Shown here: positions 1 through 64,000 of the stretch, one piece after another | How the letters are laid out: every line of letters begins with the position of its first letter | Numbering within the stretch: the stretch's first letter is position 1 | Origin: Bacteroidia bacterium | GTDB lineage: Bacteria > Bacteroidota > Bacteroidia > B-17B0 > Aurantibacillaceae | Assembly (NCBI GenBank): GCA_016787785.1 | Contig: JAEUTO010000005.1 | Span: 434,001-498,000, forward strand | Direction: 5' to 3' | DNA: 64,000 nt | Made by a program: the position numbers and the translations under genes | The notes under the pieces: model-generated | Told to the model about the DNA's origin: nothing | Databases searched by the model: none | The model's input: the letters and a program-made list of their open reading frames with translations, nothing else

Positions 1-665
1 AGGTTACACACTTTTCCTTTTTCATCTACTACAAACTTTACATACACCGAACCTTGTTTGCCATATTCGGAAGCAACAACGGGATACTTTATATTTTTTG
101 ATACAAACTGATATAGCGCTTTTAAGCCGCCTTCAAATTCCGGTTGCGTGTCTACGCCATACGACTCTTCTACATCTTTTTTTCCGCCACCAGTACTTGT
201 AATTGAACCAGTGGTTTTTCCATCTGTATCGGTTGTTCCGGTTGTAGCAACAGAACCTGTTCCTGTTGTTACAGGAGTATGATCTATGTTTACTGAATTC
301 GTTGAAACAATTGCAGAGTCGGTTATTCTTCTTGCAATTTCATCAGATGTTTTAGGATCTGATTTTGTTTTAGTTTCAGCTTCTGTTTTTTTCTCTGCAG
401 GTTCATCTTTTTTAAGATCAAATATTGTTACCGTAGAAGAATCCTGAATAACTAATTGTGAATTGTCTTGATCAGGCATATTATTTCTGTTACTATAATA
501 ATAGGCTATAGACATAAATGTTCCAAATCCAAATATCATTATCGATAATGATTTAAATATGGTACTGCCATAAGAAGAACGAATTGCGTATGCACCATAA
601 TTTTTATTTCTCTTAGCAAAAATAATCTCGTTTATTTTTTGCTGGTTGTTCATTAGGTAGCTCAT
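1..665 (-). CDS. energy transducer TonB family protein, C-terminus cut by window edge
   Basis: The frame reads from an ATG at 665 to the window start without a stop, giving 221 codons. The N-terminal 37 residues (INEIIFAKRNKNYGAYAIR) are the cytoplasmic lead typical of Bacteroidota TonB proteins. One membrane segment follows at about residues 38-58. A long Thr/Ser/Asp-rich periplasmic linker leads into the beginning of a TonB C-terminal domain (YPVVASEYGKQGSVYVKF, then DEKGKV). TonB couples the proton-motive force, through ExbB/ExbD, to outer-membrane TonB-dependent receptors. No exbB/exbD is visible here. A second in-frame ATG lies at 653; I chose 665 without strong RBS support. The 172 bp between this gene and the upstream porP-like gene hold no clear gene. 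Confidence 0.85.
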   Translation of the reverse strand, partial: MSYLMNNQQKINEIIFAKRNKNYGAYAIRSSYGSTIFKSLSIMIFGFGTFMSIAYYYSNRNNMPDQDNSQLVIQDSSTVTIFDLKKDEPAEKKTEAETKTKSDPKTSDEIARRITDSAIVSTNSVNIDHTPVTTGTGSVATTGTTDTDGKTTGSITSTGGGKKDVEESYGVDTQPEFEGGLKALYQFVSKNIKYPVVASEYGKQGSVYVKFVVDEKGKVCN

Positions 666-837
666 AGTCTTGTTTTTTTAAAGGTTTGATCTTTTTTTGT
701 ATTCTTCCTTGATACAACTTAGATCCTGATGTAAAATTAGAGCTATGGCAGGGAATATAAAACCAACTACTTAAATGTGGTAGCTTTTGTTTTTTAAGTG
801 GATTAAAGTAAAAGGGAAATGGTTTATATGATTAAAC

Positions 838-1794
838 TTAAAAAGTACAGTCTGCTACATTTCTTCTGGTTACCTTCTCGGTCAATTCCCCGCCAAATAA
901 GGGAGAGAAGCTTACCATGATCTCGGCAGTATGAGGCGAAGCTCTAAAAACCTTGTTTATAGAGAGGTCGTAGGCCAAACCAACATTTAAAGTCTCTAAT
1001 ACTTTAAACTGTACAATGGCACAAACAAAATTCTTGCCTCGTATGCTGGCACCAAGCGCAAAACGTTTGTTGTAGTAATTCATAATATTCAACTCCAGTG
1101 AAGGTAAACCTGTAATAGGACTATGTGCATTAAGTGCAATCATTAATTTATCAAAATCATTTATTTTAAATTTTTTACCAATGCTAAAATTATAGTGCGG
1201 TAATAATCTTGATGGCGAACCTATTTGACCGCCGATACCCGATTGTTTAAAAACCGAGGCCTGCTGTAAACACAGATCCATAAAGAATTTTTTATTTGTG
1301 ATCCGTATGCCGGGCACCAGATCTGGATAAGCCCAAATCGACCCGTTACTATTTGCAACAGCAGGATCATTTCTGTCTAAATTATTTCTTGTGAGTTTAA
1401 ATTGTTTTACGCCCGCAAATAATCCAAACGACATGATCGTTTTTTTTGTAACCAATAAATGAAACGTGTAGGATAACCAAATATCATTATGCACGAAATT
1501 ACCGGCCTGGTCCTGGTCAACGTAGATGCCAACATTATGCCATTTGGTGTAGCCGCGTTTTGGAACAAAATTATAATTAAAAGACACAAAACCTGATTTG
1601 GGATTATTTGAAAAGCCTATCCACTGCGTTCTTGCTCCAAAAATAAGTTCATACGGCGCGTTAATGGATGTGCCGGATGCGGCGGGATTGTAGCCGATCT
1701 TATTAAAAATAAATTGGGTATACTGAGGAAATTGCTGAGCCTTTATAAGTACACAGCAAAAACATAAAATTATATATAAGGTAAATTTCCTCAT
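838..1794 (-). CDS. PorP/SprF family type IX secretion outer-membrane protein
   Basis: The 318-residue protein has a signal peptide (about 1-19, ending KAQ) and the PorP/SprF opening QQFPQYTQFIFNKIGYNPA, followed by GARTQWIGF and a predicted beta-rich body. Known family members are outer-membrane proteins that help export or attach T9SS cargo, in particular proteins with type B (gliding-type) sorting domains. Its ATG overlaps the stop of the upstream gene by 4 bp (ATGA), and that upstream gene encodes a short protein with a type B sorting domain. The two are therefore translationally coupled and probably form a cargo-carrier pair. Family assignment is firm; the specific partner is inference. 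A second member of the family lies at 47067-47990. Confidence 0.88.
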   Translation of the reverse strand: MRKFTLYIILCFCCVLIKAQQFPQYTQFIFNKIGYNPAASGTSINAPYELIFGARTQWIGFSNNPKSGFVSFNYNFVPKRGYTKWHNVGIYVDQDQAGNFVHNDIWLSYTFHLLVTKKTIMSFGLFAGVKQFKLTRNNLDRNDPAVANSNGSIWAYPDLVPGIRITNKKFFMDLCLQQASVFKQSGIGGQIGSPSRLLPHYNFSIGKKFKINDFDKLMIALNAHSPITGLPSLELNIMNYYNKRFALGASIRGKNFVCAIVQFKVLETLNVGLAYDLSINKVFRASPHTAEIMVSFSPLFGGELTEKVTRRNVADCTF

Positions 1795-2390
1795 CTTAGA
1801 ATAGTAATATCTCCTTTAAGTAGTTTATTCTTATCACCTCCATCGTAATAAAAAACATAATAATAAGTGCCGTCCAATACCTTTATACCATTCCATGTTC
1901 CATCCCAGGGAATATAATTTTCTTTTTGTGAATGCACTTGTTGCCCCCACTTATTGTAGATATACAAAGCAAACTTAGGATACTTATCTATATTATAAAT
2001 TTGCAGATGATCGTTATAATTATCATCATTAGGCGTAAATTGATTGGATACAACAACCGGACATTCTACTTTTTCGATCTTAAATTTAATCGTGGTATCT
2101 ACCTTTGTTAGCAAAACGGTGTCCGGTTGTGCTTTAATAACAACATGTACCGAATAATCTCCTTTATCAAGATCGTTTATAGAGAATACACCACTTTGTC
2201 CATTGCTCCAGTCGATAGTTAACATATCGGTGCTTTTAACGGAGTCTATTTGCAGTCCTGCTGCTCCTTTCGAACATTGTTCGTCTATTTTAGCAAAATT
2301 AAACACATAATTATTTTGCCCTAAAAAAGAGTTGGCCAGACACAATAAAAATACAGAGGTTAAATTTTTATAAAAAGCCAAGATGTTCAT
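1791..2390 (-). CDS. small secreted protein with T9SS type B (gliding motility-associated) C-terminal domain
   Basis: The protein has 199 residues. A signal peptide (about 1-24, ending LANSFLGQ) is followed by a short beta-type domain of roughly 85 residues. The last 85 residues form a type B sorting domain: VVSNQFTPNDDNYNDHLQIY, ALYIYNKWGQQVH, IPWDGTWNG, LDGTYYYVFYY, GDITILR. Such domains direct export through T9SS and usually end huge adhesins, so a cargo part of under 100 residues is unusual. It overlaps the downstream porP-like gene by ATGA. The mature N-terminal part contains one Cys-containing segment (DEQCSKGAAGLQI) and resembles a truncated SprB-like repeat, but I do not recognise its function. 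Confidence 0.82.
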   Translation of the reverse strand: MNILAFYKNLTSVFLLCLANSFLGQNNYVFNFAKIDEQCSKGAAGLQIDSVKSTDMLTIDWSNGQSGVFSINDLDKGDYSVHVVIKAQPDTVLLTKVDTTIKFKIEKVECPVVVSNQFTPNDDNYNDHLQIYNIDKYPKFALYIYNKWGQQVHSQKENYIPWDGTWNGIKVLDGTYYYVFYYDGGDKNKLLKGDITILR

Positions 2391-2480
2391 TTGAATTATG
2401 CATTAAAGATAATTAAAAAAAGGCTATTTTAATTGTATATTTACGTTCGTCAAATAAATATTAAACAGGCTCTTAAGCTT

Positions 2481-3422
2481 ATGGAAAAAATTGTTGAACA
2501 AGTTAGTAAAGAAGCACTGTTGGCCGAATTGACCAAAGAGCGGTATGTTCGCAAGACCAACAATGGCAATAACGAAATTTATATAATTACGCATCACAAC
2601 TCGCCTAACGTTATGCGCGAAATTGGCAGATTGCGCGAAGTTACTTTTAGGCACGCGGGTGGCGGCACGGGTAAAGCAATAGATATTGATGAATACGATA
2701 CCAGTTCTCACCCATACCAGCAATTATTGGTTTGGAACCCCGAGGATAAAGAAATAGTAGGTGCTTACCGCTTTATTTTATGTAAGGATGCTGAATATAT
2801 TAATGGCAAAGTACAATTGGCAACTACAGAACTTTTTGATTTTAGCGAGCAGTTCTATAAAGAATATTTGCCTTATACGATTGAGCTCGGACGTTCTTTT
2901 ATTCAACCACTATACCAGCCGAGCGAGCAATTTAGAAAAGGTTTGTTTAGTTTAGATAATTTATGGGATGGTTTAGGTGCTTTGGTAATTGATAATCCGT
3001 CGCAAAAATATTTTTACGGAAAAGTAACTATGTACACCGATTTTAATGTTACTGCAAGAGATTATATTCTATCATTTATGTTACATTATTTTCCTGACCC
3101 TGAAAAATTAGTAACACCAATTCAAGGTATTACATTTAAAACAGATGTGTCGGAATTTATTAGCGAATTAAAAAAATTAGATTACAAAGCAGGCCATGCG
3201 CATTTAAATAAATTGGTACGTGCCCTGGGAGAAAATATTCCGCCGTTGGTTAATGCGTATATGAATTTAAGTAGCACCATGAAATGTTTTGGAACGGCCA
3301 TTAATCCAACCTTTGGCGATGTGGAAGAGACAGGTATCCTCGTAAAAATATCGGACGTTTATCAAAGTAAAAAAGAAAGGCATTTTCATTCTTATTTAGT
3401 TGAGAAAGGAATACTAAAATAA
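2481..3422 (+). CDS. GNAT-superfamily lipid N-acyltransferase (OlsB/GlsB-like)
   Basis: The core motif MREIGRLREVTFRHAGGG, followed by GKAIDIDEYD and LLVWNPEDKEIVGAYRF, is characteristic of the acyl-ACP-dependent GNAT family (PF13444 type). These enzymes make ornithine or glycine lipids in Bacteroidota. The likely reaction is N-acylation of an amino acid with a 3-hydroxy fatty acid, at the membrane. The open frame starts at 2433, but I place the start at ATG 2481, where the text becomes MEKIVEQVSKEALL. The promoter-like stretch (TATATTTACG, about 2437-2446) would otherwise lie inside the gene. No PlsC-like partner (GlsA/OlsA) is adjacent, so the exact substrate is unresolved. It is followed after 2 bp by engB, probably in one transcript. 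Confidence 0.68.
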   Translation: MEKIVEQVSKEALLAELTKERYVRKTNNGNNEIYIITHHNSPNVMREIGRLREVTFRHAGGGTGKAIDIDEYDTSSHPYQQLLVWNPEDKEIVGAYRFILCKDAEYINGKVQLATTELFDFSEQFYKEYLPYTIELGRSFIQPLYQPSEQFRKGLFSLDNLWDGLGALVIDNPSQKYFYGKVTMYTDFNVTARDYILSFMLHYFPDPEKLVTPIQGITFKTDVSEFISELKKLDYKAGHAHLNKLVRALGENIPPLVNAYMNLSSTMKCFGTAINPTFGDVEETGILVKISDVYQSKKERHFHSYLVEKGILK

Positions 3423-3424
3423 AA

Positions 3425-4093
3425 ATGATCATAAAAAAAGCCATATTTAAGCAAAGCGCTTCCAGTATTTTTGGATGCCCTAAACCAAGTTTACCTGAGT
3501 TTGCATTTATTGGAAGAAGTAACGTTGGTAAATCTTCGTTAATAAATATGCTTTGCAATAACAATAAACTCGCAAAAACTTCTGCTACACCCGGCAAAAC
3601 GCAATTAATAAATCATTTTATAATAAACGATAATTGGTATTTAGTTGACTTACCCGGGTATGGTTTTGCAAAAACAAGCAAAGGCAATCGCGCTAAATTA
3701 GAAACTATTATTTACGATTATTGTAAAAAGCGTGAAACGCTGGTTTGCTTGTTTGTATTGATTGATAGCCGTTTGCCATTGCAACAGATAGATCGTGAAT
3801 TTATGTTGTGGTGCGGCGAAAATAAAATTCCCTTTAGTATTATTTATACCAAAACAGATAAAAATTCTAAACTAGAGCTTACAAAAAATATTAAAAGTAT
3901 TGAGAAGGATCTTTTAAAGTTGTGGGATGAATTGCCAAATAGTTTTATTACTTCTTCAGAAAAAAAAGTAGGCAAAGAAGATCTTTTAGATTTTATTCAC
4001 CACCATCAACAGGAAGAAATAAAGTCCAGAACTTTGTTGCCGGATATGAATGAAGGGGAATTTGAAGAGGAAGAATCTGACGAACAAGAATAA
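3425..4093 (+). CDS. engB: ribosome biogenesis GTP-binding protein EngB (YihA/YsxC)
   Basis: The 222-residue TRAFAC GTPase shows all G motifs: P-loop GRSNVGKSS (30-38), T in SATPGKT (G2), DLPGYG (75-80, G3), TKTD (142-145, G4) and SSEKK (G5, about 178). EngB assists late assembly of the large ribosomal subunit in the cytosol. The protein is slightly longer than the usual 200 residues because of an acidic C-terminal tail (GEFEEEESDEQE). It starts 2 bp after the upstream acyltransferase gene, which suggests cotranscription. Its stop codon is followed directly by a 7-bp-periodic spacer and then another small gene. Confidence 0.95.
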   Translation: MIIKKAIFKQSASSIFGCPKPSLPEFAFIGRSNVGKSSLINMLCNNNKLAKTSATPGKTQLINHFIINDNWYLVDLPGYGFAKTSKGNRAKLETIIYDYCKKRETLVCLFVLIDSRLPLQQIDREFMLWCGENKIPFSIIYTKTDKNSKLELTKNIKSIEKDLLKLWDELPNSFITSSEKKVGKEDLLDFIHHHQQEEIKSRTLLPDMNEGEFEEEESDEQE

Positions 4094-4128
4094 TCAGTTA
4101 CGACTAAAATCTAATAACTAGTATCTAA
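4094..4128. repeat. heptad (7-bp) periodic spacer, engB / 4128 gene
   Basis: The whole spacer divides into five 7-mers in one phase: TCAGTTA, CGACTAA, AATCTAA, TAACTAG, TATCTAA. The last A is the first base of the next ATG. CTAA or CTAG recurs at the same position in four of the five units. The same core (GACTAAC) forms the array between ftsA and ftsZ. The spacer is part of a family described under findings; no function is known to me. Confidence 0.6.
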
Positions 4129-4457
4129 TGAAGAGTGATTGGGAGCGACTCCAGGAAAAATTAAAAGAACGTTTTGATGGAGAAATGGATTACGATGCTA
4201 TTTTATTTATCATCGGGTTACAGGAGTTAAGCAAGCCGTTTAAAAAATATAAAAAAGACGAAAAGCTCGAAGTAATGCACATTGCAATTTGTGCATTATT
4301 AGAACCTTTTGGATTTTATGAATTTGAAGGAAGAGATAAAGATGGCTGGCCACATTGGAAGTTAAAAGAAAATTTGCCGCACCTGGATGCGAAGCAGCAA
4401 AATAAGCTCATCATCGATGCCATCATTGATTATTTTAAAAAAGATGGATTTATTTAA
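4128..4457 (+). CDS. conserved small protein of unknown function
   Basis: The 109-residue protein is soluble, with no signal peptide or membrane segment. It is largely helical, with the striking central text DYDAILFIIGLQELSKP and, near residue 70, GFYEFEGRDKDGWPHWKL. I recall similar Bacteroidota proteins annotated only as hypothetical, with the same DGWPHW stretch, so I believe it is real and conserved. It sits between engB and the dcw operon and ends with a UAA at 4455-4457. A role in ribosome assembly or cell division is suggested only by position. I do not assign a function. Confidence 0.75.
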   Translation: MKSDWERLQEKLKERFDGEMDYDAILFIIGLQELSKPFKKYKKDEKLEVMHIAICALLEPFGFYEFEGRDKDGWPHWKLKENLPHLDAKQQNKLIIDAIIDYFKKDGFI

Positions 4458-4585
4458 GTAATGCCTTCTTTTTTCTCATAATAAACACCAATAAAGCCAA
4501 TTCTAAATTTAATTTTCAGTAATTTTTTTTGATAAAACCCTCAAAAAAAGTAAGGCCATTTTTGCCTTTCGACCAAAATCCCTAA

Positions 4586-4722
4586 ATTGTTAATAACCTG
4601 TTCAGATCCTATTTGGAAATGAACAGCTGTTTTCGCCCACTCATTTTTTACAATCCTTGCCAATTCTGCGTTTCCTGCCAAAAATGTATTTTAACTAACT
4701 GATAATTAGGCTTATTAACAAT
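4586..4722. repeat. perfect 11-bp inverted pair, 115 bp apart, upstream of mraZ
   Basis: ATTGTTAATAA at 4586-4596 is the exact reverse complement of TTATTAACAAT at 4712-4722. Both lie upstream of the MraZ boxes. They could be two binding sites of one regulator or the feet of a loop. Each contains TTATTAACA, which matches 7 of 9 positions of the DnaA box TTATCCACA. That similarity alone is weak. Confidence 0.5.
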
Positions 4723-4747
4723 GTTTAAAACCTCCATTTTTTCAACA

Positions 4748-4784
4748 ATAGTGGTAAAAAATGGTGTAAAGTGGTAAAAAGTGG
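4748..4784 (+). promoter_or_regulatory. MraZ operator: four boxes with exact 10-bp spacing
   Basis: The boxes read ATAGTGG (4748-4754), AAAATGG (4758-4764), AAAGTGG (4768-4774) and AAAGTGG (4778-4784), each starting 10 bp after the last. Known MraZ sites in Escherichia coli are TGGG repeats with 10-bp period, and in mycoplasmas AAAGTGG-type repeats with the same period. The boxes end 12 bp before the -7 element and cover the -33 region, so binding of MraZ should affect its own promoter. The call rests on motif and position; binding itself is inference. Confidence 0.8.
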
Positions 4785-4796
4785 AAGTTTTATACT

Positions 4797-4804
4797 TATT
4801 TTTG
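4797..4804 (+). promoter_or_regulatory. -7 element of the mraZ promoter
   Basis: TATTTTTG matches the Bacteroidota sigma-ABfr -7 consensus TAnnTTTG exactly. No TTTG is seen at the -33 position, where the MraZ boxes lie instead. The transcript would begin about 4811, leaving a leader of roughly 15 nt before the mraZ ATG. Confidence 0.6.
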
Positions 4805-4826
4805 CTACAATCTAATAAAATCACTA

Positions 4827-5297
4827 ATGGCCAGCATGATAGGGGAATACGATTGTAAAGTGGACGCAAAAGGGCGTTTCATGTTTCCTGTCGACCTAAG
4901 GAAGCAGCTGGAGGCGTTTTTTGAGAATGGCTTCGTGATCAACCGAAACCTGCACCAAAAATGTTTGGTTTTGTACCCAATAAAAGAATGGGAAAGATTA
5001 AATAAAAAATTAAGCAAACTCAACAGATTGATAAAAGCCAACGATGTTTTTGTAAGAAGATTTACCGGGGGTGCAACAAATGTTGAAGCGGATAATACAG
5101 GTCGTTTATTATTACCAAAAGCATTAACAGATTATGCTGAAATAAAAACAGATCTGAAAGTTTTAGGAAGTAACAACGTGATAGAGTTGTGGGATAAAAA
5201 ATTATACGAAGACTTCTTAAACCAGGAAATAAATATTGAAAAGCTAGCAGAAGATGTGTTGGGAGGAATAAATTTTAATGATGGTGACGATGAGTAG
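4827..5297 (+). CDS. mraZ: transcriptional regulator MraZ
   Basis: The 156-residue protein is a double SpoVT/AbrB-like DNA-binding protein. The two signature DxxxR loops are present: DAKGR (13-17) and DNTGR (89-93), each preceding a hydrophobic strand (FMFP, LLLP). MraZ forms ring-shaped multimers that bind repeated boxes in front of its own gene and regulate the division and wall cluster. Suitable boxes lie immediately upstream. It is the first gene of the dcw cluster and overlaps rsmH by about 20 bp. A second ATG at 4836 would remove only three residues. The C-terminus is acidic (NFNDGDDE). Confidence 0.96.
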   Translation: MASMIGEYDCKVDAKGRFMFPVDLRKQLEAFFENGFVINRNLHQKCLVLYPIKEWERLNKKLSKLNRLIKANDVFVRRFTGGATNVEADNTGRLLLPKALTDYAEIKTDLKVLGSNNVIELWDKKLYEDFLNQEINIEKLAEDVLGGINFNDGDDE

Positions 5298-6201
5298 TAA
5301 TGCTTATCACAACCCCGTTCTTTTACAAGCCTGTATTGATAATTTAAACATTAAGCCCGACGGCGTGTATGTTGACCTAACCTTTGGTGGTGGCGGACAT
5401 TCAGCTCATATTCTAAAACAGTTGAACGAAAAAGGAAAACTGTTTGCTTTTGACCAGGATGAGGACGCGCAAAAAAATGCTTTAAAGGATAAACGTTTTA
5501 CGTTAATACCACACAACTTCAGGCATCTGAAAAATTACCTGAGATTGTATGGCATTAATAAAGTAGATGGTATCCTTGGCGATCTTGGTGTTTCGTCACA
5601 TCAGTTCGATGAAGCATCACGCGGATTCTCCATTCGTTTCGACTCAGAGTTGGATATGCGCATGAATCAACAAAACACGTTAACAGCAAAAAAAATTGTG
5701 AACGAGTATTCTGATAAACAGCTCATTCACATTTTTAAGACCTACGCCGAGATCCATAATGCAAACCGTTTAGCCTTTGTTATCTGCGCCGCAAGAGAAG
5801 AGAAAGAGATAGCAACAACAAACGAGTTAAAAGAAGCCATCGCTTCCTGCACGCCAAAATTTGAAGAACATAAATTTTTAGCAAAAGTTTTTCAGGCGTT
5901 ACGCATAGAAGTGAATCAGGAAATGGAAGCGTTAAAAGAATGTCTCACACAATGTGTAGAGATACTTGAAAGCGGCGGAAGATTAGTTGTTATTTCTTAC
6001 CACAGTCTCGAAGACAGGTTGGTAAAGAATTTAATAAGGTCGGGCAATGTAGATGGGGTAGAAGAGAAGGATGTGATTTTTGGAACAAGTAAAAAGATCT
6101 TCAAAAATTTGACATCCAAACCAATTTTACCAAATGAAGAAGAAATTAAAAACAATACCAGAGCGCGTAGCGCCAAATTAAGAGTAGCAATTAAATTATA
6201 A
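5278..6201 (+). CDS. rsmH: 16S rRNA (cytosine1402-N4)-methyltransferase RsmH
   Basis: The 307-residue class I SAM methyltransferase methylates N4 of C1402 in the decoding centre of 16S rRNA. Visible family motifs are YHNPVLLQACID at the N-terminus, DLTFGGGGHSAHIL (SAM loop, about 33-46), GILGDLGVSSHQFD, RGFSIRFDSELDMRM and ISYHSLEDRLVK. The C-terminus NNTRARSAKLRVA is also typical. The frame opens at ATG 5278, overlapping mraZ. A second ATG at 5290 (MSSNAYHNPVLL) fits the usual family start better and would leave an 8-bp overlap. Either way it is translationally coupled to mraZ. Confidence 0.95.
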   Translation: MMVTMSSNAYHNPVLLQACIDNLNIKPDGVYVDLTFGGGGHSAHILKQLNEKGKLFAFDQDEDAQKNALKDKRFTLIPHNFRHLKNYLRLYGINKVDGILGDLGVSSHQFDEASRGFSIRFDSELDMRMNQQNTLTAKKIVNEYSDKQLIHIFKTYAEIHNANRLAFVICAAREEKEIATTNELKEAIASCTPKFEEHKFLAKVFQALRIEVNQEMEALKECLTQCVEILESGGRLVVISYHSLEDRLVKNLIRSGNVDGVEEKDVIFGTSKKIFKNLTSKPILPNEEEIKNNTRARSAKLRVAIKL

Positions 6202-6205
6202 AATA

Positions 6206-6296
6206 TTTCGGGTTTCGGGTTTCTTGTTTTAGAAACAAGGAAACAGAAATAAAATAGAAACTAAACACGAAATAAGAAACACAGAATAATAAACAT
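6206..6296. repeat. heptad (7-bp) periodic spacer between rsmH and ftsL
   Basis: From 6206 the spacer reads in one phase of 13 units: TTTCGGG, TTTCGGG, TTTCTTG, TTTTAGA, AACAAGG, AAACAGA, AATAAAA, TAGAAAC, TAAACAC, GAAATAA, GAAACAC, AGAATAA, TAAACAT. The first units are TTTC-type and the later ones GAAA-type, so the halves are roughly complementary. The turn (TTTCTTGTTTTAGAAACAAGGAAA region) can form a stem. Apart from a few bases at either end, this is the entire intergenic sequence. It is the longest array in the window. Confidence 0.6.
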
Positions 6297-6300
6297 AGTA

Positions 6301-6759
6301 GTGGCCAATAAGTACAGAGAAATACCCACAAAGGAACAAGAAGAAATAGAGCAAGAAATTGTTGTCGATCAAACGACCGACCAAACGACCGAAAAATCTT
6401 CAAAGCCTCGCAAAAAAGGTGTTCTGGGTAAAGGCCTCTCAGCAGTTTTCAGCGGCACCTTTCTTACCAACGATAAAACTCTAAAGCATTTGCCGTTTAT
6501 CATTTTTTTAGCATTCATTGCCATTCTCTATATCGCTAACGGCTATTATGCGGATGATAAAATTCGTGAAGTAAATAAAATTTCAAATCAGTTAAAGGAG
6601 TTAAGGTCTGAATACATTTCAACTAAAAGCGATCTCATGTTTGCGAGTAAACAAAGTGAAGTTGCAAAAGCAGCAGAAAAACTGGGATTAAAAGAACCGG
6701 TAGTACCACCAATTAAAATTAAAGTAGATAGCATACAATTATATAAAGCAGGCAAATAA
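6301..6759 (+). CDS. ftsL: FtsL-like cell division protein
   Basis: The 152-residue bitopic protein has a charged cytoplasmic N-terminus (1-60), one membrane segment (about 64-80, LPFIIFLAFIAILYIAN) and a periplasmic coiled coil (about 85-125). Position between rsmH and ftsI, size and topology identify it as the Bacteroidota FtsL-like protein; sequence identity to proteobacterial FtsL is not expected. FtsL connects the FtsQ-FtsB scaffold to the FtsW-FtsI synthase at the septum. The start is GTG at 6301; no ATG lies nearby in frame. A 12-bp tandem duplication (about 6368-6391) encodes DQTTDQTTE. The stop is followed after 2 bp by ftsI. Confidence 0.8.
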   Translation: MANKYREIPTKEQEEIEQEIVVDQTTDQTTEKSSKPRKKGVLGKGLSAVFSGTFLTNDKTLKHLPFIIFLAFIAILYIANGYYADDKIREVNKISNQLKELRSEYISTKSDLMFASKQSEVAKAAEKLGLKEPVVPPIKIKVDSIQLYKAGK

Positions 6760-6761
6760 TT

Positions 6762-8906
6762 TTGAACGAGAAAAAAAATATTCTTTCACGCACCTATCTC
6801 ATATACATTTTTATGTGTGTGTTCGCTCTTGGCATATTGTATCGCATTTGCATTATTCAATTTGCACAGGGGCAGCAATGGCGGGATAAAGCAGAAGCAT
6901 TTACAACCAAGTTAGATTCTGTTGAAGCGGTGCGTGGAAATATCTTCGATGCTAATGGCGCTTTACTTGCTACTTCATTGCCATATTATGAGATAGCTGT
7001 TGACATTAATGCGCCGGGTATTACTGAAAAAATTTACAAAGCTAACCGCGATTCGCTTTCTTTATTATTAAGTAATTTATTTGGAGATAAAAGCGAACGG
7101 GAATATTTAAAGATACTTAACAACGCAAGAAAGAACAGCGATCGTTACGTTTTGCTTCAACGTAACGTATCGTATAAAGATCTTCAGTTACTAAAAACCT
7201 TTCCAATTTTTAGAAAAGGGAGAAAAGGCGGTTTGGTAACATTGCAAACGAATCGTCGCGAACGCCCTTTTCAAATGCTTGCGGGTAGAACTATTGGTAT
7301 GGCAAGACCGGGTATTAAACCGGTTGGTTTGGAAGGCGCTTTTGATAGCATCTTAAGTGGTATAAGCGGAAAACGTTTAATGCAGCAAATTGCCGGTGGT
7401 GTGTGGCGTCCGATAAACGATGAGAATGAGGTTGAGCCAAAAGACGGAAGCGATCTTTACACAACTATCGACATAAATATTCAGGACGTTGCTCAACAAG
7501 CTTTGATGCGTTCGTTGATAAAAAATGAAGCGTCACACGGTTGCGCTATCTTAATGGAAGTAAAAACTGGCGCTATAAAAGCTATTGTTAATCTTACAAA
7601 AAGTACCAGAGATACAAATAGCTATAACGAGAGTTTTAATTATGCTATTGGTTACCCAACAGAACCGGGCTCAACCTTTAAATTAGCTTCTATGCTTGCG
7701 GTAATCGATGAGTATAATGTAAGTCTTGATGAAAAAGTGGCTGTAGGTAATGGTGAGTGCATGTACTTTGACAAAAAAGTAAAAGATTCGCATGCGCCTG
7801 AATCGCCAACGTTAACTGTGCAACGTGTATTTGAAACTTCTTCTAACGTTGGTGTAAGTAAGATAATTACGAAGTATTACGCTAAAAACCCGCAGCAGTT
7901 TGCGAATAAATTAAATTCTTTTCACTTAAACGAAAAATTAGGATTATCAATTCCCGGTGAAGGAAAAGGAATGATACCACAAACAAAGACTAAATTTTGG
8001 TCGGGTGTTACCTTACCGCAATTAAGTTATGGTTACGAAAGTTTAATTACACCATTACAAACTTTAACACTTTATAATGCAGTGGCCAACGATGGTAAAA
8101 TGGTAAAACCACGTTTCGTAAAAGAAATTAAACGTAATGGTATTGTAGTAAAAACGTTTGGCACCGAAATATTGGAAGAGCAGATCGTTAAAAAAGAAAC
8201 CATTACAAAAGCAAAAAAATTATTAGAGGGTGTTGTGCTTAACGGTTCCGGGAAAACTTTAAATATTACCGCTTTTAAAGTTGGCGGTAAAACCGGAACA
8301 GCACAAATTGCTAAAACGGGCGTTAAAAAAGTGAAAGGTAAATCTGCTTATGGCGACGTAGGCGATCGTAATTATCAAGCATCTTTTGTGGGTTATTTTC
8401 CGGCAGAGAATCCTTTATACTCTTGTATTGTGGTTATCAATTCTCCAAGCAACGGTGTATATTATGCGGCCGCAGTTGCCGGGCCGGTATTTAAAGAGAT
8501 CGCCGAAAAGGTTTATTCTGGAAGTTTGGATTTTATTCAACCTATTAATGATAAAAAAGATTTGATCACTAAAGTACCTTCTGTTATTACAACAAAAGGT
8601 AACGAGATCAATTCTATTACAAAAAGTTTTTCATTGCCTGCTTCTAAAGCAGAAAACGAAATGTTTGTGAAGCGAAATACAAATGATTCAACCAAAATAA
8701 TTTTATCTGAAAATAATATTGAAAGTCAGTTAAGGAAAGGTATTATGCCAAACCTTCACGGACTTTCTGCAAAGGATGCGTTGTTCTTACTGGAGAATAA
8801 AGGCATACACGTTCAGTTACAAGGTTTTGGCTCGGTTCAAAAGCAAAGTATTGAAGCGGGACAAAAATTTAATAAAGGCAATAAAATAGTACTCACGTTA
8901 ATATGA
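6762..8906 (+). CDS. ftsI: septal penicillin-binding protein FtsI with one PASTA domain
   Basis: The 714-residue class B PBP is the transpeptidase that cross-links septal peptidoglycan. It has one N-terminal membrane anchor (about 9-28), a PBP dimerisation domain and a transpeptidase domain with the active-site motifs STFK (S304-K307), SSN (S360-N362) and KTG (K510-G512). A C-terminal PASTA domain (about 652-714: MPNLHGLSAKDALFLLENKG) is typical of Bacteroidota and Firmicutes homologues. The start must be TTG at 6762, because the first in-frame ATG falls inside the membrane anchor. The gene starts 2 bp after ftsL and overlaps murE by ATGA. Confidence 0.95.
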   Translation: MNEKKNILSRTYLIYIFMCVFALGILYRICIIQFAQGQQWRDKAEAFTTKLDSVEAVRGNIFDANGALLATSLPYYEIAVDINAPGITEKIYKANRDSLSLLLSNLFGDKSEREYLKILNNARKNSDRYVLLQRNVSYKDLQLLKTFPIFRKGRKGGLVTLQTNRRERPFQMLAGRTIGMARPGIKPVGLEGAFDSILSGISGKRLMQQIAGGVWRPINDENEVEPKDGSDLYTTIDINIQDVAQQALMRSLIKNEASHGCAILMEVKTGAIKAIVNLTKSTRDTNSYNESFNYAIGYPTEPGSTFKLASMLAVIDEYNVSLDEKVAVGNGECMYFDKKVKDSHAPESPTLTVQRVFETSSNVGVSKIITKYYAKNPQQFANKLNSFHLNEKLGLSIPGEGKGMIPQTKTKFWSGVTLPQLSYGYESLITPLQTLTLYNAVANDGKMVKPRFVKEIKRNGIVVKTFGTEILEEQIVKKETITKAKKLLEGVVLNGSGKTLNITAFKVGGKTGTAQIAKTGVKKVKGKSAYGDVGDRNYQASFVGYFPAENPLYSCIVVINSPSNGVYYAAAVAGPVFKEIAEKVYSGSLDFIQPINDKKDLITKVPSVITTKGNEINSITKSFSLPASKAENEMFVKRNTNDSTKIILSENNIESQLRKGIMPNLHGLSAKDALFLLENKGIHVQLQGFGSVQKQSIEAGQKFNKGNKIVLTLI

Positions 8907-10366
8907 AACTGTTAAGCGATATCATATATAAAGTAAGGCTCGAAGAAATAGTCGGCTCTACACACATGGCTATTTCTTCGGTTACGTTTGACTCGAGGAA
9001 AGTGAAGAAGGATTCTTTATTTGTTGCAACAAAAGGCACTGCAGTTAACGGGCATGAGTTTATTGCCAAAGCAATAGAAAGTGGCGCCATTGCCATTATT
9101 TGTGAAGAGTTACCTGCAACTAAAAGCGAGAACGTAACTTATGTTAAAGTAACTGACTCATCTTACGCATTAGGCATAATTGCTTGTAACTTTTTTGACA
9201 ATCCTTCAGAGAAATTAAAACTGGTTGGTATTACAGGCACAAATGGCAAAACAACAACCGTTACCTTATTATTTAATTTGTTTAAATCATTAGGTTATTC
9301 GGTTGGATTAATTTCAACTGTTGAAAATAAAATAAACAATACAGTAATTCCTGCAACACATACAACACCGGATGCTTTAGCATTAAACGAACTCTTAACT
9401 GCTATGTATGCGCAAGGTTGTGAATATGTGTTTATGGAAGTGAGTTCTCATGCTGTAGTACAACATCGTATAACCGGGTTGAGTTTTAGTGGGGCAATTT
9501 TCAGCAACATCACACACGATCATTTGGATTATCACAAAACATTTGACGAATATATAAAAGCCAAAAAAGGGTTTTTTGATCAGCTGCCAAATAATGCTTT
9601 TGCATTGGTAAATCGTGATGACCGTAATGGTATGGTCATGCTTCAAAACACAAAAGCACAAAAGCATACTTACAGTTTGCAAACCATGGCAGATTTTAAA
9701 TGTAAGATCCTTGAAAACCAATTGAATGGTTTGCTATTGAGTATCGACAATGTTGAGGTGTGGGTAAAACTGATAGGAACATTTAATGCTTATAATGTAT
9801 TGGCTGTTTATGCTGCAGCAGTATTATTAAAACAAAATAAAACAAATGTGTTAACAGCATTAAGTAACCTTAATTCTGTTGAGGGGCGTTTTCAATATAT
9901 CAAATCACCCAAAGGTGTTATTGGTATTATAGATTATGCTCATACACCCGATGCATTAAAAAATGTTTTAGAAACAATTAAGGATCTAAGAACGGGTAAC
10001 GAGCAAGTGATCACATTGGTTGGTTGCGGTGGTGATAGAGATTCGGCAAAACGCCCGGTAATGGCGGCAATTGCTTGCGAGTACAGTAATAAAGTTATTC
10101 TTACTTCAGATAACCCGCGTAGCGAAGACCCTGAAGCAATATTAGATCAAATGCAAAAAGGCGTTAACCCGGTTGACGCAAAAAAAACATTGAGGATAAC
10201 AGATAGAAAAGAAGCAATTAAAACTGCCTGCAGCATAAGTAATGCCGGTGATATTATATTAATAGCTGGTAAAGGGCACGAAAAGTACCAGGAAATAAAT
10301 GGCGTAAAACAACCGTTTGATGATTTTGAAATTTTTAGAGAAACAATAAAAATACTGGACATATAA
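8903..10366 (+). CDS. murE: UDP-MurNAc-L-Ala-D-Glu:meso-diaminopimelate ligase MurE
   Basis: The 487-residue Mur ligase adds meso-DAP to UDP-MurNAc-dipeptide in the cytosol with ATP. The order is an N-terminal UDP-binding domain ([14 protein letters not shown]), a central ATPase with P-loop TGTNGKTTT (K116) and a C-terminal domain. DNPR (403-406) in that last domain specifies meso-DAP rather than L-lysine. [10 protein letters not shown] and GAGK-like [10 protein letters not shown] are also present. The gene overlaps ftsI by 4 bp and ends 1 bp before mraY, so it is tightly coupled on both sides. It shows that the organism has DAP-type peptidoglycan. Confidence 0.97.
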
Positions 10367-10367
10367 G

Positions 10368-11630
10368 ATGTTATATTATTTCTTTCAATATTTAGATAGA
10401 GCGTTTGACTTCCCGGGAGCAGGAGTATTCCAGTATATTTCCTTCCGTGCTGCTTTGGCGTTAATTTCATCGTTGATCATCTCTTTAATTTTTGGTAAAC
10501 GCATCATTAATTATATCCGCAAAAAACAAATTGGCGAAACCATTCGCGAATTAGGGTTGGAAGGACAAACACAAAAAAGTGGCACACCAACCATGGGTGG
10601 TTTAATAATTATTGCTGCTATTATTATTCCAACATTATTATTCGCGAAAGTATTAAATGTATATATCGTTTTAATGCTTATCTCAACAGTATGGTTAGGT
10701 GGCATTGGCTTTTTAGATGATTACATTAAGGTTTTCAAAAAAAATAAAGAGGGTTTAAAAGGTAAATTTAAAATTGTTGGGCAAATTGGTATCGGCTTAA
10801 TTGTTGGCTGCGTATTTTATTTTCACCCCGATGTTGTAATTAAGGAACGTGTTACTTCAACGTCAAGTGACATCGCCACTATTTCAACGAATACTGAGAA
10901 AAAATTGAGCGCGCCAAAATATGCTGAAACGCCTATTAAAACTTTAAAAACAACCATTCCTTTCTTTAAAAATAACGAATTGGATTATGGTAGTTTTATT
11001 TCCTGGTTGTGCACAGATTGCGCTAAGTATGGGTGGATAATTTTTATTCCCATGGTTATACTTGTTGTTACCGCAGTTTCAAACGGAGCGAATATTACGG
11101 ATGGCATTGATGGATTAGCTGCAGGAACAAGTGCCATCATTGGTGTGGTATTAGGTATTCTTGCTTACGTTTCAGGTAATACGGTTTTTGCAGATTATCT
11201 CAACATCATGTACATACCCAACTCCGGCGAGCTCGTGGTTTTTATGGCAGCTTTTATTGGCGCTTGCGTTGGTTTCTTGTGGTACAACTCTTATCCTGCA
11301 CAAGTATTTATGGGCGATACCGGAAGTCTTGCCATTGGTGGAATTATTGCAGTGTACGCCATTGCTATTCGCAAAGAATTATTGATCCCAATATTATGTG
11401 GCGTTTTTTTAGTAGAAAATATTTCTGTGATACTTCAAGTCGCGTATTTCAAGTATCAGAAAAAACGAAAAGGTTTAGAGTTTGCGCAAACGCATCGCTT
11501 ATTTAAAATGGCACCGCTGCATCATCATTATCAAAAAGTTGGTTTCCATGAATCAAAAATTGTAATGCGTTTTTTTATTATAGGAATTATGTTGGCTGTG
11601 TTAACATTCGTAACCCTGAAATTAAGATAG
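10368..11630 (+). CDS. mraY: phospho-N-acetylmuramoyl-pentapeptide transferase MraY
   Basis: The 420-residue polytopic protein transfers phospho-MurNAc-pentapeptide to undecaprenyl phosphate, making lipid I. Visible motifs include GTPTMGG (about 67), the catalytic Asp pair in [33 protein letters not shown] and the HHHYQKVG signature near the C-terminus. About ten membrane segments are apparent. It is longer than the E. coli enzyme (360) because of an extracytoplasmic or loop insertion at about residues 160-200 ([14 protein letters not shown]), which is common in Bacteroidota. murD begins at the very next base after its stop codon. Confidence 0.97.
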
Positions 11631-12977
11631 TTGAGCAAACGAATTGTAATACTTGGTAGCGGAGAGAGTGGAGTAGGAAGTGCAATACTCGCTAAACAAA
11701 AAGGTTTCGACGTTTTTGTGAGTGATAAGTCATTAATAAAAGAAAAGTATAAAGAACAATTAATAGAAGAGAATATTTTGTTTGAAGAAGGAATACATAC
11801 TGAAGAAAAGATTTTGAACGCCCATGAGGTGATCAAGAGCCCGGGTATTCCTGATAAAGCGGAGTTGGTACAGAAATTATTGGCAAAAAAAATTCCTGTA
11901 GTTTCAGAAATTGAGTTTGCCGGAAGATATACAAATGCAAAAAAAATATGTATTACCGGTTCAAACGGTAAAACAACAACAACTTTGTTAACGTATCACA
12001 TATTAAAAAAAGCAGGCTATAACGTTGGTCTAGGGGGAAACGTAGGGAAAAGTTTCGCCTTGCAGGTAGCTCGTGAAAATTTCGACTACTATGTTTTAGA
12101 ATTAAGCAGCTTCCAGTTGGATGGCATGTTTGATTTTAAAGCTGACATAGCCGTGCTTTTAAATATTACACCTGATCATTTAGACAGGTACGATTATAAA
12201 TTTGAAAATTATGTAGCATCAAAGTTCAGAATCACTCAAAACCAAAGTAAGAAAGAAGCTTTTGTGTATTGTGCAGATGACCTAACCATTCAGGCCTATA
12301 TGCAAAAGCATGCAATTGCAGCCGAGCTCGTTCCATTCAGCATCAAAAAACCAATTGATGGCCCCGGCGCATTTTTAACCGAAAACCAAATAACCCTTAA
12401 TTATAAACCAAACCAACAACCCTTAACTATGACAATTGAAGAACTAGCACTCCAGGGTAAACATAATGTTTACAACAGCATGGCAGCATCGCTTGCCACC
12501 CGCATCGTTGATGTGCGAAAAGAGATCATCAGGGAATCCTTACAGGATTTTCAGAACATCGAACACCGTTTAGAATTTATTGCTACTATCAATGGCATCG
12601 AATTTATAAACGATTCAAAAGCAACCAATGTAAACTCAACCTGGTATGCACTTGAAAGCATGCAGAAACCTGTAGTTTGGATCTGCGGCGGACAAGACAA
12701 AGGCAACAACTACGACGAGTTGTTCGACCTTGTAAAAGAAAAAGTAAAAGCAATTGTTTGCTTAGGTAAAGACAACAAAAAAATTGTTGCTGCATTTAAG
12801 GATGCAGTAGAATTAATTGTTGAAACTGACAATGCAACTGATGCCGTTGCCGCTTCATACAAGATCGGTAAAAAAGGTGACGTAGTTTTATTGTCTCCTG
12901 CTTGCGCAAGTTTTGACCTGTTTCAAAACTACGAAGACAGAGGGATGCAATTTAAACGTGCAGTAAAGGGTTTGTAA
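11631..12977 (+). CDS. murD: UDP-N-acetylmuramoyl-L-alanine--D-glutamate ligase MurD
   Basis: The 448-residue Mur ligase adds D-glutamate to UDP-MurNAc-L-Ala. The N-terminal Rossmann-like domain starts VILGSGESGVGSAIL. The ATP loop is ITGSNGKTTTTLL (about 107-119), followed by ELSSFQLDG, LNITPDHLDRY and the C-terminal INDSKATNVNST and LSPACASFDLF, all family hallmarks. The start is TTG at 11631, directly abutting the mraY stop at 11630, with no better start nearby. After its stop comes a 155-bp gap, the first break in the tight packing of the cluster. Confidence 0.96.
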   Translation: MSKRIVILGSGESGVGSAILAKQKGFDVFVSDKSLIKEKYKEQLIEENILFEEGIHTEEKILNAHEVIKSPGIPDKAELVQKLLAKKIPVVSEIEFAGRYTNAKKICITGSNGKTTTTLLTYHILKKAGYNVGLGGNVGKSFALQVARENFDYYVLELSSFQLDGMFDFKADIAVLLNITPDHLDRYDYKFENYVASKFRITQNQSKKEAFVYCADDLTIQAYMQKHAIAAELVPFSIKKPIDGPGAFLTENQITLNYKPNQQPLTMTIEELALQGKHNVYNSMAASLATRIVDVRKEIIRESLQDFQNIEHRLEFIATINGIEFINDSKATNVNSTWYALESMQKPVVWICGGQDKGNNYDELFDLVKEKVKAIVCLGKDNKKIVAAFKDAVELIVETDNATDAVAASYKIGKKGDVVLLSPACASFDLFQNYEDRGMQFKRAVKGL

Positions 12978-13132
12978 TAAAAATTTCAAGTCAGTTTTCT
13001 GATTTAAAGTTTTTCCATTGCAAATAATTTACGTTAGCCTCTGCTAAAATAAATGATCATCATTTGTTAATGGATAATGCGCTTTAAATTTTCAGAAATC
13101 TTGAGGTGAATGATCATATAAATTAAATAAAA
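12978..13132 (+). promoter_or_regulatory. murD/ftsW gap with two palindromic ATGATCAT sites
   Basis: This is the longest gap inside the dcw cluster. AATGATCAT occurs at 13052-13060 and again at 13109-13117, 57 bp apart; ATGATCAT is its own reverse complement. A weak hairpin (AAGTCAG-TTTT-CTGATTT, about 12988-13005) followed by a T run could attenuate murD transcripts. An internal promoter for ftsW is possible, but I see no exact TAnnTTTG. Confidence 0.4.
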
Positions 13133-14287
13133 ATGAAACTGTTTAACTATTTAAAAGGCGATAAGGTTATTTGGGCAATAATGTTCTTATTGTCGCTGCT
13201 ATCTGTTTTGGTAGTTTACAGTGCGGTTGTAACACTTGCGCATAAATTTAAGCAAGGCAATACCGAATATTATTTATTTAAACATTTTGTAATTATTGCG
13301 TTGGGGTTTGGAATTGCTTACCTGTTCCATAAAATTAAATACACTATATTTTCAAAAGTGGCACAAATTGGATTTATTTTATCTGTTCCGCTTTTAATTT
13401 ACACATTATTGAAAGGTGTTAGTGCCGGTGAAGCTTCGCGTTGGTTAGAAGTTCCCGGTCTTGGTTTAACCTTTCAATCATCAGATATTGCAAAATTAAT
13501 GTTGTTGATCTATGTGGCGCGCGTTTTAACGCTTAAAGCAAAAGAGCTGGTAGATTTTAAATCTGTTTTAAAATATCTCTTGCTTCCAATAGGTTTAATT
13601 TGCGTTTTAATATTACCGGCTAATTTTTCTACGGCAGCTTTATTATTTTTTAATTGTTTGATCTTAATGTTTGTTGGTGGCATTAACATTAAAATAATTT
13701 TAAAGATCTTAGGTATCTGTACTTTAGCGGCAGCCTTACTTTTTACCTGGATCATGTTATTGCCGGAGAGTATTCCCGGTGGCCGTGGTACAACTTGGAA
13801 AACAAGGATAGAAAGTTTTTCAAGTGGTGATACAAAAAGTAATTACCAAAGCGAGCAGGCAAAAATTGCCATTGCTACCGGGGGTGTTATTGGAAAGGGT
13901 CCGGGCAACAGTACGCAGCGTGCATTTTTGCCGCAGGCCTCTTCCGATTTTATTTATGCAATTATTATTGAAGAATATGGACTCTTGACCGGTTTTGGTT
14001 TATTGTTCCTATATATGATACTCTTATATAGAGGTATAAAAATTTTACGTGATAATGATAAACCTTTTGGCTCTTTTGTTGCAGTTGGACTTTCTTTCAG
14101 CCTGGTATTCCAGGCATTGGTAAATATGGCAGTTGCGGTAAATTTATTTCCTGTAACCGGACAGCCTTTACCACTTATAAGTATGGGGGGAACTTCTATT
14201 TGGTTTACCATGATAGCGATAGGAATAATTTTAAGCGTAAGCAGAAGTGTAGAAGACAAATCTGAAGAAAAACTTGAAACAGCTTAA
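13133..14287 (+). CDS. ftsW: septal peptidoglycan glycosyltransferase FtsW
   Basis: The 384-residue SEDS-family membrane protein polymerises lipid II at the septum together with FtsI. About ten membrane segments are evident. Family motifs include GEASRWLEVPGLGLTFQSSD, the periplasmic loop with YQSEQAKIAIATGG and GKGPGNSTQRAFLPQASSDF, and the C-terminal FPVTGQPLPLISMGGTS. The start is ATG 13133, with MKLFNYLKGDKVIWA. Its last 14 bp overlap murG. RodA is a paralogue, but the position inside the dcw cluster supports FtsW. Confidence 0.93.
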   Translation: MKLFNYLKGDKVIWAIMFLLSLLSVLVVYSAVVTLAHKFKQGNTEYYLFKHFVIIALGFGIAYLFHKIKYTIFSKVAQIGFILSVPLLIYTLLKGVSAGEASRWLEVPGLGLTFQSSDIAKLMLLIYVARVLTLKAKELVDFKSVLKYLLLPIGLICVLILPANFSTAALLFFNCLILMFVGGINIKIILKILGICTLAAALLFTWIMLLPESIPGGRGTTWKTRIESFSSGDTKSNYQSEQAKIAIATGGVIGKGPGNSTQRAFLPQASSDFIYAIIIEEYGLLTGFGLLFLYMILLYRGIKILRDNDKPFGSFVAVGLSFSLVFQALVNMAVAVNLFPVTGQPLPLISMGGTSIWFTMIAIGIILSVSRSVEDKSEEKLETA

Positions 14288-15383
14288 GGTCATATTAAGT
14301 GGGGGCGGCACGGGTGGCCACATTTTTCCGGCAGTTGCCATTGCCAATGAAATTAAAAGACTAGCTCCAACCGCCGAAATTTTATTTGTAGGCGCCATAG
14401 GCAAAATGGAAATGGAAAAAGTTCCGGCCTCGGGTTACAAGATCATTGGCGTTCCAATAGCAGGTTTGCAAAGAAAATTTACACTTTCTAATCTCAAATT
14501 ACCATTTCTGATCATTAAAAGTTTATTAAAGACCAGAAAAATCCTAAATGATTTTAAACCTGATGTTGTTGTGGGTACCGGCGGTTATGCCAGCGGCCCA
14601 CTATTAAGAGCGGCTACAGGTAAGGGGATTCCGGCTTTGATACAAGAGCAAAATTCTTATGCAGGCATTACCAATAAAATTCTTTCAAAAAAAGTAAATA
14701 AGATCTGTGTGGCTTACGAAGGCATGGAAAAATTCTTCCCAAAAGAAAAAATAATGCTAACAGGGAATCCTGTAAGACAGGATATTGTAAACATTCTTGA
14801 AAAAAGGAGCGAGGCTTTTTCGTTCTTTAAATTAGATCCCAATAAAAGAACAGTTTTAGTGGTGGGTGGAAGTTTAGGTGCGAAAGCCATTAACGAAGCA
14901 ATTGGTTCCGGATTACAAAAATTTGCAGACAATGCTATTCAACTGGTTTGGCAAACAGGTAAAATTTATTTTGAAACTGCAAAACAGCAAACAAAAGGTT
15001 TTGAAAATAAAAATATTGCAGCAGTGGATTTTATTTCGCGTATGGACCTTGCTTATGCTTTTGCCGATGTGGTTATTTCCAGAGCAGGGGCAGGAGCGAT
15101 CTCAGAATTGTGTATCGTGCAAAAACCCTGCCTTTTAGTACCATTACCAACGGCCGCGGAAGATCATCAAACAAAAAACGCTATGGCTTTGGTAAATAAG
15201 AACGCAGCCATTTTGGTTAAAGATACAGAAGCAACACAAGTTTTGGTTGACCGTGCAATTCAATTAGTAAATAATACGGTAGAACAGGAAACTTTAAAAA
15301 CAAATATGAAACAACTGGCTTTTTTAAATTCTGCCAATATAATTGCAAAAGAAGTTTTGAAGTTGGCAAACTATAAAGAATGA
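14274..15383 (+). CDS. murG: UDP-GlcNAc--lipid I N-acetylglucosaminyltransferase MurG
   Basis: The 369-residue GT28 enzyme converts lipid I to lipid II on the inner face of the membrane. Signatures are ILSGGGTGGHIFPAVA at the N-terminus, GTGGYASGPLL, IQEQNSYAG, VVGGSLGAKAINEA and the donor-binding SRAGAGAISELC with PLPTAAEDHQTKNA. The start is TTG at 14274 within the end of ftsW (14-bp overlap); no other start precedes the glycine-rich loop. The TGA stop is the first triplet of a 7-bp-periodic array that fills the gap to murC. Confidence 0.96.
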   Translation: MKQLKVILSGGGTGGHIFPAVAIANEIKRLAPTAEILFVGAIGKMEMEKVPASGYKIIGVPIAGLQRKFTLSNLKLPFLIIKSLLKTRKILNDFKPDVVVGTGGYASGPLLRAATGKGIPALIQEQNSYAGITNKILSKKVNKICVAYEGMEKFFPKEKIMLTGNPVRQDIVNILEKRSEAFSFFKLDPNKRTVLVVGGSLGAKAINEAIGSGLQKFADNAIQLVWQTGKIYFETAKQQTKGFENKNIAAVDFISRMDLAYAFADVVISRAGAGAISELCIVQKPCLLVPLPTAAEDHQTKNAMALVNKNAAILVKDTEATQVLVDRAIQLVNNTVEQETLKTNMKQLAFLNSANIIAKEVLKLANYKE

Positions 15384-15457
15384 CTCATGATAAATGATTT
15401 ATGATTAAAGATCGATTGTGAATCTTTAATCCTTTATCATTGATATTTAATCGAAAA
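15381..15457. repeat. palindromic heptad (7-bp) array between murG and murC
   Basis: Eleven units run in one phase from the murG stop codon: TGACTCA, TGATAAA, TGATTTA, TGATTAA, AGATCGA, TTGTGAA, TCTTTAA, TCCTTTA, TCATTGA, TATTTAA, TCGAAAA. The first units carry TGA at positions 1-3 and the later ones carry the complementary TCA/TC-type. At the centre GATTAAAGAT (15403-15412) pairs perfectly with ATCTTTAATC (15422-15431) across a 9-nt loop. The murC ATG follows 2 bp after the array. No run of Ts follows, so it is not a standard terminator. Confidence 0.65.
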
Positions 15458-15459
15458 GG

Positions 15460-16842
15460 ATGAACATATTAAACTATAAACTCTATTATTTTCTAGGTGT
15501 CGGTGGCATTGGTATGAGTGCCCTGGCGCGTTTTTTTAACCACTACAAAAAAACGGTTATTGGTTATGATAAAACAGCTACCAACTTAACCAACCAAATG
15601 CAAAATGAAGGCATACAATGTTATTTTGATGATAATGTTGAAAGACTCAAAACCATTTTAGCTTCTTATTCAAAAGATGAAGTTTTAATTGTGTACACAC
15701 CCGCCGTTCCAAAAGAGCATGCAGAGTATGTATATCTTTTAGAGAATAATTATACTATCTTAAAACGCTCAGTTGTTCTGGGTGAGATCACCAAACAATT
15801 TAAAACAATAGCTATTGCTGGCACGCATGGCAAAACAACCACTACAACCCTGGTTACTCACCTTTTAAAAAGTGCCGGCATCAATTGTTTCTCGTTTATG
15901 GGAGGCATTTCAAAAAACTATAACACTAATTTACTACTTGGCGACGTTAACGACAAAGATGCTTACGTTGTGGTGGAGGCCGATGAATACGACCGCTCTT
16001 TTTTAACCCTGCACCCTCAAATAGCTGTTATTACGAGCGTTGATGCCGATCATTTAGATATTTACGGCAACGCCGAACATGTTAAAGAGGGTTATGCTTT
16101 ATTCGCCAAACAGGTTAAAAGTGACGGCATGTTGATTGTTAAAAAAAATGTTGATAACGATTTGACGCTGAGTAATAAACGCCTGATCTACTCATTAAAT
16201 TTAGATACGGAATATTGTGCCGAATCTATTGTTATGGCCAACGCACAATTTTCTTATAACATTAAAAGTCCTGTTGAGGCTATAAGTGGCGTAACGCTTG
16301 GTTTACCGGGCATACACAACATTGAGAATTCGATTGCAGCAGTTGCAATTGCGCAGCAAATTGGGATAAAAGGTGATGTTATAAAAAATGCTTTACGTTC
16401 TTTTAGTGGTGTAAAACGCCGTTTTGATTACAGGGTTAAAACCGAAAAAGTAGTATATATTGATGATTATGCTCATCATCCGGAAGAATTGAAGGCTACT
16501 ATTGGTTCGGTTAGGAAATTATACCCTGCAAAAAAAATAACCGGTATTTTTCAACCGCATTTGTTTAGTCGCACACGTGATTTTATTGATGATTTTGCGG
16601 CAAGTTTGGATCTTTTGGATGAATGCATTCTTTTGGAGATCTACCCGGCCCGCGAAAAACCGATCGAAGGTGTTACTTCAACCTGGTTACTGAGTAAAAT
16701 GAAACTGAAAGACAAAAAACTGATGACCAAACAACAAGTGCTGGATAAAATGAAAGAAACGTTACCCGAGGTTCTGATCACTATGGGAGCAGGAGATGTT
16801 GATTCGCTAATAGAGCCGCTTGAAAAAATATTAAATACATAA
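15460..16842 (+). CDS. murC: UDP-N-acetylmuramate--L-alanine ligase MurC
   Basis: The 460-residue Mur ligase adds L-alanine to UDP-MurNAc, the first peptide step. The N-terminal Rossmann domain begins YFLGVGGIGMSALARFF. The ATP loop is IAGTHGKTTTTTLV, followed by VEADEYDRSFL, VDADHLDIYG, GVKRRFDYR and DDYAHHPEELKATI, all MurC hallmarks. The start ATG 15460 lies 2 bp after the heptad array. The stop TAA at 16840-16842 is followed 2 bp later by the TTG start of ftsQ. A ddl gene, often found between murC and ftsQ elsewhere, is absent. Confidence 0.97.
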   Translation: MNILNYKLYYFLGVGGIGMSALARFFNHYKKTVIGYDKTATNLTNQMQNEGIQCYFDDNVERLKTILASYSKDEVLIVYTPAVPKEHAEYVYLLENNYTILKRSVVLGEITKQFKTIAIAGTHGKTTTTTLVTHLLKSAGINCFSFMGGISKNYNTNLLLGDVNDKDAYVVVEADEYDRSFLTLHPQIAVITSVDADHLDIYGNAEHVKEGYALFAKQVKSDGMLIVKKNVDNDLTLSNKRLIYSLNLDTEYCAESIVMANAQFSYNIKSPVEAISGVTLGLPGIHNIENSIAAVAIAQQIGIKGDVIKNALRSFSGVKRRFDYRVKTEKVVYIDDYAHHPEELKATIGSVRKLYPAKKITGIFQPHLFSRTRDFIDDFAASLDLLDECILLEIYPAREKPIEGVTSTWLLSKMKLKDKKLMTKQQVLDKMKETLPEVLITMGAGDVDSLIEPLEKILNT

Positions 16843-16844
16843 GT

Positions 16845-17657
16845 TTGAAAAAACTGAACTATAAAAAAATCTTAATTACCGTTCTTTGGATTATTGCCAT
16901 TGCAGGCTTAACAAGTTCATGGGCTTTCGTTTCAAAAAGTGAAAGGAACATTGTTGCAAAAACGTTGAATATTTCTATTCATAACAACGATGAGAATTTA
17001 TTTTTGAGCGAAAAAGATATTACGAAATTCTTTAGCGAGCGAAAAGATTCAATTCTTCTCAATCAATACAAGAATATCAATATCCCGGAACTTGAAAAAA
17101 GCTTGAACTCACATCCTGCTATCGAAAATGCGGAAGTTGCTGCCGATATTAACGGAGAAGTTAAAATTGACATCACACAACGCACGCCTGTTTTACGGAT
17201 CATTAACCGCGACGGAGAAAGTTTTTACATTGATTCGCAAACAAAATTAATGCCGCTGAATGATAACTACTCGGCGCGGGTGATCGTAGCAAGTGGATTT
17301 ATTTACGAACCTTATTCAAGACGCTACCAATATTCGGTTGATCAGATAAAGGAAAGTAAAATGTACAGCGAGGTTAGTATGTTGGATGATATTTATGAAG
17401 TAGCAAATTTCATTAACCGCGATTCGGTGTTAGCCAATTTGGTTCACCAGATCTACGTTAACGAAGAAAAAGAAATAGAGCTCTTCCCCGCAATTGGCAA
17501 TCAAAAAATTGTTTTCGGCACAGCAACTGATGTAGCCGAAAAATTTAATAAACTAAAGTTATTTTATACAGAAGGCATGAACAAAGCCGATAGCTGGACA
17601 AAATACACGAACATCAATTTAAAATATAAAAACTTAGTAGTTTGTACTAAAAAATAA
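16845..17657 (+). CDS. ftsQ: cell division protein FtsQ
   Basis: The 270-residue bitopic protein has a short basic cytoplasmic tail, one membrane segment (about 8-28, ILITVLWIIAIAGLTSSWAFV), a POTRA-like segment (about 35-110, with SLNSHPAIENAEVAADINGE) and a periplasmic beta domain. It lacks strong primary-sequence signatures, but topology and position between murC and ftsA identify it. FtsQ recruits FtsB/FtsL to the septum. The start is TTG at 16845; an ATG start would lose the membrane segment. It lies 5 bp upstream of ftsA. Confidence 0.88.
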   Translation: MKKLNYKKILITVLWIIAIAGLTSSWAFVSKSERNIVAKTLNISIHNNDENLFLSEKDITKFFSERKDSILLNQYKNINIPELEKSLNSHPAIENAEVAADINGEVKIDITQRTPVLRIINRDGESFYIDSQTKLMPLNDNYSARVIVASGFIYEPYSRRYQYSVDQIKESKMYSEVSMLDDIYEVANFINRDSVLANLVHQIYVNEEKEIELFPAIGNQKIVFGTATDVAEKFNKLKLFYTEGMNKADSWTKYTNINLKYKNLVVCTKK

Positions 17658-17662
17658 AACTT

Positions 17663-19018
17663 ATGGAAAAAACAACAAATCAAGGCAACCCTAATTTAGC
17701 TTCAGAACTGGTAGTTGGAGTAGATATTGGAACAACTAAAATTGCTGCTATTGTTGGCCGTAAGAATGAATTTGGCAAAATTGAAATTTTAGGTATCGGT
17801 AAGTCTGAGTCACTTGGTGTAAACCGTGGCGTAGTTGTAAATATCGAACAAACGGTTGCCTCTATTAAAGCGGCCGTATCAATGGCTGCAGATAAAGCAA
17901 ACGTTGATATTGGTGAGGTAATTGTTGGTATCGCCGGACAACATATTAAAAGTATGCAACACCGTGGTATGATCATTCGTCAAAGTTTGGAAGATGAGAT
18001 CAACCAAAAAGATATTGATAATTTAATTGATAACATGCACCGTTTGGTGATGAGTCCGGGTGAAGAGATCATTCATGTTATTCCACAGGAATATATCATT
18101 GATAACGAATCGGGAATAAAAAATCCTATCGGGCATTCTGGAATTCGTTTAGAAGGAAATTTCCATATTATTACCGGGCAGATCTCTGCTGTAAAAAATA
18201 TTTTTAAATGTGTTACACGCGCAGGTTTAGAAACGGTTGACTTACATCTTGAGCCGTTGGCAAGTGCTGATGCTGTTTTAAGCGATGAGGAAAAAGAAGC
18301 AGGCGTAGTGTTGGTAGATATTGGTGGTGGTACAACTGACGTTGCTATTTTTTACGATGGCATTATCCGCCACACCGCAGTAATTCCTTTTGGTGGAAAT
18401 ATTGTAACGGAAGATATTAAAGAAGGTTGCGGCATAATTAAAGCGCAAGCTGAACAATTAAAAATGCGTTTTGGTTCTGCATTGTCACAAGAAAATCAAG
18501 AGAACGAAATTATTTCTATTCCGGGTTTACGTGGCCGTCCACACAAAGAAATTTCTGTGAAATTTTTAGCGCAAATTATCCAGGCGCGTATGGAAGAAAT
18601 TTTAGAATTCGTTCTATTCGAAATTAAAAGCTCTGGCTTTGAACGCAAATTAGCAGCAGGTATTGTTGTTACAGGTGGTGGCGCCTTATTAAAACATTTA
18701 CCACAGTTGGTAATGTTAACTACCGGTATGGATTGCCGTATCGGTACGCCAAATGAGCATTTAGCTGGTAACGATGATGAATTAAAAAATCCATTGTATG
18801 CAACCGGCGTTGGTTTGGTAATGAAAGGCATCGAAAAATACGAACGTGATTCTAAAAAAGGAAACAACTCTGTGAAAGTGGAAGTTGAATTAACGAACGA
18901 AGAATCAAAGAAAAAAGAAGCGAAAAAAATTGCCGGTCACTCTAAGAAAAAAATTGGAAGTTACTTTACCGATCTTATTGGCAGAACAAGAGATTGGATG
19001 AGCGATGATATTGAGTAA
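17663..19018 (+). CDS. ftsA: cell division protein FtsA
   Basis: The 451-residue actin-like ATPase tethers FtsZ to the membrane. Actin-fold motifs are visible: VGVDIGTTKIAAIVG (phosphate 1), the 1C subdomain text with VGIAGQHIKSMQH, VLVDIGGGTTDVAIF (phosphate 2) and AGIVVTGGGALLKHLP (adenosine). The C-terminus (RTRDWMSDDIE) is preceded by a Lys-rich linker (EESKKKEAKKIAGHSKKK) and could form the membrane-binding amphipathic helix. It begins 5 bp after ftsQ. Its stop is followed by a 7-bp-periodic array before ftsZ. Confidence 0.96.
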   Translation: MEKTTNQGNPNLASELVVGVDIGTTKIAAIVGRKNEFGKIEILGIGKSESLGVNRGVVVNIEQTVASIKAAVSMAADKANVDIGEVIVGIAGQHIKSMQHRGMIIRQSLEDEINQKDIDNLIDNMHRLVMSPGEEIIHVIPQEYIIDNESGIKNPIGHSGIRLEGNFHIITGQISAVKNIFKCVTRAGLETVDLHLEPLASADAVLSDEEKEAGVVLVDIGGGTTDVAIFYDGIIRHTAVIPFGGNIVTEDIKEGCGIIKAQAEQLKMRFGSALSQENQENEIISIPGLRGRPHKEISVKFLAQIIQARMEEILEFVLFEIKSSGFERKLAAGIVVTGGGALLKHLPQLVMLTTGMDCRIGTPNEHLAGNDDELKNPLYATGVGLVMKGIEKYERDSKKGNNSVKVEVELTNEESKKKEAKKIAGHSKKKIGSYFTDLIGRTRDWMSDDIE

Positions 19019-19060
19019 GAGTAAAGACTAACAACTAACAACTATTGACTAACGACTTTA
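19019..19060. repeat. heptad (7-bp) array between ftsA and ftsZ
   Basis: Six units in one phase begin directly after the ftsA stop: GAGTAAA, GACTAAC, AACTAAC, AACTATT, GACTAAC, GACTTTA. The consensus GACTAAC has the same CTAA core as the engB spacer. It is also the reverse complement of the TTA/GTC text of the array inside leuS. About 28 bp of AT-rich sequence remain before the ftsZ ATG. Confidence 0.65.
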
Positions 19061-19088
19061 TAAATTAATAACCCTTAAAAAAATAACC

Positions 19089-20669
19089 ATGATGCAATTC
19101 GAATTACCACAAGAAGACAGCTCTATCATTAAAGTGATCGGTGTTGGCGGCGGCGGAAGCAATGCTGTAAACCATATGTTCCGTTTAGGAATTAAGGGGG
19201 TAGATTTCATCGTTTGTAATACTGATAAGCAAGCTTTAGATAAAAGCCCTGTTCCTTTTAAAATTCAATTAGGCGAAATGTCTACTAAAGGTTTGGGCGC
19301 TGGCTCTATTCCTGATGTTGGCCGCGATGCCGCTTTAGAATCGATCGAAGAAATAAAAAAATATTTAGGTGCTAACACGCAAATGGTATTTATTACTGCC
19401 GGTTTAGGTGGTGGTACAGGTACCGGCGCAGCGCCAGTAATTGCAAGTGTTGCAAGAGAATTAGGAATCCTTACTGTTGGCATCGTTACTATTCCTTTTA
19501 CGTTTGAAGGAAAAAAACGTCGCGCACAAGCTGAAGCAGGTTTAGAAGAAATGAAAAAGTACGTAGATACTTTATTAGTTATTGGTAACGATAAATTACG
19601 CGAGATCTACGGTAACTTAAAAATGAGCGAAGCTTTTGAACATGCTGATGATGTATTAACAGGCGCTGCAAAAAGTATTGCAGAAATTATCAGTTTACAC
19701 ATGCACATCAATGTTGACTTTAACGATGTGAAAACTGTTATGAAAGATAGCGGTGTAGCTATTATGGGTTCTGCTATTGCAAGTGGCGAAAAACGCGCTA
19801 TTAAAGCAGTTGAGCAAGCATTAAACTCTCCTTTATTAAACGATAACGATATTAGTGGCGCACGTCACGTACTGTTAAATATCATGAGTGGTACGGATGA
19901 TATTGATATGGATGAGTTTGGTGAGATCACTGATTTTATTCAGGAAGCTGCCGGCGGAACTGCTGAATTAATTACAGGTTACGGTACTGATGCTTCGTTA
20001 GGAGATAATGTAAGTGTTACTATTATTGCTACAGGATTTAAATCAAAACAAACTACAGGTTTTGAGCCAATGAGCTTTAAAGATCGTAAGGTTGTAAATT
20101 TAGAAGAGAAAATTGAAACGCCTGTTACTGAAGTAAAACAAATTACTATCATTGATGAGATCCAGAATGCAGAACCTTTTGTATTTATAAAAGAAGAAAC
20201 AGAAACTCAGAAAGAAGTAAATATCATCACTTCAACAGATGAAACTACGAACGAAGATTTTACGGTGACTTCTATTACTGAAGAAACAAAAACGGTTACC
20301 AGTGAAGTAACTTCTTCTACAATTACAGAATTTACATTTAACGACGTTAACTCCGAAGAAACGCATACCATTTCAAACGAGAACAATAACGAGTCAACTG
20401 CTGAGCAGGATACTATTAGTAGAGAAGAGCAAATTAAATTAGCTCAGGATCGTATTCGTAAACTAAAAGAAATTACGCTTAAAATGAAAAGCCCTGAAGG
20501 TTTGGCAGCCTTAGAAAAACAAACGGCTTTTGAACGTAAAAATATAAATCTTGAAAACAAAACACACAGCACTGAATCAAATGTGTCGAGATTTACTTTA
20601 AGCGAAGGTGATGACAAGAAAATTGAAATTCGTCCAAACAATTCATTCTTGCATGACAATGTTGACTAG
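19089..20669 (+). CDS. ftsZ: cell division GTPase FtsZ
   Basis: The 526-residue tubulin homologue forms the division ring. The GTP-binding loop is LGGGTGTGAAPVI (GGGTGTG 107-113), with IGVGGGGSNAVNHM at the N-terminus and the T7 loop HINVDFNDVK (about 206-215) that activates hydrolysis. The core ends near residue 320. A long Thr/Glu-rich disordered linker of about 180 residues follows, then a conserved Bacteroidota-type tail (RPNNSFLHDNVD) that should bind FtsA. The family is usually 320-400 residues in other phyla; the long linker explains the size. ATG 19092 is an alternative start. It is the last gene of the cluster, with a strong terminator after it. Confidence 0.97.
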   Translation: MMQFELPQEDSSIIKVIGVGGGGSNAVNHMFRLGIKGVDFIVCNTDKQALDKSPVPFKIQLGEMSTKGLGAGSIPDVGRDAALESIEEIKKYLGANTQMVFITAGLGGGTGTGAAPVIASVARELGILTVGIVTIPFTFEGKKRRAQAEAGLEEMKKYVDTLLVIGNDKLREIYGNLKMSEAFEHADDVLTGAAKSIAEIISLHMHINVDFNDVKTVMKDSGVAIMGSAIASGEKRAIKAVEQALNSPLLNDNDISGARHVLLNIMSGTDDIDMDEFGEITDFIQEAAGGTAELITGYGTDASLGDNVSVTIIATGFKSKQTTGFEPMSFKDRKVVNLEEKIETPVTEVKQITIIDEIQNAEPFVFIKEETETQKEVNIITSTDETTNEDFTVTSITEETKTVTSEVTSSTITEFTFNDVNSEETHTISNENNNESTAEQDTISREEQIKLAQDRIRKLKEITLKMKSPEGLAALEKQTAFERKNINLENKTHSTESNVSRFTLSEGDDKKIEIRPNNSFLHDNVD

Positions 20670-20697
20670 GAGTTTTTAGGTGTCCTCAATATACGAT

Positions 20698-20731
20698 AAT
20701 GCGGTTCAGGTTTGGACCGCATTATTTTTTT
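20698..20731 (+). terminator. Rho-independent terminator after ftsZ
   Basis: AATGCGGT (20698-20705) pairs with ACCGCATT (20716-20723). Two more pairs (TC with GG) extend the stem to 10 bp with a loop AGGTTT, and seven Ts follow (20725-20731). It lies 28 bp after the ftsZ stop and marks the end of the dcw transcript. The convergent gene ends at 20740, just beyond. Confidence 0.9.
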
Positions 20732-20739
20732 GCCATTAA

Positions 20740-21297
20740 TTATTTGGCAAAATTAATTTGTAAAACTGTTTCTTTATAAGCATCCAGCGCTTTTATTTCT
20801 TTCATGATCTTAGCTTCCCATTCCCGCTGTTTATCGCCATTCATAGAGCCATCTGTTTCTTCATCATAAAGGTCCTGGTATTTATCCATGGCTTTATCAT
20901 TTGCATCATATAACGTTTCTACTTTTGATTTAAGGTCTTCATAAGAAGTGAATTTAGTTTCTTTAATTTGTTTGCGGAGCTTACGCGCATATAACTCTAC
21001 AATGTCGAAATGTTTTTGCTCATGCGCTAACACTTGGTCGTTTATCCAGCTTGTTTTTTTCCAGGAGCTTTGGGTAAAAAATACGGCCTTAATTTCAACC
21101 GAATTCTTAGTTACTTCTTTCAAAATATCATAACTGGTAGAAGCGGCAGCAAAACGCTTTTCGGGTTTGCCTTTAAAATCATCCCAGGTTAAAGGGCGTT
21201 CTAATTTCCAGGAGATCTTTTCTTTCTCATCTTCGGGCTTAAATGAAAAGGAAAATAAAGAAGCAATAACTACTGCGAATATTATTTTAAAATTCAT
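20740..21297 (-). CDS. DUF922-type secreted protein, putative zinc metalloprotease
   Basis: The 185-residue protein has a signal peptide (about 1-20) and the DUF922 opening RPLTWDDFKGKP (34-45). It also carries HEQKH (H92-H96), which fits the HExxH zinc site, with the sequence HFDIVELYARKLRKQI continuing the helix. Family proteins are predicted secreted zinc-dependent proteases without a known substrate. It is convergent with ftsZ. A palindrome GTATCA...TGATAC lies immediately in front of the ATG. The third zinc ligand is not obvious, so activity is inferred. Confidence 0.72.
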   Translation of the reverse strand: MNFKIIFAVVIASLFSFSFKPEDEKEKISWKLERPLTWDDFKGKPEKRFAAASTSYDILKEVTKNSVEIKAVFFTQSSWKKTSWINDQVLAHEQKHFDIVELYARKLRKQIKETKFTSYEDLKSKVETLYDANDKAMDKYQDLYDEETDGSMNGDKQREWEAKIMKEIKALDAYKETVLQINFAK

Positions 21298-21317
21298 GTA
21301 TCAGTTTTTTTTGATAC
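21298..21317 (-). promoter_or_regulatory. palindrome abutting the start codon of the DUF922 gene
   Basis: GTATCA (21298-21303) and TGATAC (21312-21317) are exact reverse complements separated by 8 nt (GTTTTTTT). The inner edge touches the ATG (21295-21297). In mRNA this would put a short hairpin where a ribosome lands. It could equally be an operator. Confidence 0.4.
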
Positions 21318-21410
21318 AACAAGTTAAGAAAAAAAGATTGAATCTTATTTCTTATAACATTTTTTAAACTAATTCTTTGTTAAATAAACTGAGGAGAATT
21401 TTTCCTGCTC

Positions 21411-21632
21411 CTAGGCCGTGTCTCGTTCCAGCATTTGGTTGATGTGGCAGTGGCCGCTAATACTGCGATAAACTAAATAACCACCAATAAGGGATTTTAA
21501 CATCGAGGTAACCGGCTTATCCTTAGCGTTATTTATGCCCGAGATCAGAAATAAAGTCCCGGTAATTAATGATTGTGTGCGCTCTAAGTCGCTAACATTT
21601 ACGCTTGTATCTGATAAATTCAATTTTTCCAT
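21411..21632 (-). CDS. small membrane protein, DUF2892/YgaP-like
   Basis: The 73-residue protein contains two short hydrophobic stretches (ITGTLFLISGI, about 23-33, and MLKSLIGGYLVYRSISG, about 44-60) and ends in GHCHINQMLERDTA. The NVSDLERTQSLITG start and the YRSISGHC(H)IN end match the pattern of DUF2892 inner-membrane proteins (NxxxxER..., ...YRGxTGHCPxY). Function is unknown; some relatives carry rhodanese domains, absent here. A palindrome overlaps its start codon. The gene is flanked by low-coding sequence on both sides, so I assume a single-gene transcript. Confidence 0.6.
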   Translation of the reverse strand: MEKLNLSDTSVNVSDLERTQSLITGTLFLISGINNAKDKPVTSMLKSLIGGYLVYRSISGHCHINQMLERDTA

Positions 21633-21653
21633 GATCTTTTTTATTAAAGATCA
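21632..21653 (-). promoter_or_regulatory. palindrome overlapping the start of the DUF2892-like gene
   Basis: TGATCTTT (21632-21639) and AAAGATCA (21646-21653) are exact reverse complements around a 6-nt loop. The inner T is the first base of the start codon. The arrangement resembles the one at the next gene downstream (21298-21317), although the sequence differs. Confidence 0.4.
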
Positions 21654-21691
21654 CGCAAAAGTTATGCCTAATGAAATGGTTAAGATAAAAC

Positions 21692-21769
21692 GTCATTGCG
21701 GCCTCGAGCAGGAATCTCAGTACTCAACAGATCTTAAGTACTCAGATGCTGAATCAAGTTCGGCATGAC
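21692..21769. repeat. REP-like dispersed repeat element downstream of leuS
   Basis: The 78-bp stretch starts GTCATTGC and ends GCATGAC, near-perfect inverted ends. It contains GATGCTGAATCAAGTTCGGC and two direct copies of AGTACTCA (21719-21726 and 21738-21745). Its base composition is more GC-rich than the surroundings. Intergenic elements with GTCATTGCG at one end and a CTGAA...TTC(A/G)GCATGAC end are, as I recall, common in Bacteroidota genomes. No second copy is in this window, so the repeat status is inferred. Confidence 0.5.
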
Positions 21770-21784
21770 CAGTAGTTTATTTGA

Positions 21785-24700
21785 CTAAATCACAATATTT
21801 ACGATCTTTTTTGGCACTACAATTATCTTCTTCGGTGTTTTACCTTCAAGATATTTTTGTACTTCTTCTCTGCTCATTACTTCTTTTTCAATTTCTGCAG
21901 AAGTTAATGTTGCAGGAAGTTCAATGTTCAAACGCATTTTACCATTGAAAGAAATAGGATAAATAAAACTGTCGTCCACCAAATACTCTTCGTTATGCAT
22001 TGGGAAAGTAGCAAGGGCAATACTTCCGCTATGACCTAATTTTTCCCAAAGCTCTTCGGTAATGTGTGGCGCGTAAGGCGACAAACAAATTACCAATGGT
22101 TCTAAGATCGCACGCTTGTTACATTTTGCCTCTGTTAATTCATTCACGCAGATCATAAAATTACTCACCGAGGTATTAAAAGAAAAACGCTCAATATCTT
22201 CTGTAATTTTTTTAATGGTTTTGTGCAATGTTTTTAGTTCAGCTTTTGTTGGCGCTTCATCGCTCACATTAAAAACGCCCTCCCCCGTCGCTTGCGCGAC
22301 ACCCCCTCCGGAGGGGGACAAATAGAACAAGCGCCACAATTTTTTTAAGAAGCCCGCAACACCTGTGATGCCATTTGTATTCCATGGTTTACTTTGCTCT
22401 AACGGACCTAAGAACATTTCGTATAAACGTAAAGTATCTGCGCCAAATTTTTCGCCAATATCATCAGGAGAAACAACATTCCATTTTGATTTAGACATTT
22501 TTTCTACTTCATTAAAAGTAGTAAATTGAAAATCTGGAACATTCGTAATTTCTTTTCCCGCAAAATCAAAATATTTTCCATTGTAATAATAATTTTCATC
22601 AGATATAAAAACAGTTAATTTTGCTTCATTAATCCAATCAGTATATCTTTTAATATCAAGTTTGTTTTTCTCAACAAAATCTATCGGAACATTAGCGGAA
22701 TACAAAGAATGAAAAGTACTATTTATATAGTTCTTCATATTTGTATTGATTAAAATATCAGAATAATTTTTTGGCAATACAACATTTATATACTTATCAT
22801 CAATGATAAGAGAAGCAGGTTGCCCTAAATTTTCTCGATTTTCGCCGAATATGGTCGAAGGTTGATGAGTAGCTAATTTATACACTTTTTCAGAAGTCCC
22901 CTGTATCATCCCCTGGTTAATTAATTTCCGAGCAGGCTCATCAATATTAATATGGCCAAGGTCTTTTAAAAATTTTGTCCAGAAGCGTACGTATAGTAAA
23001 TGCCCGGTGGCATGTTCGCTGCCGCCAATGTATAGATCAACTTGTTTCCAGTAGTCTGTTAATTTTTTTGATGCAAATTCCGAACCGTTATGCGCGTCCA
23101 TATAACGTAAAAAATACCAGGACGAACCAGCCCAGCCGGGCATGGTGCTGTGCTCGTAATCATATTTTCCGTCTTTTTTCCAGGATGAGGATGCACGCGC
23201 CAAAGGAGGCTCACCATCTTCGGTTGGTAAATATTTATCTACTTCTGGCAATACTAAAGGCAATTCAGAATCTTTTAAAGCGTAAGGAATTCCATCTTTA
23301 TAATAAATAGGTATTGGTTCGCCCCAATAACGTTGTCTGCCAAATACAGCATCACGCAAACGGTAGTTTGTTTTTCCTTTGCCAATTTTTTTATTTTCAA
23401 TTTCTGCAATTGCTTTTTTAATAGCTGCTTTTACATCTAAGCCATTTAGAAAATCAGAGTTAATTAATTTCCCTTCTTTTTCGCCCCATGCTTCTTTATC
23501 AAAATCATGTTCTTTAGTTGGTTCAATAACCTGCGGTAATGCCAAACCAAAATGTTTTGCAAATTTATGGTCACGCTCATCGTGCGCAGGGACTGCCATT
23601 ACAGCGCCTGTACCATAACCCGCCAACACATAATCACCAACCCAAATAGGAATTTGTTTTCCTGTAAATGGATGTTCTACATAAGAGCCGGTAAACACAC
23701 CTGATATTTTTGTAACATCTGCTTGTCGTTCGCGCTCGCTACGATTTTTAGATTTTGTAACGTAATCTTCAACGGCTGTTTTATTTTCTGCTGTTGTTAA
23801 TGATGGAACTAGATCATGCTCCGGTGCTAATGTTACAAACGAAACACCAAATATGGTATCGGGACGTGTTGTGAATACTTCTATTTCATCTGTCGTTAGT
23901 CTTGAGTCGTTAGTCTTGAGTCCCGCATCTTGTATTTTAAATTTCAATGAAGTTCCTTCAGAACGTCCTATCCAATACCTCTGCGATTCTTTTAAACTTT
24001 CTGTCCAGTCTAAAGTATCCAAACTCTCCAACAAACGTTGTGCATAAGCAGTAATGCGCATGCTCCATTGTTTCATTAATTTTCTTTCTACCGGGTGACC
24101 GCCACGTTCACTCACACCATCTTTTACTTCATCATTGGCTAATACGGTTCCTAAAGCAGGACACCAATTTACATAAGCTTCGCCCAAATAAGCAATGCGG
24201 TAATGCATTAAGGCGTCTGACTTTTCTTTTTCAGAGAACGCTTTCCAGTCTGCCGCAGAAAATTGTTTTGTATCCTCATCGCAAACAGCATTTATTTTTG
24301 AATTACCATTTGCTTCAAATTCTTTTATTAAAGTAGAAATATCTTCCGCCTTATTTGAATTGTTATTGTACCAGGAATTAAATATTTGAATAAAGATCCA
24401 TTGCGTCCATTTATAATATTCCGGATCAGATGTTCTTACTTCACGGTCCCAATCGAAACTAAAACCGATCTTATCCATTTGTTCGCGGTAGCGGTTGATG
24501 TTTTGTTCGGTTGTAATTTTTGGATGTTGTCCTGTTTGTATCGCATACTGTTCTGCGGGCAAACCAAAACTATCATAGCCCATTGGATGCAATACATTAA
24601 AACCTTTGTGGCGTTTGTAACGTGCCATGATATCCGAAGCAATATAACCAAGCGGATGGCCAACATGCAAACCTGCACCCGAAGGATATGGAAACATATC

Positions 24701-24808
24701 CAACACATAATATTTTGGTTTTGTAGAATCGTCTGAAGCCTTAAATGGTTCTTCTTTAGCCCAGTAGGCCTGCCATTTTTTTTCTATCTCGGTAAAATTG
24801 TATTCCAT
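21785..24808 (-). CDS. leuS: leucyl-tRNA synthetase LeuS with three extra loops
   Basis: The 1007-residue class I synthetase charges tRNA-Leu. The signature HVGH (48-51) and KMSKS (770-774) are intact. The CP1 editing region ([28 protein letters not shown]) and [14 protein letters not shown] with [11 protein letters not shown] are present. It is longer than flavobacterial relatives as I remember them. Three stretches look like additions: residues 292-306 (from a 7-bp array), about 646-668 ([18 protein letters not shown]) and 830-844 ([14 protein letters not shown], from two GC-rich palindromes). All are in frame and at loop positions, so the enzyme is probably functional. It has its own consensus promoter (24846-24876). 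Confidence 0.95.
22277..22319. repeat. GC-rich double palindrome inside leuS
   Basis: Two adjacent palindromes occur within the coding sequence: GTCGC-TTGC-GCGAC (22287-22300) and the perfect 16-mer CCCCCTCCGGAGGGGG (22302-22317). The local GC content is about 75 percent in a gene of about 38 percent. They encode the extra loop at residues 830-844. Palindromic CCCTCCGGAGGG units are typical of intergenic REP-like repeats in Bacteroidota, as far as I recall. Confidence 0.65.
23892..23933. repeat. heptad (7-bp) array inside leuS
   Basis: Six units in phase on the plus strand: GTCGTTA, GTCTTGA, GTCGTTA, GTCTTGA, GTCCCGC, ATCTTGT. The first two units are duplicated exactly. On the coding strand this reads GACTAAC/GACTCAA-type text, the same as the array after ftsA. 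Six units are 42 bp, i.e. 14 codons, so the reading frame is kept. It encodes the extra loop [12 protein letters not shown] in front of EVFTTRPDT. Confidence 0.65.
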
Positions 24809-24845
24809 GTAATTTAAAGTGCTTTTTTGTTTAATAAACAGGTTA

Positions 24846-24876
24846 CAAAGATAAGATTTTAGAGGGCTTTGGCAAA
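24846..24876 (-). promoter_or_regulatory. leuS: leuS promoter, full Bacteroidota consensus
   Basis: On the minus strand TTTG (24876-24873) is followed by 19 bp and then TATCTTTG (24853-24846), an exact match to TTTG-N19-TAnnTTTG. Transcription should start near 24839, about 30 nt before the leuS ATG at 24808. Confidence 0.8.
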
Positions 24877-24966
24877 TGCAAGTTTATTAGGCAATTCTTC
24901 GCTTTTATAACGTAATAAGGGGACTTTGTAATTCCGAATTAACGGTAAATATATAAAAAGAGCTAT

Positions 24967-27000
24967 TTACAATTTGATGCCAATTATACACACGTCATCT
25001 ACTTGCTCAAGACTACCTTTCCAGTTTAAAAAGTTATTTTCTAAAACTTCTTTTTGTTCGTTAGTAGATTTGCTAACATTTGCGAATAAAAGGTCGTTTA
25101 GCTGCTTGTACTTAAATTTTTTTCCTTTTGGTCCGCCGAACTGATCGGCATAACCATCGGTAAATAAATAGATGCTATCACCTTTGTTAAGCGAAAGCTT
25201 ATGTGTTGTAAACGGCAGTGGCTGATCTGTTTTTCCAATAGGTTGTTTATTCGCTTTTATTTCCTTCATTTCGCTTTCGCTGTAATACCAAAGCGGATTA
25301 TTTGCACCGGCCCATTGCAGAGTTATTTTGTTATCTGAAGAAGTGCTTTTATTTATAGAGATCAACGAAATATCCATGCCGTCTTTTACATCGCTTTGGC
25401 TCCTTTCAAATGTTTCTACTACGAGCTCGCGCACCTTATCCAATATTTTTGAGGGTTCTGTTATTTTCATTTCTTTTACGGTACGATTTAACGCGTTGCT
25501 ACAAACAACCGAAACCATAGCTCCCGGAACACCATGGCCGGTGCAATCTGCAGCAGCAATTAAAATTTTATCCTCAGTAACTTCCATCCAGTAAAAATCT
25601 CCTGCAACAATATCTTTAGGCCGATAATAGATGAACGAAGCAGGGAGGAATTGGGTAATAAAGTTGTCTGGTGGCAAAATGGCTTGTTGAAGTCGTTTGG
25701 CATAGCTAATACTATCTAAAATTTCTTTTTGTTTTTCTTCAACAAGTTCTTTTTGATCTTCTACTTCTTTTTTCTGACTTTCAATTAGTATGTTCTTTGA
25801 AACTAATTCCTTATTGATCTTTTGTTTTTGTCGATTGCTTCTGTAAATTAAAACGGCAAACAGAAATATCAAAATGGTAAGAACGGCCCCCGAATAAATG
25901 ATGATCCTGTTTTTTTTAAGCGTTTCTTCTTGGGTTGCTTTATCAGCAGTTAGTAGTTTTATCTCGTTTTCTTTTTTCTCGGTTTCATATTTTTCTTTTA
26001 AGCTATTAACCTGACTGGAATTTTCAGAATTGTAGATAGTGTCTTTTATTTGCGATAAAATTTTGTGATACCTATAGGCGTTTTTCCAGTCGCCTTTGTT
26101 TTCATAAATGCCTGCCAGCTGGTTGTAACAGTGTGTAGCTTCGTACGTATATTTATCTTTGCCAAACACGAGTATTACTTCTTCCAGCAGTTTAATAGCA
26201 GCATCTGTTTTATTTGTATTCTTGTAAACAAAAGCAAGGTCCATACTCCAAACGGCAATAGAGGTTGGCTTTGCATTCTCCTCTTTTTCTATTTCAAGGC
26301 AGCGTTTAATTAATGGTTCTGCACTTACAAAATCTTTTTTTTCGCAGTACGCCAGGCCAAGGTTGCCATATACTTTTGGATCTTCAAGATTGTTTTTCTT
26401 CATTGTCTCAAAAGCCCATTTTTCATATAGTAGCGCGCTGTCCGCTACATGAAGATCAATATATGAAAGACCAATATTCATCAGAACAATCATTTCGTAC
26501 ATGGCATTTTTATTTGCAAAAAATTGATACGATCTTTTAAAATAATTTATCGACTCCCTGTTCTTTTTCAGTTTTCTTAATACGATGCCAATGTTTGCTT
26601 CTGTTCTGGCGGTAGCCATTTTATCATCTATTTTTTTGGAAAAAGACAAGGACCGCATATAAGAGTTGATTGCTTCAGGGTAATTGCCTTTTTCATCAAA
26701 AAGAATTCCCTTTAGTTTGTTAGCAAACGCCAAGCCTCTGTAAAATTTTAATTTTTCCGCTAATGGAAGAACTTCATTGCAATACTCTTCAGCTAGTTTG
26801 GGGTTTGAATATTTAATGGTGAAGGCTAACTCGTTCAGGCATTTGATCCTATTGGTATCCTGGCCTAATGTTTTAAGCTTCGCCGTTAGGCTGTCTGCCA
26901 GCTTACTGTCAAATTGCGCCAGTGCAAGAGCATTACACAAAAAGCAAACTAATATAATAAGAGTTACTTTTATTTTCATTGTTTGTGTTTTAAGCATCAT
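24967..27000 (-). CDS. TPR sensor protein with SpoIIE/PP2C-type serine phosphatase
   Basis: The 677-residue protein has a signal peptide (about 8-29), about six tetratricopeptide repeats (about 40-335, for example ATARTEANIGIVLRKLKKN), a membrane segment (about 370-388, IIIYSGAVLTILIFLFAVLIY), a coiled coil (390-440) and a cytoplasmic SpoIIE-type PP2C domain (445-677). Metal-binding Asp motifs are visible: VAGDFYW, AAADCTGHGVPGAM, KDGMDIS, FTDGYADQ and VDDVCII. It would dephosphorylate a serine on an unknown partner, such as an anti-sigma antagonist, in response to a periplasmic signal. ATG 27000 overlaps the nitrilase stop (ATGA); ATG 26979 is an alternative. Confidence 0.88.
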   Translation of the reverse strand: MMLKTQTMKIKVTLIILVCFLCNALALAQFDSKLADSLTAKLKTLGQDTNRIKCLNELAFTIKYSNPKLAEEYCNEVLPLAEKLKFYRGLAFANKLKGILFDEKGNYPEAINSYMRSLSFSKKIDDKMATARTEANIGIVLRKLKKNRESINYFKRSYQFFANKNAMYEMIVLMNIGLSYIDLHVADSALLYEKWAFETMKKNNLEDPKVYGNLGLAYCEKKDFVSAEPLIKRCLEIEKEENAKPTSIAVWSMDLAFVYKNTNKTDAAIKLLEEVILVFGKDKYTYEATHCYNQLAGIYENKGDWKNAYRYHKILSQIKDTIYNSENSSQVNSLKEKYETEKKENEIKLLTADKATQEETLKKNRIIIYSGAVLTILIFLFAVLIYRSNRQKQKINKELVSKNILIESQKKEVEDQKELVEEKQKEILDSISYAKRLQQAILPPDNFITQFLPASFIYYRPKDIVAGDFYWMEVTEDKILIAAADCTGHGVPGAMVSVVCSNALNRTVKEMKITEPSKILDKVRELVVETFERSQSDVKDGMDISLISINKSTSSDNKITLQWAGANNPLWYYSESEMKEIKANKQPIGKTDQPLPFTTHKLSLNKGDSIYLFTDGYADQFGGPKGKKFKYKQLNDLLFANVSKSTNEQKEVLENNFLNWKGSLEQVDDVCIIGIKL

Positions 27001-27782
27001 TTTAATTCAAAATCATCCGCATCTAAACCTACGGGAAATAATTTTCTAAAATCTTCCAAATAATTTTTATCCAAAGCAATGGTTTCAATACATTCTTCAT
27101 TTGCTTTTGGCTGGTTGATTATCTCGCCGCGGGGATTTATTATTAAACTTTCGCCTGAATGATTATAATTGTTGCCGTCTTTTCCAATACGGTTCAAGCC
27201 AATAACATAACACTGGTTCTCAATAGCACGGGCAATCAATAATTGTTTCCACGGATAAACGCGGACCTCCGGCCAATTTGCAACATAAACCAAAACGTCG
27301 TATTGAGGTTTTTGATCCTTAAAATTTCTACTCCAAACCGGGAAACGCAAGTCATAACAAACTAAAGGCATAATATTCCAACCACCGATCTGTTTAACTA
27401 TTTTTTTTGTTCCGGCAGTATATTTTTCATCTTCGTTTGCCATGCGGAATAGATGACGCTTATCGTAAAAAGAAGAGTTACCGTTCGGTTCTATCCAATG
27501 CAAGCGGTTGTAATACTTATCACCCTCTTTTATGGCAACACTTCCTGCAAGAACAGCATTTTTTTCTTTAGACCTTTTTAATAACCAATTATGCGTTACA
27601 GTTAAATGCTCTTCTGCAACCTTTGCAGGGTCCATACTAAAACCTGTTGTAAACATCTCGGGTAATAGAATTAGGTCGGTTGGCTCTGTTATTTTATTTA
27701 TCAGCGCATCAAAATGTGCCAGGTTATTTGCCCTGTCTTCCCAGAATAGCTGAGTTTGTATGATCGTTACTTTCATCTGCAA
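26997..27782 (-). CDS. carbon-nitrogen hydrolase, omega-amidase-like (nitrilase superfamily)
   Basis: The 261-residue cytosolic enzyme shows the catalytic triad of the nitrilase superfamily: E42 in LLPEMFTTGF, K108 in FYDKRHLF and C142 in PLVCYDLRFPVW. The YDKRHLFR and ANWPEVRVYPW text resembles YafV/Nit2 omega-amidases, which hydrolyse alpha-ketoglutaramate or alpha-ketosuccinamate as metabolite repair. The substrate is inferred. The gene overlaps its upstream neighbour by 10 bp and its downstream neighbour by 4 bp. It therefore belongs to the three-gene operon with the TMTC-like and SpoIIE proteins, whose common logic is not obvious. Confidence 0.88.
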   Translation of the reverse strand: MQMKVTIIQTQLFWEDRANNLAHFDALINKITEPTDLILLPEMFTTGFSMDPAKVAEEHLTVTHNWLLKRSKEKNAVLAGSVAIKEGDKYYNRLHWIEPNGNSSFYDKRHLFRMANEDEKYTAGTKKIVKQIGGWNIMPLVCYDLRFPVWSRNFKDQKPQYDVLVYVANWPEVRVYPWKQLLIARAIENQCYVIGLNRIGKDGNNYNHSGESLIINPRGEIINQPKANEECIETIALDKNYLEDFRKLFPVGLDADDFELK

Positions 27783-29599
27783 TATTTATTAAATGCATCT
27801 ATAGCCGGTTGATAATTTTTTTGCGCGGCGATCTTAAAGTCCTCGCACGCGCCTTGTTTCAAATTCACTTTGGCAACACCTCGCCAGTAATAGGCTTCAA
27901 AATAATTCGGATTTAATTGCAGGCACATATCGATCTCAGTAATGCAGGTTTTAAAATCCTGTTTCTTGCCAAACACAATAGCGCGTTTAAAATAAAATTC
28001 GGCTTCTGAGTTATCCAGTTCAATACACTTGTTATACTCATTCAATGCATCATCCAAACGATTAAGATCATTATAACAATTGCCCAATGCAAAATGCGCT
28101 CGGGTATTATTTGGATCTGTTTTTAAAACATAGTTCGCGTCATTTATAGCTTTTGGAAAATCGCCCAACATATAATAAGCGTTTGCGCGTCCAACATATG
28201 CTTTAGGGTATTCATATAATTCTATCACCTGGTTAAAACTTTTAACGGCATCTTGAGGTTTATTATTTTTTAAATATAAAAGACCACGATTATAAAAGCC
28301 TTTGTAATTTCTTGGAGCAACAGAAACCGCTTTATTAAGATATTCAAGCGCTTTGTTATCTTCGTTCAGAAACATACTTTCTACACCGGCACTATTTAAA
28401 ACGATGAATTGGTTAGGATATTTTTTATTGATGTCCTCATACAAACTCAAAGCACTTTTCCAATCGTTGGTGCGGGAAAAAGAAAAGACAGAGAAAAGAA
28501 CAATAGAAATTAAAGAAATGAGAATAGGCTGAATTTTTAATTTTGAAATAAGCAATCCTGCTAACCAGGCAAAACCAATTAAAGGCACATACATATAGCG
28601 ATCGGCATAAAGCACTTCGCCAAAAGGTAAGAACTGCAACACTAAAATTAAATTGGCTAAAATAAATAACAGTATTGCAAGTGCAGAGTATTTTTTTTGC
28701 TTGATAAAAAGAAAGATCAATCCTGCAATAATTAAAAGGCCTGAGAAACCAACTACAAAAACCGCGTTCGAAATTTCGGGGTAGGGATAGATCACGCTTA
28801 AATTAACCGGCACTAAAAATAAGATCAAATATTTTAGCAAAGCAAAACCGGCAAAACCAATTCTTTGATAAAAAGGGAATTCGTGCGAATGGTTAATGAA
28901 TTGGTCGGCCGTTTGTGTTTTAATATTAATGATCCCAAATAAAACGGCCAATAAAATAAAAGGAATTTTATTTACAAGAAATTTTGGCGCGACCTTTTTC
29001 TGAATTAAAATATCAATACAGATTAATGTGATTGGAAAAATAACAACCGATGATTTGCTTAAACAACCCAACACAAAAAACAAAAAGCACAAAATATAGT
29101 CTTTGATTTTTGAGTGTTCTGTAAAATTTAAGTAAGACAAAACGCCGGCCAAATAAAAAGTAGTAGAAAGCACATTCTTTAATTCACCTATCCAGCCAAC
29201 CGACTCTACCTGCATGGGATGTAACAAAAAAATAACGGCGCCAAGGTTGGCAATAAGGTCGTTCTTAAAAAGCCTTTTACCTAATTGATAGACTAAAATA
29301 CCATTTATTAAATGAAATAGAAGATTAATGAAATGGTGTGCGCCGTCGGTATTTTCAAAAAGCAACCAACCAATAGAATGCGCAAGCATGGTTACTGGAA
29401 TATAATTACCTACGAAGTGGTTGCTAAATAAAGCGGTTACATCAAAAGCTTTTACGAATTTATTCTTAAACACCATTTCAGGATCATCCCAACTTATGTG
29501 CCCGAAGAATAAAAATTTTGAATAAACAATTAATGTTACAATTAACGCAACGGTTAGTACAAGGTTTTGACTGATTATTTTTTGGACTTTACTAAGCAC
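27773..29599 (-). CDS. TMTC-like GT-C membrane glycosyltransferase with TPR domain
   Basis: The 608-residue protein has about ten to eleven membrane segments in residues 12-385. An acidic WDDPEMV motif lies in the first extracytoplasmic loop (about 36-42), the usual metal or sugar site of GT-C enzymes. LLHPMQVESVGWIGELKNVLS is typical of TMTC-type proteins. The C-terminal third (about 405-600) consists of five or six tetratricopeptide repeats (NRGLLYLKNNKPQDAVKSF). Eukaryotic TMTC proteins O-mannosylate cadherins with the TPR part binding the acceptor. A role in glycosylating exported proteins is plausible here, near T9SS cargo, but unproven. Confidence 0.75.
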   Translation of the reverse strand: MLSKVQKIISQNLVLTVALIVTLIVYSKFLFFGHISWDDPEMVFKNKFVKAFDVTALFSNHFVGNYIPVTMLAHSIGWLLFENTDGAHHFINLLFHLINGILVYQLGKRLFKNDLIANLGAVIFLLHPMQVESVGWIGELKNVLSTTFYLAGVLSYLNFTEHSKIKDYILCFLFFVLGCLSKSSVVIFPITLICIDILIQKKVAPKFLVNKIPFILLAVLFGIINIKTQTADQFINHSHEFPFYQRIGFAGFALLKYLILFLVPVNLSVIYPYPEISNAVFVVGFSGLLIIAGLIFLFIKQKKYSALAILLFILANLILVLQFLPFGEVLYADRYMYVPLIGFAWLAGLLISKLKIQPILISLISIVLFSVFSFSRTNDWKSALSLYEDINKKYPNQFIVLNSAGVESMFLNEDNKALEYLNKAVSVAPRNYKGFYNRGLLYLKNNKPQDAVKSFNQVIELYEYPKAYVGRANAYYMLGDFPKAINDANYVLKTDPNNTRAHFALGNCYNDLNRLDDALNEYNKCIELDNSEAEFYFKRAIVFGKKQDFKTCITEIDMCLQLNPNYFEAYYWRGVAKVNLKQGACEDFKIAAQKNYQPAIDAFNKYCR

Positions 29600-29657
29600 T
29601 ATTACAAAAATAGCATTTAGTCCTAATCAATCAGGGATATAATTTTAAAAATTTAAA

Positions 29658-32600
29658 TTATCTGTATAAACTCACATTCCCTTTTTGGTCGTAGGTTTTA
29701 TCATCCTTACCGGTTGCAGTAATAATGTAAAAATAGGTGCCGTCAGATGCGTCTTTACCAGCCATGGTTTTGCCATCCCAGGCTATATTTCCGGTTGTGC
29801 TATTACTTTCAAATACCTTATTTCCCCAGCGATCATATATTAAAGCATGTATCTCGCTTACGTTTGCTACTTTTAAAAAGAAAACGTCGTTGCTTCCGTC
29901 ACCGTTTGGTGTAAATACATTTGGTATTTCCAGTTTTGAAGGCAGTTCAACATTAATGACCTTAACAACTGTATCTATACAAGTTCCTTTGGTAACATAC
30001 ATGGTCACGGTATAAGTTCCCGCATTGCTGTATGTTGTTACAGGCGTAATTGTTGATGAAGTAGTAACCTGGCTCTGGCCATTTCCAAAACTCCAAACCG
30101 AAGTAATGCTGGACGTGCCTGTTGCCGTAGAACTGGATGCTGATAAATTATCGAAGCTTACAATTAATGGCGCATAACCGCTAAAAGTGCTCGGTAAAAA
30201 ATCACCATTTAATGCACCATTAACAACTGTTATAACAGCGTTATTTGAACAACCATTCAGCGTATTTGTAACCGAAACTGCATATTGTCCTGCAAGATTA
30301 ACTGTTACCATTGAATTTGTATAAGAACTAAATGAAGCTGTGCTTATTGCTCCTAAAGGCGTCCAATAATAGGTAAAGCCGGTTGTTGTACCGGTAATAA
30401 CAGGAAAGATAGGCGTTCCAAAGGTGCCACAATCAAAAGTATAAGTTGCAGGGCCAACATTTGGATAGACCCTGTTATCACCAATTGTTTTTGTTGCTAC
30501 CGATGTGCAGCCATTGTTAAGATCTTTCGCTACTAACGTATATTGGTTTGCCACACCTGCAGGTATATAGGCAATATAAGTTGAAGTGTTTGAGAATGTT
30601 TGTTGCGGCGAAGGCCCCGACCAAACATAACCAATTACAGGTTGCGTAGGGAAGAAAATTGCCGGAACGTTACTTGTACTTGCATTGGTTAAATTAATAG
30701 TTTCTGTTGCGCAGGTAATAAAATTTGCACCGGTAATTATTGCATTTGGTTTTGCTGTGTTTTGATAGATCGTAAAAGGCTGTATGCTTTTACACTTATT
30801 TATATTATCTGTAACGGATAACGTATAGGTAGCAACAACTGTATTTGTGGAGTTGGTAGTTGTGCAAACTGTTAGTGTATCGTTTGGCAGTTGACCTGCG
30901 GGCGGGCCCGGAAAAGCCCAGCTAAATGCAACGTTCGTATTAGTGCTGGTACCTTTTATTAAAGTGCAAGGCACATCGCATGTTAGTGTTTGTGTGTTTG
31001 CGGATGCAGAAATTTGCGGTGCAAACGTATTTTGAATAATAGAAACAGGAATTTTTGTTTCGCAATTGTTTGTATTGTCATGCACAATTACAGTGTATTG
31101 CCCTGGCACGTTTGCCGTATAGGTTGCTGAGCCACCAACGGTGTAAGTGGGTCCAACAAAGGTTGGAGGCAATACCGTATAAGAAACGGGGCCGCCGGGT
31201 GTTGGCGCAGTTGTTACGTTAGATATATTAATAGTTGCTAAACTTGTTGTGGCGCAGCCAATAGTAAATTGTTGCGGACTAGTAATTGTAAACGTTGGAA
31301 ATCCGGATGATGAAGTAATGGTAACAGTTTTACACGTGCTACAACCACTTACATTATCTGTTACGCAATAAGTATAAGTTCCCGGCGCACTTGAATTATA
31401 AATTGAAATGGTGCCCGCATTAGTTGCCGCTCCCGGAGAAAATGGTGAATACCACGAATGCGTAACATTGGTTAAAGAAGAGGTTGTAATACCTGTAAAG
31501 GTTGCAGGAGCTCCAACAGGGCAAACAATATTTTGTGCTAAAGGTGTAACTGTTGAAGAGGGAATACTTAAATTTTGTGTTACCACAAATGTTTGCGTGC
31601 TTACACAACCTGAAGCAGGATTAACACCTGTTACCGACCATGTACCTAAATTGGATGAAGTGAAGTTCCCGGTTGGTCCTGTTTGTGGTGTTGAGAAACC
31701 GTTTGTCCAAGTATAATTATATGTTGCAGGGCTCAAATTAATAACAACAGTTGGCTGTGCACAGGTAACCGTAAAACTTGTACCGCTTGGTGTAAATGTA
31801 AAAGCAGAAATTGCTGCCGGCGCATTAAGGGTAAAGCTTGTTGTAGTTGAACAGCCGCCTGCAGCTGTTATTGTTGCACTATAAACACCAGGTGTAATTC
31901 CTCCGCTTGCAGACGTTTGAGTTGCGCTTGTTACGCCCGTTGGGATGGTTGACCAGTTAACTGTATAATTTGGTACCGGAACTGCGGGCGTAAATGTTAA
32001 TCCTAAATTAAATGCATTAACTGTGTTCGTACAACTTGTTTGTGTAGTTGTTGGCGAAGCGCTTGGTGAAGGATTTACAAAAACAATAAATGTTTGCGTT
32101 TCAGTTGCAGTAACGCTGCTCGAATTTAAACCCGTAACATAAGTAGTATAAGTTGTTGTTACAAGAGGCGACACCGTAAAATTACCCGTTGTGTTTGTCA
32201 GGCCACCCGGATTTACAGAATAAGAAGGACTGGTTAGCAAAGAATTATTTGGAACCGAGAAAGCAGCGGTTGAACCCGCGCAAATTGTTTGGTTTGGAAT
32301 GGTGAGTATACCGCAAACAGAGCAAGAGGTTTGGAAATACATACCTGCCATAACTAAATTAAAACAGTCACTCGTATTTGATGCCCCGTAATTTGCAGTG
32401 GTTTGTCCAACAAATGGCGGCACACCTGGCGCTGAAATATAATTCCAAACCTGTTGCGACGCTGTTGGTAAAAGAAAATTATTTGCCAGACTGTTCAATC
32501 TCACATCGGTAGGTAATACTTTTTGCAAGTCAGAGATCACAATAAAATTGGTAAATACAGATGGTGTTGCGCAAACATTAAAACCCGAAAGAACTGAATT

Positions 32601-33263
32601 CACAGTTCCTGGCGCGGCTACTTGCGCTCCATCTCCTATAATAATACTACCCGTGTAATTTTGCGTTGGATCTGTATAAATAATAAATAAAGTCGCGCCA
32701 TCGGCATCTTTTGGAGGCGTTTGCGGCATAACCGGGATGCCGGAAATAATATAATTTCCATTACCCGCAATAATAGATGTAACATCGCCTCTATAATTAT
32801 AGGTACCACTATAACCCCAGCATTTATCAGAATGTTGACCAATTTGCGTCATAGAGAAGCTAGCAGTTGTAGAAAGTGGATTGGTGATACTTGTGTTGAA
32901 CAGGCCTAAATTCCCGGAAGCGCCAACATATAAAAATGCTTTTTGAATAACGGCTCCAACAGGAATGCCAGCAATTGCAAAGGCAGCTGGCTGATTAAGA
33001 CCCACCTGAAAACTAAAACCACGTTTATATAATGGATTACTAACTTGCACAAAATTTAAACCACAGGCTGTTTGGGTATAACTTGTGGCCATAACACCAT
33101 TTCCATCTAAAACTTTAGCATCATTTTGTTGGAGTTCTGTATTTGGATCGGCCCATTTACAGCCATCACAAGGCGTACCAGGCACATGACCTGTATTTTT
33201 TTGTGCTAAAAAAATGAAGTGCGAGAAAAAAATGATCAGGGTGATGATAAATTTATTTTTCAT
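29658..33263 (-). CDS. large T9SS type B cargo protein with PKD domain
   Basis: The 1201-residue secreted protein has a signal peptide (about 1-20, ending FLAQ). An N-terminal domain (about 30-310) with NPLYKRGFSFQVG and DADGATLFIIYTDP resembles DUF3344-like adhesin heads. Many Thr/Ser-rich beta-sandwich repeats with paired cysteines follow. A PKD domain lies at about 1022-1106 (SVWSFGNGQSQVTTSS). The type B sorting domain (about 1112-1201) reads IPNVFTPNGDGSNDVFFL, ALIYDRWGNKVF, IAWDGKTMAG, DGTYFYIITATG, KGNVSLYR. It is likely an exported surface adhesin. Unlike the other two type B proteins here it has no adjacent porP/sprF gene. Confidence 0.85.
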   Translation of the reverse strand: MKNKFIITLIIFFSHFIFLAQKNTGHVPGTPCDGCKWADPNTELQQNDAKVLDGNGVMATSYTQTACGLNFVQVSNPLYKRGFSFQVGLNQPAAFAIAGIPVGAVIQKAFLYVGASGNLGLFNTSITNPLSTTASFSMTQIGQHSDKCWGYSGTYNYRGDVTSIIAGNGNYIISGIPVMPQTPPKDADGATLFIIYTDPTQNYTGSIIIGDGAQVAAPGTVNSVLSGFNVCATPSVFTNFIVISDLQKVLPTDVRLNSLANNFLLPTASQQVWNYISAPGVPPFVGQTTANYGASNTSDCFNLVMAGMYFQTSCSVCGILTIPNQTICAGSTAAFSVPNNSLLTSPSYSVNPGGLTNTTGNFTVSPLVTTTYTTYVTGLNSSSVTATETQTFIVFVNPSPSASPTTTQTSCTNTVNAFNLGLTFTPAVPVPNYTVNWSTIPTGVTSATQTSASGGITPGVYSATITAAGGCSTTTSFTLNAPAAISAFTFTPSGTSFTVTCAQPTVVINLSPATYNYTWTNGFSTPQTGPTGNFTSSNLGTWSVTGVNPASGCVSTQTFVVTQNLSIPSSTVTPLAQNIVCPVGAPATFTGITTSSLTNVTHSWYSPFSPGAATNAGTISIYNSSAPGTYTYCVTDNVSGCSTCKTVTITSSSGFPTFTITSPQQFTIGCATTSLATINISNVTTAPTPGGPVSYTVLPPTFVGPTYTVGGSATYTANVPGQYTVIVHDNTNNCETKIPVSIIQNTFAPQISASANTQTLTCDVPCTLIKGTSTNTNVAFSWAFPGPPAGQLPNDTLTVCTTTNSTNTVVATYTLSVTDNINKCKSIQPFTIYQNTAKPNAIITGANFITCATETINLTNASTSNVPAIFFPTQPVIGYVWSGPSPQQTFSNTSTYIAYIPAGVANQYTLVAKDLNNGCTSVATKTIGDNRVYPNVGPATYTFDCGTFGTPIFPVITGTTTGFTYYWTPLGAISTASFSSYTNSMVTVNLAGQYAVSVTNTLNGCSNNAVITVVNGALNGDFLPSTFSGYAPLIVSFDNLSASSSTATGTSSITSVWSFGNGQSQVTTSSTITPVTTYSNAGTYTVTMYVTKGTCIDTVVKVINVELPSKLEIPNVFTPNGDGSNDVFFLKVANVSEIHALIYDRWGNKVFESNSTTGNIAWDGKTMAGKDASDGTYFYIITATGKDDKTYDQKGNVSLYR

Positions 33264-33367
33264 GGTTTTTCCTTATTATGTTCTATTCACAATTACCTTG
33301 CCAAAAACTGTTAATGGCTTTAGTTGTTTAAAGTTAATCATTTCTTTAAAAATGGTATTTTTAAGGC

Positions 33368-34135
33368 GTGATAAAATTATCGGTAGTTATAATTACTTTT
33401 AATGAGGAAAAGAACATTGAGCGTTGTTTGCTTTCTGTTAAAGAGATCGCCGACGAAATTGTAGTCCTTGACTCGTTTAGTAAGGACGAAACCCAAGCTA
33501 TATGTGAGAAGCATGGCGTAAAATTCTTTCAGCATGCTTTTGATGGCCACATACAGCAAAAGAACCGCGCTATTACCTATGCTTCAAATGATCATTTACT
33601 TTCATTGGATGCGGATGAAGCTCTGGATGAGACTTTAAAAAATTCTATTCTCGAAATAAAAAAGAATTTTGTAAAAGAAGGTTATTATATGAACCGTCTC
33701 ACCAATTATTGTGGGCACTGGGTAAAACACTGTGGCTGGTACCCTGATGCAAAACTGCGGTTGTGGGATAGAACAAAAGGCCAATGGACGGGAATTAACC
33801 CGCACGATAAATATGAGTTATTTGCGGGCGATAAAAATGCGGGACGTTTAAAAGGAGATATTTTGCATTATAGTTATTATTCTTTGGCCGATCATTATAA
33901 GCAAGTAGAGTATTTTACAACTATTTCGGCAAAAGCGTATTTTGAGAATGGAAAAAAAGCGCCGTTGTTTAAATTAATTGTAAACCCCGTTGCAAAATTC
34001 ATCGATCACTATTTTTTAAAACTTGGATTTTTGGATGGAAAGGCAGGGTACTTGATCTCAGGAATTTCGGCTTACGCAACCTACTTAAAATATAAAAAAC
34101 TAAAAGATCTTTATCATCAAAAAACTACCAGATAA
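33368..34135 (+). CDS. glycosyltransferase family 2, LPS-core (WaaE/KdtX) type
   Basis: The 255-residue protein is a compact GT-A enzyme. IKLSVVIITFNEEKNIERCL is the nucleotide-sugar opening, EIVVLDSFSKDET and LLSLDADEALDE contain the DXD-type metal site. The middle text HWVKHCGWYPDAKLRLWDR and GDILHYSYYSLADHYKQ is typical of the WaaE-like group that adds beta-glucose to the lipopolysaccharide inner core. It starts with GTG at 33368. Its 3' end overlaps the presumed 5' end of the next gene, a GT9 enzyme, by about 23 bp. Together with the SDR gene it forms a small envelope-sugar operon. Confidence 0.85.
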   Translation: MIKLSVVIITFNEEKNIERCLLSVKEIADEIVVLDSFSKDETQAICEKHGVKFFQHAFDGHIQQKNRAITYASNDHLLSLDADEALDETLKNSILEIKKNFVKEGYYMNRLTNYCGHWVKHCGWYPDAKLRLWDRTKGQWTGINPHDKYELFAGDKNAGRLKGDILHYSYYSLADHYKQVEYFTTISAKAYFENGKKAPLFKLIVNPVAKFIDHYFLKLGFLDGKAGYLISGISAYATYLKYKKLKDLYHQKTTR

Positions 34136-35126
34136 TTTTAAGATCGTTCTTAGCAGGACCGATAGTATTGGTGATGTTGTATTAACATTGCCAATGGCAG
34201 GTTTTATAAAGAAAAATTTCCCTCATTGTAAAATATTTTTTTTAGGAAGAAATTATACCAAAGATGTTATTGCTTTGAGTGAACATGTTGACGGATTTAT
34301 TAATTATGATGAAATAGAAAAATTATCTTCACAAGAGCAAGTAGCATATTTAAAAGAATTTTCTGCAGATGTTTTTGTGCATGTGTTTCCAAAAAAAGAA
34401 ATTGCCACATTGGTAAAAAAAGTAGGGATTCCTACGAGAGTTGGCACCACTAACCGTATTTATCATTGGTTAAATTGTAATAAATTAATTAAGCTCTCAA
34501 GAAAAAATTCCGAGTTACACGAATCGCAATTAAATTTTAAATTACTTGAGTTTTTAAATGTAAACACTTCTATTGCGTTAAAAGAAGTTTCTGGTTATTA
34601 CGGATTTTCGAGAATTCCTGTTTTAAACGAAGAGTTTAAAAAAATAATAGACCCTACTAAAATAAATATTATCCTTCACCCAAAAAGTAAAGGCAGTGCC
34701 ATAGAGTGGGGTATAGATAATTTTGAAAAATTGGTAACACTTTTGCCAACTCATAAATATAAAATATTTGTGAGCGGCACCGAACCGGAAGCGAAACTAA
34801 TGCCCGAATTTTTAAAGAATAAGAATATAACAGATCTTACCGGGAAATTATCATTACAGCAATTTATTGCCTTTATTTATTCTTGTAATGCTTTGGTTGC
34901 TGCAAGTACAGGCCCTTTGCATATTGCAGCAGCTTTAAATAAAAAAGCAATTGGTTTGTTCGTTCCAAAAAGACCAATACATCCCGGCAGATGGATGCCT
35001 GTTGGAAAAGATGCGCATTTTGTGGTTTTTGATAAAGCATGTGCTAATTGTAAAAGTGGAAAAGATTGTGATTGTATGAGCAAAATTAATCCAAAACAAA
35101 TTGTAGATTTATTGGAACAAAAATGA
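34113..35126 (+). CDS. glycosyltransferase family 9 (heptosyltransferase-like), start codon uncertain
   Basis: The protein has about 337 residues if started here. The GT9 N-terminal motif KIVLSRTDSIGDVVLTLPMA is encoded from 34140, but no ATG, GTG, TTG or CTG precedes it before the in-frame stop at 34101. The first ordinary start is TTG 34188, which would cut away SRTDSIGD. I therefore place the start at one of the ATC codons (34107, 34113 or 34116). Further motifs are IILHPKSKGSAIEWG, FVSGTEPEA and CNALVAASTGPLHIAAAL (donor site). A Cys-rich tail (CANCKSGKDCDCM) is also present. It likely adds heptose or a related sugar to the LPS core. It overlaps GT2 and the SDR gene. Confidence 0.75.
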   Translation: MIKKLPDNFKIVLSRTDSIGDVVLTLPMAGFIKKNFPHCKIFFLGRNYTKDVIALSEHVDGFINYDEIEKLSSQEQVAYLKEFSADVFVHVFPKKEIATLVKKVGIPTRVGTTNRIYHWLNCNKLIKLSRKNSELHESQLNFKLLEFLNVNTSIALKEVSGYYGFSRIPVLNEEFKKIIDPTKINIILHPKSKGSAIEWGIDNFEKLVTLLPTHKYKIFVSGTEPEAKLMPEFLKNKNITDLTGKLSLQQFIAFIYSCNALVAASTGPLHIAAALNKKAIGLFVPKRPIHPGRWMPVGKDAHFVVFDKACANCKSGKDCDCMSKINPKQIVDLLEQK

Positions 35127-35920
35127 ACCCATTCAAAGATAAAGTTATATGGATCACCGGCGCTTCTTCAGGTATAGGCGAAGCCTTGGCTTTGCAACTG
35201 GCTAAGAAGGAAGCGCGCTTAATTTTATCGGCAAGAAGAGAAGATGAATTAAATAGGGTAGGCGCACTAACTAAATTACCACAATTAGATCTGATGATCT
35301 TACCATTTGATCTAAGCGATACAAAAAATGCATCGGGCCTAACCGCCCAGATAATGAATAAATTTGGTCGCATAGATATATTAATAAATAACGGCGGCTA
35401 CAGCCAGCGTTCAGAAGCGATAGAAACGCCGCTTGAGATCGATCGCCAGTTAATGGAAGTAAATTATTTTTCTTATGTGGCATTAACAAAAGCTGTTTTG
35501 CCTTATATGAAACGTCAAAAAAGCGGACACATAATAGCAATTAGCAGTATTGCCGGTAAGTTTGGTTTTTATTTACGTTCGTCCTATAGCGCGGCAAAAC
35601 ATGCGCTACACGGTTTTTACGAGTCGTTGAGATTGGAAACAGAAGCGTTTGGCATTAAAACGATGATCGTTTGCCCGGGAAAAATTAAAACTAACGTTTC
35701 GTTTAATGCCGTAACTGCCAGTGGGGCAGCTCACAATAAAATGGATGAAAGTCATGAAAACGCATTAAGTGCTGAGGCTTGCGCCGATCAAATAATTGCC
35801 GGCATATTAAATAATAAAGAGGAAATTTATATTGGGGGTAAAGAAATTTTAATGGTTAAAATAAAACGGTTCTTCCCAAAACTATTTTCAAAACTGATCA
35901 GGAAACAAAGTCCGTATTAA
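35123..35920 (+). CDS. short-chain dehydrogenase/reductase
   Basis: The 265-residue classical SDR has the cofactor loop TGASSGIG (13-20), the structural NNGG (variant of NNAG), catalytic Ser in AISSIAGKFG and YSAAK (Tyr-x3-Lys). ARREDEL after the second strand suggests NADP(H). The overall text, with IVCPGKIKTNVSFNA and a hydrophobic or basic tail, resembles DHRS7-type enzymes. The substrate is unknown. It overlaps the GT9 gene by ATGA, so it is likely cotranslated, but its role in sugar or lipid metabolism is inferred only from that. It converges with lipB across a 7-bp-periodic inverted spacer. Confidence 0.88.
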   Translation: MNPFKDKVIWITGASSGIGEALALQLAKKEARLILSARREDELNRVGALTKLPQLDLMILPFDLSDTKNASGLTAQIMNKFGRIDILINNGGYSQRSEAIETPLEIDRQLMEVNYFSYVALTKAVLPYMKRQKSGHIIAISSIAGKFGFYLRSSYSAAKHALHGFYESLRLETEAFGIKTMIVCPGKIKTNVSFNAVTASGAAHNKMDESHENALSAEACADQIIAGILNNKEEIYIGGKEILMVKIKRFFPKLFSKLIRKQSPY

Positions 35921-35987
35921 ATTTGATAAAAAGAAGAATGATTTATGATAAAAGAATCATGTGTCATTTATCTTGTATCTTTTGTCA
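35918..35987. terminator. heptad (7-bp) inverted array at convergent SDR/lipB ends
   Basis: Between, and including, the two stop codons the text divides into units in one phase: TAAATTT, GATAAAA, AGAAGAA, TGATTTA, TGATAAA, AGAATCA, TGTGTCA, TTTATCT, TGTATCT, TTTGTCA. The two halves are roughly complementary; for example TTTGATAAAAAGA near 35922 faces TCTTTTGTCAAA near 35978. TGATTTA and TGATAAA occur also in the murG/murC array. Placed tail-to-tail, it could end both transcripts as a long A/U hairpin. Confidence 0.6.
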
Positions 35988-36692
35988 AATCAATTCTGCC
36001 TCAAACAAATTCGCGAAATTGCTTTTTAATTTTTCTTTTATCTCATTCATATCTACATCGCGTCCAAGTTCTTTGTGAAGACTCGTTACCGCTTTGTCAT
36101 TAATCCCACAGGGAATGATATTCTTAAAATAATCAAGGTCGGCATTTACATTAAAGCCCCAGCCGTGCATGGTTACCCAGCGGCTACAACGCACGCCCAT
36201 GGCGCAAATTTTTCTTGCTTTTAGTTTATCTTCTCCATCCAGCCAAACACCTGTTTCGCCTTTACTGCGCCCGCTTTCAACACCGTAATCTTTTAAAGTA
36301 ATAATAATTGTTTCTTCCAGTAAACGTAAATATTTATGTATGTCGGTAAAAAAATTATCAAGATCTAAAATAGGGTAGGCAACTAATTGTCCGGGGCCGT
36401 GATAAGTAATATCGCCACCGCGGTTTATTTTATAGTAAGTAGAATTTTTTTCGCCCAATTGTTTTTCGTTAAGCAAAAGATTTTTTTCGTCGCCGCTTTT
36501 TCCCAACGTGTAAACGTGAGGGTGCTCAACAAATAATAAATAATTTTTTGTAGGAATTTGTTTTTCTGGTGGAAGGTCGCGGTTAGAAATTTTTTGTTGA
36601 ACCGTTTCGTTAAAGAGCTTTTCCTGGTATTCCCAACAAGCTTTATAATCCATTAAACCCAGATCGCGGAATATGATCTTTTTATTTTGCAA
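35985..36692 (-). CDS. lipB: lipoyl(octanoyl) transferase LipB
   Basis: The 235-residue enzyme transfers octanoyl groups from acyl carrier protein to lipoyl domains of 2-oxoacid dehydrogenases. The signature RGGDITYHGPGQLVAYPI (about 92-109) is intact. The catalytic lysine lies in KARKICAMGVR and the catalytic cysteine in IIPCGINDKAVTSL. GETGVWLDGEDK is typical. It begins 2 bp after the isomerase stop, so both genes are likely on one transcript. LipA is not in the window. Confidence 0.95.
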   Translation of the reverse strand: MQNKKIIFRDLGLMDYKACWEYQEKLFNETVQQKISNRDLPPEKQIPTKNYLLFVEHPHVYTLGKSGDEKNLLLNEKQLGEKNSTYYKINRGGDITYHGPGQLVAYPILDLDNFFTDIHKYLRLLEETIIITLKDYGVESGRSKGETGVWLDGEDKLKARKICAMGVRCSRWVTMHGWGFNVNADLDYFKNIIPCGINDKAVTSLHKELGRDVDMNEIKEKLKSNFANLFEAELI

Positions 36693-36694
36693 AA

Positions 36695-37675
36695 CTAAAA
36701 TTTTGCGAGTTCACTTTTTAAATGATCGATAACATTTACCTCAACAGGGTCGATGCCTCTTAACTCTGCAACATAGCAGCTTATCCAATCACCGATATTT
36801 ATAAGGTACAAGAATTGTTCTAATTTACTTTCACCTTTTGCGTTAATATCAATAACACCAGCCGAATACTTTTCAAAGATCGGTTTACAAACGTCATAGC
36901 GTTTTTTTGTGCGCGCGTAATCAAAAGAAGTATGGAAAGTAACAACAACTAGATTATCGTTCTTTGTTGTCCAGCCAACCAGTTCGTTATGATTCATCTC
37001 CGGAAAAACGTGATGCCAGCATAACATTTTGCTATTTTCATTTATTTGTTGGCGGAACCTAACAACTGCACCTTCGCATGTGCCTAAAGTATAGATCACA
37101 CAAATTTTATTTACCAGTTTGCCTGCAATTTTTTGTGCTTCTGTTTTAATGGCGATAAGTTCTTTATCTAATAAAGCAATGGCGTTTTCGAGGTCAGTAA
37201 ACAATTTTTTATCGGCAAAACCTTTTGCAACTAAAATTTTTATTAACTGTACCAATGAATAGCCAATGCAAGAACGAGGGGGATTTCCGCCCGGAATTTC
37301 AATAAAATCGAATTGATGTTGTTTAGCTAATTCTAAAACCTTTCCACCACTTGTAATACACGCTATTTGTGCTTTTTTTGAAATGGCTTGTTGCATAGCG
37401 CTTAAGGTTTCTTCGGTGTTACCAGAATAACTTGAAACAATAAGCAATGTATTTGAATTTACGAACGCAGGCAAAAAATAATCTTTGTTGATGGTGATCG
37501 GAACAGCACATGAATCTGAAATTAACTCAGAAATGATGGTGCCGCCAATGCCAGAACCACCCAAACCCGTAATAACAATGTTTTGTATATTTTGAGAAGA
37601 AGAAATAATTGCCTTATCGGCAATAGTTTTTGCTTCGGTTAATTGTGTTGTAAAATTTTGTACCAGTGCTTTCAT
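36695..37675 (-). CDS. bifunctional phosphoglucose/phosphomannose isomerase
   Basis: The 326-residue SIS-domain protein has GLGGSGIGGTIISELI (about 35-50), VSSYSGNTEETLSAM and ITSGGKVLELAKQ. The C-terminal half contains FPEMNHNELVGW, which carries the catalytic Glu/His of the PGI/PMI group. It interconverts fructose 6-phosphate with glucose 6-phosphate and mannose 6-phosphate. It also resembles the isomerase domain found in archaea and actinobacteria, which is the usual Bacteroidota annotation. The mannose branch could supply GDP-sugars for the nearby glycosyltransferases, but that is inference. Confidence 0.88.
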   Translation of the reverse strand: MKALVQNFTTQLTEAKTIADKAIISSSQNIQNIVITGLGGSGIGGTIISELISDSCAVPITINKDYFLPAFVNSNTLLIVSSYSGNTEETLSAMQQAISKKAQIACITSGGKVLELAKQHQFDFIEIPGGNPPRSCIGYSLVQLIKILVAKGFADKKLFTDLENAIALLDKELIAIKTEAQKIAGKLVNKICVIYTLGTCEGAVVRFRQQINENSKMLCWHHVFPEMNHNELVGWTTKNDNLVVVTFHTSFDYARTKKRYDVCKPIFEKYSAGVIDINAKGESKLEQFLYLINIGDWISCYVAELRGIDPVEVNVIDHLKSELAKF

Positions 37676-37751
37676 TTTATTAGAATGTAAAAGTAGAAAT
37701 AAAATCTGTAATACTAGTAGCGCACATATTAAGTATAATTAATAAAAATGC

Positions 37752-38312
37752 TTATAATTTTCCTTCGTCGATCAAAATTTTCGCTTTTAAAATTGCTACC
37801 ATACTCAGCGAATCGGTGATTTCGCCATTAATAACCATATCATAGGCTTGTTTAAAAGATACTTTTTTAATTTGCAGATCTTCACTTTCTTCAGGCTCTG
37901 CTTCCGTAAATTCAAGATCTTGTGCTATAAAAAGGATTGCATATTCTGTAGTGGCTGAGTTGCTGGTGTGCATTCTTGCCAGTTCAGTATACTTTTTTGC
38001 AATAATTCCGGTTTCTTCTTTTAGCTCGCGTTTAGCCGAATCTAATGGCTCCTCGCCGAGCGGACCACCCCCCTCAGGAATTTCCCAGCTATATTTGCCT
38101 AATGGATAGCGCCATTGCCCAACCAACCAGGTGTTATACTCGTTATCAATAGGTAAAACACCTATGGCCAAATTTTTAAAAGTCACAACACCATATATAC
38201 CCGGCTTTCCAGCCGGATTAAGGATATCATGCTTCGTAACTTTTATCCAGGGAGTTTCAAATTTTAGTTCGCTGGAAAGCGTTTTCCATGAGTTTTTTTC
38301 TTTTTCGTTCAT
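37752..38312 (-). CDS. Nudix hydrolase, ADP-ribose pyrophosphatase-like
   Basis: The 186-residue protein carries a complete Nudix box GX5EX7REUXEEXGU, starting at the GGGPLGEEPL text and ending RELKEETGI (about 83-105). The upstream text GQWRYPLGKYSWEIPEGG is typical of ADP-sugar pyrophosphatases (NudF-like), which hydrolyse ADP-ribose to AMP and ribose 5-phosphate. No membrane or export signal is seen. It lies 76 bp upstream of the isomerase and may share its transcript. Substrate assignment is by family only. Confidence 0.88.
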   Translation of the reverse strand: MNEKEKNSWKTLSSELKFETPWIKVTKHDILNPAGKPGIYGVVTFKNLAIGVLPIDNEYNTWLVGQWRYPLGKYSWEIPEGGGPLGEEPLDSAKRELKEETGIIAKKYTELARMHTSNSATTEYAILFIAQDLEFTEAEPEESEDLQIKKVSFKQAYDMVINGEITDSLSMVAILKAKILIDEGKL

Positions 38313-38433
38313 TCATCTAAAATTTAGGAATTTCAAATATCAAAGTTTGCACAATCAGATTGTTAATTACGTTGTTATTTGTTGTATATTAGTAACCAAT
38401 TAAGCTTTATTTTCGTAAAATAAGTTAAATTAT

Positions 38434-41400
38434 ATGTATTTGGGTAAGAAAAGATCTATACTTTTTCTGTTTTGTTGTTTTACCGTTCTCGTTTTTAAAG
38501 CGCAAACCCTTTATTGGGTGGGAGGTAGCGGGAATTTCAATGATCAAAATCATTGGAGTTTAACTTCGGGTGGATCCGCTTCAAATATCATTCCTTCAGC
38601 AAATAATGATGTTGTTTTTGATGATAATTCTTCGGCTAATTACGTTAATCCTGTTATTAACTTTGTAGGAGTAAATTTTTGTAAGTCGTTGAAATTCAAT
38701 AATGATTTTGTTAAATATACCGTTACAGGCACAAAATTTACCGAAATAAATATTGGTGGCGATTTTGTGTTAACACATAATGTAAATTTTAAGACTAACT
38801 CTAAATTAAAATTCAGCTCTGCTTCTACGCAATATAAAAATGTAAATTTCAATCAGGATGCTTATGAGGGAGATGTTGAATTTGTAAATGGTAACTGGAA
38901 TTTAAAGAACATAAATATTGACAATGCAAACTCATTAAATTTCACTTCAGGAAATTATAAAATTAATTCTTCATTAATTAAAACCGGAAACTTTTTCTCA
39001 AATACAAATGCAGTAAATTTTGATGTAAAAAACGGAAAGTTAGATGTGAAAGACGTTATTGAAATTGGAAATAACACACATTTTATTTCAGAAAAATTTT
39101 TAATAAAAGCGAAGCAAACAGATCCTTCAAAATATAAAATAGGTCCCTCGGTAAATTTTGGAAACGACTATAAAATTATAAACGCGAGCAGCGCGGCCAA
39201 TGCGGTTTGTAATGCAACCCTTTCATCGGTTGGTATTTCGTGCTCGGGTGTTTGCGATGGTAAGTTGGTCTTGAATATTGATGTTAGTTGTGCGCCCGGC
39301 CCTTATACACTTACCTGGAATAATTTATCTTGTGCATTGCCAACGCTGAATGTAGTGCCCGGACCAGGTTCGTACACAATAAGCAACATGTGCTCTTGCG
39401 CCGATTTTTATGATGTGACCGTTTTTTCAGCAGCAGTGCCTTTAGCATTTTCAAACGCAGTCGCAATTCCCGGCGTGTCTGCTATCAATTTTGTTCCATT
39501 TACTTTTGTTCAACCAACGTGTTTTGGTTTATGTAACGGTTCCATTACTGGTAATATTAGTGGGAGCGTTCCACCATACACTGTTACTTTAAATGGTGTG
39601 CCAGCTAACTCTTTTGCTGTTCCATCTGGCATCAACACTTTTACAAATCTTTGTGCAGGCGTAAATACATTTGTTATTGTTGATACAAAAGGGTGTACGC
39701 GTACATTTACATCCAGTTTAAGTCAACCAGCTGCATTAAGTTCAACGTCGATCACAGCTAGTGTTACCTGTAATGCAGCATGTAACGGTTCTATTTCGTT
39801 GTCTCCAATAAATGGAACAGCGGGATATACTGTGAATTTTAGTCCTGGTGGTACTTTCACCGTGCCAGCCGCAGGCTCAGCGTCGTTAATAAATTTATGT
39901 CCCGGTATAATTTCTTATACAATTACTGATACTAAAAGTTGTACGATAACTTCAAACTTTAATATTACGCAACCAACTGCCATGACCGTAACGCCAACTC
40001 AAACAAACGTTACATGCGGTGGTTTATGTAATGGAACGGCTTCTGTTTTGGTAACAGGTGGAACAGGTCCGATATATAATTATACATGGACACCTGGCCC
40101 AACTGTAAACGCTTCTTCTATTACCAATTTATGTGCCGGAACGCAAACCGTTACCATACGCGATGGAAATAACTGTCTTTTTGCACCTTCACCAGTATTT
40201 ACAATTACATCACCGCCACCAATAACTGTTACGCCAACTTTCTCAAACGTTTCGTGTAACACCGGTTGTAATGGTACAATTACTGCCGTGGCTGCAGGTC
40301 CACCAGGCCCGTTTACTTTTACGTTAATGTCGGCAACTGCTACTCTTACAACATTGCCGCCATGGAATAACGTTTGCGCCGGATCTTATACTATCATAGC
40401 CCAAGCCCCTTCTTTATGTACAGGAACTGCTGTTGTGAATTTGATAGCGCCTCCTGCGTTAAGTATTACTGCCGTAACTCAAAGTATAACCTGTTTTGGG
40501 TTATGTAATGGATCGATCACCGCTACGCCATCCGGTGGAAACGGTGCTCCATTTACATTTACTTTAGCGTCTTCAACTGCAACAGTATTTACTGCCTCAC
40601 CGTATACCAATCTATGTGTTGGAAATTACACTGTGTCTATTAAAGATGCCTCTCTTTGCCCAACTTCTACTGTAGTTACTATTGCACAACCTGCCAGCGT
40701 TACACCAAATATTACTTCAGCAAGTGTAACTTGTAATGCGGCATGCAATGGATCAATAAACGCAGCTCCTTCAGGCCCTCCCGGACCATTTAGCTTTACG
40801 TTGGCTTCTGCAACAGCAACAATTTTTACTGCGCCTCCTTATACAAATTTATGTGCCGGTATTTATACTTTAACTATTGGCTCTGGTGTTTGCTCACAAA
40901 CATTTGCAATAAATATTCAACAACCCAATCCATTAATACCATCTATAGCTACTACATCCATCAGTTGTTTTAATGCATGTAATGGTACACTCGCCGGAAG
41001 TGTATTAGGCGGTACCCCTTTATATAATTTTGTTTGGACAACACCAACAGGAACGGTTGCGGGTGGTGCACTTGCCGGCCAATGTGCAGGTAATTATACA
41101 TTCACAGTTACTGATGCAAATGGTTGTACAGCAAACTCAACAGCAACACTTACACAGCCGCCAGATGTAACTATAACTATTACACCAACACAGCCAACTT
41201 GTTTTGGAAGTTGTAACGGTGTATTATCAGCCGTTGTAGTGGGCGGAACTCCCGGTTATACATTAACATGGTCTAACGGCCCGGTTGGAAATCCTAACAC
41301 CGCTTTATGTGCAGGGAATTATACTTTAGTTGTAGTAGATACGAAAGGGTGTACAAAATCAGCAACTGCCACAATCACATCACCTTCTTCGATCACGCTT

Positions 41401-44400
41401 ACTCAAAACACAACATCCACTTCTTGTGCAGGCGGTAATAACGGCTCGGCAACAATTACCGCAGTAGGTGGTGTAGCACCGTATTCTTTTCAGGTTGGAG
41501 CTACAACAAATACAACAGGGATATTCTCAGGATTATCTGCAGGAGCATATATCTGTAATGTTACCGATGCCAATGGCTGTAGTATCTCAATAAATTTTTC
41601 AATTGGTTCGCCCATTGCTTTATCAGCAGCGATTACGGGAGTGCTCTCAAGTTGTAATGCTTGTACTGGTGCCTCAACAGTAGCTCCTGCAAATGGAACG
41701 CCGGGCTACACTATAGTGTGGACAAATTCTTTAGCGGTTTCAGTTGGAACAAATGTAACAGTAGGTGGTTTATGTCCCGGAAATTATACGGCTACTGTAA
41801 CAGATAGCAAAGGTTGTATAGCCACGGCTACTGCCAACGTTGCTCAAACTGTGAGTGTAACTGTTGCCACTTCTGGTTCTACGATCCAGTGTTTTGGCGG
41901 TCTTACTGCAACCGCAACAGCAAATCCTTTAGGAGGCACGCTACCTTATAGTTATACATGGTCGCCAACCGCACCTACACAAACAACACAGGTAGCAACC
42001 GGATTGGGAGCAGGAACGTATACGGTTTTAGTTGCAGATTTTAATGGTTGTTCTAACACCGCAACTATTTCTTTTGTAAATCCACCGGCAATTGTTGTAG
42101 CGCCTACCCAAACAAATATTAATTGTTTCGGAAATTGCACAGGAGCTATTAATTCAAACGCATCGGGTGGAACAGGATTGTTAACTTATTCATGGAGCCC
42201 AGGATCAATTACAACAACAAATCTTTCGGGGTTATGTATTGGTACATATACTTTAAAAGTAACTGATGCAAATGGTTGTACATTAACACCTGCTCCTTTT
42301 ACAATTACTTCGCAACCGGTTATTGCTGCAACATTTACAACAACAAATCCATCTGCTTGTAATTTAAACAATGGAAGCATTTGTGCCACACCAAGTGGTG
42401 GTAGCGGCGGACCATATACTTTTGCCTGGACTCCTGCCGGTGGTGTGGGCGCTGCAACAAGTTGTTATTCTTCGTTAGGCGCAGGATCTTATTCATTAGT
42501 TATTTCAGATGGCGCTTGCTCTACTACTTTATCTGCTATCTTAACAAACCCAACGGGGCCTACGTTAAATATCAACACACAATCTGTAACCTGTTTTGGT
42601 GCTAACACTGGCGCAGCTACGGTTACAGCCGTTGGAGCTGGTCCATTTACATTTACATGGACACCCGTTGTAGGCTTCACAACTATTGGTAATGTGAGTT
42701 CAGCGAGCGGTTTGTTAACTGGAACCTATAATATTGCCGTAACTAATGTTCCAACAGGTTGTATCACTACACAAACTATAAGTATTGCGCAGCCTGCCAC
42801 TTCAATTACTGTTAACTCTGCGGTTACAAATGCAAAGTGTTTTGCAGCATGTAATGGCTCTATCACCGTTGCAGTATCTGGCGGTACACCAACCTATACA
42901 TTAAACTGGTTGCCGGGTCCTATTACTGGACAAGGAACGCAAACTGTTACAAATTTATGTTTGGGCACTTACACGTTAAATGTTAACGATGCGAACTTAT
43001 GTCCTAGACAGCTTACATTTAATATAACACAACCAACCGCGTTAACTTTAACTACTACACCAAGTAACGTTTTATGTAATGCCGCATGTAATGGAAGTAT
43101 TAACGTAACAGCAAGTGGCGGTACAGGGGTTTCAACGTTTACATGGTTACCGGTTGGAACTTTTACAGGATCTACCAATCAAAATATTTTTAATTTATGT
43201 CCGGGTTCATATACTGTAAATGCAACCGACGCAAATAGTTGCCCAGCAACTACAGTAGTTACAATAACACAACCAACGGCTCTAACTAAGACATTAACTA
43301 TTGTAAATGCCAGTTGTTCTAATTCATGTAATGCCACAGCATCATTAACCGCTGGTGGTGGTGTTCCAACCTATAGTTTTAGTTGGTCGAGCGGACCCGC
43401 AACTACTCCAAGTATTGGAGGTTTATGCGCAGGTAATTATACCGGAACAATTGTAGATGCGAATGGATGTACCACTGCGCAAGGGTTTACAATTACTGCT
43501 CCAAGCGTATTTAACCTTACCTTAACACCAACTAACCCTTTGTGTAATGCCGCATGTACAGGTAGTATCACTACTTTAATGGCGGGAGCGCAAGGAACAG
43601 TGAACTTTAACTGGGTTGCTGCCGGAACGGGACAAAATCCAACAAATTTATGCCCGGGGAATTACACATTAACTGCTACTGATGCCAGTGGCTGCGTTGC
43701 AAGCGGCGTAGCAAATCTTGTTAGCCCGCCTGCATTATTAGCGAACATAACTTCAACAAATCCGTCGTGTAATGGTAACTGTAATGGGATCGCTGTTAGT
43801 ATAGCTGCAAATGGTACGCCGCCGCTAAACTATACCTGGACGCCTGCCGGACCAAACTCTGCAACCTTGAGTAGTTTATGCGCTGGAAATTATACTGTGC
43901 TTGTTAAGGACAATAATAATTGTACGGATGTGCAAACGTTTACACTAACAAATCCTCCTGTTTTAAATGTCAACACTTCAATAGGTCCTGCTACCTGTGG
44001 AGCAACAGCAACACCAAATGGGTCTATTACTGTTATTCCAAGTGGGGGAACGCCAACTTATAGTTATACATGGAGTGCACCAATTGTAAGCACAAGTTCT
44101 GTTGTTTCGGGCTTATCTGCCGGTGTGTATACAGTTGTGGTGACTGATGCAAATAATTGTACAAACACAGTTACTATCCCAGTAAGTAATGCAAACGGAC
44201 CAAGTGCTGCGCCGATCACTTCTTCGAGTATTACATGTTTTGGTAGTTGTACCGGTGCCGCTTCAATTAATCCAGTTGGCATAGTTGGTGGCACGCCAGG
44301 GTATACTGTTTCGTGGATCGTTCCACCATCAACCTCATCGGTGAATCCACAAACAAATTTATGTGCCGGAACTTATTCTGCGCAAATTAAAGATGCTAAT

Positions 44401-47067
44401 AATTGTTTATTGTTTAATTCTGTTACAATAACACAACCGGCCTCAATTTCAATATTACCTAATCTTACTTTCCCAACCTGTAATGGTATTTGTAATGGTT
44501 CAATCACGTTAAGTACGTTTGGCGGAACCGGACCTTTCCAATACACATGGTCACCCGGCGCATCGGCTACAGCAACTTTAATAAATGCTTGCGCAGCAAC
44601 ATACACGGTTAATATTTTAGATAATAATCTTTGTCCATCTACGCAAACACTTACTTTACCGGGCGTGCAAAATATGACCGCGACCCCAGCAACTACTAAT
44701 AATATTTGTTTCGGAAGTTGTGCGGGCGCTGCAAGTGTAATTGCTATTTCGGGCAGTCCTAACTTGCCAATAACTTATGTATGGAGCAACTCACAAACGG
44801 GCCCATTTACAAGTAATTTATGTACGGGTATTTATACATTAACTGCAACAGATGCATTAGGATGCTTTAACAGTTTTACAACCAGTATTACTTCGCCATT
44901 ACAAATTACTTCGTCAAGCGCTATATCTTCTCCATCATGTAACTTGTGTAATGGTTCCGGAACGGTAACCGCTTTAGGTGGAACTGCGCCTTATACTTAT
45001 AGCTGGACATCAAGCGCTACTTCGTCAGTAGCCGCAAATTTATGTGCGGGATTGTACCAGGTATTAATTACAGATAATAATGCTTGTACGCAAATACAAA
45101 ATATTAATATCAGCAACTCAAACGGCATTACCGGACAAACAACAAATATTCAAAACGAAATATGTGCCGGCCAATGTAACGGTGCTGCAACTGTAACAGC
45201 TGTTGGTGGAACCAACCCTATATCATATAGCTGGATCAGCCCGGCAGTTTCAAATTCTGTACTTACAAATTTATGCCCTGGTACTTATTTCTTACAAATG
45301 ACAGATGCGCAAGGTTGTATTCGCACGACATCTGTAGATATTAATTCGGGCATACAGTATACGATCACCCCAATAATAAGTGCGCCGGGATGCGGTGCTA
45401 ATAATGGAACGATCAACGTTGTTGTAAGTCCAACATTAGCTCCGGGTGGTTATTTTTATTCATGGACTCCGGGTCCGGGCATCACTTCTTCTTTAACCGG
45501 TATTGGAGCGGGTAACTACTCCGTTACGGTTACAAATACTGCTGCACCGGGCTGCCCGCAAACGCAAGCATTTGCGATAAGCAATGCAAATGGACCTGTA
45601 ATTACATTTACGCAAACTAATATAGCTTGTTCAGGAGCTTTAACCGGATCTATTACGGCACTGGGAACAACTACTTCTACTCCTGTAACTTATGCCTGGA
45701 GTAATGGCGGCACATTGCCAACAGTTAGTGGCCTCGGCGCGGGAGTAATAACATTAACTGTTACGGCGTTTAATGGATGTAGAACAATTCAGTCGTTTAC
45801 ATTGACCCAAAACCAACCTATACAATTAAGTTTAGCCAATGTACAACAACCTAAGTGTCATGATGATTGTAATGGTGCCATTACTTTGGTGCCTAGCGGA
45901 GGAACTTTGCCTTATTCATTTACCTGGTCACCACTGGCAGTGGGTAACCCGCAGTTCTCATTATGTCCTGGCCCAAGTACAGCGCCAATAGTTTATTTTG
46001 CAACGGTTACTGACGCAAAAGGATGTTCAACAACTACAAGTTTAACGTTAAACAATCCGCCATTTATAACTTTAACGCCAACTATAACAAATTCTTCTTG
46101 TAGTTCTGTTAATGATGGTGCGTTGAACGTGGGCGTTAACGGAGGTACACCAGCCTTTACTTATACATGGACAGGGGCAGCCTTTACAGCTAGCACGCAA
46201 AACATTACAAACATAGTTGCTGGCACTTATTCATTAAGCTTAACAGATAATAATGGTTGCCGCAGAGATACAGTATTAGATGTAGTGCCAACGGTTAGCA
46301 TTGTGGCGTTAGCCGGAAACGATTTTAGTCTTTGTCCTACACCTTCAGTTGCATTAACCGGTACAAATTCTTTCGGTGCAGTTTCTTATGATTGGTATTT
46401 GTTACCGAACAATACGAATACAGTGGGCAACACAGCAAATATTTCAACGCCAATTCCAAACATGACGCCGGGCACTTATACATTTGAGTTAGTAACCACT
46501 TCTTCGGTTGCGGCTTGCAGAGATACAGACCAGGTGGTTGTAAACATTTATACATTACCTGTTGTTGATGCCGGACCAACCTATACAATTCCGGTATTCT
46601 CAAACGTAACTATTGGTGGCAGTCCAACCACAAGTGGTTCGGTATCTATAACATGGTCTCCATCTTTTGATCTTGATGATCCAAGCATACAAAATCCGGT
46701 AGCATCAAATACGATAAATACAACTTATACAGTAACTATTGTAGATCTTGTAACGGGTTGTACCGTGAGTGATACAATGACTGTTTTCTTATATCCGTTA
46801 ATAAAAATTCCAAATGGCTTTAGTCCGAATGGAGATACGAAAAACGAAAAATGGATCATTGATTATATAGAGCAGTTCCCTGAAAACACAGTTGAGATCT
46901 ATAATCGTTGGGGCGAGTTGCTGTATTTCTATAATAACTATAGCGGACAGTTCGATGGCAAATTCAAAGGAAAAGATTTGCCAGTTGGAACCTATTATTA
47001 TGTAATTAATTTAAATCATCCGGCCTACACAACACCGTTTACCGGACCATTAACCATATTTAGATAA
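38434..47067 (+). CDS. giant SprB-like surface adhesin with about 30 SprB repeats and T9SS type B domain
   Basis: The 2877-residue protein has a signal peptide (about 1-24, ending FKAQ). An N-terminal beta-helix-like head follows (25-255; LYWVGGSGNFNDQNHWSL is a recurrent start in large Bacteroidota surface proteins). About 30 repeats of some 75-85 residues (about 259-2620) follow; the pattern is (N/T)xxCxxxCNGSIxxxxxGGTxPYxYxW, ending near LCxGxYTxxVxDxxxC. They are the SprB repeat family. A short Ig-like stretch and the type B sorting domain (about 2790-2877: IPNGFSPNGDTKNEKWII, EIYNRWGELLY, GTYYYVINL) close the protein. SprB is the mobile gliding adhesin of Flavobacterium; this gene is followed directly by a SprF-like gene (stop and start share one base). 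Confidence 0.88.
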   Translation: MYLGKKRSILFLFCCFTVLVFKAQTLYWVGGSGNFNDQNHWSLTSGGSASNIIPSANNDVVFDDNSSANYVNPVINFVGVNFCKSLKFNNDFVKYTVTGTKFTEINIGGDFVLTHNVNFKTNSKLKFSSASTQYKNVNFNQDAYEGDVEFVNGNWNLKNINIDNANSLNFTSGNYKINSSLIKTGNFFSNTNAVNFDVKNGKLDVKDVIEIGNNTHFISEKFLIKAKQTDPSKYKIGPSVNFGNDYKIINASSAANAVCNATLSSVGISCSGVCDGKLVLNIDVSCAPGPYTLTWNNLSCALPTLNVVPGPGSYTISNMCSCADFYDVTVFSAAVPLAFSNAVAIPGVSAINFVPFTFVQPTCFGLCNGSITGNISGSVPPYTVTLNGVPANSFAVPSGINTFTNLCAGVNTFVIVDTKGCTRTFTSSLSQPAALSSTSITASVTCNAACNGSISLSPINGTAGYTVNFSPGGTFTVPAAGSASLINLCPGIISYTITDTKSCTITSNFNITQPTAMTVTPTQTNVTCGGLCNGTASVLVTGGTGPIYNYTWTPGPTVNASSITNLCAGTQTVTIRDGNNCLFAPSPVFTITSPPPITVTPTFSNVSCNTGCNGTITAVAAGPPGPFTFTLMSATATLTTLPPWNNVCAGSYTIIAQAPSLCTGTAVVNLIAPPALSITAVTQSITCFGLCNGSITATPSGGNGAPFTFTLASSTATVFTASPYTNLCVGNYTVSIKDASLCPTSTVVTIAQPASVTPNITSASVTCNAACNGSINAAPSGPPGPFSFTLASATATIFTAPPYTNLCAGIYTLTIGSGVCSQTFAINIQQPNPLIPSIATTSISCFNACNGTLAGSVLGGTPLYNFVWTTPTGTVAGGALAGQCAGNYTFTVTDANGCTANSTATLTQPPDVTITITPTQPTCFGSCNGVLSAVVVGGTPGYTLTWSNGPVGNPNTALCAGNYTLVVVDTKGCTKSATATITSPSSITLTQNTTSTSCAGGNNGSATITAVGGVAPYSFQVGATTNTTGIFSGLSAGAYICNVTDANGCSISINFSIGSPIALSAAITGVLSSCNACTGASTVAPANGTPGYTIVWTNSLAVSVGTNVTVGGLCPGNYTATVTDSKGCIATATANVAQTVSVTVATSGSTIQCFGGLTATATANPLGGTLPYSYTWSPTAPTQTTQVATGLGAGTYTVLVADFNGCSNTATISFVNPPAIVVAPTQTNINCFGNCTGAINSNASGGTGLLTYSWSPGSITTTNLSGLCIGTYTLKVTDANGCTLTPAPFTITSQPVIAATFTTTNPSACNLNNGSICATPSGGSGGPYTFAWTPAGGVGAATSCYSSLGAGSYSLVISDGACSTTLSAILTNPTGPTLNINTQSVTCFGANTGAATVTAVGAGPFTFTWTPVVGFTTIGNVSSASGLLTGTYNIAVTNVPTGCITTQTISIAQPATSITVNSAVTNAKCFAACNGSITVAVSGGTPTYTLNWLPGPITGQGTQTVTNLCLGTYTLNVNDANLCPRQLTFNITQPTALTLTTTPSNVLCNAACNGSINVTASGGTGVSTFTWLPVGTFTGSTNQNIFNLCPGSYTVNATDANSCPATTVVTITQPTALTKTLTIVNASCSNSCNATASLTAGGGVPTYSFSWSSGPATTPSIGGLCAGNYTGTIVDANGCTTAQGFTITAPSVFNLTLTPTNPLCNAACTGSITTLMAGAQGTVNFNWVAAGTGQNPTNLCPGNYTLTATDASGCVASGVANLVSPPALLANITSTNPSCNGNCNGIAVSIAANGTPPLNYTWTPAGPNSATLSSLCAGNYTVLVKDNNNCTDVQTFTLTNPPVLNVNTSIGPATCGATATPNGSITVIPSGGTPTYSYTWSAPIVSTSSVVSGLSAGVYTVVVTDANNCTNTVTIPVSNANGPSAAPITSSSITCFGSCTGAASINPVGIVGGTPGYTVSWIVPPSTSSVNPQTNLCAGTYSAQIKDANNCLLFNSVTITQPASISILPNLTFPTCNGICNGSITLSTFGGTGPFQYTWSPGASATATLINACAATYTVNILDNNLCPSTQTLTLPGVQNMTATPATTNNICFGSCAGAASVIAISGSPNLPITYVWSNSQTGPFTSNLCTGIYTLTATDALGCFNSFTTSITSPLQITSSSAISSPSCNLCNGSGTVTALGGTAPYTYSWTSSATSSVAANLCAGLYQVLITDNNACTQIQNINISNSNGITGQTTNIQNEICAGQCNGAATVTAVGGTNPISYSWISPAVSNSVLTNLCPGTYFLQMTDAQGCIRTTSVDINSGIQYTITPIISAPGCGANNGTINVVVSPTLAPGGYFYSWTPGPGITSSLTGIGAGNYSVTVTNTAAPGCPQTQAFAISNANGPVITFTQTNIACSGALTGSITALGTTTSTPVTYAWSNGGTLPTVSGLGAGVITLTVTAFNGCRTIQSFTLTQNQPIQLSLANVQQPKCHDDCNGAITLVPSGGTLPYSFTWSPLAVGNPQFSLCPGPSTAPIVYFATVTDAKGCSTTTSLTLNNPPFITLTPTITNSSCSSVNDGALNVGVNGGTPAFTYTWTGAAFTASTQNITNIVAGTYSLSLTDNNGCRRDTVLDVVPTVSIVALAGNDFSLCPTPSVALTGTNSFGAVSYDWYLLPNNTNTVGNTANISTPIPNMTPGTYTFELVTTSSVAACRDTDQVVVNIYTLPVVDAGPTYTIPVFSNVTIGGSPTTSGSVSITWSPSFDLDDPSIQNPVASNTINTTYTVTIVDLVTGCTVSDTMTVFLYPLIKIPNGFSPNGDTKNEKWIIDYIEQFPENTVEIYNRWGELLYFYNNYSGQFDGKFKGKDLPVGTYYYVINLNHPAYTTPFTGPLTIFR
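39208..46300 (+). repeat. coding tandem repeats (about 30 SprB units)
   Basis: By eye I count about 30 units, each opening with a Cys-x2-3-Cys-Asn-Gly motif such as VTCNAACNGSI (several copies), ITCFGLCNGSI or PTCFGSCNGV, and closing with a Gly-Thr-Tyr or Gly-Asn-Tyr-Thr motif. Units are diverged at DNA level rather than identical, so the array is old and not freshly expanded. Most units keep an even number of cysteines, which suggests one disulfide each. Confidence 0.8.
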
Positions 47068-47990
47068 TGATAAAAAAGTGTTACATATTTTTATTTAGTT
47101 TAATTGCGGTTTGCGGTTTTAGTCAGCAATTGCCGCAGTACACGCAGTACATGTTAAACGAAATGGCTATTAACCCTGCGGTTGCTGGTAAAGATGATTT
47201 TGCTGATGTGCGTTCAAATAACCGTTACCAGTGGATAGGAATTACAGATGCGCCAAGAACATATATGCTAACGTTACATGGCCCCATAAAATCAAAGAAC
47301 ATGGGTATTGGTATGAATTTGTATACCGATATTGTTGGACCAACACGTAGAACAGGATTAAATTTTTCTTACGCTTACCATTTAAAATTAAAAGAAGACA
47401 TGTTCCTGTCGATGGGATTAAGTGCAGGTGTTTTGCAGTGGGGAATTGATGGAAGTAAATTAGTTTTACGTGATAGTGGTGATGAAAATTTATTAAGCAC
47501 GTATCAAACTACTTATGTACCCGATTTTGGAGCAGGAATTTATTTCCATAAAAAAGACAGGTTCTATGTTGGTTTAAGTTTACCGCAGTTATACCAAGCG
47601 CCAATTAAATTATATGATGGTGCAGGAAAAAATAGTAGGATTATAAATCATTTTAATTTAAATGCTGCTTATAAATTTGATCTTGGTGACGACTTTAAGA
47701 TCGAACCATCTTTCCTTGTAAAATATGCAATTCCTGCTCCGCCAAAAATGGATATTGGCGCACGGGTAATTTACCAGGAACAAATTTGGTTGGGTGGTGC
47801 TTACCGTCACAATGATGCCTTTACGGCTTTGGTAGGATATTTTTACAAGAATTATTTAATGATAGGTTATTCGTATGATTTTACAACAACTAACATTAAA
47901 AAGTATTCAACCGGTACGCATGAGATCATGTTAGGCATCCGCTTCTCAAAAAAACAATCAGCTACCTGGGAAGCGAATAAAGAAAAATAA
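47067..47990 (+). CDS. SprF/PorP family outer-membrane protein, partner of the giant adhesin
   Basis: The 307-residue protein has a signal peptide (about 1-19, ending GFSQ) and the PorP/SprF opening QQLPQYTQYMLNEMAINPAVAG, followed by NRYQWIGITDAPRTYMLTLH. The rest is beta-rich, with an aromatic C-terminal strand region (MLGIRFSKK). In Flavobacterium johnsoniae SprF is needed for surface exposure of SprB. Here the start codon overlaps the stop of the giant SprB-like gene by one base (TAATG), a strong sign of a dedicated pair. It converges with the gene at 48000 with only 9 bp between stops. Confidence 0.9.
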   Translation: MIKKCYIFLFSLIAVCGFSQQLPQYTQYMLNEMAINPAVAGKDDFADVRSNNRYQWIGITDAPRTYMLTLHGPIKSKNMGIGMNLYTDIVGPTRRTGLNFSYAYHLKLKEDMFLSMGLSAGVLQWGIDGSKLVLRDSGDENLLSTYQTTYVPDFGAGIYFHKKDRFYVGLSLPQLYQAPIKLYDGAGKNSRIINHFNLNAAYKFDLGDDFKIEPSFLVKYAIPAPPKMDIGARVIYQEQIWLGGAYRHNDAFTALVGYFYKNYLMIGYSYDFTTTNIKKYSTGTHEIMLGIRFSKKQSATWEANKEK

Positions 47991-47999
47991 TTTCCGCAT

Positions 48000-49661
48000 T
48001 TAAACCAGATCTTCTACAAACAGTTTCCTGAAATTAATTGAGTTGCAGAGTTCAATGTAATTGAATTCGAACTTTCCTTTTTCTAATACAAAATTCTTTA
48101 ATTTATTTTTGTCAGTTGAGGTTAAGCGAGATGTGTTAATGCAAAAAGCAATAAAAAAACTTAACTTGTTAACGCCAATTTTTTCAACCCTTGAAATTTT
48201 ACTTATTTCAATTCCAAGATCTGTTCTTAATTTTTGCAAGCACCACTTTTCTGCCGCAGACCGGTTGCCATTAAATTTTAGTTTAATTTGTTCTGTAATA
48301 AATTCACTAATAACGCTAGGGTTTATTGGTTGCGCTTCATTATTAAAGTTAGCTGCAAGGTTTGAATTTGTGAAACGTTTTAAGGTTTCGATAGATGTTC
48401 GGTAACCTTTTGTAGTTTTAATTTTTTCCGCTTCTTCGCTTGCCAGTTTTTTAAGATCATTATCCACCGGTCTGAAACCAAATCGGTAATAGAACCAAAA
48501 GGCGCCCGATTGTAAACCTTCCGGATTATTTTTTCCAAACTGGTAGGGCTCCACTTCAAAATAATTTGCACCAAAACTTTGTTTATAGCTGCGTAATAAT
48601 TGACAAAAAACAAAAGCAGATTCGCCACCCCTGAAACTCTCAAAGATATTTATGCCAAGTAGCGAACGGTTGCCAAATAACCAACCACCGCCATATGCCA
48701 TAGGAAAACCATTTTTAAACATCATAAAACCAATGTAAGACTCAAGTGGCAAACGTCTTTCAGGAAGTATGCTAAATAAAGCAATCGATAATCCGTGTTC
48801 CAGTTCGTAAAACAATAAACCATCTGCGTTGCAATACACAATAGGCTCTGTTTCGCGGTTCAATAAAAATAAGGCCACCCGTGCTTTTTCAATAATGAGG
48901 TTTTTATCCGCGTTAGATAATTTTTTGGGTGCAGGTAGTTTCTTATTTATGATCTCTTTTTCATCAAAACGTTTTAGTAAACCTTTTGTATGGTAATAAT
49001 TTTTGTGAAACGAAAAATTTCCAAAACCTTTTGAAAGTGTTTTGTTGGTTGGAATAACTGAAATGTAAACTTTTAACGATTCAAATAATTGGTCTTTAAT
49101 AAGGTCGGAAGCATCAATCCTTTCAAAATGATTGATCAGCCAAACCAAAAGATCTTTTTTGTTTTTTGAACCTACGGCTTGCTCTAACCATTTTATGGGA
49201 TTTAATTTTTCTGAAAAAGCAAATTCAAATTCCATTTCCGATAAAGCATGGCGTAAAATTTCTTTTGGATGAATACCGGTTTCATCAAAAGAATGTAAGG
49301 CAACCTGGTTAGGATATGTTTTTAATAACCATTGTATCAATGTAAAACTGTTGGCCGCTTGCGTTTGCGTATACGCAATGCCGGTTCTTTCGAGTTGGTC
49401 TTTTAAATGTGCGGGTGATTTTTTAACAGTTTCCGCTAAACGGTCCATCTCTTTTTGGACGATCAAAAGCAACTCTTCGTTTTCGGGATATCCCATTAAA
49501 AAGATCAAACAATCATGATATTGCTCTATTATTTTTTTTGAGTTTAATTTAATGTTCGCGCATTCATTTAAAAGGGCTTTTTTTTGCAAAGCAGAGCTTT
49601 CATTAAAGACCGCTGCAATTTCTTTTAAATGGGCAATGGTTATATTTTTTGATTTGATCAA
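48000..49661 (-). CDS. uncharacterised protein with GNAT-like C-terminal domain
   Basis: The 553-residue protein has no signal peptide or membrane segment. The N-terminal half (1-240) is helical. The second half contains the text MAYGGGWLFGNRSLLGINIF, SFRGGESAFVFCQLLRSYKQ, FEVEPYQFGKNNPEGLQSG and AFWFYYRFGFRPVD. I recall similar text in uncharacterised proteins of other phyla, where it looks like an acetyltransferase (GNAT) fold: a mid-sheet, a helix, and a YRLGF end. I do not recognise a specific function. It is a single gene between a convergent sprF-like gene and a divergent T9SS cargo gene. Confidence 0.7.
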   Translation of the reverse strand: MIKSKNITIAHLKEIAAVFNESSALQKKALLNECANIKLNSKKIIEQYHDCLIFLMGYPENEELLLIVQKEMDRLAETVKKSPAHLKDQLERTGIAYTQTQAANSFTLIQWLLKTYPNQVALHSFDETGIHPKEILRHALSEMEFEFAFSEKLNPIKWLEQAVGSKNKKDLLVWLINHFERIDASDLIKDQLFESLKVYISVIPTNKTLSKGFGNFSFHKNYYHTKGLLKRFDEKEIINKKLPAPKKLSNADKNLIIEKARVALFLLNRETEPIVYCNADGLLFYELEHGLSIALFSILPERRLPLESYIGFMMFKNGFPMAYGGGWLFGNRSLLGINIFESFRGGESAFVFCQLLRSYKQSFGANYFEVEPYQFGKNNPEGLQSGAFWFYYRFGFRPVDNDLKKLASEEAEKIKTTKGYRTSIETLKRFTNSNLAANFNNEAQPINPSVISEFITEQIKLKFNGNRSAAEKWCLQKLRTDLGIEISKISRVEKIGVNKLSFFIAFCINTSRLTSTDKNKLKNFVLEKGKFEFNYIELCNSINFRKLFVEDLV

Positions 49662-49702
49662 TGGAACAAATTTTCTGATAACAAATTAAACATATTTTTT
49701 TG

Positions 49703-49710
49703 TATCTTTA
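49703..49710 (+). promoter_or_regulatory. probable -7 element for the BNR-repeat protein gene
   Basis: TATCTTTA matches 7 of 8 positions of TAnnTTTG and lies 16 bp upstream of the ATG at 49727, in the divergent gap. No TTTG is at the expected -33 distance, so the call is tentative. Confidence 0.35.
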
Positions 49711-49726
49711 ATTAAATTTAAAACAA

Positions 49727-52384
49727 ATGAAATTTTTTATATCCTTATTATTTATTTCAATTTCCTTTTTTGTATCAGGGCAAAGTTTTACTAAAAACAC
49801 AACCGGGCGCGCTTTAACCTTTAAAGAAGTTCAAAAACAATTTGACGAATTTAAAAAGAACAACGACTTATCTGGAAAGAAACACTGGAAGAATTTTAAA
49901 CGATGGGAGTACGAAACGCAATTCCATACAAATACACAAGGCGAACCTGCGGGTTACGGTGATTATATAAATGCGGCTATCGAAATGGCCGAATCAAAAC
50001 AACAAATGGAGGCATCCAGTGCTGCATCTGTTTGGTCGCCAACGGGGCCAAACGTTTTGCCAAATAATTTAACAGGTTATATGGAAAATGGTATTGGAAG
50101 AATTAATTGCATAGCGTTTCATCCCTCAAACTCAAATACTTATTTTGTGGGTGTGGCGCAAGGTGGTGTTTGGAAGACTACGAACAATGGTGCAAGCTGG
50201 ACACCCTTAACCGATAATTTACCTATTACAAGAATTAGTGACATCAGCATCGATCCTTCAAACCCAAATACGATGTATATTTCTGTTTGTGACTTTGAAT
50301 ACATTGGTGTAAGTTTATTTTTAAATGGCAGAAAAAGGCATTCGCATTATGGCATGGGTGTTTATAAAACTACAGATGGCGGACTTACCTGGGCCCCAAC
50401 AGGTTTAACCTTTCAGTTAACAGATGGCGATGCTTCTTTAATAAGGAAAGTAATTGTAAACCCAGCTAACGGTAACGACCTTGTAGCTTGTGGCGCCAGC
50501 GGTATGTATAAATCTACGAATGGCGGAACCAGCTGGGTAAAAAAATTAGATTCTCTTTTTTGGGATCTGCAACGCGACCCGGGAAATCCAAACGTTTTGT
50601 ATGGCGCAACCGGTTGGGTACAGAATGCAAATTTAGGAAATGCGGGTATTTATAAATCAACCGATTTTGGAAATACCTGGAATATGCTGAACACCGGAAT
50701 GCCTTTAACAGGAAGCATTCAGCGTGTTAAGCTTGCCATTGCCCCTTCTGATCCAAATTATATTTACGCCTTGTGTGTTGATGGAAGTAATGGATTATAT
50801 GGCTTTTATAAAAGTATAAACGCTGGCGCAACATGGACCTTTGTTCCACCTGCTTTAAATATTTTGGAATATGATCAGGGAAATAATGCTGGCGGTCAAG
50901 GAAATTATGATCTTGGTTTATTAGTTCATCCAACAATTAAAACAACAGTTTATACCGGGGGTATTAATATTTGGGGATCAACAGATGGCGCGTTGAATTT
51001 TAACCCTATTTCGCACTGGACAACAAATTACGGCCCAACGTTACATTGCGATATTCATTCGATAGAAAGACAGCCCGGCACCAACCAGTACTTCGTTTGT
51101 AGCGATGGTGGGGTGTATAGAACACCCAATATGGTTATTAGCAACTGGTCTACCAGCGCATGGCCAACTAATTGGACACATTTGAATAATGGTATGCAAG
51201 TTTCTTCTTTTTACAGGTTATCGAGTTCAAGAACCACAAGCGGTAGATTGGTTGCTGGTGCGCAGGATAATTCTACATTTTATTATAAGGCCGGAACATG
51301 GTCAACTATTTTTGGTGGTGATGGAATGGATAATTATTTAGATCCTTTGAATAATAGTGATATCGTGGGCTCAAGCCAATACGGAAATTTTTACACAAGC
51401 AATAATGACGGTGTTTCAAGCAACTATCCAAATACAAATATAAATGGCGAAGCCTGTGAATGGGTAACACCAATAGCTGCAGATTATAATCATCCAGGTG
51501 TTTTGTATATAGGAAATGAAAATGTAGTGCAGTCAACAGATGGCGGAAACAGCTGGAATGCTTTAGCAAGTATATTTACCAATACGGTTACAAATACAAA
51601 CACTGAAATAAGCGCGTTGGCCGTATCAGCTTCAAACAGCCTGGTAGTGTATGCTGCCAGAAGAGTGCGTTATGAATTTGGGATGCCCGGTATGGTTTTT
51701 AAAACCACAAATGGCGGTATTAGTTTTACAAACATCACTAATAATTTACCCGATAGTTTGTATTACACCGGCATTGAAGTGAACGAAACAAACCCTAACA
51801 TTGCATATGTTTCTATGGCAGGGTTTAGTGCAGGCAGAAAGGTTTTTACAACCACAAACGGCGGAGCAACCTGGCAAAATATTTCTTATAATTTGCCAAA
51901 CATACCTGTAAATTGTATCAAACAAATTCCCGGCACAAATAATTTAATAGTTGCAACCGATATAGGCGTGTATGTGTTAACCTTTGGAAACACAAGCTGG
52001 GTAAGCAATAGCTTTGGTTTGCCAAATGTAATTGTAAGTGATATCGAATTTAATGTGCCGGCAAACAAAGTATATGTATCTACTTTTGGAAGAGGTATTT
52101 GGGAAACCAGTTATTCGGTTATAACAAATGCAAATAAAGCAGAGAAGACCTCACTCGCTTTTGAGCTTTTTCCAAGCGTAAATGAAGGAAAATTTAGTTT
52201 GGATTTCGAGCAAGTTGCAGGTCAAAAAACAATTGAAGTTTTAGATGTGATGGGTAAAATTGTTTACTCTCAGAATACAACCCAAACTAAAATTGATCTG
52301 AATTTAAATTTAGCATCGGGCGCTTACTATTTAAGAATTTCTTCCAAACAAAAATTGGGGGTAAAACGATTTATTATCAAATAA
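49727..52384 (+). CDS. secreted BNR/VPS10-type propeller protein with T9SS type A sorting domain
   Basis: The 885-residue protein has a signal peptide (about 1-18, ending VSGQ). A large beta-propeller region follows with many Asp-box (BNR) turns: TTNNGASW, TTDGGLTW, STNGGTSW, STDFGNTW, SINAGATW, STDGGNSW, TTNGGISF, TTNGGATW. It resembles sortilin/VPS10 and photosynthesis-factor-type propellers found in many secreted proteins. The C-terminal 75 residues (FELFPSVNEGKFSLDF, IEVLDVMGKIVYSQ, LASGAYYLRI, KRFIIK) form a type A sorting domain. The ligand or enzyme activity is unknown; no catalytic sialidase motif (RIP) is evident. Confidence 0.85.
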   Translation: MKFFISLLFISISFFVSGQSFTKNTTGRALTFKEVQKQFDEFKKNNDLSGKKHWKNFKRWEYETQFHTNTQGEPAGYGDYINAAIEMAESKQQMEASSAASVWSPTGPNVLPNNLTGYMENGIGRINCIAFHPSNSNTYFVGVAQGGVWKTTNNGASWTPLTDNLPITRISDISIDPSNPNTMYISVCDFEYIGVSLFLNGRKRHSHYGMGVYKTTDGGLTWAPTGLTFQLTDGDASLIRKVIVNPANGNDLVACGASGMYKSTNGGTSWVKKLDSLFWDLQRDPGNPNVLYGATGWVQNANLGNAGIYKSTDFGNTWNMLNTGMPLTGSIQRVKLAIAPSDPNYIYALCVDGSNGLYGFYKSINAGATWTFVPPALNILEYDQGNNAGGQGNYDLGLLVHPTIKTTVYTGGINIWGSTDGALNFNPISHWTTNYGPTLHCDIHSIERQPGTNQYFVCSDGGVYRTPNMVISNWSTSAWPTNWTHLNNGMQVSSFYRLSSSRTTSGRLVAGAQDNSTFYYKAGTWSTIFGGDGMDNYLDPLNNSDIVGSSQYGNFYTSNNDGVSSNYPNTNINGEACEWVTPIAADYNHPGVLYIGNENVVQSTDGGNSWNALASIFTNTVTNTNTEISALAVSASNSLVVYAARRVRYEFGMPGMVFKTTNGGISFTNITNNLPDSLYYTGIEVNETNPNIAYVSMAGFSAGRKVFTTTNGGATWQNISYNLPNIPVNCIKQIPGTNNLIVATDIGVYVLTFGNTSWVSNSFGLPNVIVSDIEFNVPANKVYVSTFGRGIWETSYSVITNANKAEKTSLAFELFPSVNEGKFSLDFEQVAGQKTIEVLDVMGKIVYSQNTTQTKIDLNLNLASGAYYLRISSKQKLGVKRFIIK

Positions 52385-52583
52385 TTTTAATCAAATTCTC
52401 AGTTTTAATTTTGTTTACGAGGATTTTTCTAAATTATTTAGTTTTTGGAATGTTGTAGCTCGACAAAGCACCTTTTTTTACCTATCAATCGAGCATTCAA
52501 AATCTTCTTATTTAGAATGATTATAAATTACGTTTTTCGTTAAAAATATTTAAAAATTCCCGCGTTAGTTCTCAATCTTCTGT

Positions 52584-52591
52584 TAATTTTG
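52584..52591 (+). promoter_or_regulatory. probable -7 element of the act operon
   Basis: TAATTTTG matches TAnnTTTG exactly and lies in the 273-bp gap before actA. Transcription would start about 52598. That supports ATG 52658 as the start of actA and excludes the earlier ATG at 52589. A -33 TTTG is not seen. Confidence 0.45.
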
Positions 52592-52657
52592 CCATCGTTT
52601 AGTGTCATTAATTTGTCATTGCAACAACAAAAAAAGATTAAAATTTCTCATTTTTAT

Positions 52658-53944
52658 ATGAAAAACAACATATCTCAAGCTTCAGTAAAAACCTTGCTAG
52701 CAGTAGTTTTCACGGTTTTTGCCCTCTCTTCAAAGATCTACGCCCAAGACGGAGAAAAATTATTTAAACAAAATTGCGCTGTTTGTCACAAATCGCACGA
52801 CGACCAGAAACTCACTGGTCCCGGCCTTAAGGGCGTTTTTGACCGTGTGCCAAAGGGCGATTGGATCACTAAGTGGATCCTGAACTCTGAGAAGATGATC
52901 AAAAGCGGAGATGCTTACGCCAATAAGATTTATAGCGAAAACGGCAAGGCAGCAATGACAGTATTTGAAGGGCAGTTAGATGAAAAGCAAGTTGCATCTA
53001 TCGTAGCTTTCATTAAAGGACCTCCTCCAGGGCCAGTAGGTGGTGGTGGAGACAAAGGACCAAAAGACGAAGTTGCAACTTCGGAAGGTAATGGAGGCAT
53101 TGAACCACTTTATCTGACTTTAGGTTTTATCGTTATTCTAATCATCTTAATTGGCTCTTTACGAAGTGTTAGAGCTTCATTACAAAATTCAAGCAACCGT
53201 TCTGAAGGAAAACCTGAAAACCCTGAAATGACCTTTGGACAAGAGGTTAGAAACTGGATCTCTGGTCACAAACGTTTAGTTGGTGTATTCAGTATCATTA
53301 TTGTTTTTGGCGGAATGAAAAGTTGTTGGGACGCTTGTTACAACATTGGTGTTTACTACGATTACAGAACCCAAAAAGGATACAAACCCGAGCAACCAAT
53401 TAAATTTTCTCACAAATTACATGCAGGAGATAATGAGATCGCTTGTCAATATTGCCACAGCACGGTTGAAAAATCTCGTCACGCTGGAATTCCGACTGTA
53501 AATATTTGTATGAATTGCCACAAAGGCATTCAAACAGGACCAGTATACAAAGACACAGAAATTGCTAAGATCTATGCTGCAGCAGGTTTTGATGCCAAAT
53601 CAGGAACTTACGATAACAGCAAACAAAACCCATTAAAATGGATCAAAGTTCACAACTTACCAGATCACGTTTATTTTAATCACTCACAACACGTTGTTGT
53701 TGGTAAAGTTGAGTGTGCTACTTGCCATGGTGATGTTAAGAACATGACAGTTGCAGAACAAAAATCTCCTCTAACTATGAAATGGTGTATTGAATGTCAT
53801 CGCAAAACTGAAGTTGCTATGGCAGGAAATGCTTACTACGATCGTTTACACAAAGCTTTAAAAGAAAAATACGCTGGTCAGTACGACGTTAAATTTACCG
53901 TTGAAAAGATCGGTGGTTTAGAATGCGCCAAGTGTCACTATTAA
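52658..53944 (+). CDS. actA: alternative complex III subunit ActA, with six haem c motifs
   Basis: The 428-residue protein has a signal peptide or anchor (about 1-29, ending IYAQ). Six CxxCH motifs are visible, starting at C40 (CAVCH), C263 (CQYCH), C284 (CMNCH), C353 (CATCH), C377 (CIECH) and C423 (CAKCH). The first belongs to a separate class I monohaem-like domain (30-125), followed by a Gly/Pro linker and two membrane segments (about 150-172 and 205-225). The last five form the pentahaem ActA domain. It would pass electrons from quinol oxidation in ActB/ActC towards the oxidase. An ATG at 52589 gives a longer frame, but it lacks a signal peptide and lies inside the probable promoter. Confidence 0.9.
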   Translation: MKNNISQASVKTLLAVVFTVFALSSKIYAQDGEKLFKQNCAVCHKSHDDQKLTGPGLKGVFDRVPKGDWITKWILNSEKMIKSGDAYANKIYSENGKAAMTVFEGQLDEKQVASIVAFIKGPPPGPVGGGGDKGPKDEVATSEGNGGIEPLYLTLGFIVILIILIGSLRSVRASLQNSSNRSEGKPENPEMTFGQEVRNWISGHKRLVGVFSIIIVFGGMKSCWDACYNIGVYYDYRTQKGYKPEQPIKFSHKLHAGDNEIACQYCHSTVEKSRHAGIPTVNICMNCHKGIQTGPVYKDTEIAKIYAAAGFDAKSGTYDNSKQNPLKWIKVHNLPDHVYFNHSQHVVVGKVECATCHGDVKNMTVAEQKSPLTMKWCIECHRKTEVAMAGNAYYDRLHKALKEKYAGQYDVKFTVEKIGGLECAKCHY

Positions 53945-53975
53945 TAACAAGTTACAGTAAGAATTTATATAACTA

Positions 53976-56900
53976 ATGTCTATGTCAAAAAAATACTGGA
54001 AAGGCCTACCTGAACTACACAATAGTCCGGAGTTTCAAGAGCAACAAAAAAATGAGTTTGCTACTCCTCTTCCTATGGATGAGTTTTTGGGAAGTGATGA
54101 AGCTGAAAAAGAAGGCACATCACGCCGTGATTTTTTAAAGGTGATGGGATTTTCAACAGCTGCTGTTGCACTTGCTGCTTGTGAGACCCCTGTTAACAAA
54201 TCTATTCCTTACGTTGTAAAACCAGAGGAAGTTACCCCTGGTGTTGCAAATTTTTATGCAACCACATTTTATGATGGGCATGATTATTCATCAATTCTAG
54301 TTAAGACCCGCGAAGGTCGTCCTATTAAAATTGAAGGAAATGACCTTTCAAAAATTACACACGGTGGAACTACTGCTCGTGTTCAAGCTTCTGTTTTAGG
54401 TTTATACGATGGAGCTCGTTTACGTGGTCCAGTTGTAAAAGGCAAAGATGCTTCATGGAAAGCAGCTGATGATGCAGTTGCTGCTGCTTTAAATGGCGGA
54501 TCAATTCGTATTTTAACGTCAACTATCATCAGTCCTTCTACAAAAGCGGTAATTGCAGAATTCATTGCAAAATACCCAAATACACAACACGTTACTTACG
54601 ATTCAATTTCATACAATGCTTTAACCAAAGCAAACAAAAATGTTTTTGGTAAATCTGTTGTTTCTTCTTACGATTTTAGTAAAGCACAAACCATTGTTGG
54701 TATTGCTTGCGACTTTTTAGGAAACTGGTTAAACCCAAGCGAATTTGCAAAACAATACGCTGTTAACCGTCGCGTTTCTAAAGAGAAACCTGAAATGAGT
54801 AAACATTATCATTTCGAATCAAACTTATCATTAACAGGCGCAAATGCTGATGATCGCTTTTTAGTTAAAGCTTCAGAACTTGGCCGTTTAACCGTTGCAT
54901 TGTTTAATGAAATAGCTGGCGCTACAGGTAATTCAAAAGCAAACGGAGATGATAAAGTTTCTAATCCTTTAGCAGTTAAAGCACTTAAAAAAGCTGCAGA
55001 AGATCTTTTAAAAAATAAAGGAAATTCATTAGTAGTTTCAGGAGTTAATGATGAAGGAATTCAAACATTAGTAAATGGAATTAATAAAATGCTTGACAAC
55101 TATGGTAAATCTGTAGATGTTGAAATGCATTATAATTTAAAACAAGGTAACGATAAAGAATTTGCTGACTTGGTGGCTGATATGGCTGCAGGTAAAGTAA
55201 GTGTTTTAATGACTTACAATTGTAACCCAGTTTATACCGCTCCGGCATCATTTAAATTTGCCGATGCATATAAAAAAGTAACAACAAAAGTTTCTTTCGC
55301 GCAAGTATTAGATGAAACTGCGCAAGTGTCAGATGTTGTTTGTCCTGATCATCACTATTTAGAGTCGTGGGGCGATGCAAATCCAAAACGCGGACATTTC
55401 TCACTACAACAACCAACTATTAATCCAATTTTTGCAGCACCTCGTCACGAAGGAACTCGTCAATTTCAAGACAGTATCTTAAAATGGGCTGGCGTAAAAA
55501 GTGATTATTTAGCGTACTTACAAGGCTATTGGAATAATCATGTATTTGTAAACCAAGGTAAATACTTAGATTTCCCTAGTTTTTGGGCTCACGCATTACA
55601 TGATGGTGTTACAAAATTAGCTGTTTATAAAGATGCTCCGGTATTGCCAATGGCAAAAGATTCTTCTGGAAAACCTTTAATGGCAGGTGTGGCTGCAATG
55701 ATCAATGAAGCTGTTGAAACAGTTTCTGATTCTTCAAAAGTAACAGCACCGGTAAAAGTTGAAAATAAAAAAGAAGCTGTTGTTTTAGCAGAAACTCTTC
55801 CAACACCAGATTATAACAAAGCTGCATCAATGGCAACTTCTATTAAAGGTGGCGCTTTTGATCTTTTTGTTTATGAAAAAATAAGTTTAGGAAATGGTAA
55901 CCAAGCTAATAACCCTTGGTTAATGGAGTTACCTGATCCTATCTCAAAAGTAACATGGGATAATTACATTACAATGAGCCCTATCGATGTAAAAGCGATG
56001 GGATTAAATGAAATGTTACGTCAGGATATTGAAGGTTCAATAGTTGAATTAACTGTTAACGGAACTACAATTAAGGTTCCTGTTTTCCCTCAACCTGGTC
56101 AAGCCCCTGGAACAATTGGTTTAGCTTTAGGTTACGGCCGTAACGCTGAAACTATGAAGGTTGCTAATGCAAAAGGTGTTAACGCTTTCCAATTTTTAAA
56201 TTATTCTAACGAAACTATCCAACCTATTGTTGCGAATGTTTCGATCAAAAAAACAACCGATGAGCATAAATTTGCTGCAACTCAAATTCAACACACTATT
56301 ATGGGTCGTGAGGAGTTTTTGTTACGTGAAGTTTCTTTAAATGAATTCAAAACATTAGAGAAAGAATCATGGAATCCAGCTGCAGAATTACCAGTTCATG
56401 GTGGTGGCAAAAAACATGTTGATCAAATAGATCTTTGGAATGCGTTTCCACGCATGGGTCACAAATGGGGATTAAGTATTGATATGAATACTTGTATCGG
56501 TTGTGCTGCTTGTGTTGTAGCTTGTACTTCAGAAAACAACGTTGCTGTTGTTGGCAAAGAAGAAGTTGCTAAAACACGTGATATGTTCTGGTTACGTATT
56601 GATCGTTACTATAGTTCGGATATGAATCTTGAAAAAGGTAAAGAAGAACATTTAGGATCAAAAGAAACTTATATTGAAATGGAAAATCCTTCGGCAAACC
56701 CGAAAGTAACTTTCCAACCAATGATGTGTCAACACTGTAATCACGCACCTTGTGAAACTGTTTGTCCTGTATTAGCTACGAGTCACAGTACTGAGGGTTT
56801 AAACATGATGACTTATAACCGTTGCGTTGGTACTCGTTACTGCGCTAACAACTGTCCATTCAAAGTTCGTCGTTTCAATTGGTTCAATTACAATGGTAAC

Positions 56901-57332
56901 GAAATGTTTGCTGATATTAATCCTGCACAACAAGAATTAGGACGCATGGTATTAAACCCTGACGTTGTAGTTCGTAGCCGTGGTGTAATGGAAAAATGTT
57001 CAATGTGTCAACAACGTTTACAAGCTGGTAAATTAGAAGCTAAAAAAGCTGGAACTACTTTACAGGATGGATCTATTAAAACTGCTTGCCAACAAGCGTG
57101 TCCTACAAACGCAATTATGTTTGGAGATGCAAACGATGAGAAATCAGAAGTTTCAACATGGAGAAATAGCGAACGTAATTATGTATTGTTAGAAGAAGTT
57201 GGTGTAAAACCAACAGTTTCATACATGGTTAAAGTTAGAAATCAGGATGAGAAAATTCTTCGTGAAGAAAATCATGCTGGGGCAAAACATGAAGATAAAA
57301 AAGAAGCACATAGCGAAGAAAAACATTCATAA
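53976..57332 (+). CDS. actB: alternative complex III subunit ActB (molybdopterin-oxidoreductase-like plus Fe-S domain)
   Basis: The 1118-residue protein has a twin-arginine signal (SRRDFLKVMGF, R50-R51) followed by a lipobox-like LAAC (C69). A large molybdopterin-oxidoreductase-like domain (about 75-800) lacks an obvious cofactor Cys/Ser loop, as usual for ActB. The C-terminal ferredoxin-like domain (about 830-1060) has four cysteine clusters: CIGCAACVVACTSENN, CQHCNHAPCETVC, CVGTRYCANNC and CSMCQQ with CQQACPTNA. The role is electron transfer within the quinol:cytochrome c reductase. The tail (1070-1118) is Glu/Lys/His-rich. ATG 53982 is an alternative start. It follows actA by 31 bp. Confidence 0.95.
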   Translation: MSMSKKYWKGLPELHNSPEFQEQQKNEFATPLPMDEFLGSDEAEKEGTSRRDFLKVMGFSTAAVALAACETPVNKSIPYVVKPEEVTPGVANFYATTFYDGHDYSSILVKTREGRPIKIEGNDLSKITHGGTTARVQASVLGLYDGARLRGPVVKGKDASWKAADDAVAAALNGGSIRILTSTIISPSTKAVIAEFIAKYPNTQHVTYDSISYNALTKANKNVFGKSVVSSYDFSKAQTIVGIACDFLGNWLNPSEFAKQYAVNRRVSKEKPEMSKHYHFESNLSLTGANADDRFLVKASELGRLTVALFNEIAGATGNSKANGDDKVSNPLAVKALKKAAEDLLKNKGNSLVVSGVNDEGIQTLVNGINKMLDNYGKSVDVEMHYNLKQGNDKEFADLVADMAAGKVSVLMTYNCNPVYTAPASFKFADAYKKVTTKVSFAQVLDETAQVSDVVCPDHHYLESWGDANPKRGHFSLQQPTINPIFAAPRHEGTRQFQDSILKWAGVKSDYLAYLQGYWNNHVFVNQGKYLDFPSFWAHALHDGVTKLAVYKDAPVLPMAKDSSGKPLMAGVAAMINEAVETVSDSSKVTAPVKVENKKEAVVLAETLPTPDYNKAASMATSIKGGAFDLFVYEKISLGNGNQANNPWLMELPDPISKVTWDNYITMSPIDVKAMGLNEMLRQDIEGSIVELTVNGTTIKVPVFPQPGQAPGTIGLALGYGRNAETMKVANAKGVNAFQFLNYSNETIQPIVANVSIKKTTDEHKFAATQIQHTIMGREEFLLREVSLNEFKTLEKESWNPAAELPVHGGGKKHVDQIDLWNAFPRMGHKWGLSIDMNTCIGCAACVVACTSENNVAVVGKEEVAKTRDMFWLRIDRYYSSDMNLEKGKEEHLGSKETYIEMENPSANPKVTFQPMMCQHCNHAPCETVCPVLATSHSTEGLNMMTYNRCVGTRYCANNCPFKVRRFNWFNYNGNEMFADINPAQQELGRMVLNPDVVVRSRGVMEKCSMCQQRLQAGKLEAKKAGTTLQDGSIKTACQQACPTNAIMFGDANDEKSEVSTWRNSERNYVLLEEVGVKPTVSYMVKVRNQDEKILREENHAGAKHEDKKEAHSEEKHS

Positions 57333-57361
57333 TAGTTAGTATAAAAAATTAAAAATATAGT

Positions 57362-58747
57362 ATGCACGCAGAATCAGAAATAAGGATACCGTTAATACTT
57401 GGCGATAAAAGTTACCGCCAGATTACTGATGATATTATAGCGCCAATTGAAGGAAAAGCTGCAAAGGGTTGGTACACACTAATCACTCTTTGTGCCTTGT
57501 CATTTTTATGGGGCATAGGCTGTTTAGCTTACACTATTGGTGTAGGTATTGGAGCCTGGGGAAGTAATAATGGTGTAGATTGGGCCTGGGATATTACCAA
57601 TTTCGTATGGTGGATTGGTATTGGTCACGCCGGTACTTTGATCTCAGCTGTGTTATTATTATTCCGTCAAAAATGGCGTATGGCAATTAACCGTTCGGCA
57701 GAAGCAATGACAATTTTCGCCGTACTTTGTGCTGCAATATTTGTATTGTTGCACACTGGTCGTCCATGGTTAGATTACATGTTATTTCCATTGCCAAATC
57801 AATTCGGTTCTTTATGGCCAAACTTTAACTCACCATTGCTTTGGGACGTGTTTGCAGTATCAACTTATGCTACAGTTTCAATTGTTTTCTGGTACATTGG
57901 TTTGATTCCTGACTTTGGAATGATACGTGACCGCGTTATTAAGCCTTGGCAAAAGAAAATGTATGGTTTATTATCATTCGGTTGGGGTGGAAGCGCTCGT
58001 CACTGGAGTCGTTTTGAAGAAGTATCTTTAGTATTAGCAGGTCTATCAACCCCTCTTGTATTCTCAGTTCACTCTATTGTATCATTTGACTTTGCTACAT
58101 CGGTTGTTCCAGGCTGGCATACAACAATTTTCCCTCCATACTTCGTTTCTGGAGCTGTATTCTCGGGTTTCGCAATGGTATTAACTTTAATGCTGGTTGT
58201 TAGAAAAATTTACAAATTAGAATCATACGTTACTATTAAGCACATTGAATACATGAACATTGTAATTATTGTTACAGGTTCTATAGTTGGTGTGGCTTAT
58301 TTAACCGAGTTATTTGTTGCTTGGTATTCTGGAGTAGAGTGGGAGCAATATGCATTCTTAAACAGAGCAACTGGTCCTATGGCTTGGAGTTACTGGATTA
58401 TGATGTCATGTAACGTTTTGTCACCTCAATTATTCTGGTTCAAAAAAATACGTACATCAATAGTTGCTACATTTATTTTATCAATAGTTGTAAATATTGG
58501 TATGTGGTTCGAGCGTTTTGTAATTATCGTTCCAACTTTATGCCGTACTTATTTACCTTCAACCTGGAATACTTATACGCCTTCATTTATTGATATTGGA
58601 ATCTTTGTAGGAACAATAGGAATGTTTGGTACATTCTTCTTGTTATTTTCTAGATATTTCCCGGTGATAGCTCAAGCTGAATTAAAAACAATCTTGAAAT
58701 CATCCGGACAATCTCAAAAAGAAGCAGCTAAAAATCATCATCATTAA
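57362..58747 (+). CDS. actC: alternative complex III subunit ActC (NrfD-like membrane protein)
   Basis: The 461-residue integral membrane protein belongs to the NrfD/PsrC family with about ten membrane segments. Typical text includes FVWWIGIGHAGTLISAVLLL, RSAEAMTIFAVLCAA, HTGRPWLDYMLFPLPNQFG and the quinol-site-like SFDFATSVVPGWHTTIFPPYF. ActC binds menaquinol together with ActB and is thought to take part in energy conservation. It starts 29 bp after actB. The C-terminus is His-rich (KNHHH). The family and position leave little doubt. Confidence 0.95.
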   Translation: MHAESEIRIPLILGDKSYRQITDDIIAPIEGKAAKGWYTLITLCALSFLWGIGCLAYTIGVGIGAWGSNNGVDWAWDITNFVWWIGIGHAGTLISAVLLLFRQKWRMAINRSAEAMTIFAVLCAAIFVLLHTGRPWLDYMLFPLPNQFGSLWPNFNSPLLWDVFAVSTYATVSIVFWYIGLIPDFGMIRDRVIKPWQKKMYGLLSFGWGGSARHWSRFEEVSLVLAGLSTPLVFSVHSIVSFDFATSVVPGWHTTIFPPYFVSGAVFSGFAMVLTLMLVVRKIYKLESYVTIKHIEYMNIVIIVTGSIVGVAYLTELFVAWYSGVEWEQYAFLNRATGPMAWSYWIMMSCNVLSPQLFWFKKIRTSIVATFILSIVVNIGMWFERFVIIVPTLCRTYLPSTWNTYTPSFIDIGIFVGTIGMFGTFFLLFSRYFPVIAQAELKTILKSSGQSQKEAAKNHHH

Positions 58748-58768
58748 TAAAAAATTGATCTAAACAAT

Positions 58769-59338
58769 ATGGCAACTAACAAACATATTATTCACGGTGT
58801 ATTTGGCGACGAGGAGCCATTATTAGAAGCTTGTAAGAAATTAAGAGCTGCTGGTATCCGTATTAAAGAGGTTTTTTCTCCAATGCCAATACACGGTATT
58901 GATGGAGTAATTGGTGTTCCAAGGACGCGAATTGCAATCTGTGCTTTTATCTATGGTATAACCGGAACCTCTTTAGCCACATTAATGATGTGGTACATGA
59001 TGGTTCATGATTGGCCAAATGATATTGGTGGTAAACCAAATTTTGCATATTATATGAACATTCCGGCTTTCATTCCAATTACTTTTGAAAGTACTGTATT
59101 TTGTGCTGCTCATGGAATGGCTTTAACTTATTTTTTACGTTGCTGGTTAGTACCTGGAGCAAAAGCTAAAAATCCAGACCCTAGAACTACAGACGATAAG
59201 TTTTTAATTTACTTAGAGTTAAATGATGAGCAAGCTAAGCAAGCTGAAGAGATCATGAAAGGTAATGGCGCTGAAGAAGTAAATCACAAAGGCTCTTTTG
59301 TTGTTGAACCAAAATATGTAATAGAAGAAACACATTAG
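58769..59338 (+). CDS. actD: alternative complex III subunit ActD (DUF3341)
   Basis: The 189-residue protein begins with a small alpha-beta domain (HGVFGDEEPLLEACKKLRAAG) and PMPIHGIDGVIGV. Two membrane segments (about 55-77 and 108-130) follow, with a C-terminal soluble domain (KFLIYLELNDEQAKQAEEIM). This matches DUF3341, the ActD subunit, which stabilises the complex without bearing a cofactor. It lies between actC (21 bp) and actE (1 bp). Confidence 0.93.
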   Translation: MATNKHIIHGVFGDEEPLLEACKKLRAAGIRIKEVFSPMPIHGIDGVIGVPRTRIAICAFIYGITGTSLATLMMWYMMVHDWPNDIGGKPNFAYYMNIPAFIPITFESTVFCAAHGMALTYFLRCWLVPGAKAKNPDPRTTDDKFLIYLELNDEQAKQAEEIMKGNGAEEVNHKGSFVVEPKYVIEETH

Positions 59339-59339
59339 T

Positions 59340-59984
59340 ATGAAAAAACATTATAAAACCATAAAATTTGTTTTCGCCTCTGCCCTTGTTGGCATGGTAT
59401 TAACAAGTTTTACATCTTGTGGTAAAAGAGATCAGAACAGTCCGGGTGTAGAATTCATGCCTGACATGTATCGTTCGCCTTCACTCGAAAATTATAGCAC
59501 TCACACAGTTGATGGCGATACATTGGTTAACGCCATGCTTCCTGTAGCAGGAACTGTTGCGCGTGGTTATTTACCATATGCATATCCTAATACTGCAGAA
59601 GGTTATGAGGCTGCCGGATTAAATTTACATAATCCATATGCTAGTCAACAAGCAGCGTTTGAAAAAGATGGTGAAGTGTTATACGGAAAATTTTGTGTAC
59701 ACTGCCATGGCGCCACTGGTGCCGGTGATGGAAAAGTTGGCGGCAAATTACCTGGCCCACCTCCAGCATACAATGGTACTTTGAAAAATTTACCTGAAGG
59801 AAAGATCTTTCACACCATTACTTATGGTAAAGGAACAATGGGTTCTCATGCAAGTCAGTTAACGCAGGAAGAACGGTGGAAATTAGTTTTTTATGTACAA
59901 AAATTACAAGGGCCTAAAGAAGTTGCAAGCGACAGTACGAAAACCGTTGCCGCTGTAACTCCTACAGTTGCTGCTAAACACTAA
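59340..59984 (+). CDS. actE: alternative complex III subunit ActE (monohaem cytochrome c lipoprotein)
   Basis: The 214-residue protein has a lipoprotein signal (SFTSC, Cys27). The segment GVEFMPDMYRSPSLENYSTH is typical of ActE. The class I cytochrome c domain (about 105-185) has a haem motif CVHCHG (C119) and the probable axial methionine in GKGTMGSHASQLT. It sits on the periplasmic side, likely near the exit of the electron path. The Ala/Thr/Val-rich tail is probably flexible. Start ATG 59340 is 1 bp after the actD stop. Confidence 0.94.
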   Translation: MKKHYKTIKFVFASALVGMVLTSFTSCGKRDQNSPGVEFMPDMYRSPSLENYSTHTVDGDTLVNAMLPVAGTVARGYLPYAYPNTAEGYEAAGLNLHNPYASQQAAFEKDGEVLYGKFCVHCHGATGAGDGKVGGKLPGPPPAYNGTLKNLPEGKIFHTITYGKGTMGSHASQLTQEERWKLVFYVQKLQGPKEVASDSTKTVAAVTPTVAAKH

Positions 59985-60009
59985 TATTAATTAAGATTTA
60001 AGAGAGACT

Positions 60010-61245
60010 ATGAATACCGAAAAATTAAATTTTACAGTTCCGTCAAAAGCAAAATTAGTATCGTTTGGCTTAATGGCAGTAGGTTTAATATCAATTATAT
60101 TGATGTTTTTACTTGACAAAGGAAATGAAGAAGAGCATTACCACGCTGGCACACGCGCCTGGAGCAATCTTTTTGCTGGCTCATTCTTTTTTATGGCACT
60201 ATCATTGGCCGCTGCTTTCTTTTTAGGATTGCAGTACGCAGCAGAGGCTGGCTGGGCTACAACAGTAAAACGTATCATCGAAGCAGTGACCATGTACTTA
60301 CCTTATGGTTTAAGTTTTATGATGGCGTTATTCATCGTTGGTCACTTTCATGGTCACCACATTTACCACTGGCAAGCTGAAGGAATTGATACGCCGGGTA
60401 GTGCAAACTACGATGAGGCCATTGCAAATAAAATGAGCTATTTTGGTTGGTTCTGGTGGTTAAGAACTATTCTTTATATGGTGGGCTGGTTATGGTTCAC
60501 ATTCAAATTACGTAAGAATTCTATTGAAGCAGATAAATTAGACGTTGATATTAACAACAGCTACCACTGGAAGAACATTAAAATAGGTGCTTGGTTTATG
60601 GTACTATTTGCTGTAACATCATCTACTTCTGCATGGGATTGGGTAATGAGTATCGATACACACTGGTTTTCTACTTTATTTGGCTGGTATATCTTTTCAG
60701 GTATGTGGATCAGTGCAATTGTTGCAATTACTGTTTTAGTTATCTGGCTTAGAAAATTAGGTTACTTAGAGTTTGTAACAGAAAGTACTATTCATGACTT
60801 AGGTAAATGGATGTTTGCAATTTCATTCTTATGGACATACTTATACTTCTCTCAATTTATGTTGATCTGGTATGCTGATATTCCTGAAGAGATTATTTAC
60901 TACCAAACACGTTGGGAAAATTTTAAAGGTTTAATGTGGACTGTTTTCTTTGTGAACTTTGCATTCCCAATGGTAATGTTAATGAGCAGAGATAGCAAAC
61001 GTAATTTCTTCTTCTTAATGTTTGTAGGTACAATTATTTTTATTGGTCACTACATGGATGTTATTATGATCGTAATGCCGGGTACCGTTGGTCATCACTG
61101 GCATGGATTAAGTTGGATGGAATTCGGTAACTTCTTTTTCTTCTTGGGTTTATTTCTTTATGTTGTTTTAAATGCCCTTGCTAAAGCACCTTTATTGGTT
61201 AAAAATCATCCTTTCTTAAGCGAAAGTTTGCATCATTCAACCTAA
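60010..61245 (+). CDS. actF: alternative complex III subunit ActF (NrfD-like membrane protein)
   Basis: The 411-residue integral membrane protein has about ten membrane segments and is a divergent paralogue of ActC. Typical text is HYHAGTRAWSNLFAGSFFFM, GHFHGHHIYHWQ, SSTSAWDWVMSIDTHWFSTL, WYADIPEEIIYYQTRW and GTVGHHWHGLSWMEFGNF. It completes the act operon and borders coxB after a 59-bp gap. Besides its structural role, a function in proton movement has been proposed for the family. Confidence 0.95.
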   Translation: MNTEKLNFTVPSKAKLVSFGLMAVGLISIILMFLLDKGNEEEHYHAGTRAWSNLFAGSFFFMALSLAAAFFLGLQYAAEAGWATTVKRIIEAVTMYLPYGLSFMMALFIVGHFHGHHIYHWQAEGIDTPGSANYDEAIANKMSYFGWFWWLRTILYMVGWLWFTFKLRKNSIEADKLDVDINNSYHWKNIKIGAWFMVLFAVTSSTSAWDWVMSIDTHWFSTLFGWYIFSGMWISAIVAITVLVIWLRKLGYLEFVTESTIHDLGKWMFAISFLWTYLYFSQFMLIWYADIPEEIIYYQTRWENFKGLMWTVFFVNFAFPMVMLMSRDSKRNFFFLMFVGTIIFIGHYMDVIMIVMPGTVGHHWHGLSWMEFGNFFFFLGLFLYVVLNALAKAPLLVKNHPFLSESLHHST

Positions 61246-61304
61246 TAATAAATTAAGATCCGAGAAATAAAAAAATAGAATTAAAAATATAAAACTTAAA
61301 TAAA

Positions 61305-62342
61305 ATGAATTTTTTAGTACTGTTAGCCATCGTTTTATTAATAATTGCAGGACATCAATTATTAAGGGTTATTGAGTTAAGCCGAGGCTTAAAAAAGACA
61401 AAAGAATGGAGGGTCACTGAAACTGATAATGATATGATGGGAAAAGCCATGTTCGCTTTTATGATCGTATTTTTTGCTTTTTTCTTTTGGCAGGTAAATC
61501 GTTGGATCGATAGATCTTTACCTCCTGCTGCTTCTGTTCACGGAGAAAAAATTGATGCTTTATGGGATGCAAATATTTACCTGATCACGTTTGTTTTTCT
61601 TGTTACCAATTTCTTTTTATTTTGGTTTGCGTATAAATACCGTGGTACAGAAAAATCCAAAGCTTCTTATATTACACATAACAATAAATTAGAAATGGCT
61701 TGGACAATCATTCCGGCTATTGCTTTAGCTTTTATCGTAATTTTTGGTTTAAAATACTGGAACGAAATCATGACGGTTGCTGATAAACCTGATAGAGTTG
61801 TAGTTGAACTTTATGCAAAACAATTCGACTGGACTGCGCGCTACCCAGGTAAAGATGGTAAGCTCGGCGAAACTGACTACCGCCAGATCGACGGAGGAAA
61901 CGCTGTAGGCATGGATACTTTAGATGCACAAGGTAACGATGATATTTTAGTAAAAAATGAATTCCATATTCCAGTGGGCCGCGAGATAGAATTATTTATG
62001 CGTAGCCGTGATGTTATTCATAGCGCATATTTACCCCATTTCCGCGCGCAAATGAACTGTGTGCCGGGTATGATAACCAGTTTCAAATTTGTTCCTACCA
62101 AAACTTCGGCGCAAATGAAAAAAGAGCCTTACGTAGTAAAAATGATGGCAGGAATTAATGCCCAACGTGCTAAGTTTGGGAAAGAGCCGGTTGAATTTGA
62201 TTACCTTTTATTGTGTAATAAAATTTGCGGCGCTTCTCATTACAATATGCAAATGAACCTAATTGTAGATACTGAGGCCGATTACCAGGCTTGGTTAGCA
62301 AAACAAAAAGCATTTAAAACAGCAGTTGCTGAAAAAAAATAA
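61305..62342 (+). CDS. coxB: cytochrome c oxidase subunit II (CuA site, no fused cytochrome c)
   Basis: The 345-residue protein has an unusual short N-terminal membrane segment (1-18), two further membrane helices (about 45-65 and 90-112), and a C-terminal cupredoxin domain. The CuA ligands are visible: CNKICGASHYNM with C304, C308, H312 and M315, and the upstream His in DVIHSAYLPHFRAQMNCVPG. ELYAKQFDWTARYPG is the aromatic electron-entry region. No CxxCH is present, so it is aa3- rather than caa3-type; electrons must arrive from a separate cytochrome such as ActA or ActE. Confidence 0.94.
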   Translation: MNFLVLLAIVLLIIAGHQLLRVIELSRGLKKTKEWRVTETDNDMMGKAMFAFMIVFFAFFFWQVNRWIDRSLPPAASVHGEKIDALWDANIYLITFVFLVTNFFLFWFAYKYRGTEKSKASYITHNNKLEMAWTIIPAIALAFIVIFGLKYWNEIMTVADKPDRVVVELYAKQFDWTARYPGKDGKLGETDYRQIDGGNAVGMDTLDAQGNDDILVKNEFHIPVGREIELFMRSRDVIHSAYLPHFRAQMNCVPGMITSFKFVPTKTSAQMKKEPYVVKMMAGINAQRAKFGKEPVEFDYLLLCNKICGASHYNMQMNLIVDTEADYQAWLAKQKAFKTAVAEKK

Positions 62343-62367
62343 TTAAAAAATTCTAAATAAATATAAC

Positions 62368-64000
62368 ATGGCTACCGTAAAAAATTCAGAATTAGAAAAA
62401 GAACATTTGGTTCACCACGACCACGTTCATGATCACGATGATCATGAAGAAAGTTTCGTGGCTAAGTATGTTTTCAGTATGGATCATAAGATGATCTCTC
62501 GTCAATTTTTAATTACTGCTATAGTTATGGCTGTAATTGCAATGACGATGTCGATTATCTTCCGTATGCAATTAGCATGGCCAGGTGAAAAATTTGGTTT
62601 CATTAACGCAATGCTTGGTGACAAGTGGGGTAAAGATGGAATCTTAGATCCAAACATGTATTTAGCTTTGGTTACTATCCACGGTACTATCATGGTTTTC
62701 TTTGTATTAACAGGTGGTTTAAGTGGAACTTTCGCTAACCTTTTAATTCCTTACCAAGTTGGAGCGCGTGATATGGCGTCAGGATTCTTAAACATGCTTT
62801 CATACTGGTTCTTCTTTTTGTCAAGTGTTATCATGACAGCTTCTTTATTTATTGATGACGGCCCTGCTTCTGCTGGTTGGACAATTTACCCGCCTCTATC
62901 TGCATTACCTGAAGCCATTCCTGGTTCTAAATTAGGGATGACACTTTGGTTGCTTTCTATGACCTTGTTCGTTGTGTCTTCGTTATTAGGTGGTATCAAT
63001 TACGTTGTAACGGTAATTAACTTACGTACTAAAGGAATGAAAATGACAAGAATGCCGTTAACAGTTTGGGCGTTCTTAATTACAGCTATCTTAGGTGTAT
63101 TATCTTTCCCGGTTTTAGTTTCTTGTGTTGTATTATTACTTTGTGATAGAAGTTTAGGAACGTCATTCTATTTGTCTGATATTTATATCGGTGGACGCCC
63201 TTTAGATAACGTTGGTGGAAGCCCTGTATTATTCGAACACTTATTCTGGTTCTTAGGTCACCCTGAGGTATACATCGTATTATTACCGGCTTTAGGTATT
63301 ACATCAGAAGTTATCTCAACAAACTCACGTAAACCAATTTTCGGTTACCGTGCCATGATCGGTTCAATGTTAGCTATTGGTTTCTTATCGTTCATCGTTT
63401 GGGGTCACCATATGTTCATGACAGGTATGAATCCATTCTTAGGTTCGGTATTCGTATTCACAACTTTATTAATTGCAATTCCATCAGCGGTAAAAGCATT
63501 TAACTACATTACAACAATGTGGAAAGGTAATTTGCAATTCACTCCTGCAATGTTATTCTCAATTGGTTTAGTGTCTTCTTTCATTACAGGTGGTGTTACA
63601 GGTATTATCCTTGCAGATTCTACTTTAGATATCAATGTACATGATACTTACTTCGTGGTTGCTCACTTCCACATTGTAATGGGATTATCTGCCATTTTTG
63701 GTATGTTTGCTGGTGTTTACCACTGGTTTCCAAAATTGTTCTTACGTATGATGAATAAAAAATTAGGCTACATTCACTTCTGGATCACGTTAATAATGGC
63801 TTATGGCGTATTCTTCCCAATGCACTTTTTAGGATTGGCTGGTGTACCTCGTCGTTACTACACAAACTCTAATTTTCCAATGTTTGATAATTTAGTTGAT
63901 ATTAATGAGATCGTTACTATCTGTGCTATCATTGGTGCTTTAGGACAAGGTATTTTCTTATTCAACTTCTTCTACAGTATTTTCCGTGGCGAGAAAGCGC
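62368..64000 (+). CDS. coxA: cytochrome c oxidase subunit I, C-terminus cut by window edge
   Basis: The frame opens at ATG 62368 and stays open for 544 codons to the window end. The haem-copper oxidase core is clear: TIHGTIMVFFVLTGGLSG, FWFLGHPEVYIVLLP (CuB His and cross-linked Tyr), WGHHMFMTGMNPF (CuB His pair), TGIILADSTLDINVHDTYFV and VAHFHIVMG (haem ligands). It reduces oxygen and pumps protons. The N-terminus (about 13-30, HLVHHDHVHDHDDHEE) is His/Asp-rich, as in other Bacteroidota, and could bind metal. It follows coxB by 25 bp. Confidence 0.95.
   Translation, partial: MATVKNSELEKEHLVHHDHVHDHDDHEESFVAKYVFSMDHKMISRQFLITAIVMAVIAMTMSIIFRMQLAWPGEKFGFINAMLGDKWGKDGILDPNMYLALVTIHGTIMVFFVLTGGLSGTFANLLIPYQVGARDMASGFLNMLSYWFFFLSSVIMTASLFIDDGPASAGWTIYPPLSALPEAIPGSKLGMTLWLLSMTLFVVSSLLGGINYVVTVINLRTKGMKMTRMPLTVWAFLITAILGVLSFPVLVSCVVLLLCDRSLGTSFYLSDIYIGGRPLDNVGGSPVLFEHLFWFLGHPEVYIVLLPALGITSEVISTNSRKPIFGYRAMIGSMLAIGFLSFIVWGHHMFMTGMNPFLGSVFVFTTLLIAIPSAVKAFNYITTMWKGNLQFTPAMLFSIGLVSSFITGGVTGIILADSTLDINVHDTYFVVAHFHIVMGLSAIFGMFAGVYHWFPKLFLRMMNKKLGYIHFWITLIMAYGVFFPMHFLGLAGVPRRYYTNSNFPMFDNLVDINEIVTICAIIGALGQGIFLFNFFYSIFRGEKA

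Follow-up and report, generated by a model that had tools for sequence, protein, structure and literature searches.

Convergent heptad arrays in the murG-murC gap and at other gene borders of a Bacteroidota genome

The gap between murG and murC in the DNA analysed here (a stretch of 64,000 nucleotides, referred to as the window) is filled by two facing arms of 7-bp units. This array is not unique but belongs to a dispersed family, whose arms of about five GAYNNAN heptads face each other, are biased towards gene edges, are complementary to each other no further than their shared consensus, and have retained the G, A, and Y of the core together with the A at position 6. We favour, tentatively and at a little under an even chance, the reading of the convergent heptad arrays as a DNA-level recognition array, the phased core of which would be read in double-stranded DNA.

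Results

Anatomy of the murG-murC array

The window belongs to a 4.6-Mb genome of the Bacteroidota (G000), and its MurC is 93% identical to that of a metagenome bin labelled 'Bacteroidetes bacterium' and approximately 52% identical to that of Mucilaginibacter. The array lies in the cluster mraY-murD-ftsW-murG-murC-ftsQ-ftsA-ftsZ, for which the gene names were taken from gene order and translated sequences. The features of the locus, in window coordinates, are as follows.

14274..15383, plus strand: murG, assigned from its ORF and gene order, with orthologues in 40 genomes
15382..15412, plus strand: left arm, with five GAY cores at an exact pitch of 7 bp (GACTCAT GATAAAT GATTTAT GATTAAA GAT)
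15413..15421, no strand: centre between the arms, 9 nt
15422..15452, minus strand: right arm, in which the unit of the left arm is read from the opposite strand (RTC cores)
15460..16842, plus strand: murC

The first GAY of the left arm shares bases with the TGA stop codon of murG (15381-15383), and the gap (15381-15459) ends at the murC ATG at 15460. The division of 15381-15457 into eleven 7-mers, on which the original prediction was built, was confirmed (TGACTCA, TGATAAA, TGATTTA, TGATTAA, AGATCGA, TTGTGAA, TCTTTAA, TCCTTTA, TCATTGA, TATTTAA, and TCGAAAA). Lag-7 identity across the gap was 0.583, compared with 0.306 for dinucleotide-shuffled sequence (z = 5.1; none of 2000 shuffles reached the value), and lags 14 and 21 were raised too, while neighbouring lags were not. 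The heptads had been described as running without a slip, which holds inside each arm but not for the whole, since there are two separate arms and not one continuous phase: GAY cores start at 15382, 15389, 15396, 15403, and 15410 in the left arm, and RTC cores start at 15422, 15429, 15436, and 15450 in the right arm, where the core at 15443 is broken. Over 14 copies, the inter-arm distance ranged from 3 to 34 nt with no fixed number of heptads, so the phase belongs to each arm rather than to the whole element. By eye, centres with a length of 6 modulo 7 seemed over-represented, but this was dropped because few independent loci contributed to it. The mirrored orientation of heptad arms within an operon gap, also claimed originally, is supported by the sequence.

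The heptad family across the genome

A genome-wide excess at lag 7, the absence of which had been named as a refutation of the original prediction, was found: using a threshold of at least 20 of 28 matches, 7 intergenic gaps in 1.43 Mb of G000 were counted, against 0.7 expected, and the intergenic excess was confined mainly to lags 7, 14, and 21. Five GAY cores at pitch 7 formed 15 clusters in 1.8 Mb; the other pitches from 4 to 14 gave 0 or 1, except for pitch 6, whose four clusters are attributed to coding sequence. In the whole genome, the 5-unit GAYNNNN pattern was matched 40 times, compared with 6 times for the reversed control, and with A required at position 6 the counts were 34 and 0, respectively. 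The unit is GAYNNAN, with A at position 6 in 101 of the 104 units of paired arms even though position 6 was ignored in the search. Most arms carry five cores, a tally that is partly biased because some of the sample came from the 5-core search, and most strong arrays have one strong arm only. The sites are mostly gaps, with a few inside ORFs such as leuS. Apart from the murG-murC array, the following sites were located in the window.

19019..19072, plus strand: second slot, the ftsA-ftsZ gap, with GACTAAC-type heptads
35937..35986, minus strand: third slot, a convergent gap (at 35921), with a weak plus arm and a 5-unit minus arm
23892..23929, minus strand: heptad array in frame within leuS
6202..6300, no strand: related slot, GTTTC/GAAAC heptads with mirrored arms
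4094..4127, plus strand: related slot, degenerate GACTAAC-like heptads, species-variable

Facing polarity, gene-edge anchoring, and strand

Neighbouring arms in G000 face each other in all 14 cases (14:0), and in the distant genome G019, which uses a YAG core, the pairs likewise face each other (4 of 4; 4:0). The nearer gene edge lies behind the arm for 21 of 29 G000 arms (p = 0.024), the median distance being 9 bp behind and 42 bp ahead. The corresponding distances are 10 and 36 bp in the close relative G018 (11 of 15 arms, not significant alone) and 13 and 74 bp in G019 and G023 combined (15/20, p = 0.04). Because the distance ahead is approximately the length of a second arm, many of the single arms may be what is left of pairs after decay of one partner. 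With respect to transcription the strands are used evenly, with 9 sense and 8 antisense arms, and the context of the gaps (17 codirectional, 7 divergent, and 5 convergent) matches that of all gaps; the proposed role in mRNA processing or stability is disfavoured by this lack of preference for strand or gene context. In G019 (loci L316-L333), more than 800 matches of YAG-core heptads (CAGTTGG, CAGAGAG, and others) were also seen, often in near-perfect tandem.

Constraint on the core

Ten ungapped orthologous arms, most of them chosen since the array is present in both species, were compared between G000 and G018, which differ by 0.305 at third codon positions. Positions 4, 5, and 7 were changed in 35 of 120 cases (0.29), which equals the neutral level, compared with 2 of 40 at position 6, both towards A (Fisher p = 0.001). 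Position 6 was never searched and provides the only clean test; positions 1-2 (2/99 changed) and position 3 (8/49, all C-T) were used for finding the arrays and are biased by that search. Because the spacers change at the neutral rate while the core is retained, the GAY core and the position-6 A appear to be under selection. At L245 and L246, two loci found free of the both-species bias, the arrays were decayed or rewritten in one species.

The murG-murC slot among relatives

Within the clade of close species (support 100/100), the murG-murC gap is filled in 8 of 8 genomes, by GAY heptads in G000, G011, G036, and G047 and by a CACAAAG/CTTTGTG-type mirrored repeat in G018, G046, G035, and G006. 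The comparison of sisters that had been called for thus gave the heptad array in three species and a different repeat family in four. The two fill types need at least 2 changes on the eight-species tree; fill type is discordant with this tree and was therefore rejected as a straightforward marker of phylogeny. Among ten more distant relatives that possess both genes (MurG identity 71-79%; L169-L178), murG and murC overlap or abut in nine, and in the remaining one, G002, they are separated by an unrelated gap of 130 bp. The element had been suggested to uncouple neighbouring genes as a spacer, which is right for its effect on layout, in that the gap parts genes which overlap or abut in most distant relatives.

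Four other slots of the window (ftsA-ftsZ, 35921, 4094, and 6202) behave like the murG-murC slot, and promoter-like gaps are conserved in sequence. At ftsA-ftsZ, a GAY pair is found in G006 and G011 and GAAAC heptads in G035. The array of the third slot is conserved in G018 and present in G011; another repeat family occupies the slot in G006 and G035, and G047 has no gap there. The leuS site carries heptads in G000, G018, and G011, a similar peptide in G047, and unrelated residues in G035; at this site G006 has approximately 490 bp of additional DNA that includes another palindromic repeat.

Other repeat families

A second mirrored family with a pitch of about 9-10 bp (AACCACAAAG... / ...CTTTGTGGTT) was seen in the murG-murC gap at L161, L162, L164, and L166 and, within G000 itself, at C14:62285-62392 and C13:191593-191671. 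It sits between convergent and codirectional genes and swaps with GAY heptads at identical gaps. Two further mirrored families, one with a unit like AATTCGTGN (GCCACGAATT...AATTCGTGGC) and one with a unit like AATCTGTGN (GCCACAGATT...AATCTGCGGC), have inward-facing arms as in the heptads and were located in the gap orthologous to window positions 47990-48000 in G018, G006, and G047 and in the G018 gap orthologous to 21297-21785. At about positions 1230-1280 of L208 there is a dispersed repeat of approximately 40 bp (AAAGTTT/CTTTGAACTTT-like); several genomes of the genus contain scattered matches to it. A 58-bp segment of G000 (C10:403061-403118), near the L206 heptad array, matches its own reverse complement at 90%. 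A literature search for these other families by sequence string gave nothing relevant.

Discussion

As a recognition array, the element would consist of two arms of about five GAYNNAN units, each with its GAY strand running inwards from the gene edge next to it. The functional unit would be the phased core in double-stranded DNA rather than an RNA hairpin; the reader of the core might be a putative protein that takes one heptad at a time, or enzymes of replication or repair, and the element may serve, irrespective of strand, as a border or spacer that separates genes. It probably entered a junction that was ancestrally an ATGA overlap or nearly so, and with its entry the start of murC would no longer lie on the murG stop codon. 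Once formed, the slot could have its fill exchanged for another repeat family and still be occupied. Against this reading, sister species fill the slot with unrelated repeat families, so that the slot requires no particular core; the GAYNNAN family is also found inside leuS and other ORFs, and several arrays have decayed in one species.

The main rival, which we consider quite possible while leaning against it, is a neutral spread of simple sequence, in which 7-nt units would arise through polymerase slippage or through addition at DNA ends, would be tolerated only in gaps and loops, and would later degenerate. Slippage of 7-nt units has been proposed by others to account for the abundance of heptamers (PMC4679880, PMC4692102), and perfect tandem heptads of many cores (GACCAAG, GATGTAT, CAGAGAG) occur in the class, which is why slippage or end extension may create heptad arrays. 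The arms of one element may also differ in unit (at L320, CAGAGAG compared with CAGTCTT/CAGTTTT), an insertion has been tolerated in leuS, and no preference for context or strand is seen. Under this explanation the arms would face each other as a result of 5'-to-3' extension of the two 3' ends at a break or gap, each towards the other; such extension would account for the birth of facing arms but not for retention of the core. Neutral decay should hit the core as fast as the spacers, contrary to the 2/40 changes at position 6 compared with 35/120 in the spacers, and arm length is about five units rather than open-ended. Slippage as a driver at present, one of the roles originally listed, is contradicted by the units themselves: adjacent units in G000 are less alike than expected, not more (similarity 0.405, compared with 0.444 for shuffled order within the arm; p = 0.0065), and only 2 of 102 are identical.

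REP and REPIN sequences are dispersed intergenic elements with mirrored halves, a fixed palindrome, and a partner transposase. The G000 arrays resemble them in being dispersed, intergenic, and mirrored, but a fixed palindrome was not seen. A mobile miniature element of this REPIN/MITE-like kind, which a trans-acting transposase would copy into gaps, would agree with the dispersal, the length of approximately 65-90 bp, the mirrored ends, and the empty slot of relatives. Arms at different loci do match at 29 of 31 positions in 4 pairs, compared with 0.1 expected; these are, however, mostly low-complexity GATTTAW arms, a fixed end sequence is absent, and unit content differs at almost every locus, and we regard this origin as unlikely. 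The sole presence/absence difference of an array with flanking direct repeats (AATAAT) was found at C13:127k; its reading as an insertion with target duplication was downgraded in favour of a deletion in G018, since G046 retains an array there.

An RNA hairpin between murG and murC, with a role in attenuation or in the processing or stability of the mRNA, is less probable still. The 10-bp stem that had been singled out (15403-15412 with 15422-15431) is indeed perfect, and the repeat families that replace the array are also mirrored, but the stem is not special, as it arises because the commonest unit of paired arms, GATTAAA (14/104), occurs in both arms. Folding of the gap RNA was no better than that of shuffles (z = -0.96). 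Within the 14 copies, arms matched each other at free positions at 0.526, compared with 0.535 for swapped arms (p = 0.61), and swapping did not weaken the average folding (-17.6 kcal/mol native, -18.5 kcal/mol arm-swapped), with the murG-murC copy ranking last of 14. The idea that the array acts through its stem is therefore not supported, the arms being complementary no further than their shared consensus and most strong arrays having only one strong arm; arrays are, moreover, equally frequent in divergent gaps and in gaps overall. The hairpin looks like an incidental by-product. That the array is not a terminator was borne out by a terminator scan of the gap, in which a G+C-rich stem and a T run were absent, and an Rfam scan gave nothing at gathering score, with weak matches only.

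A phase-variation or slippage switch for murC expression, to which the position of a tandem array beside the start codon might point, is highly improbable given that the array is degenerate, that identical neighbours are rare (2/102), and that core-wall genes are unlikely targets.

Comparison with known systems

The combination of heptad phase and mirror symmetry had been thought undescribed, which is incorrect, as convergent pairs of GGGAATC heptads have been reported for Xanthomonas (Rehm et al. 2015, PMC4692102). In those arrays, positions 1-4 and 6 are conserved (GGGANTN) and mostly about four units are present; each genome has 70-75 plus/minus pairs in convergent orientation, most of them between genes, which lie close to the ORF behind (28 compared with 160 nt), occur in similar numbers on either strand, and recur, with variation in sequence, at the same gaps of two species (PMC4692102). 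G-quadruplexes were considered by Rehm et al. and no function was found (PMC4692102). The G000 arrays share the 7-bp unit with fixed and free positions including position 6, the convergent pairing of arms (14:0), and the proximity to the ORF behind (21/29). They differ in being more degenerate, in belonging to another phylum, and in having a GAYNNAN core without a G-tract, so that the G-quadruplex explanation is inapplicable to them; pairing and core constraint were tested in the present analysis. The element class is thus already known, and its layout has been reported with another motif in Xanthomonas, whereas the GAYNNAN core, the arm-swap test, the core-versus-spacer test, and the slot exchange are new as far as the literature searched shows. 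It is conceivable, if doubtful, that convergent edge-anchored heptad arrays form one cross-phylum element class with clade-specific cores (GAYNNAN, YAG, GGGANTN). In that case, a DNA-end process common to all of them would write the arrays inward from the two edges of a break or gap, and a heptad-reading protein that co-evolves with them would then maintain them.

The GGGGA(C/T)T arrays of Nostoc also place heptads in gaps, including one within the operon pecE-pecF (PMC4692102), as the G000 heptads do in an operon gap; unlike the G000 arrays, they are long and perfect and have few facing pairs. TAACTGA direct repeats are known from Beggiatoaceae, Cyanobacteria, and some Bacteroidetes (MacGregor 2015, PMC4679880), where they were proposed to be RNA-level sites and a single inverted pair was reported in the main genome (PMC4679880). 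These, too, are 7-nt arrays in gaps beside start codons and sometimes in ORFs, but they consist of one fixed unit that is mostly forward to the downstream gene; the TAACTGA unit is absent from the murG-murC gap, and the G000 arms are not forward-biased (9 sense, 8 antisense). In most of the genomes that are rich in repeats of longer units, no class is more abundant than heptanucleotides (Mrazek et al. 2007, as cited in PMC4679880). According to the same citation, such long simple sequence repeats are perfect tandem repeats for which slippage was proposed, unlike the G000 arrays, in which the hallmark of slippage-driven repeats, near-identical adjacent units, is absent (2/102 identical).

Records of heptanucleotide arrays in bacterial gaps go back to at least 2007 and came with no explanation. 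That the same geometry, with facing and edge-anchored arms and no strand preference, is found with a core unable to form G-quadruplexes, with arms unselected for pairing, and with a core conserved against neutral spacers weakens both the quadruplex and the hairpin explanations. The murG-murC slot illustrates that an essential operon junction can exchange its repeat fill between species, and it is now possible to test which agents read or write the phased 7-bp core found at gene borders.
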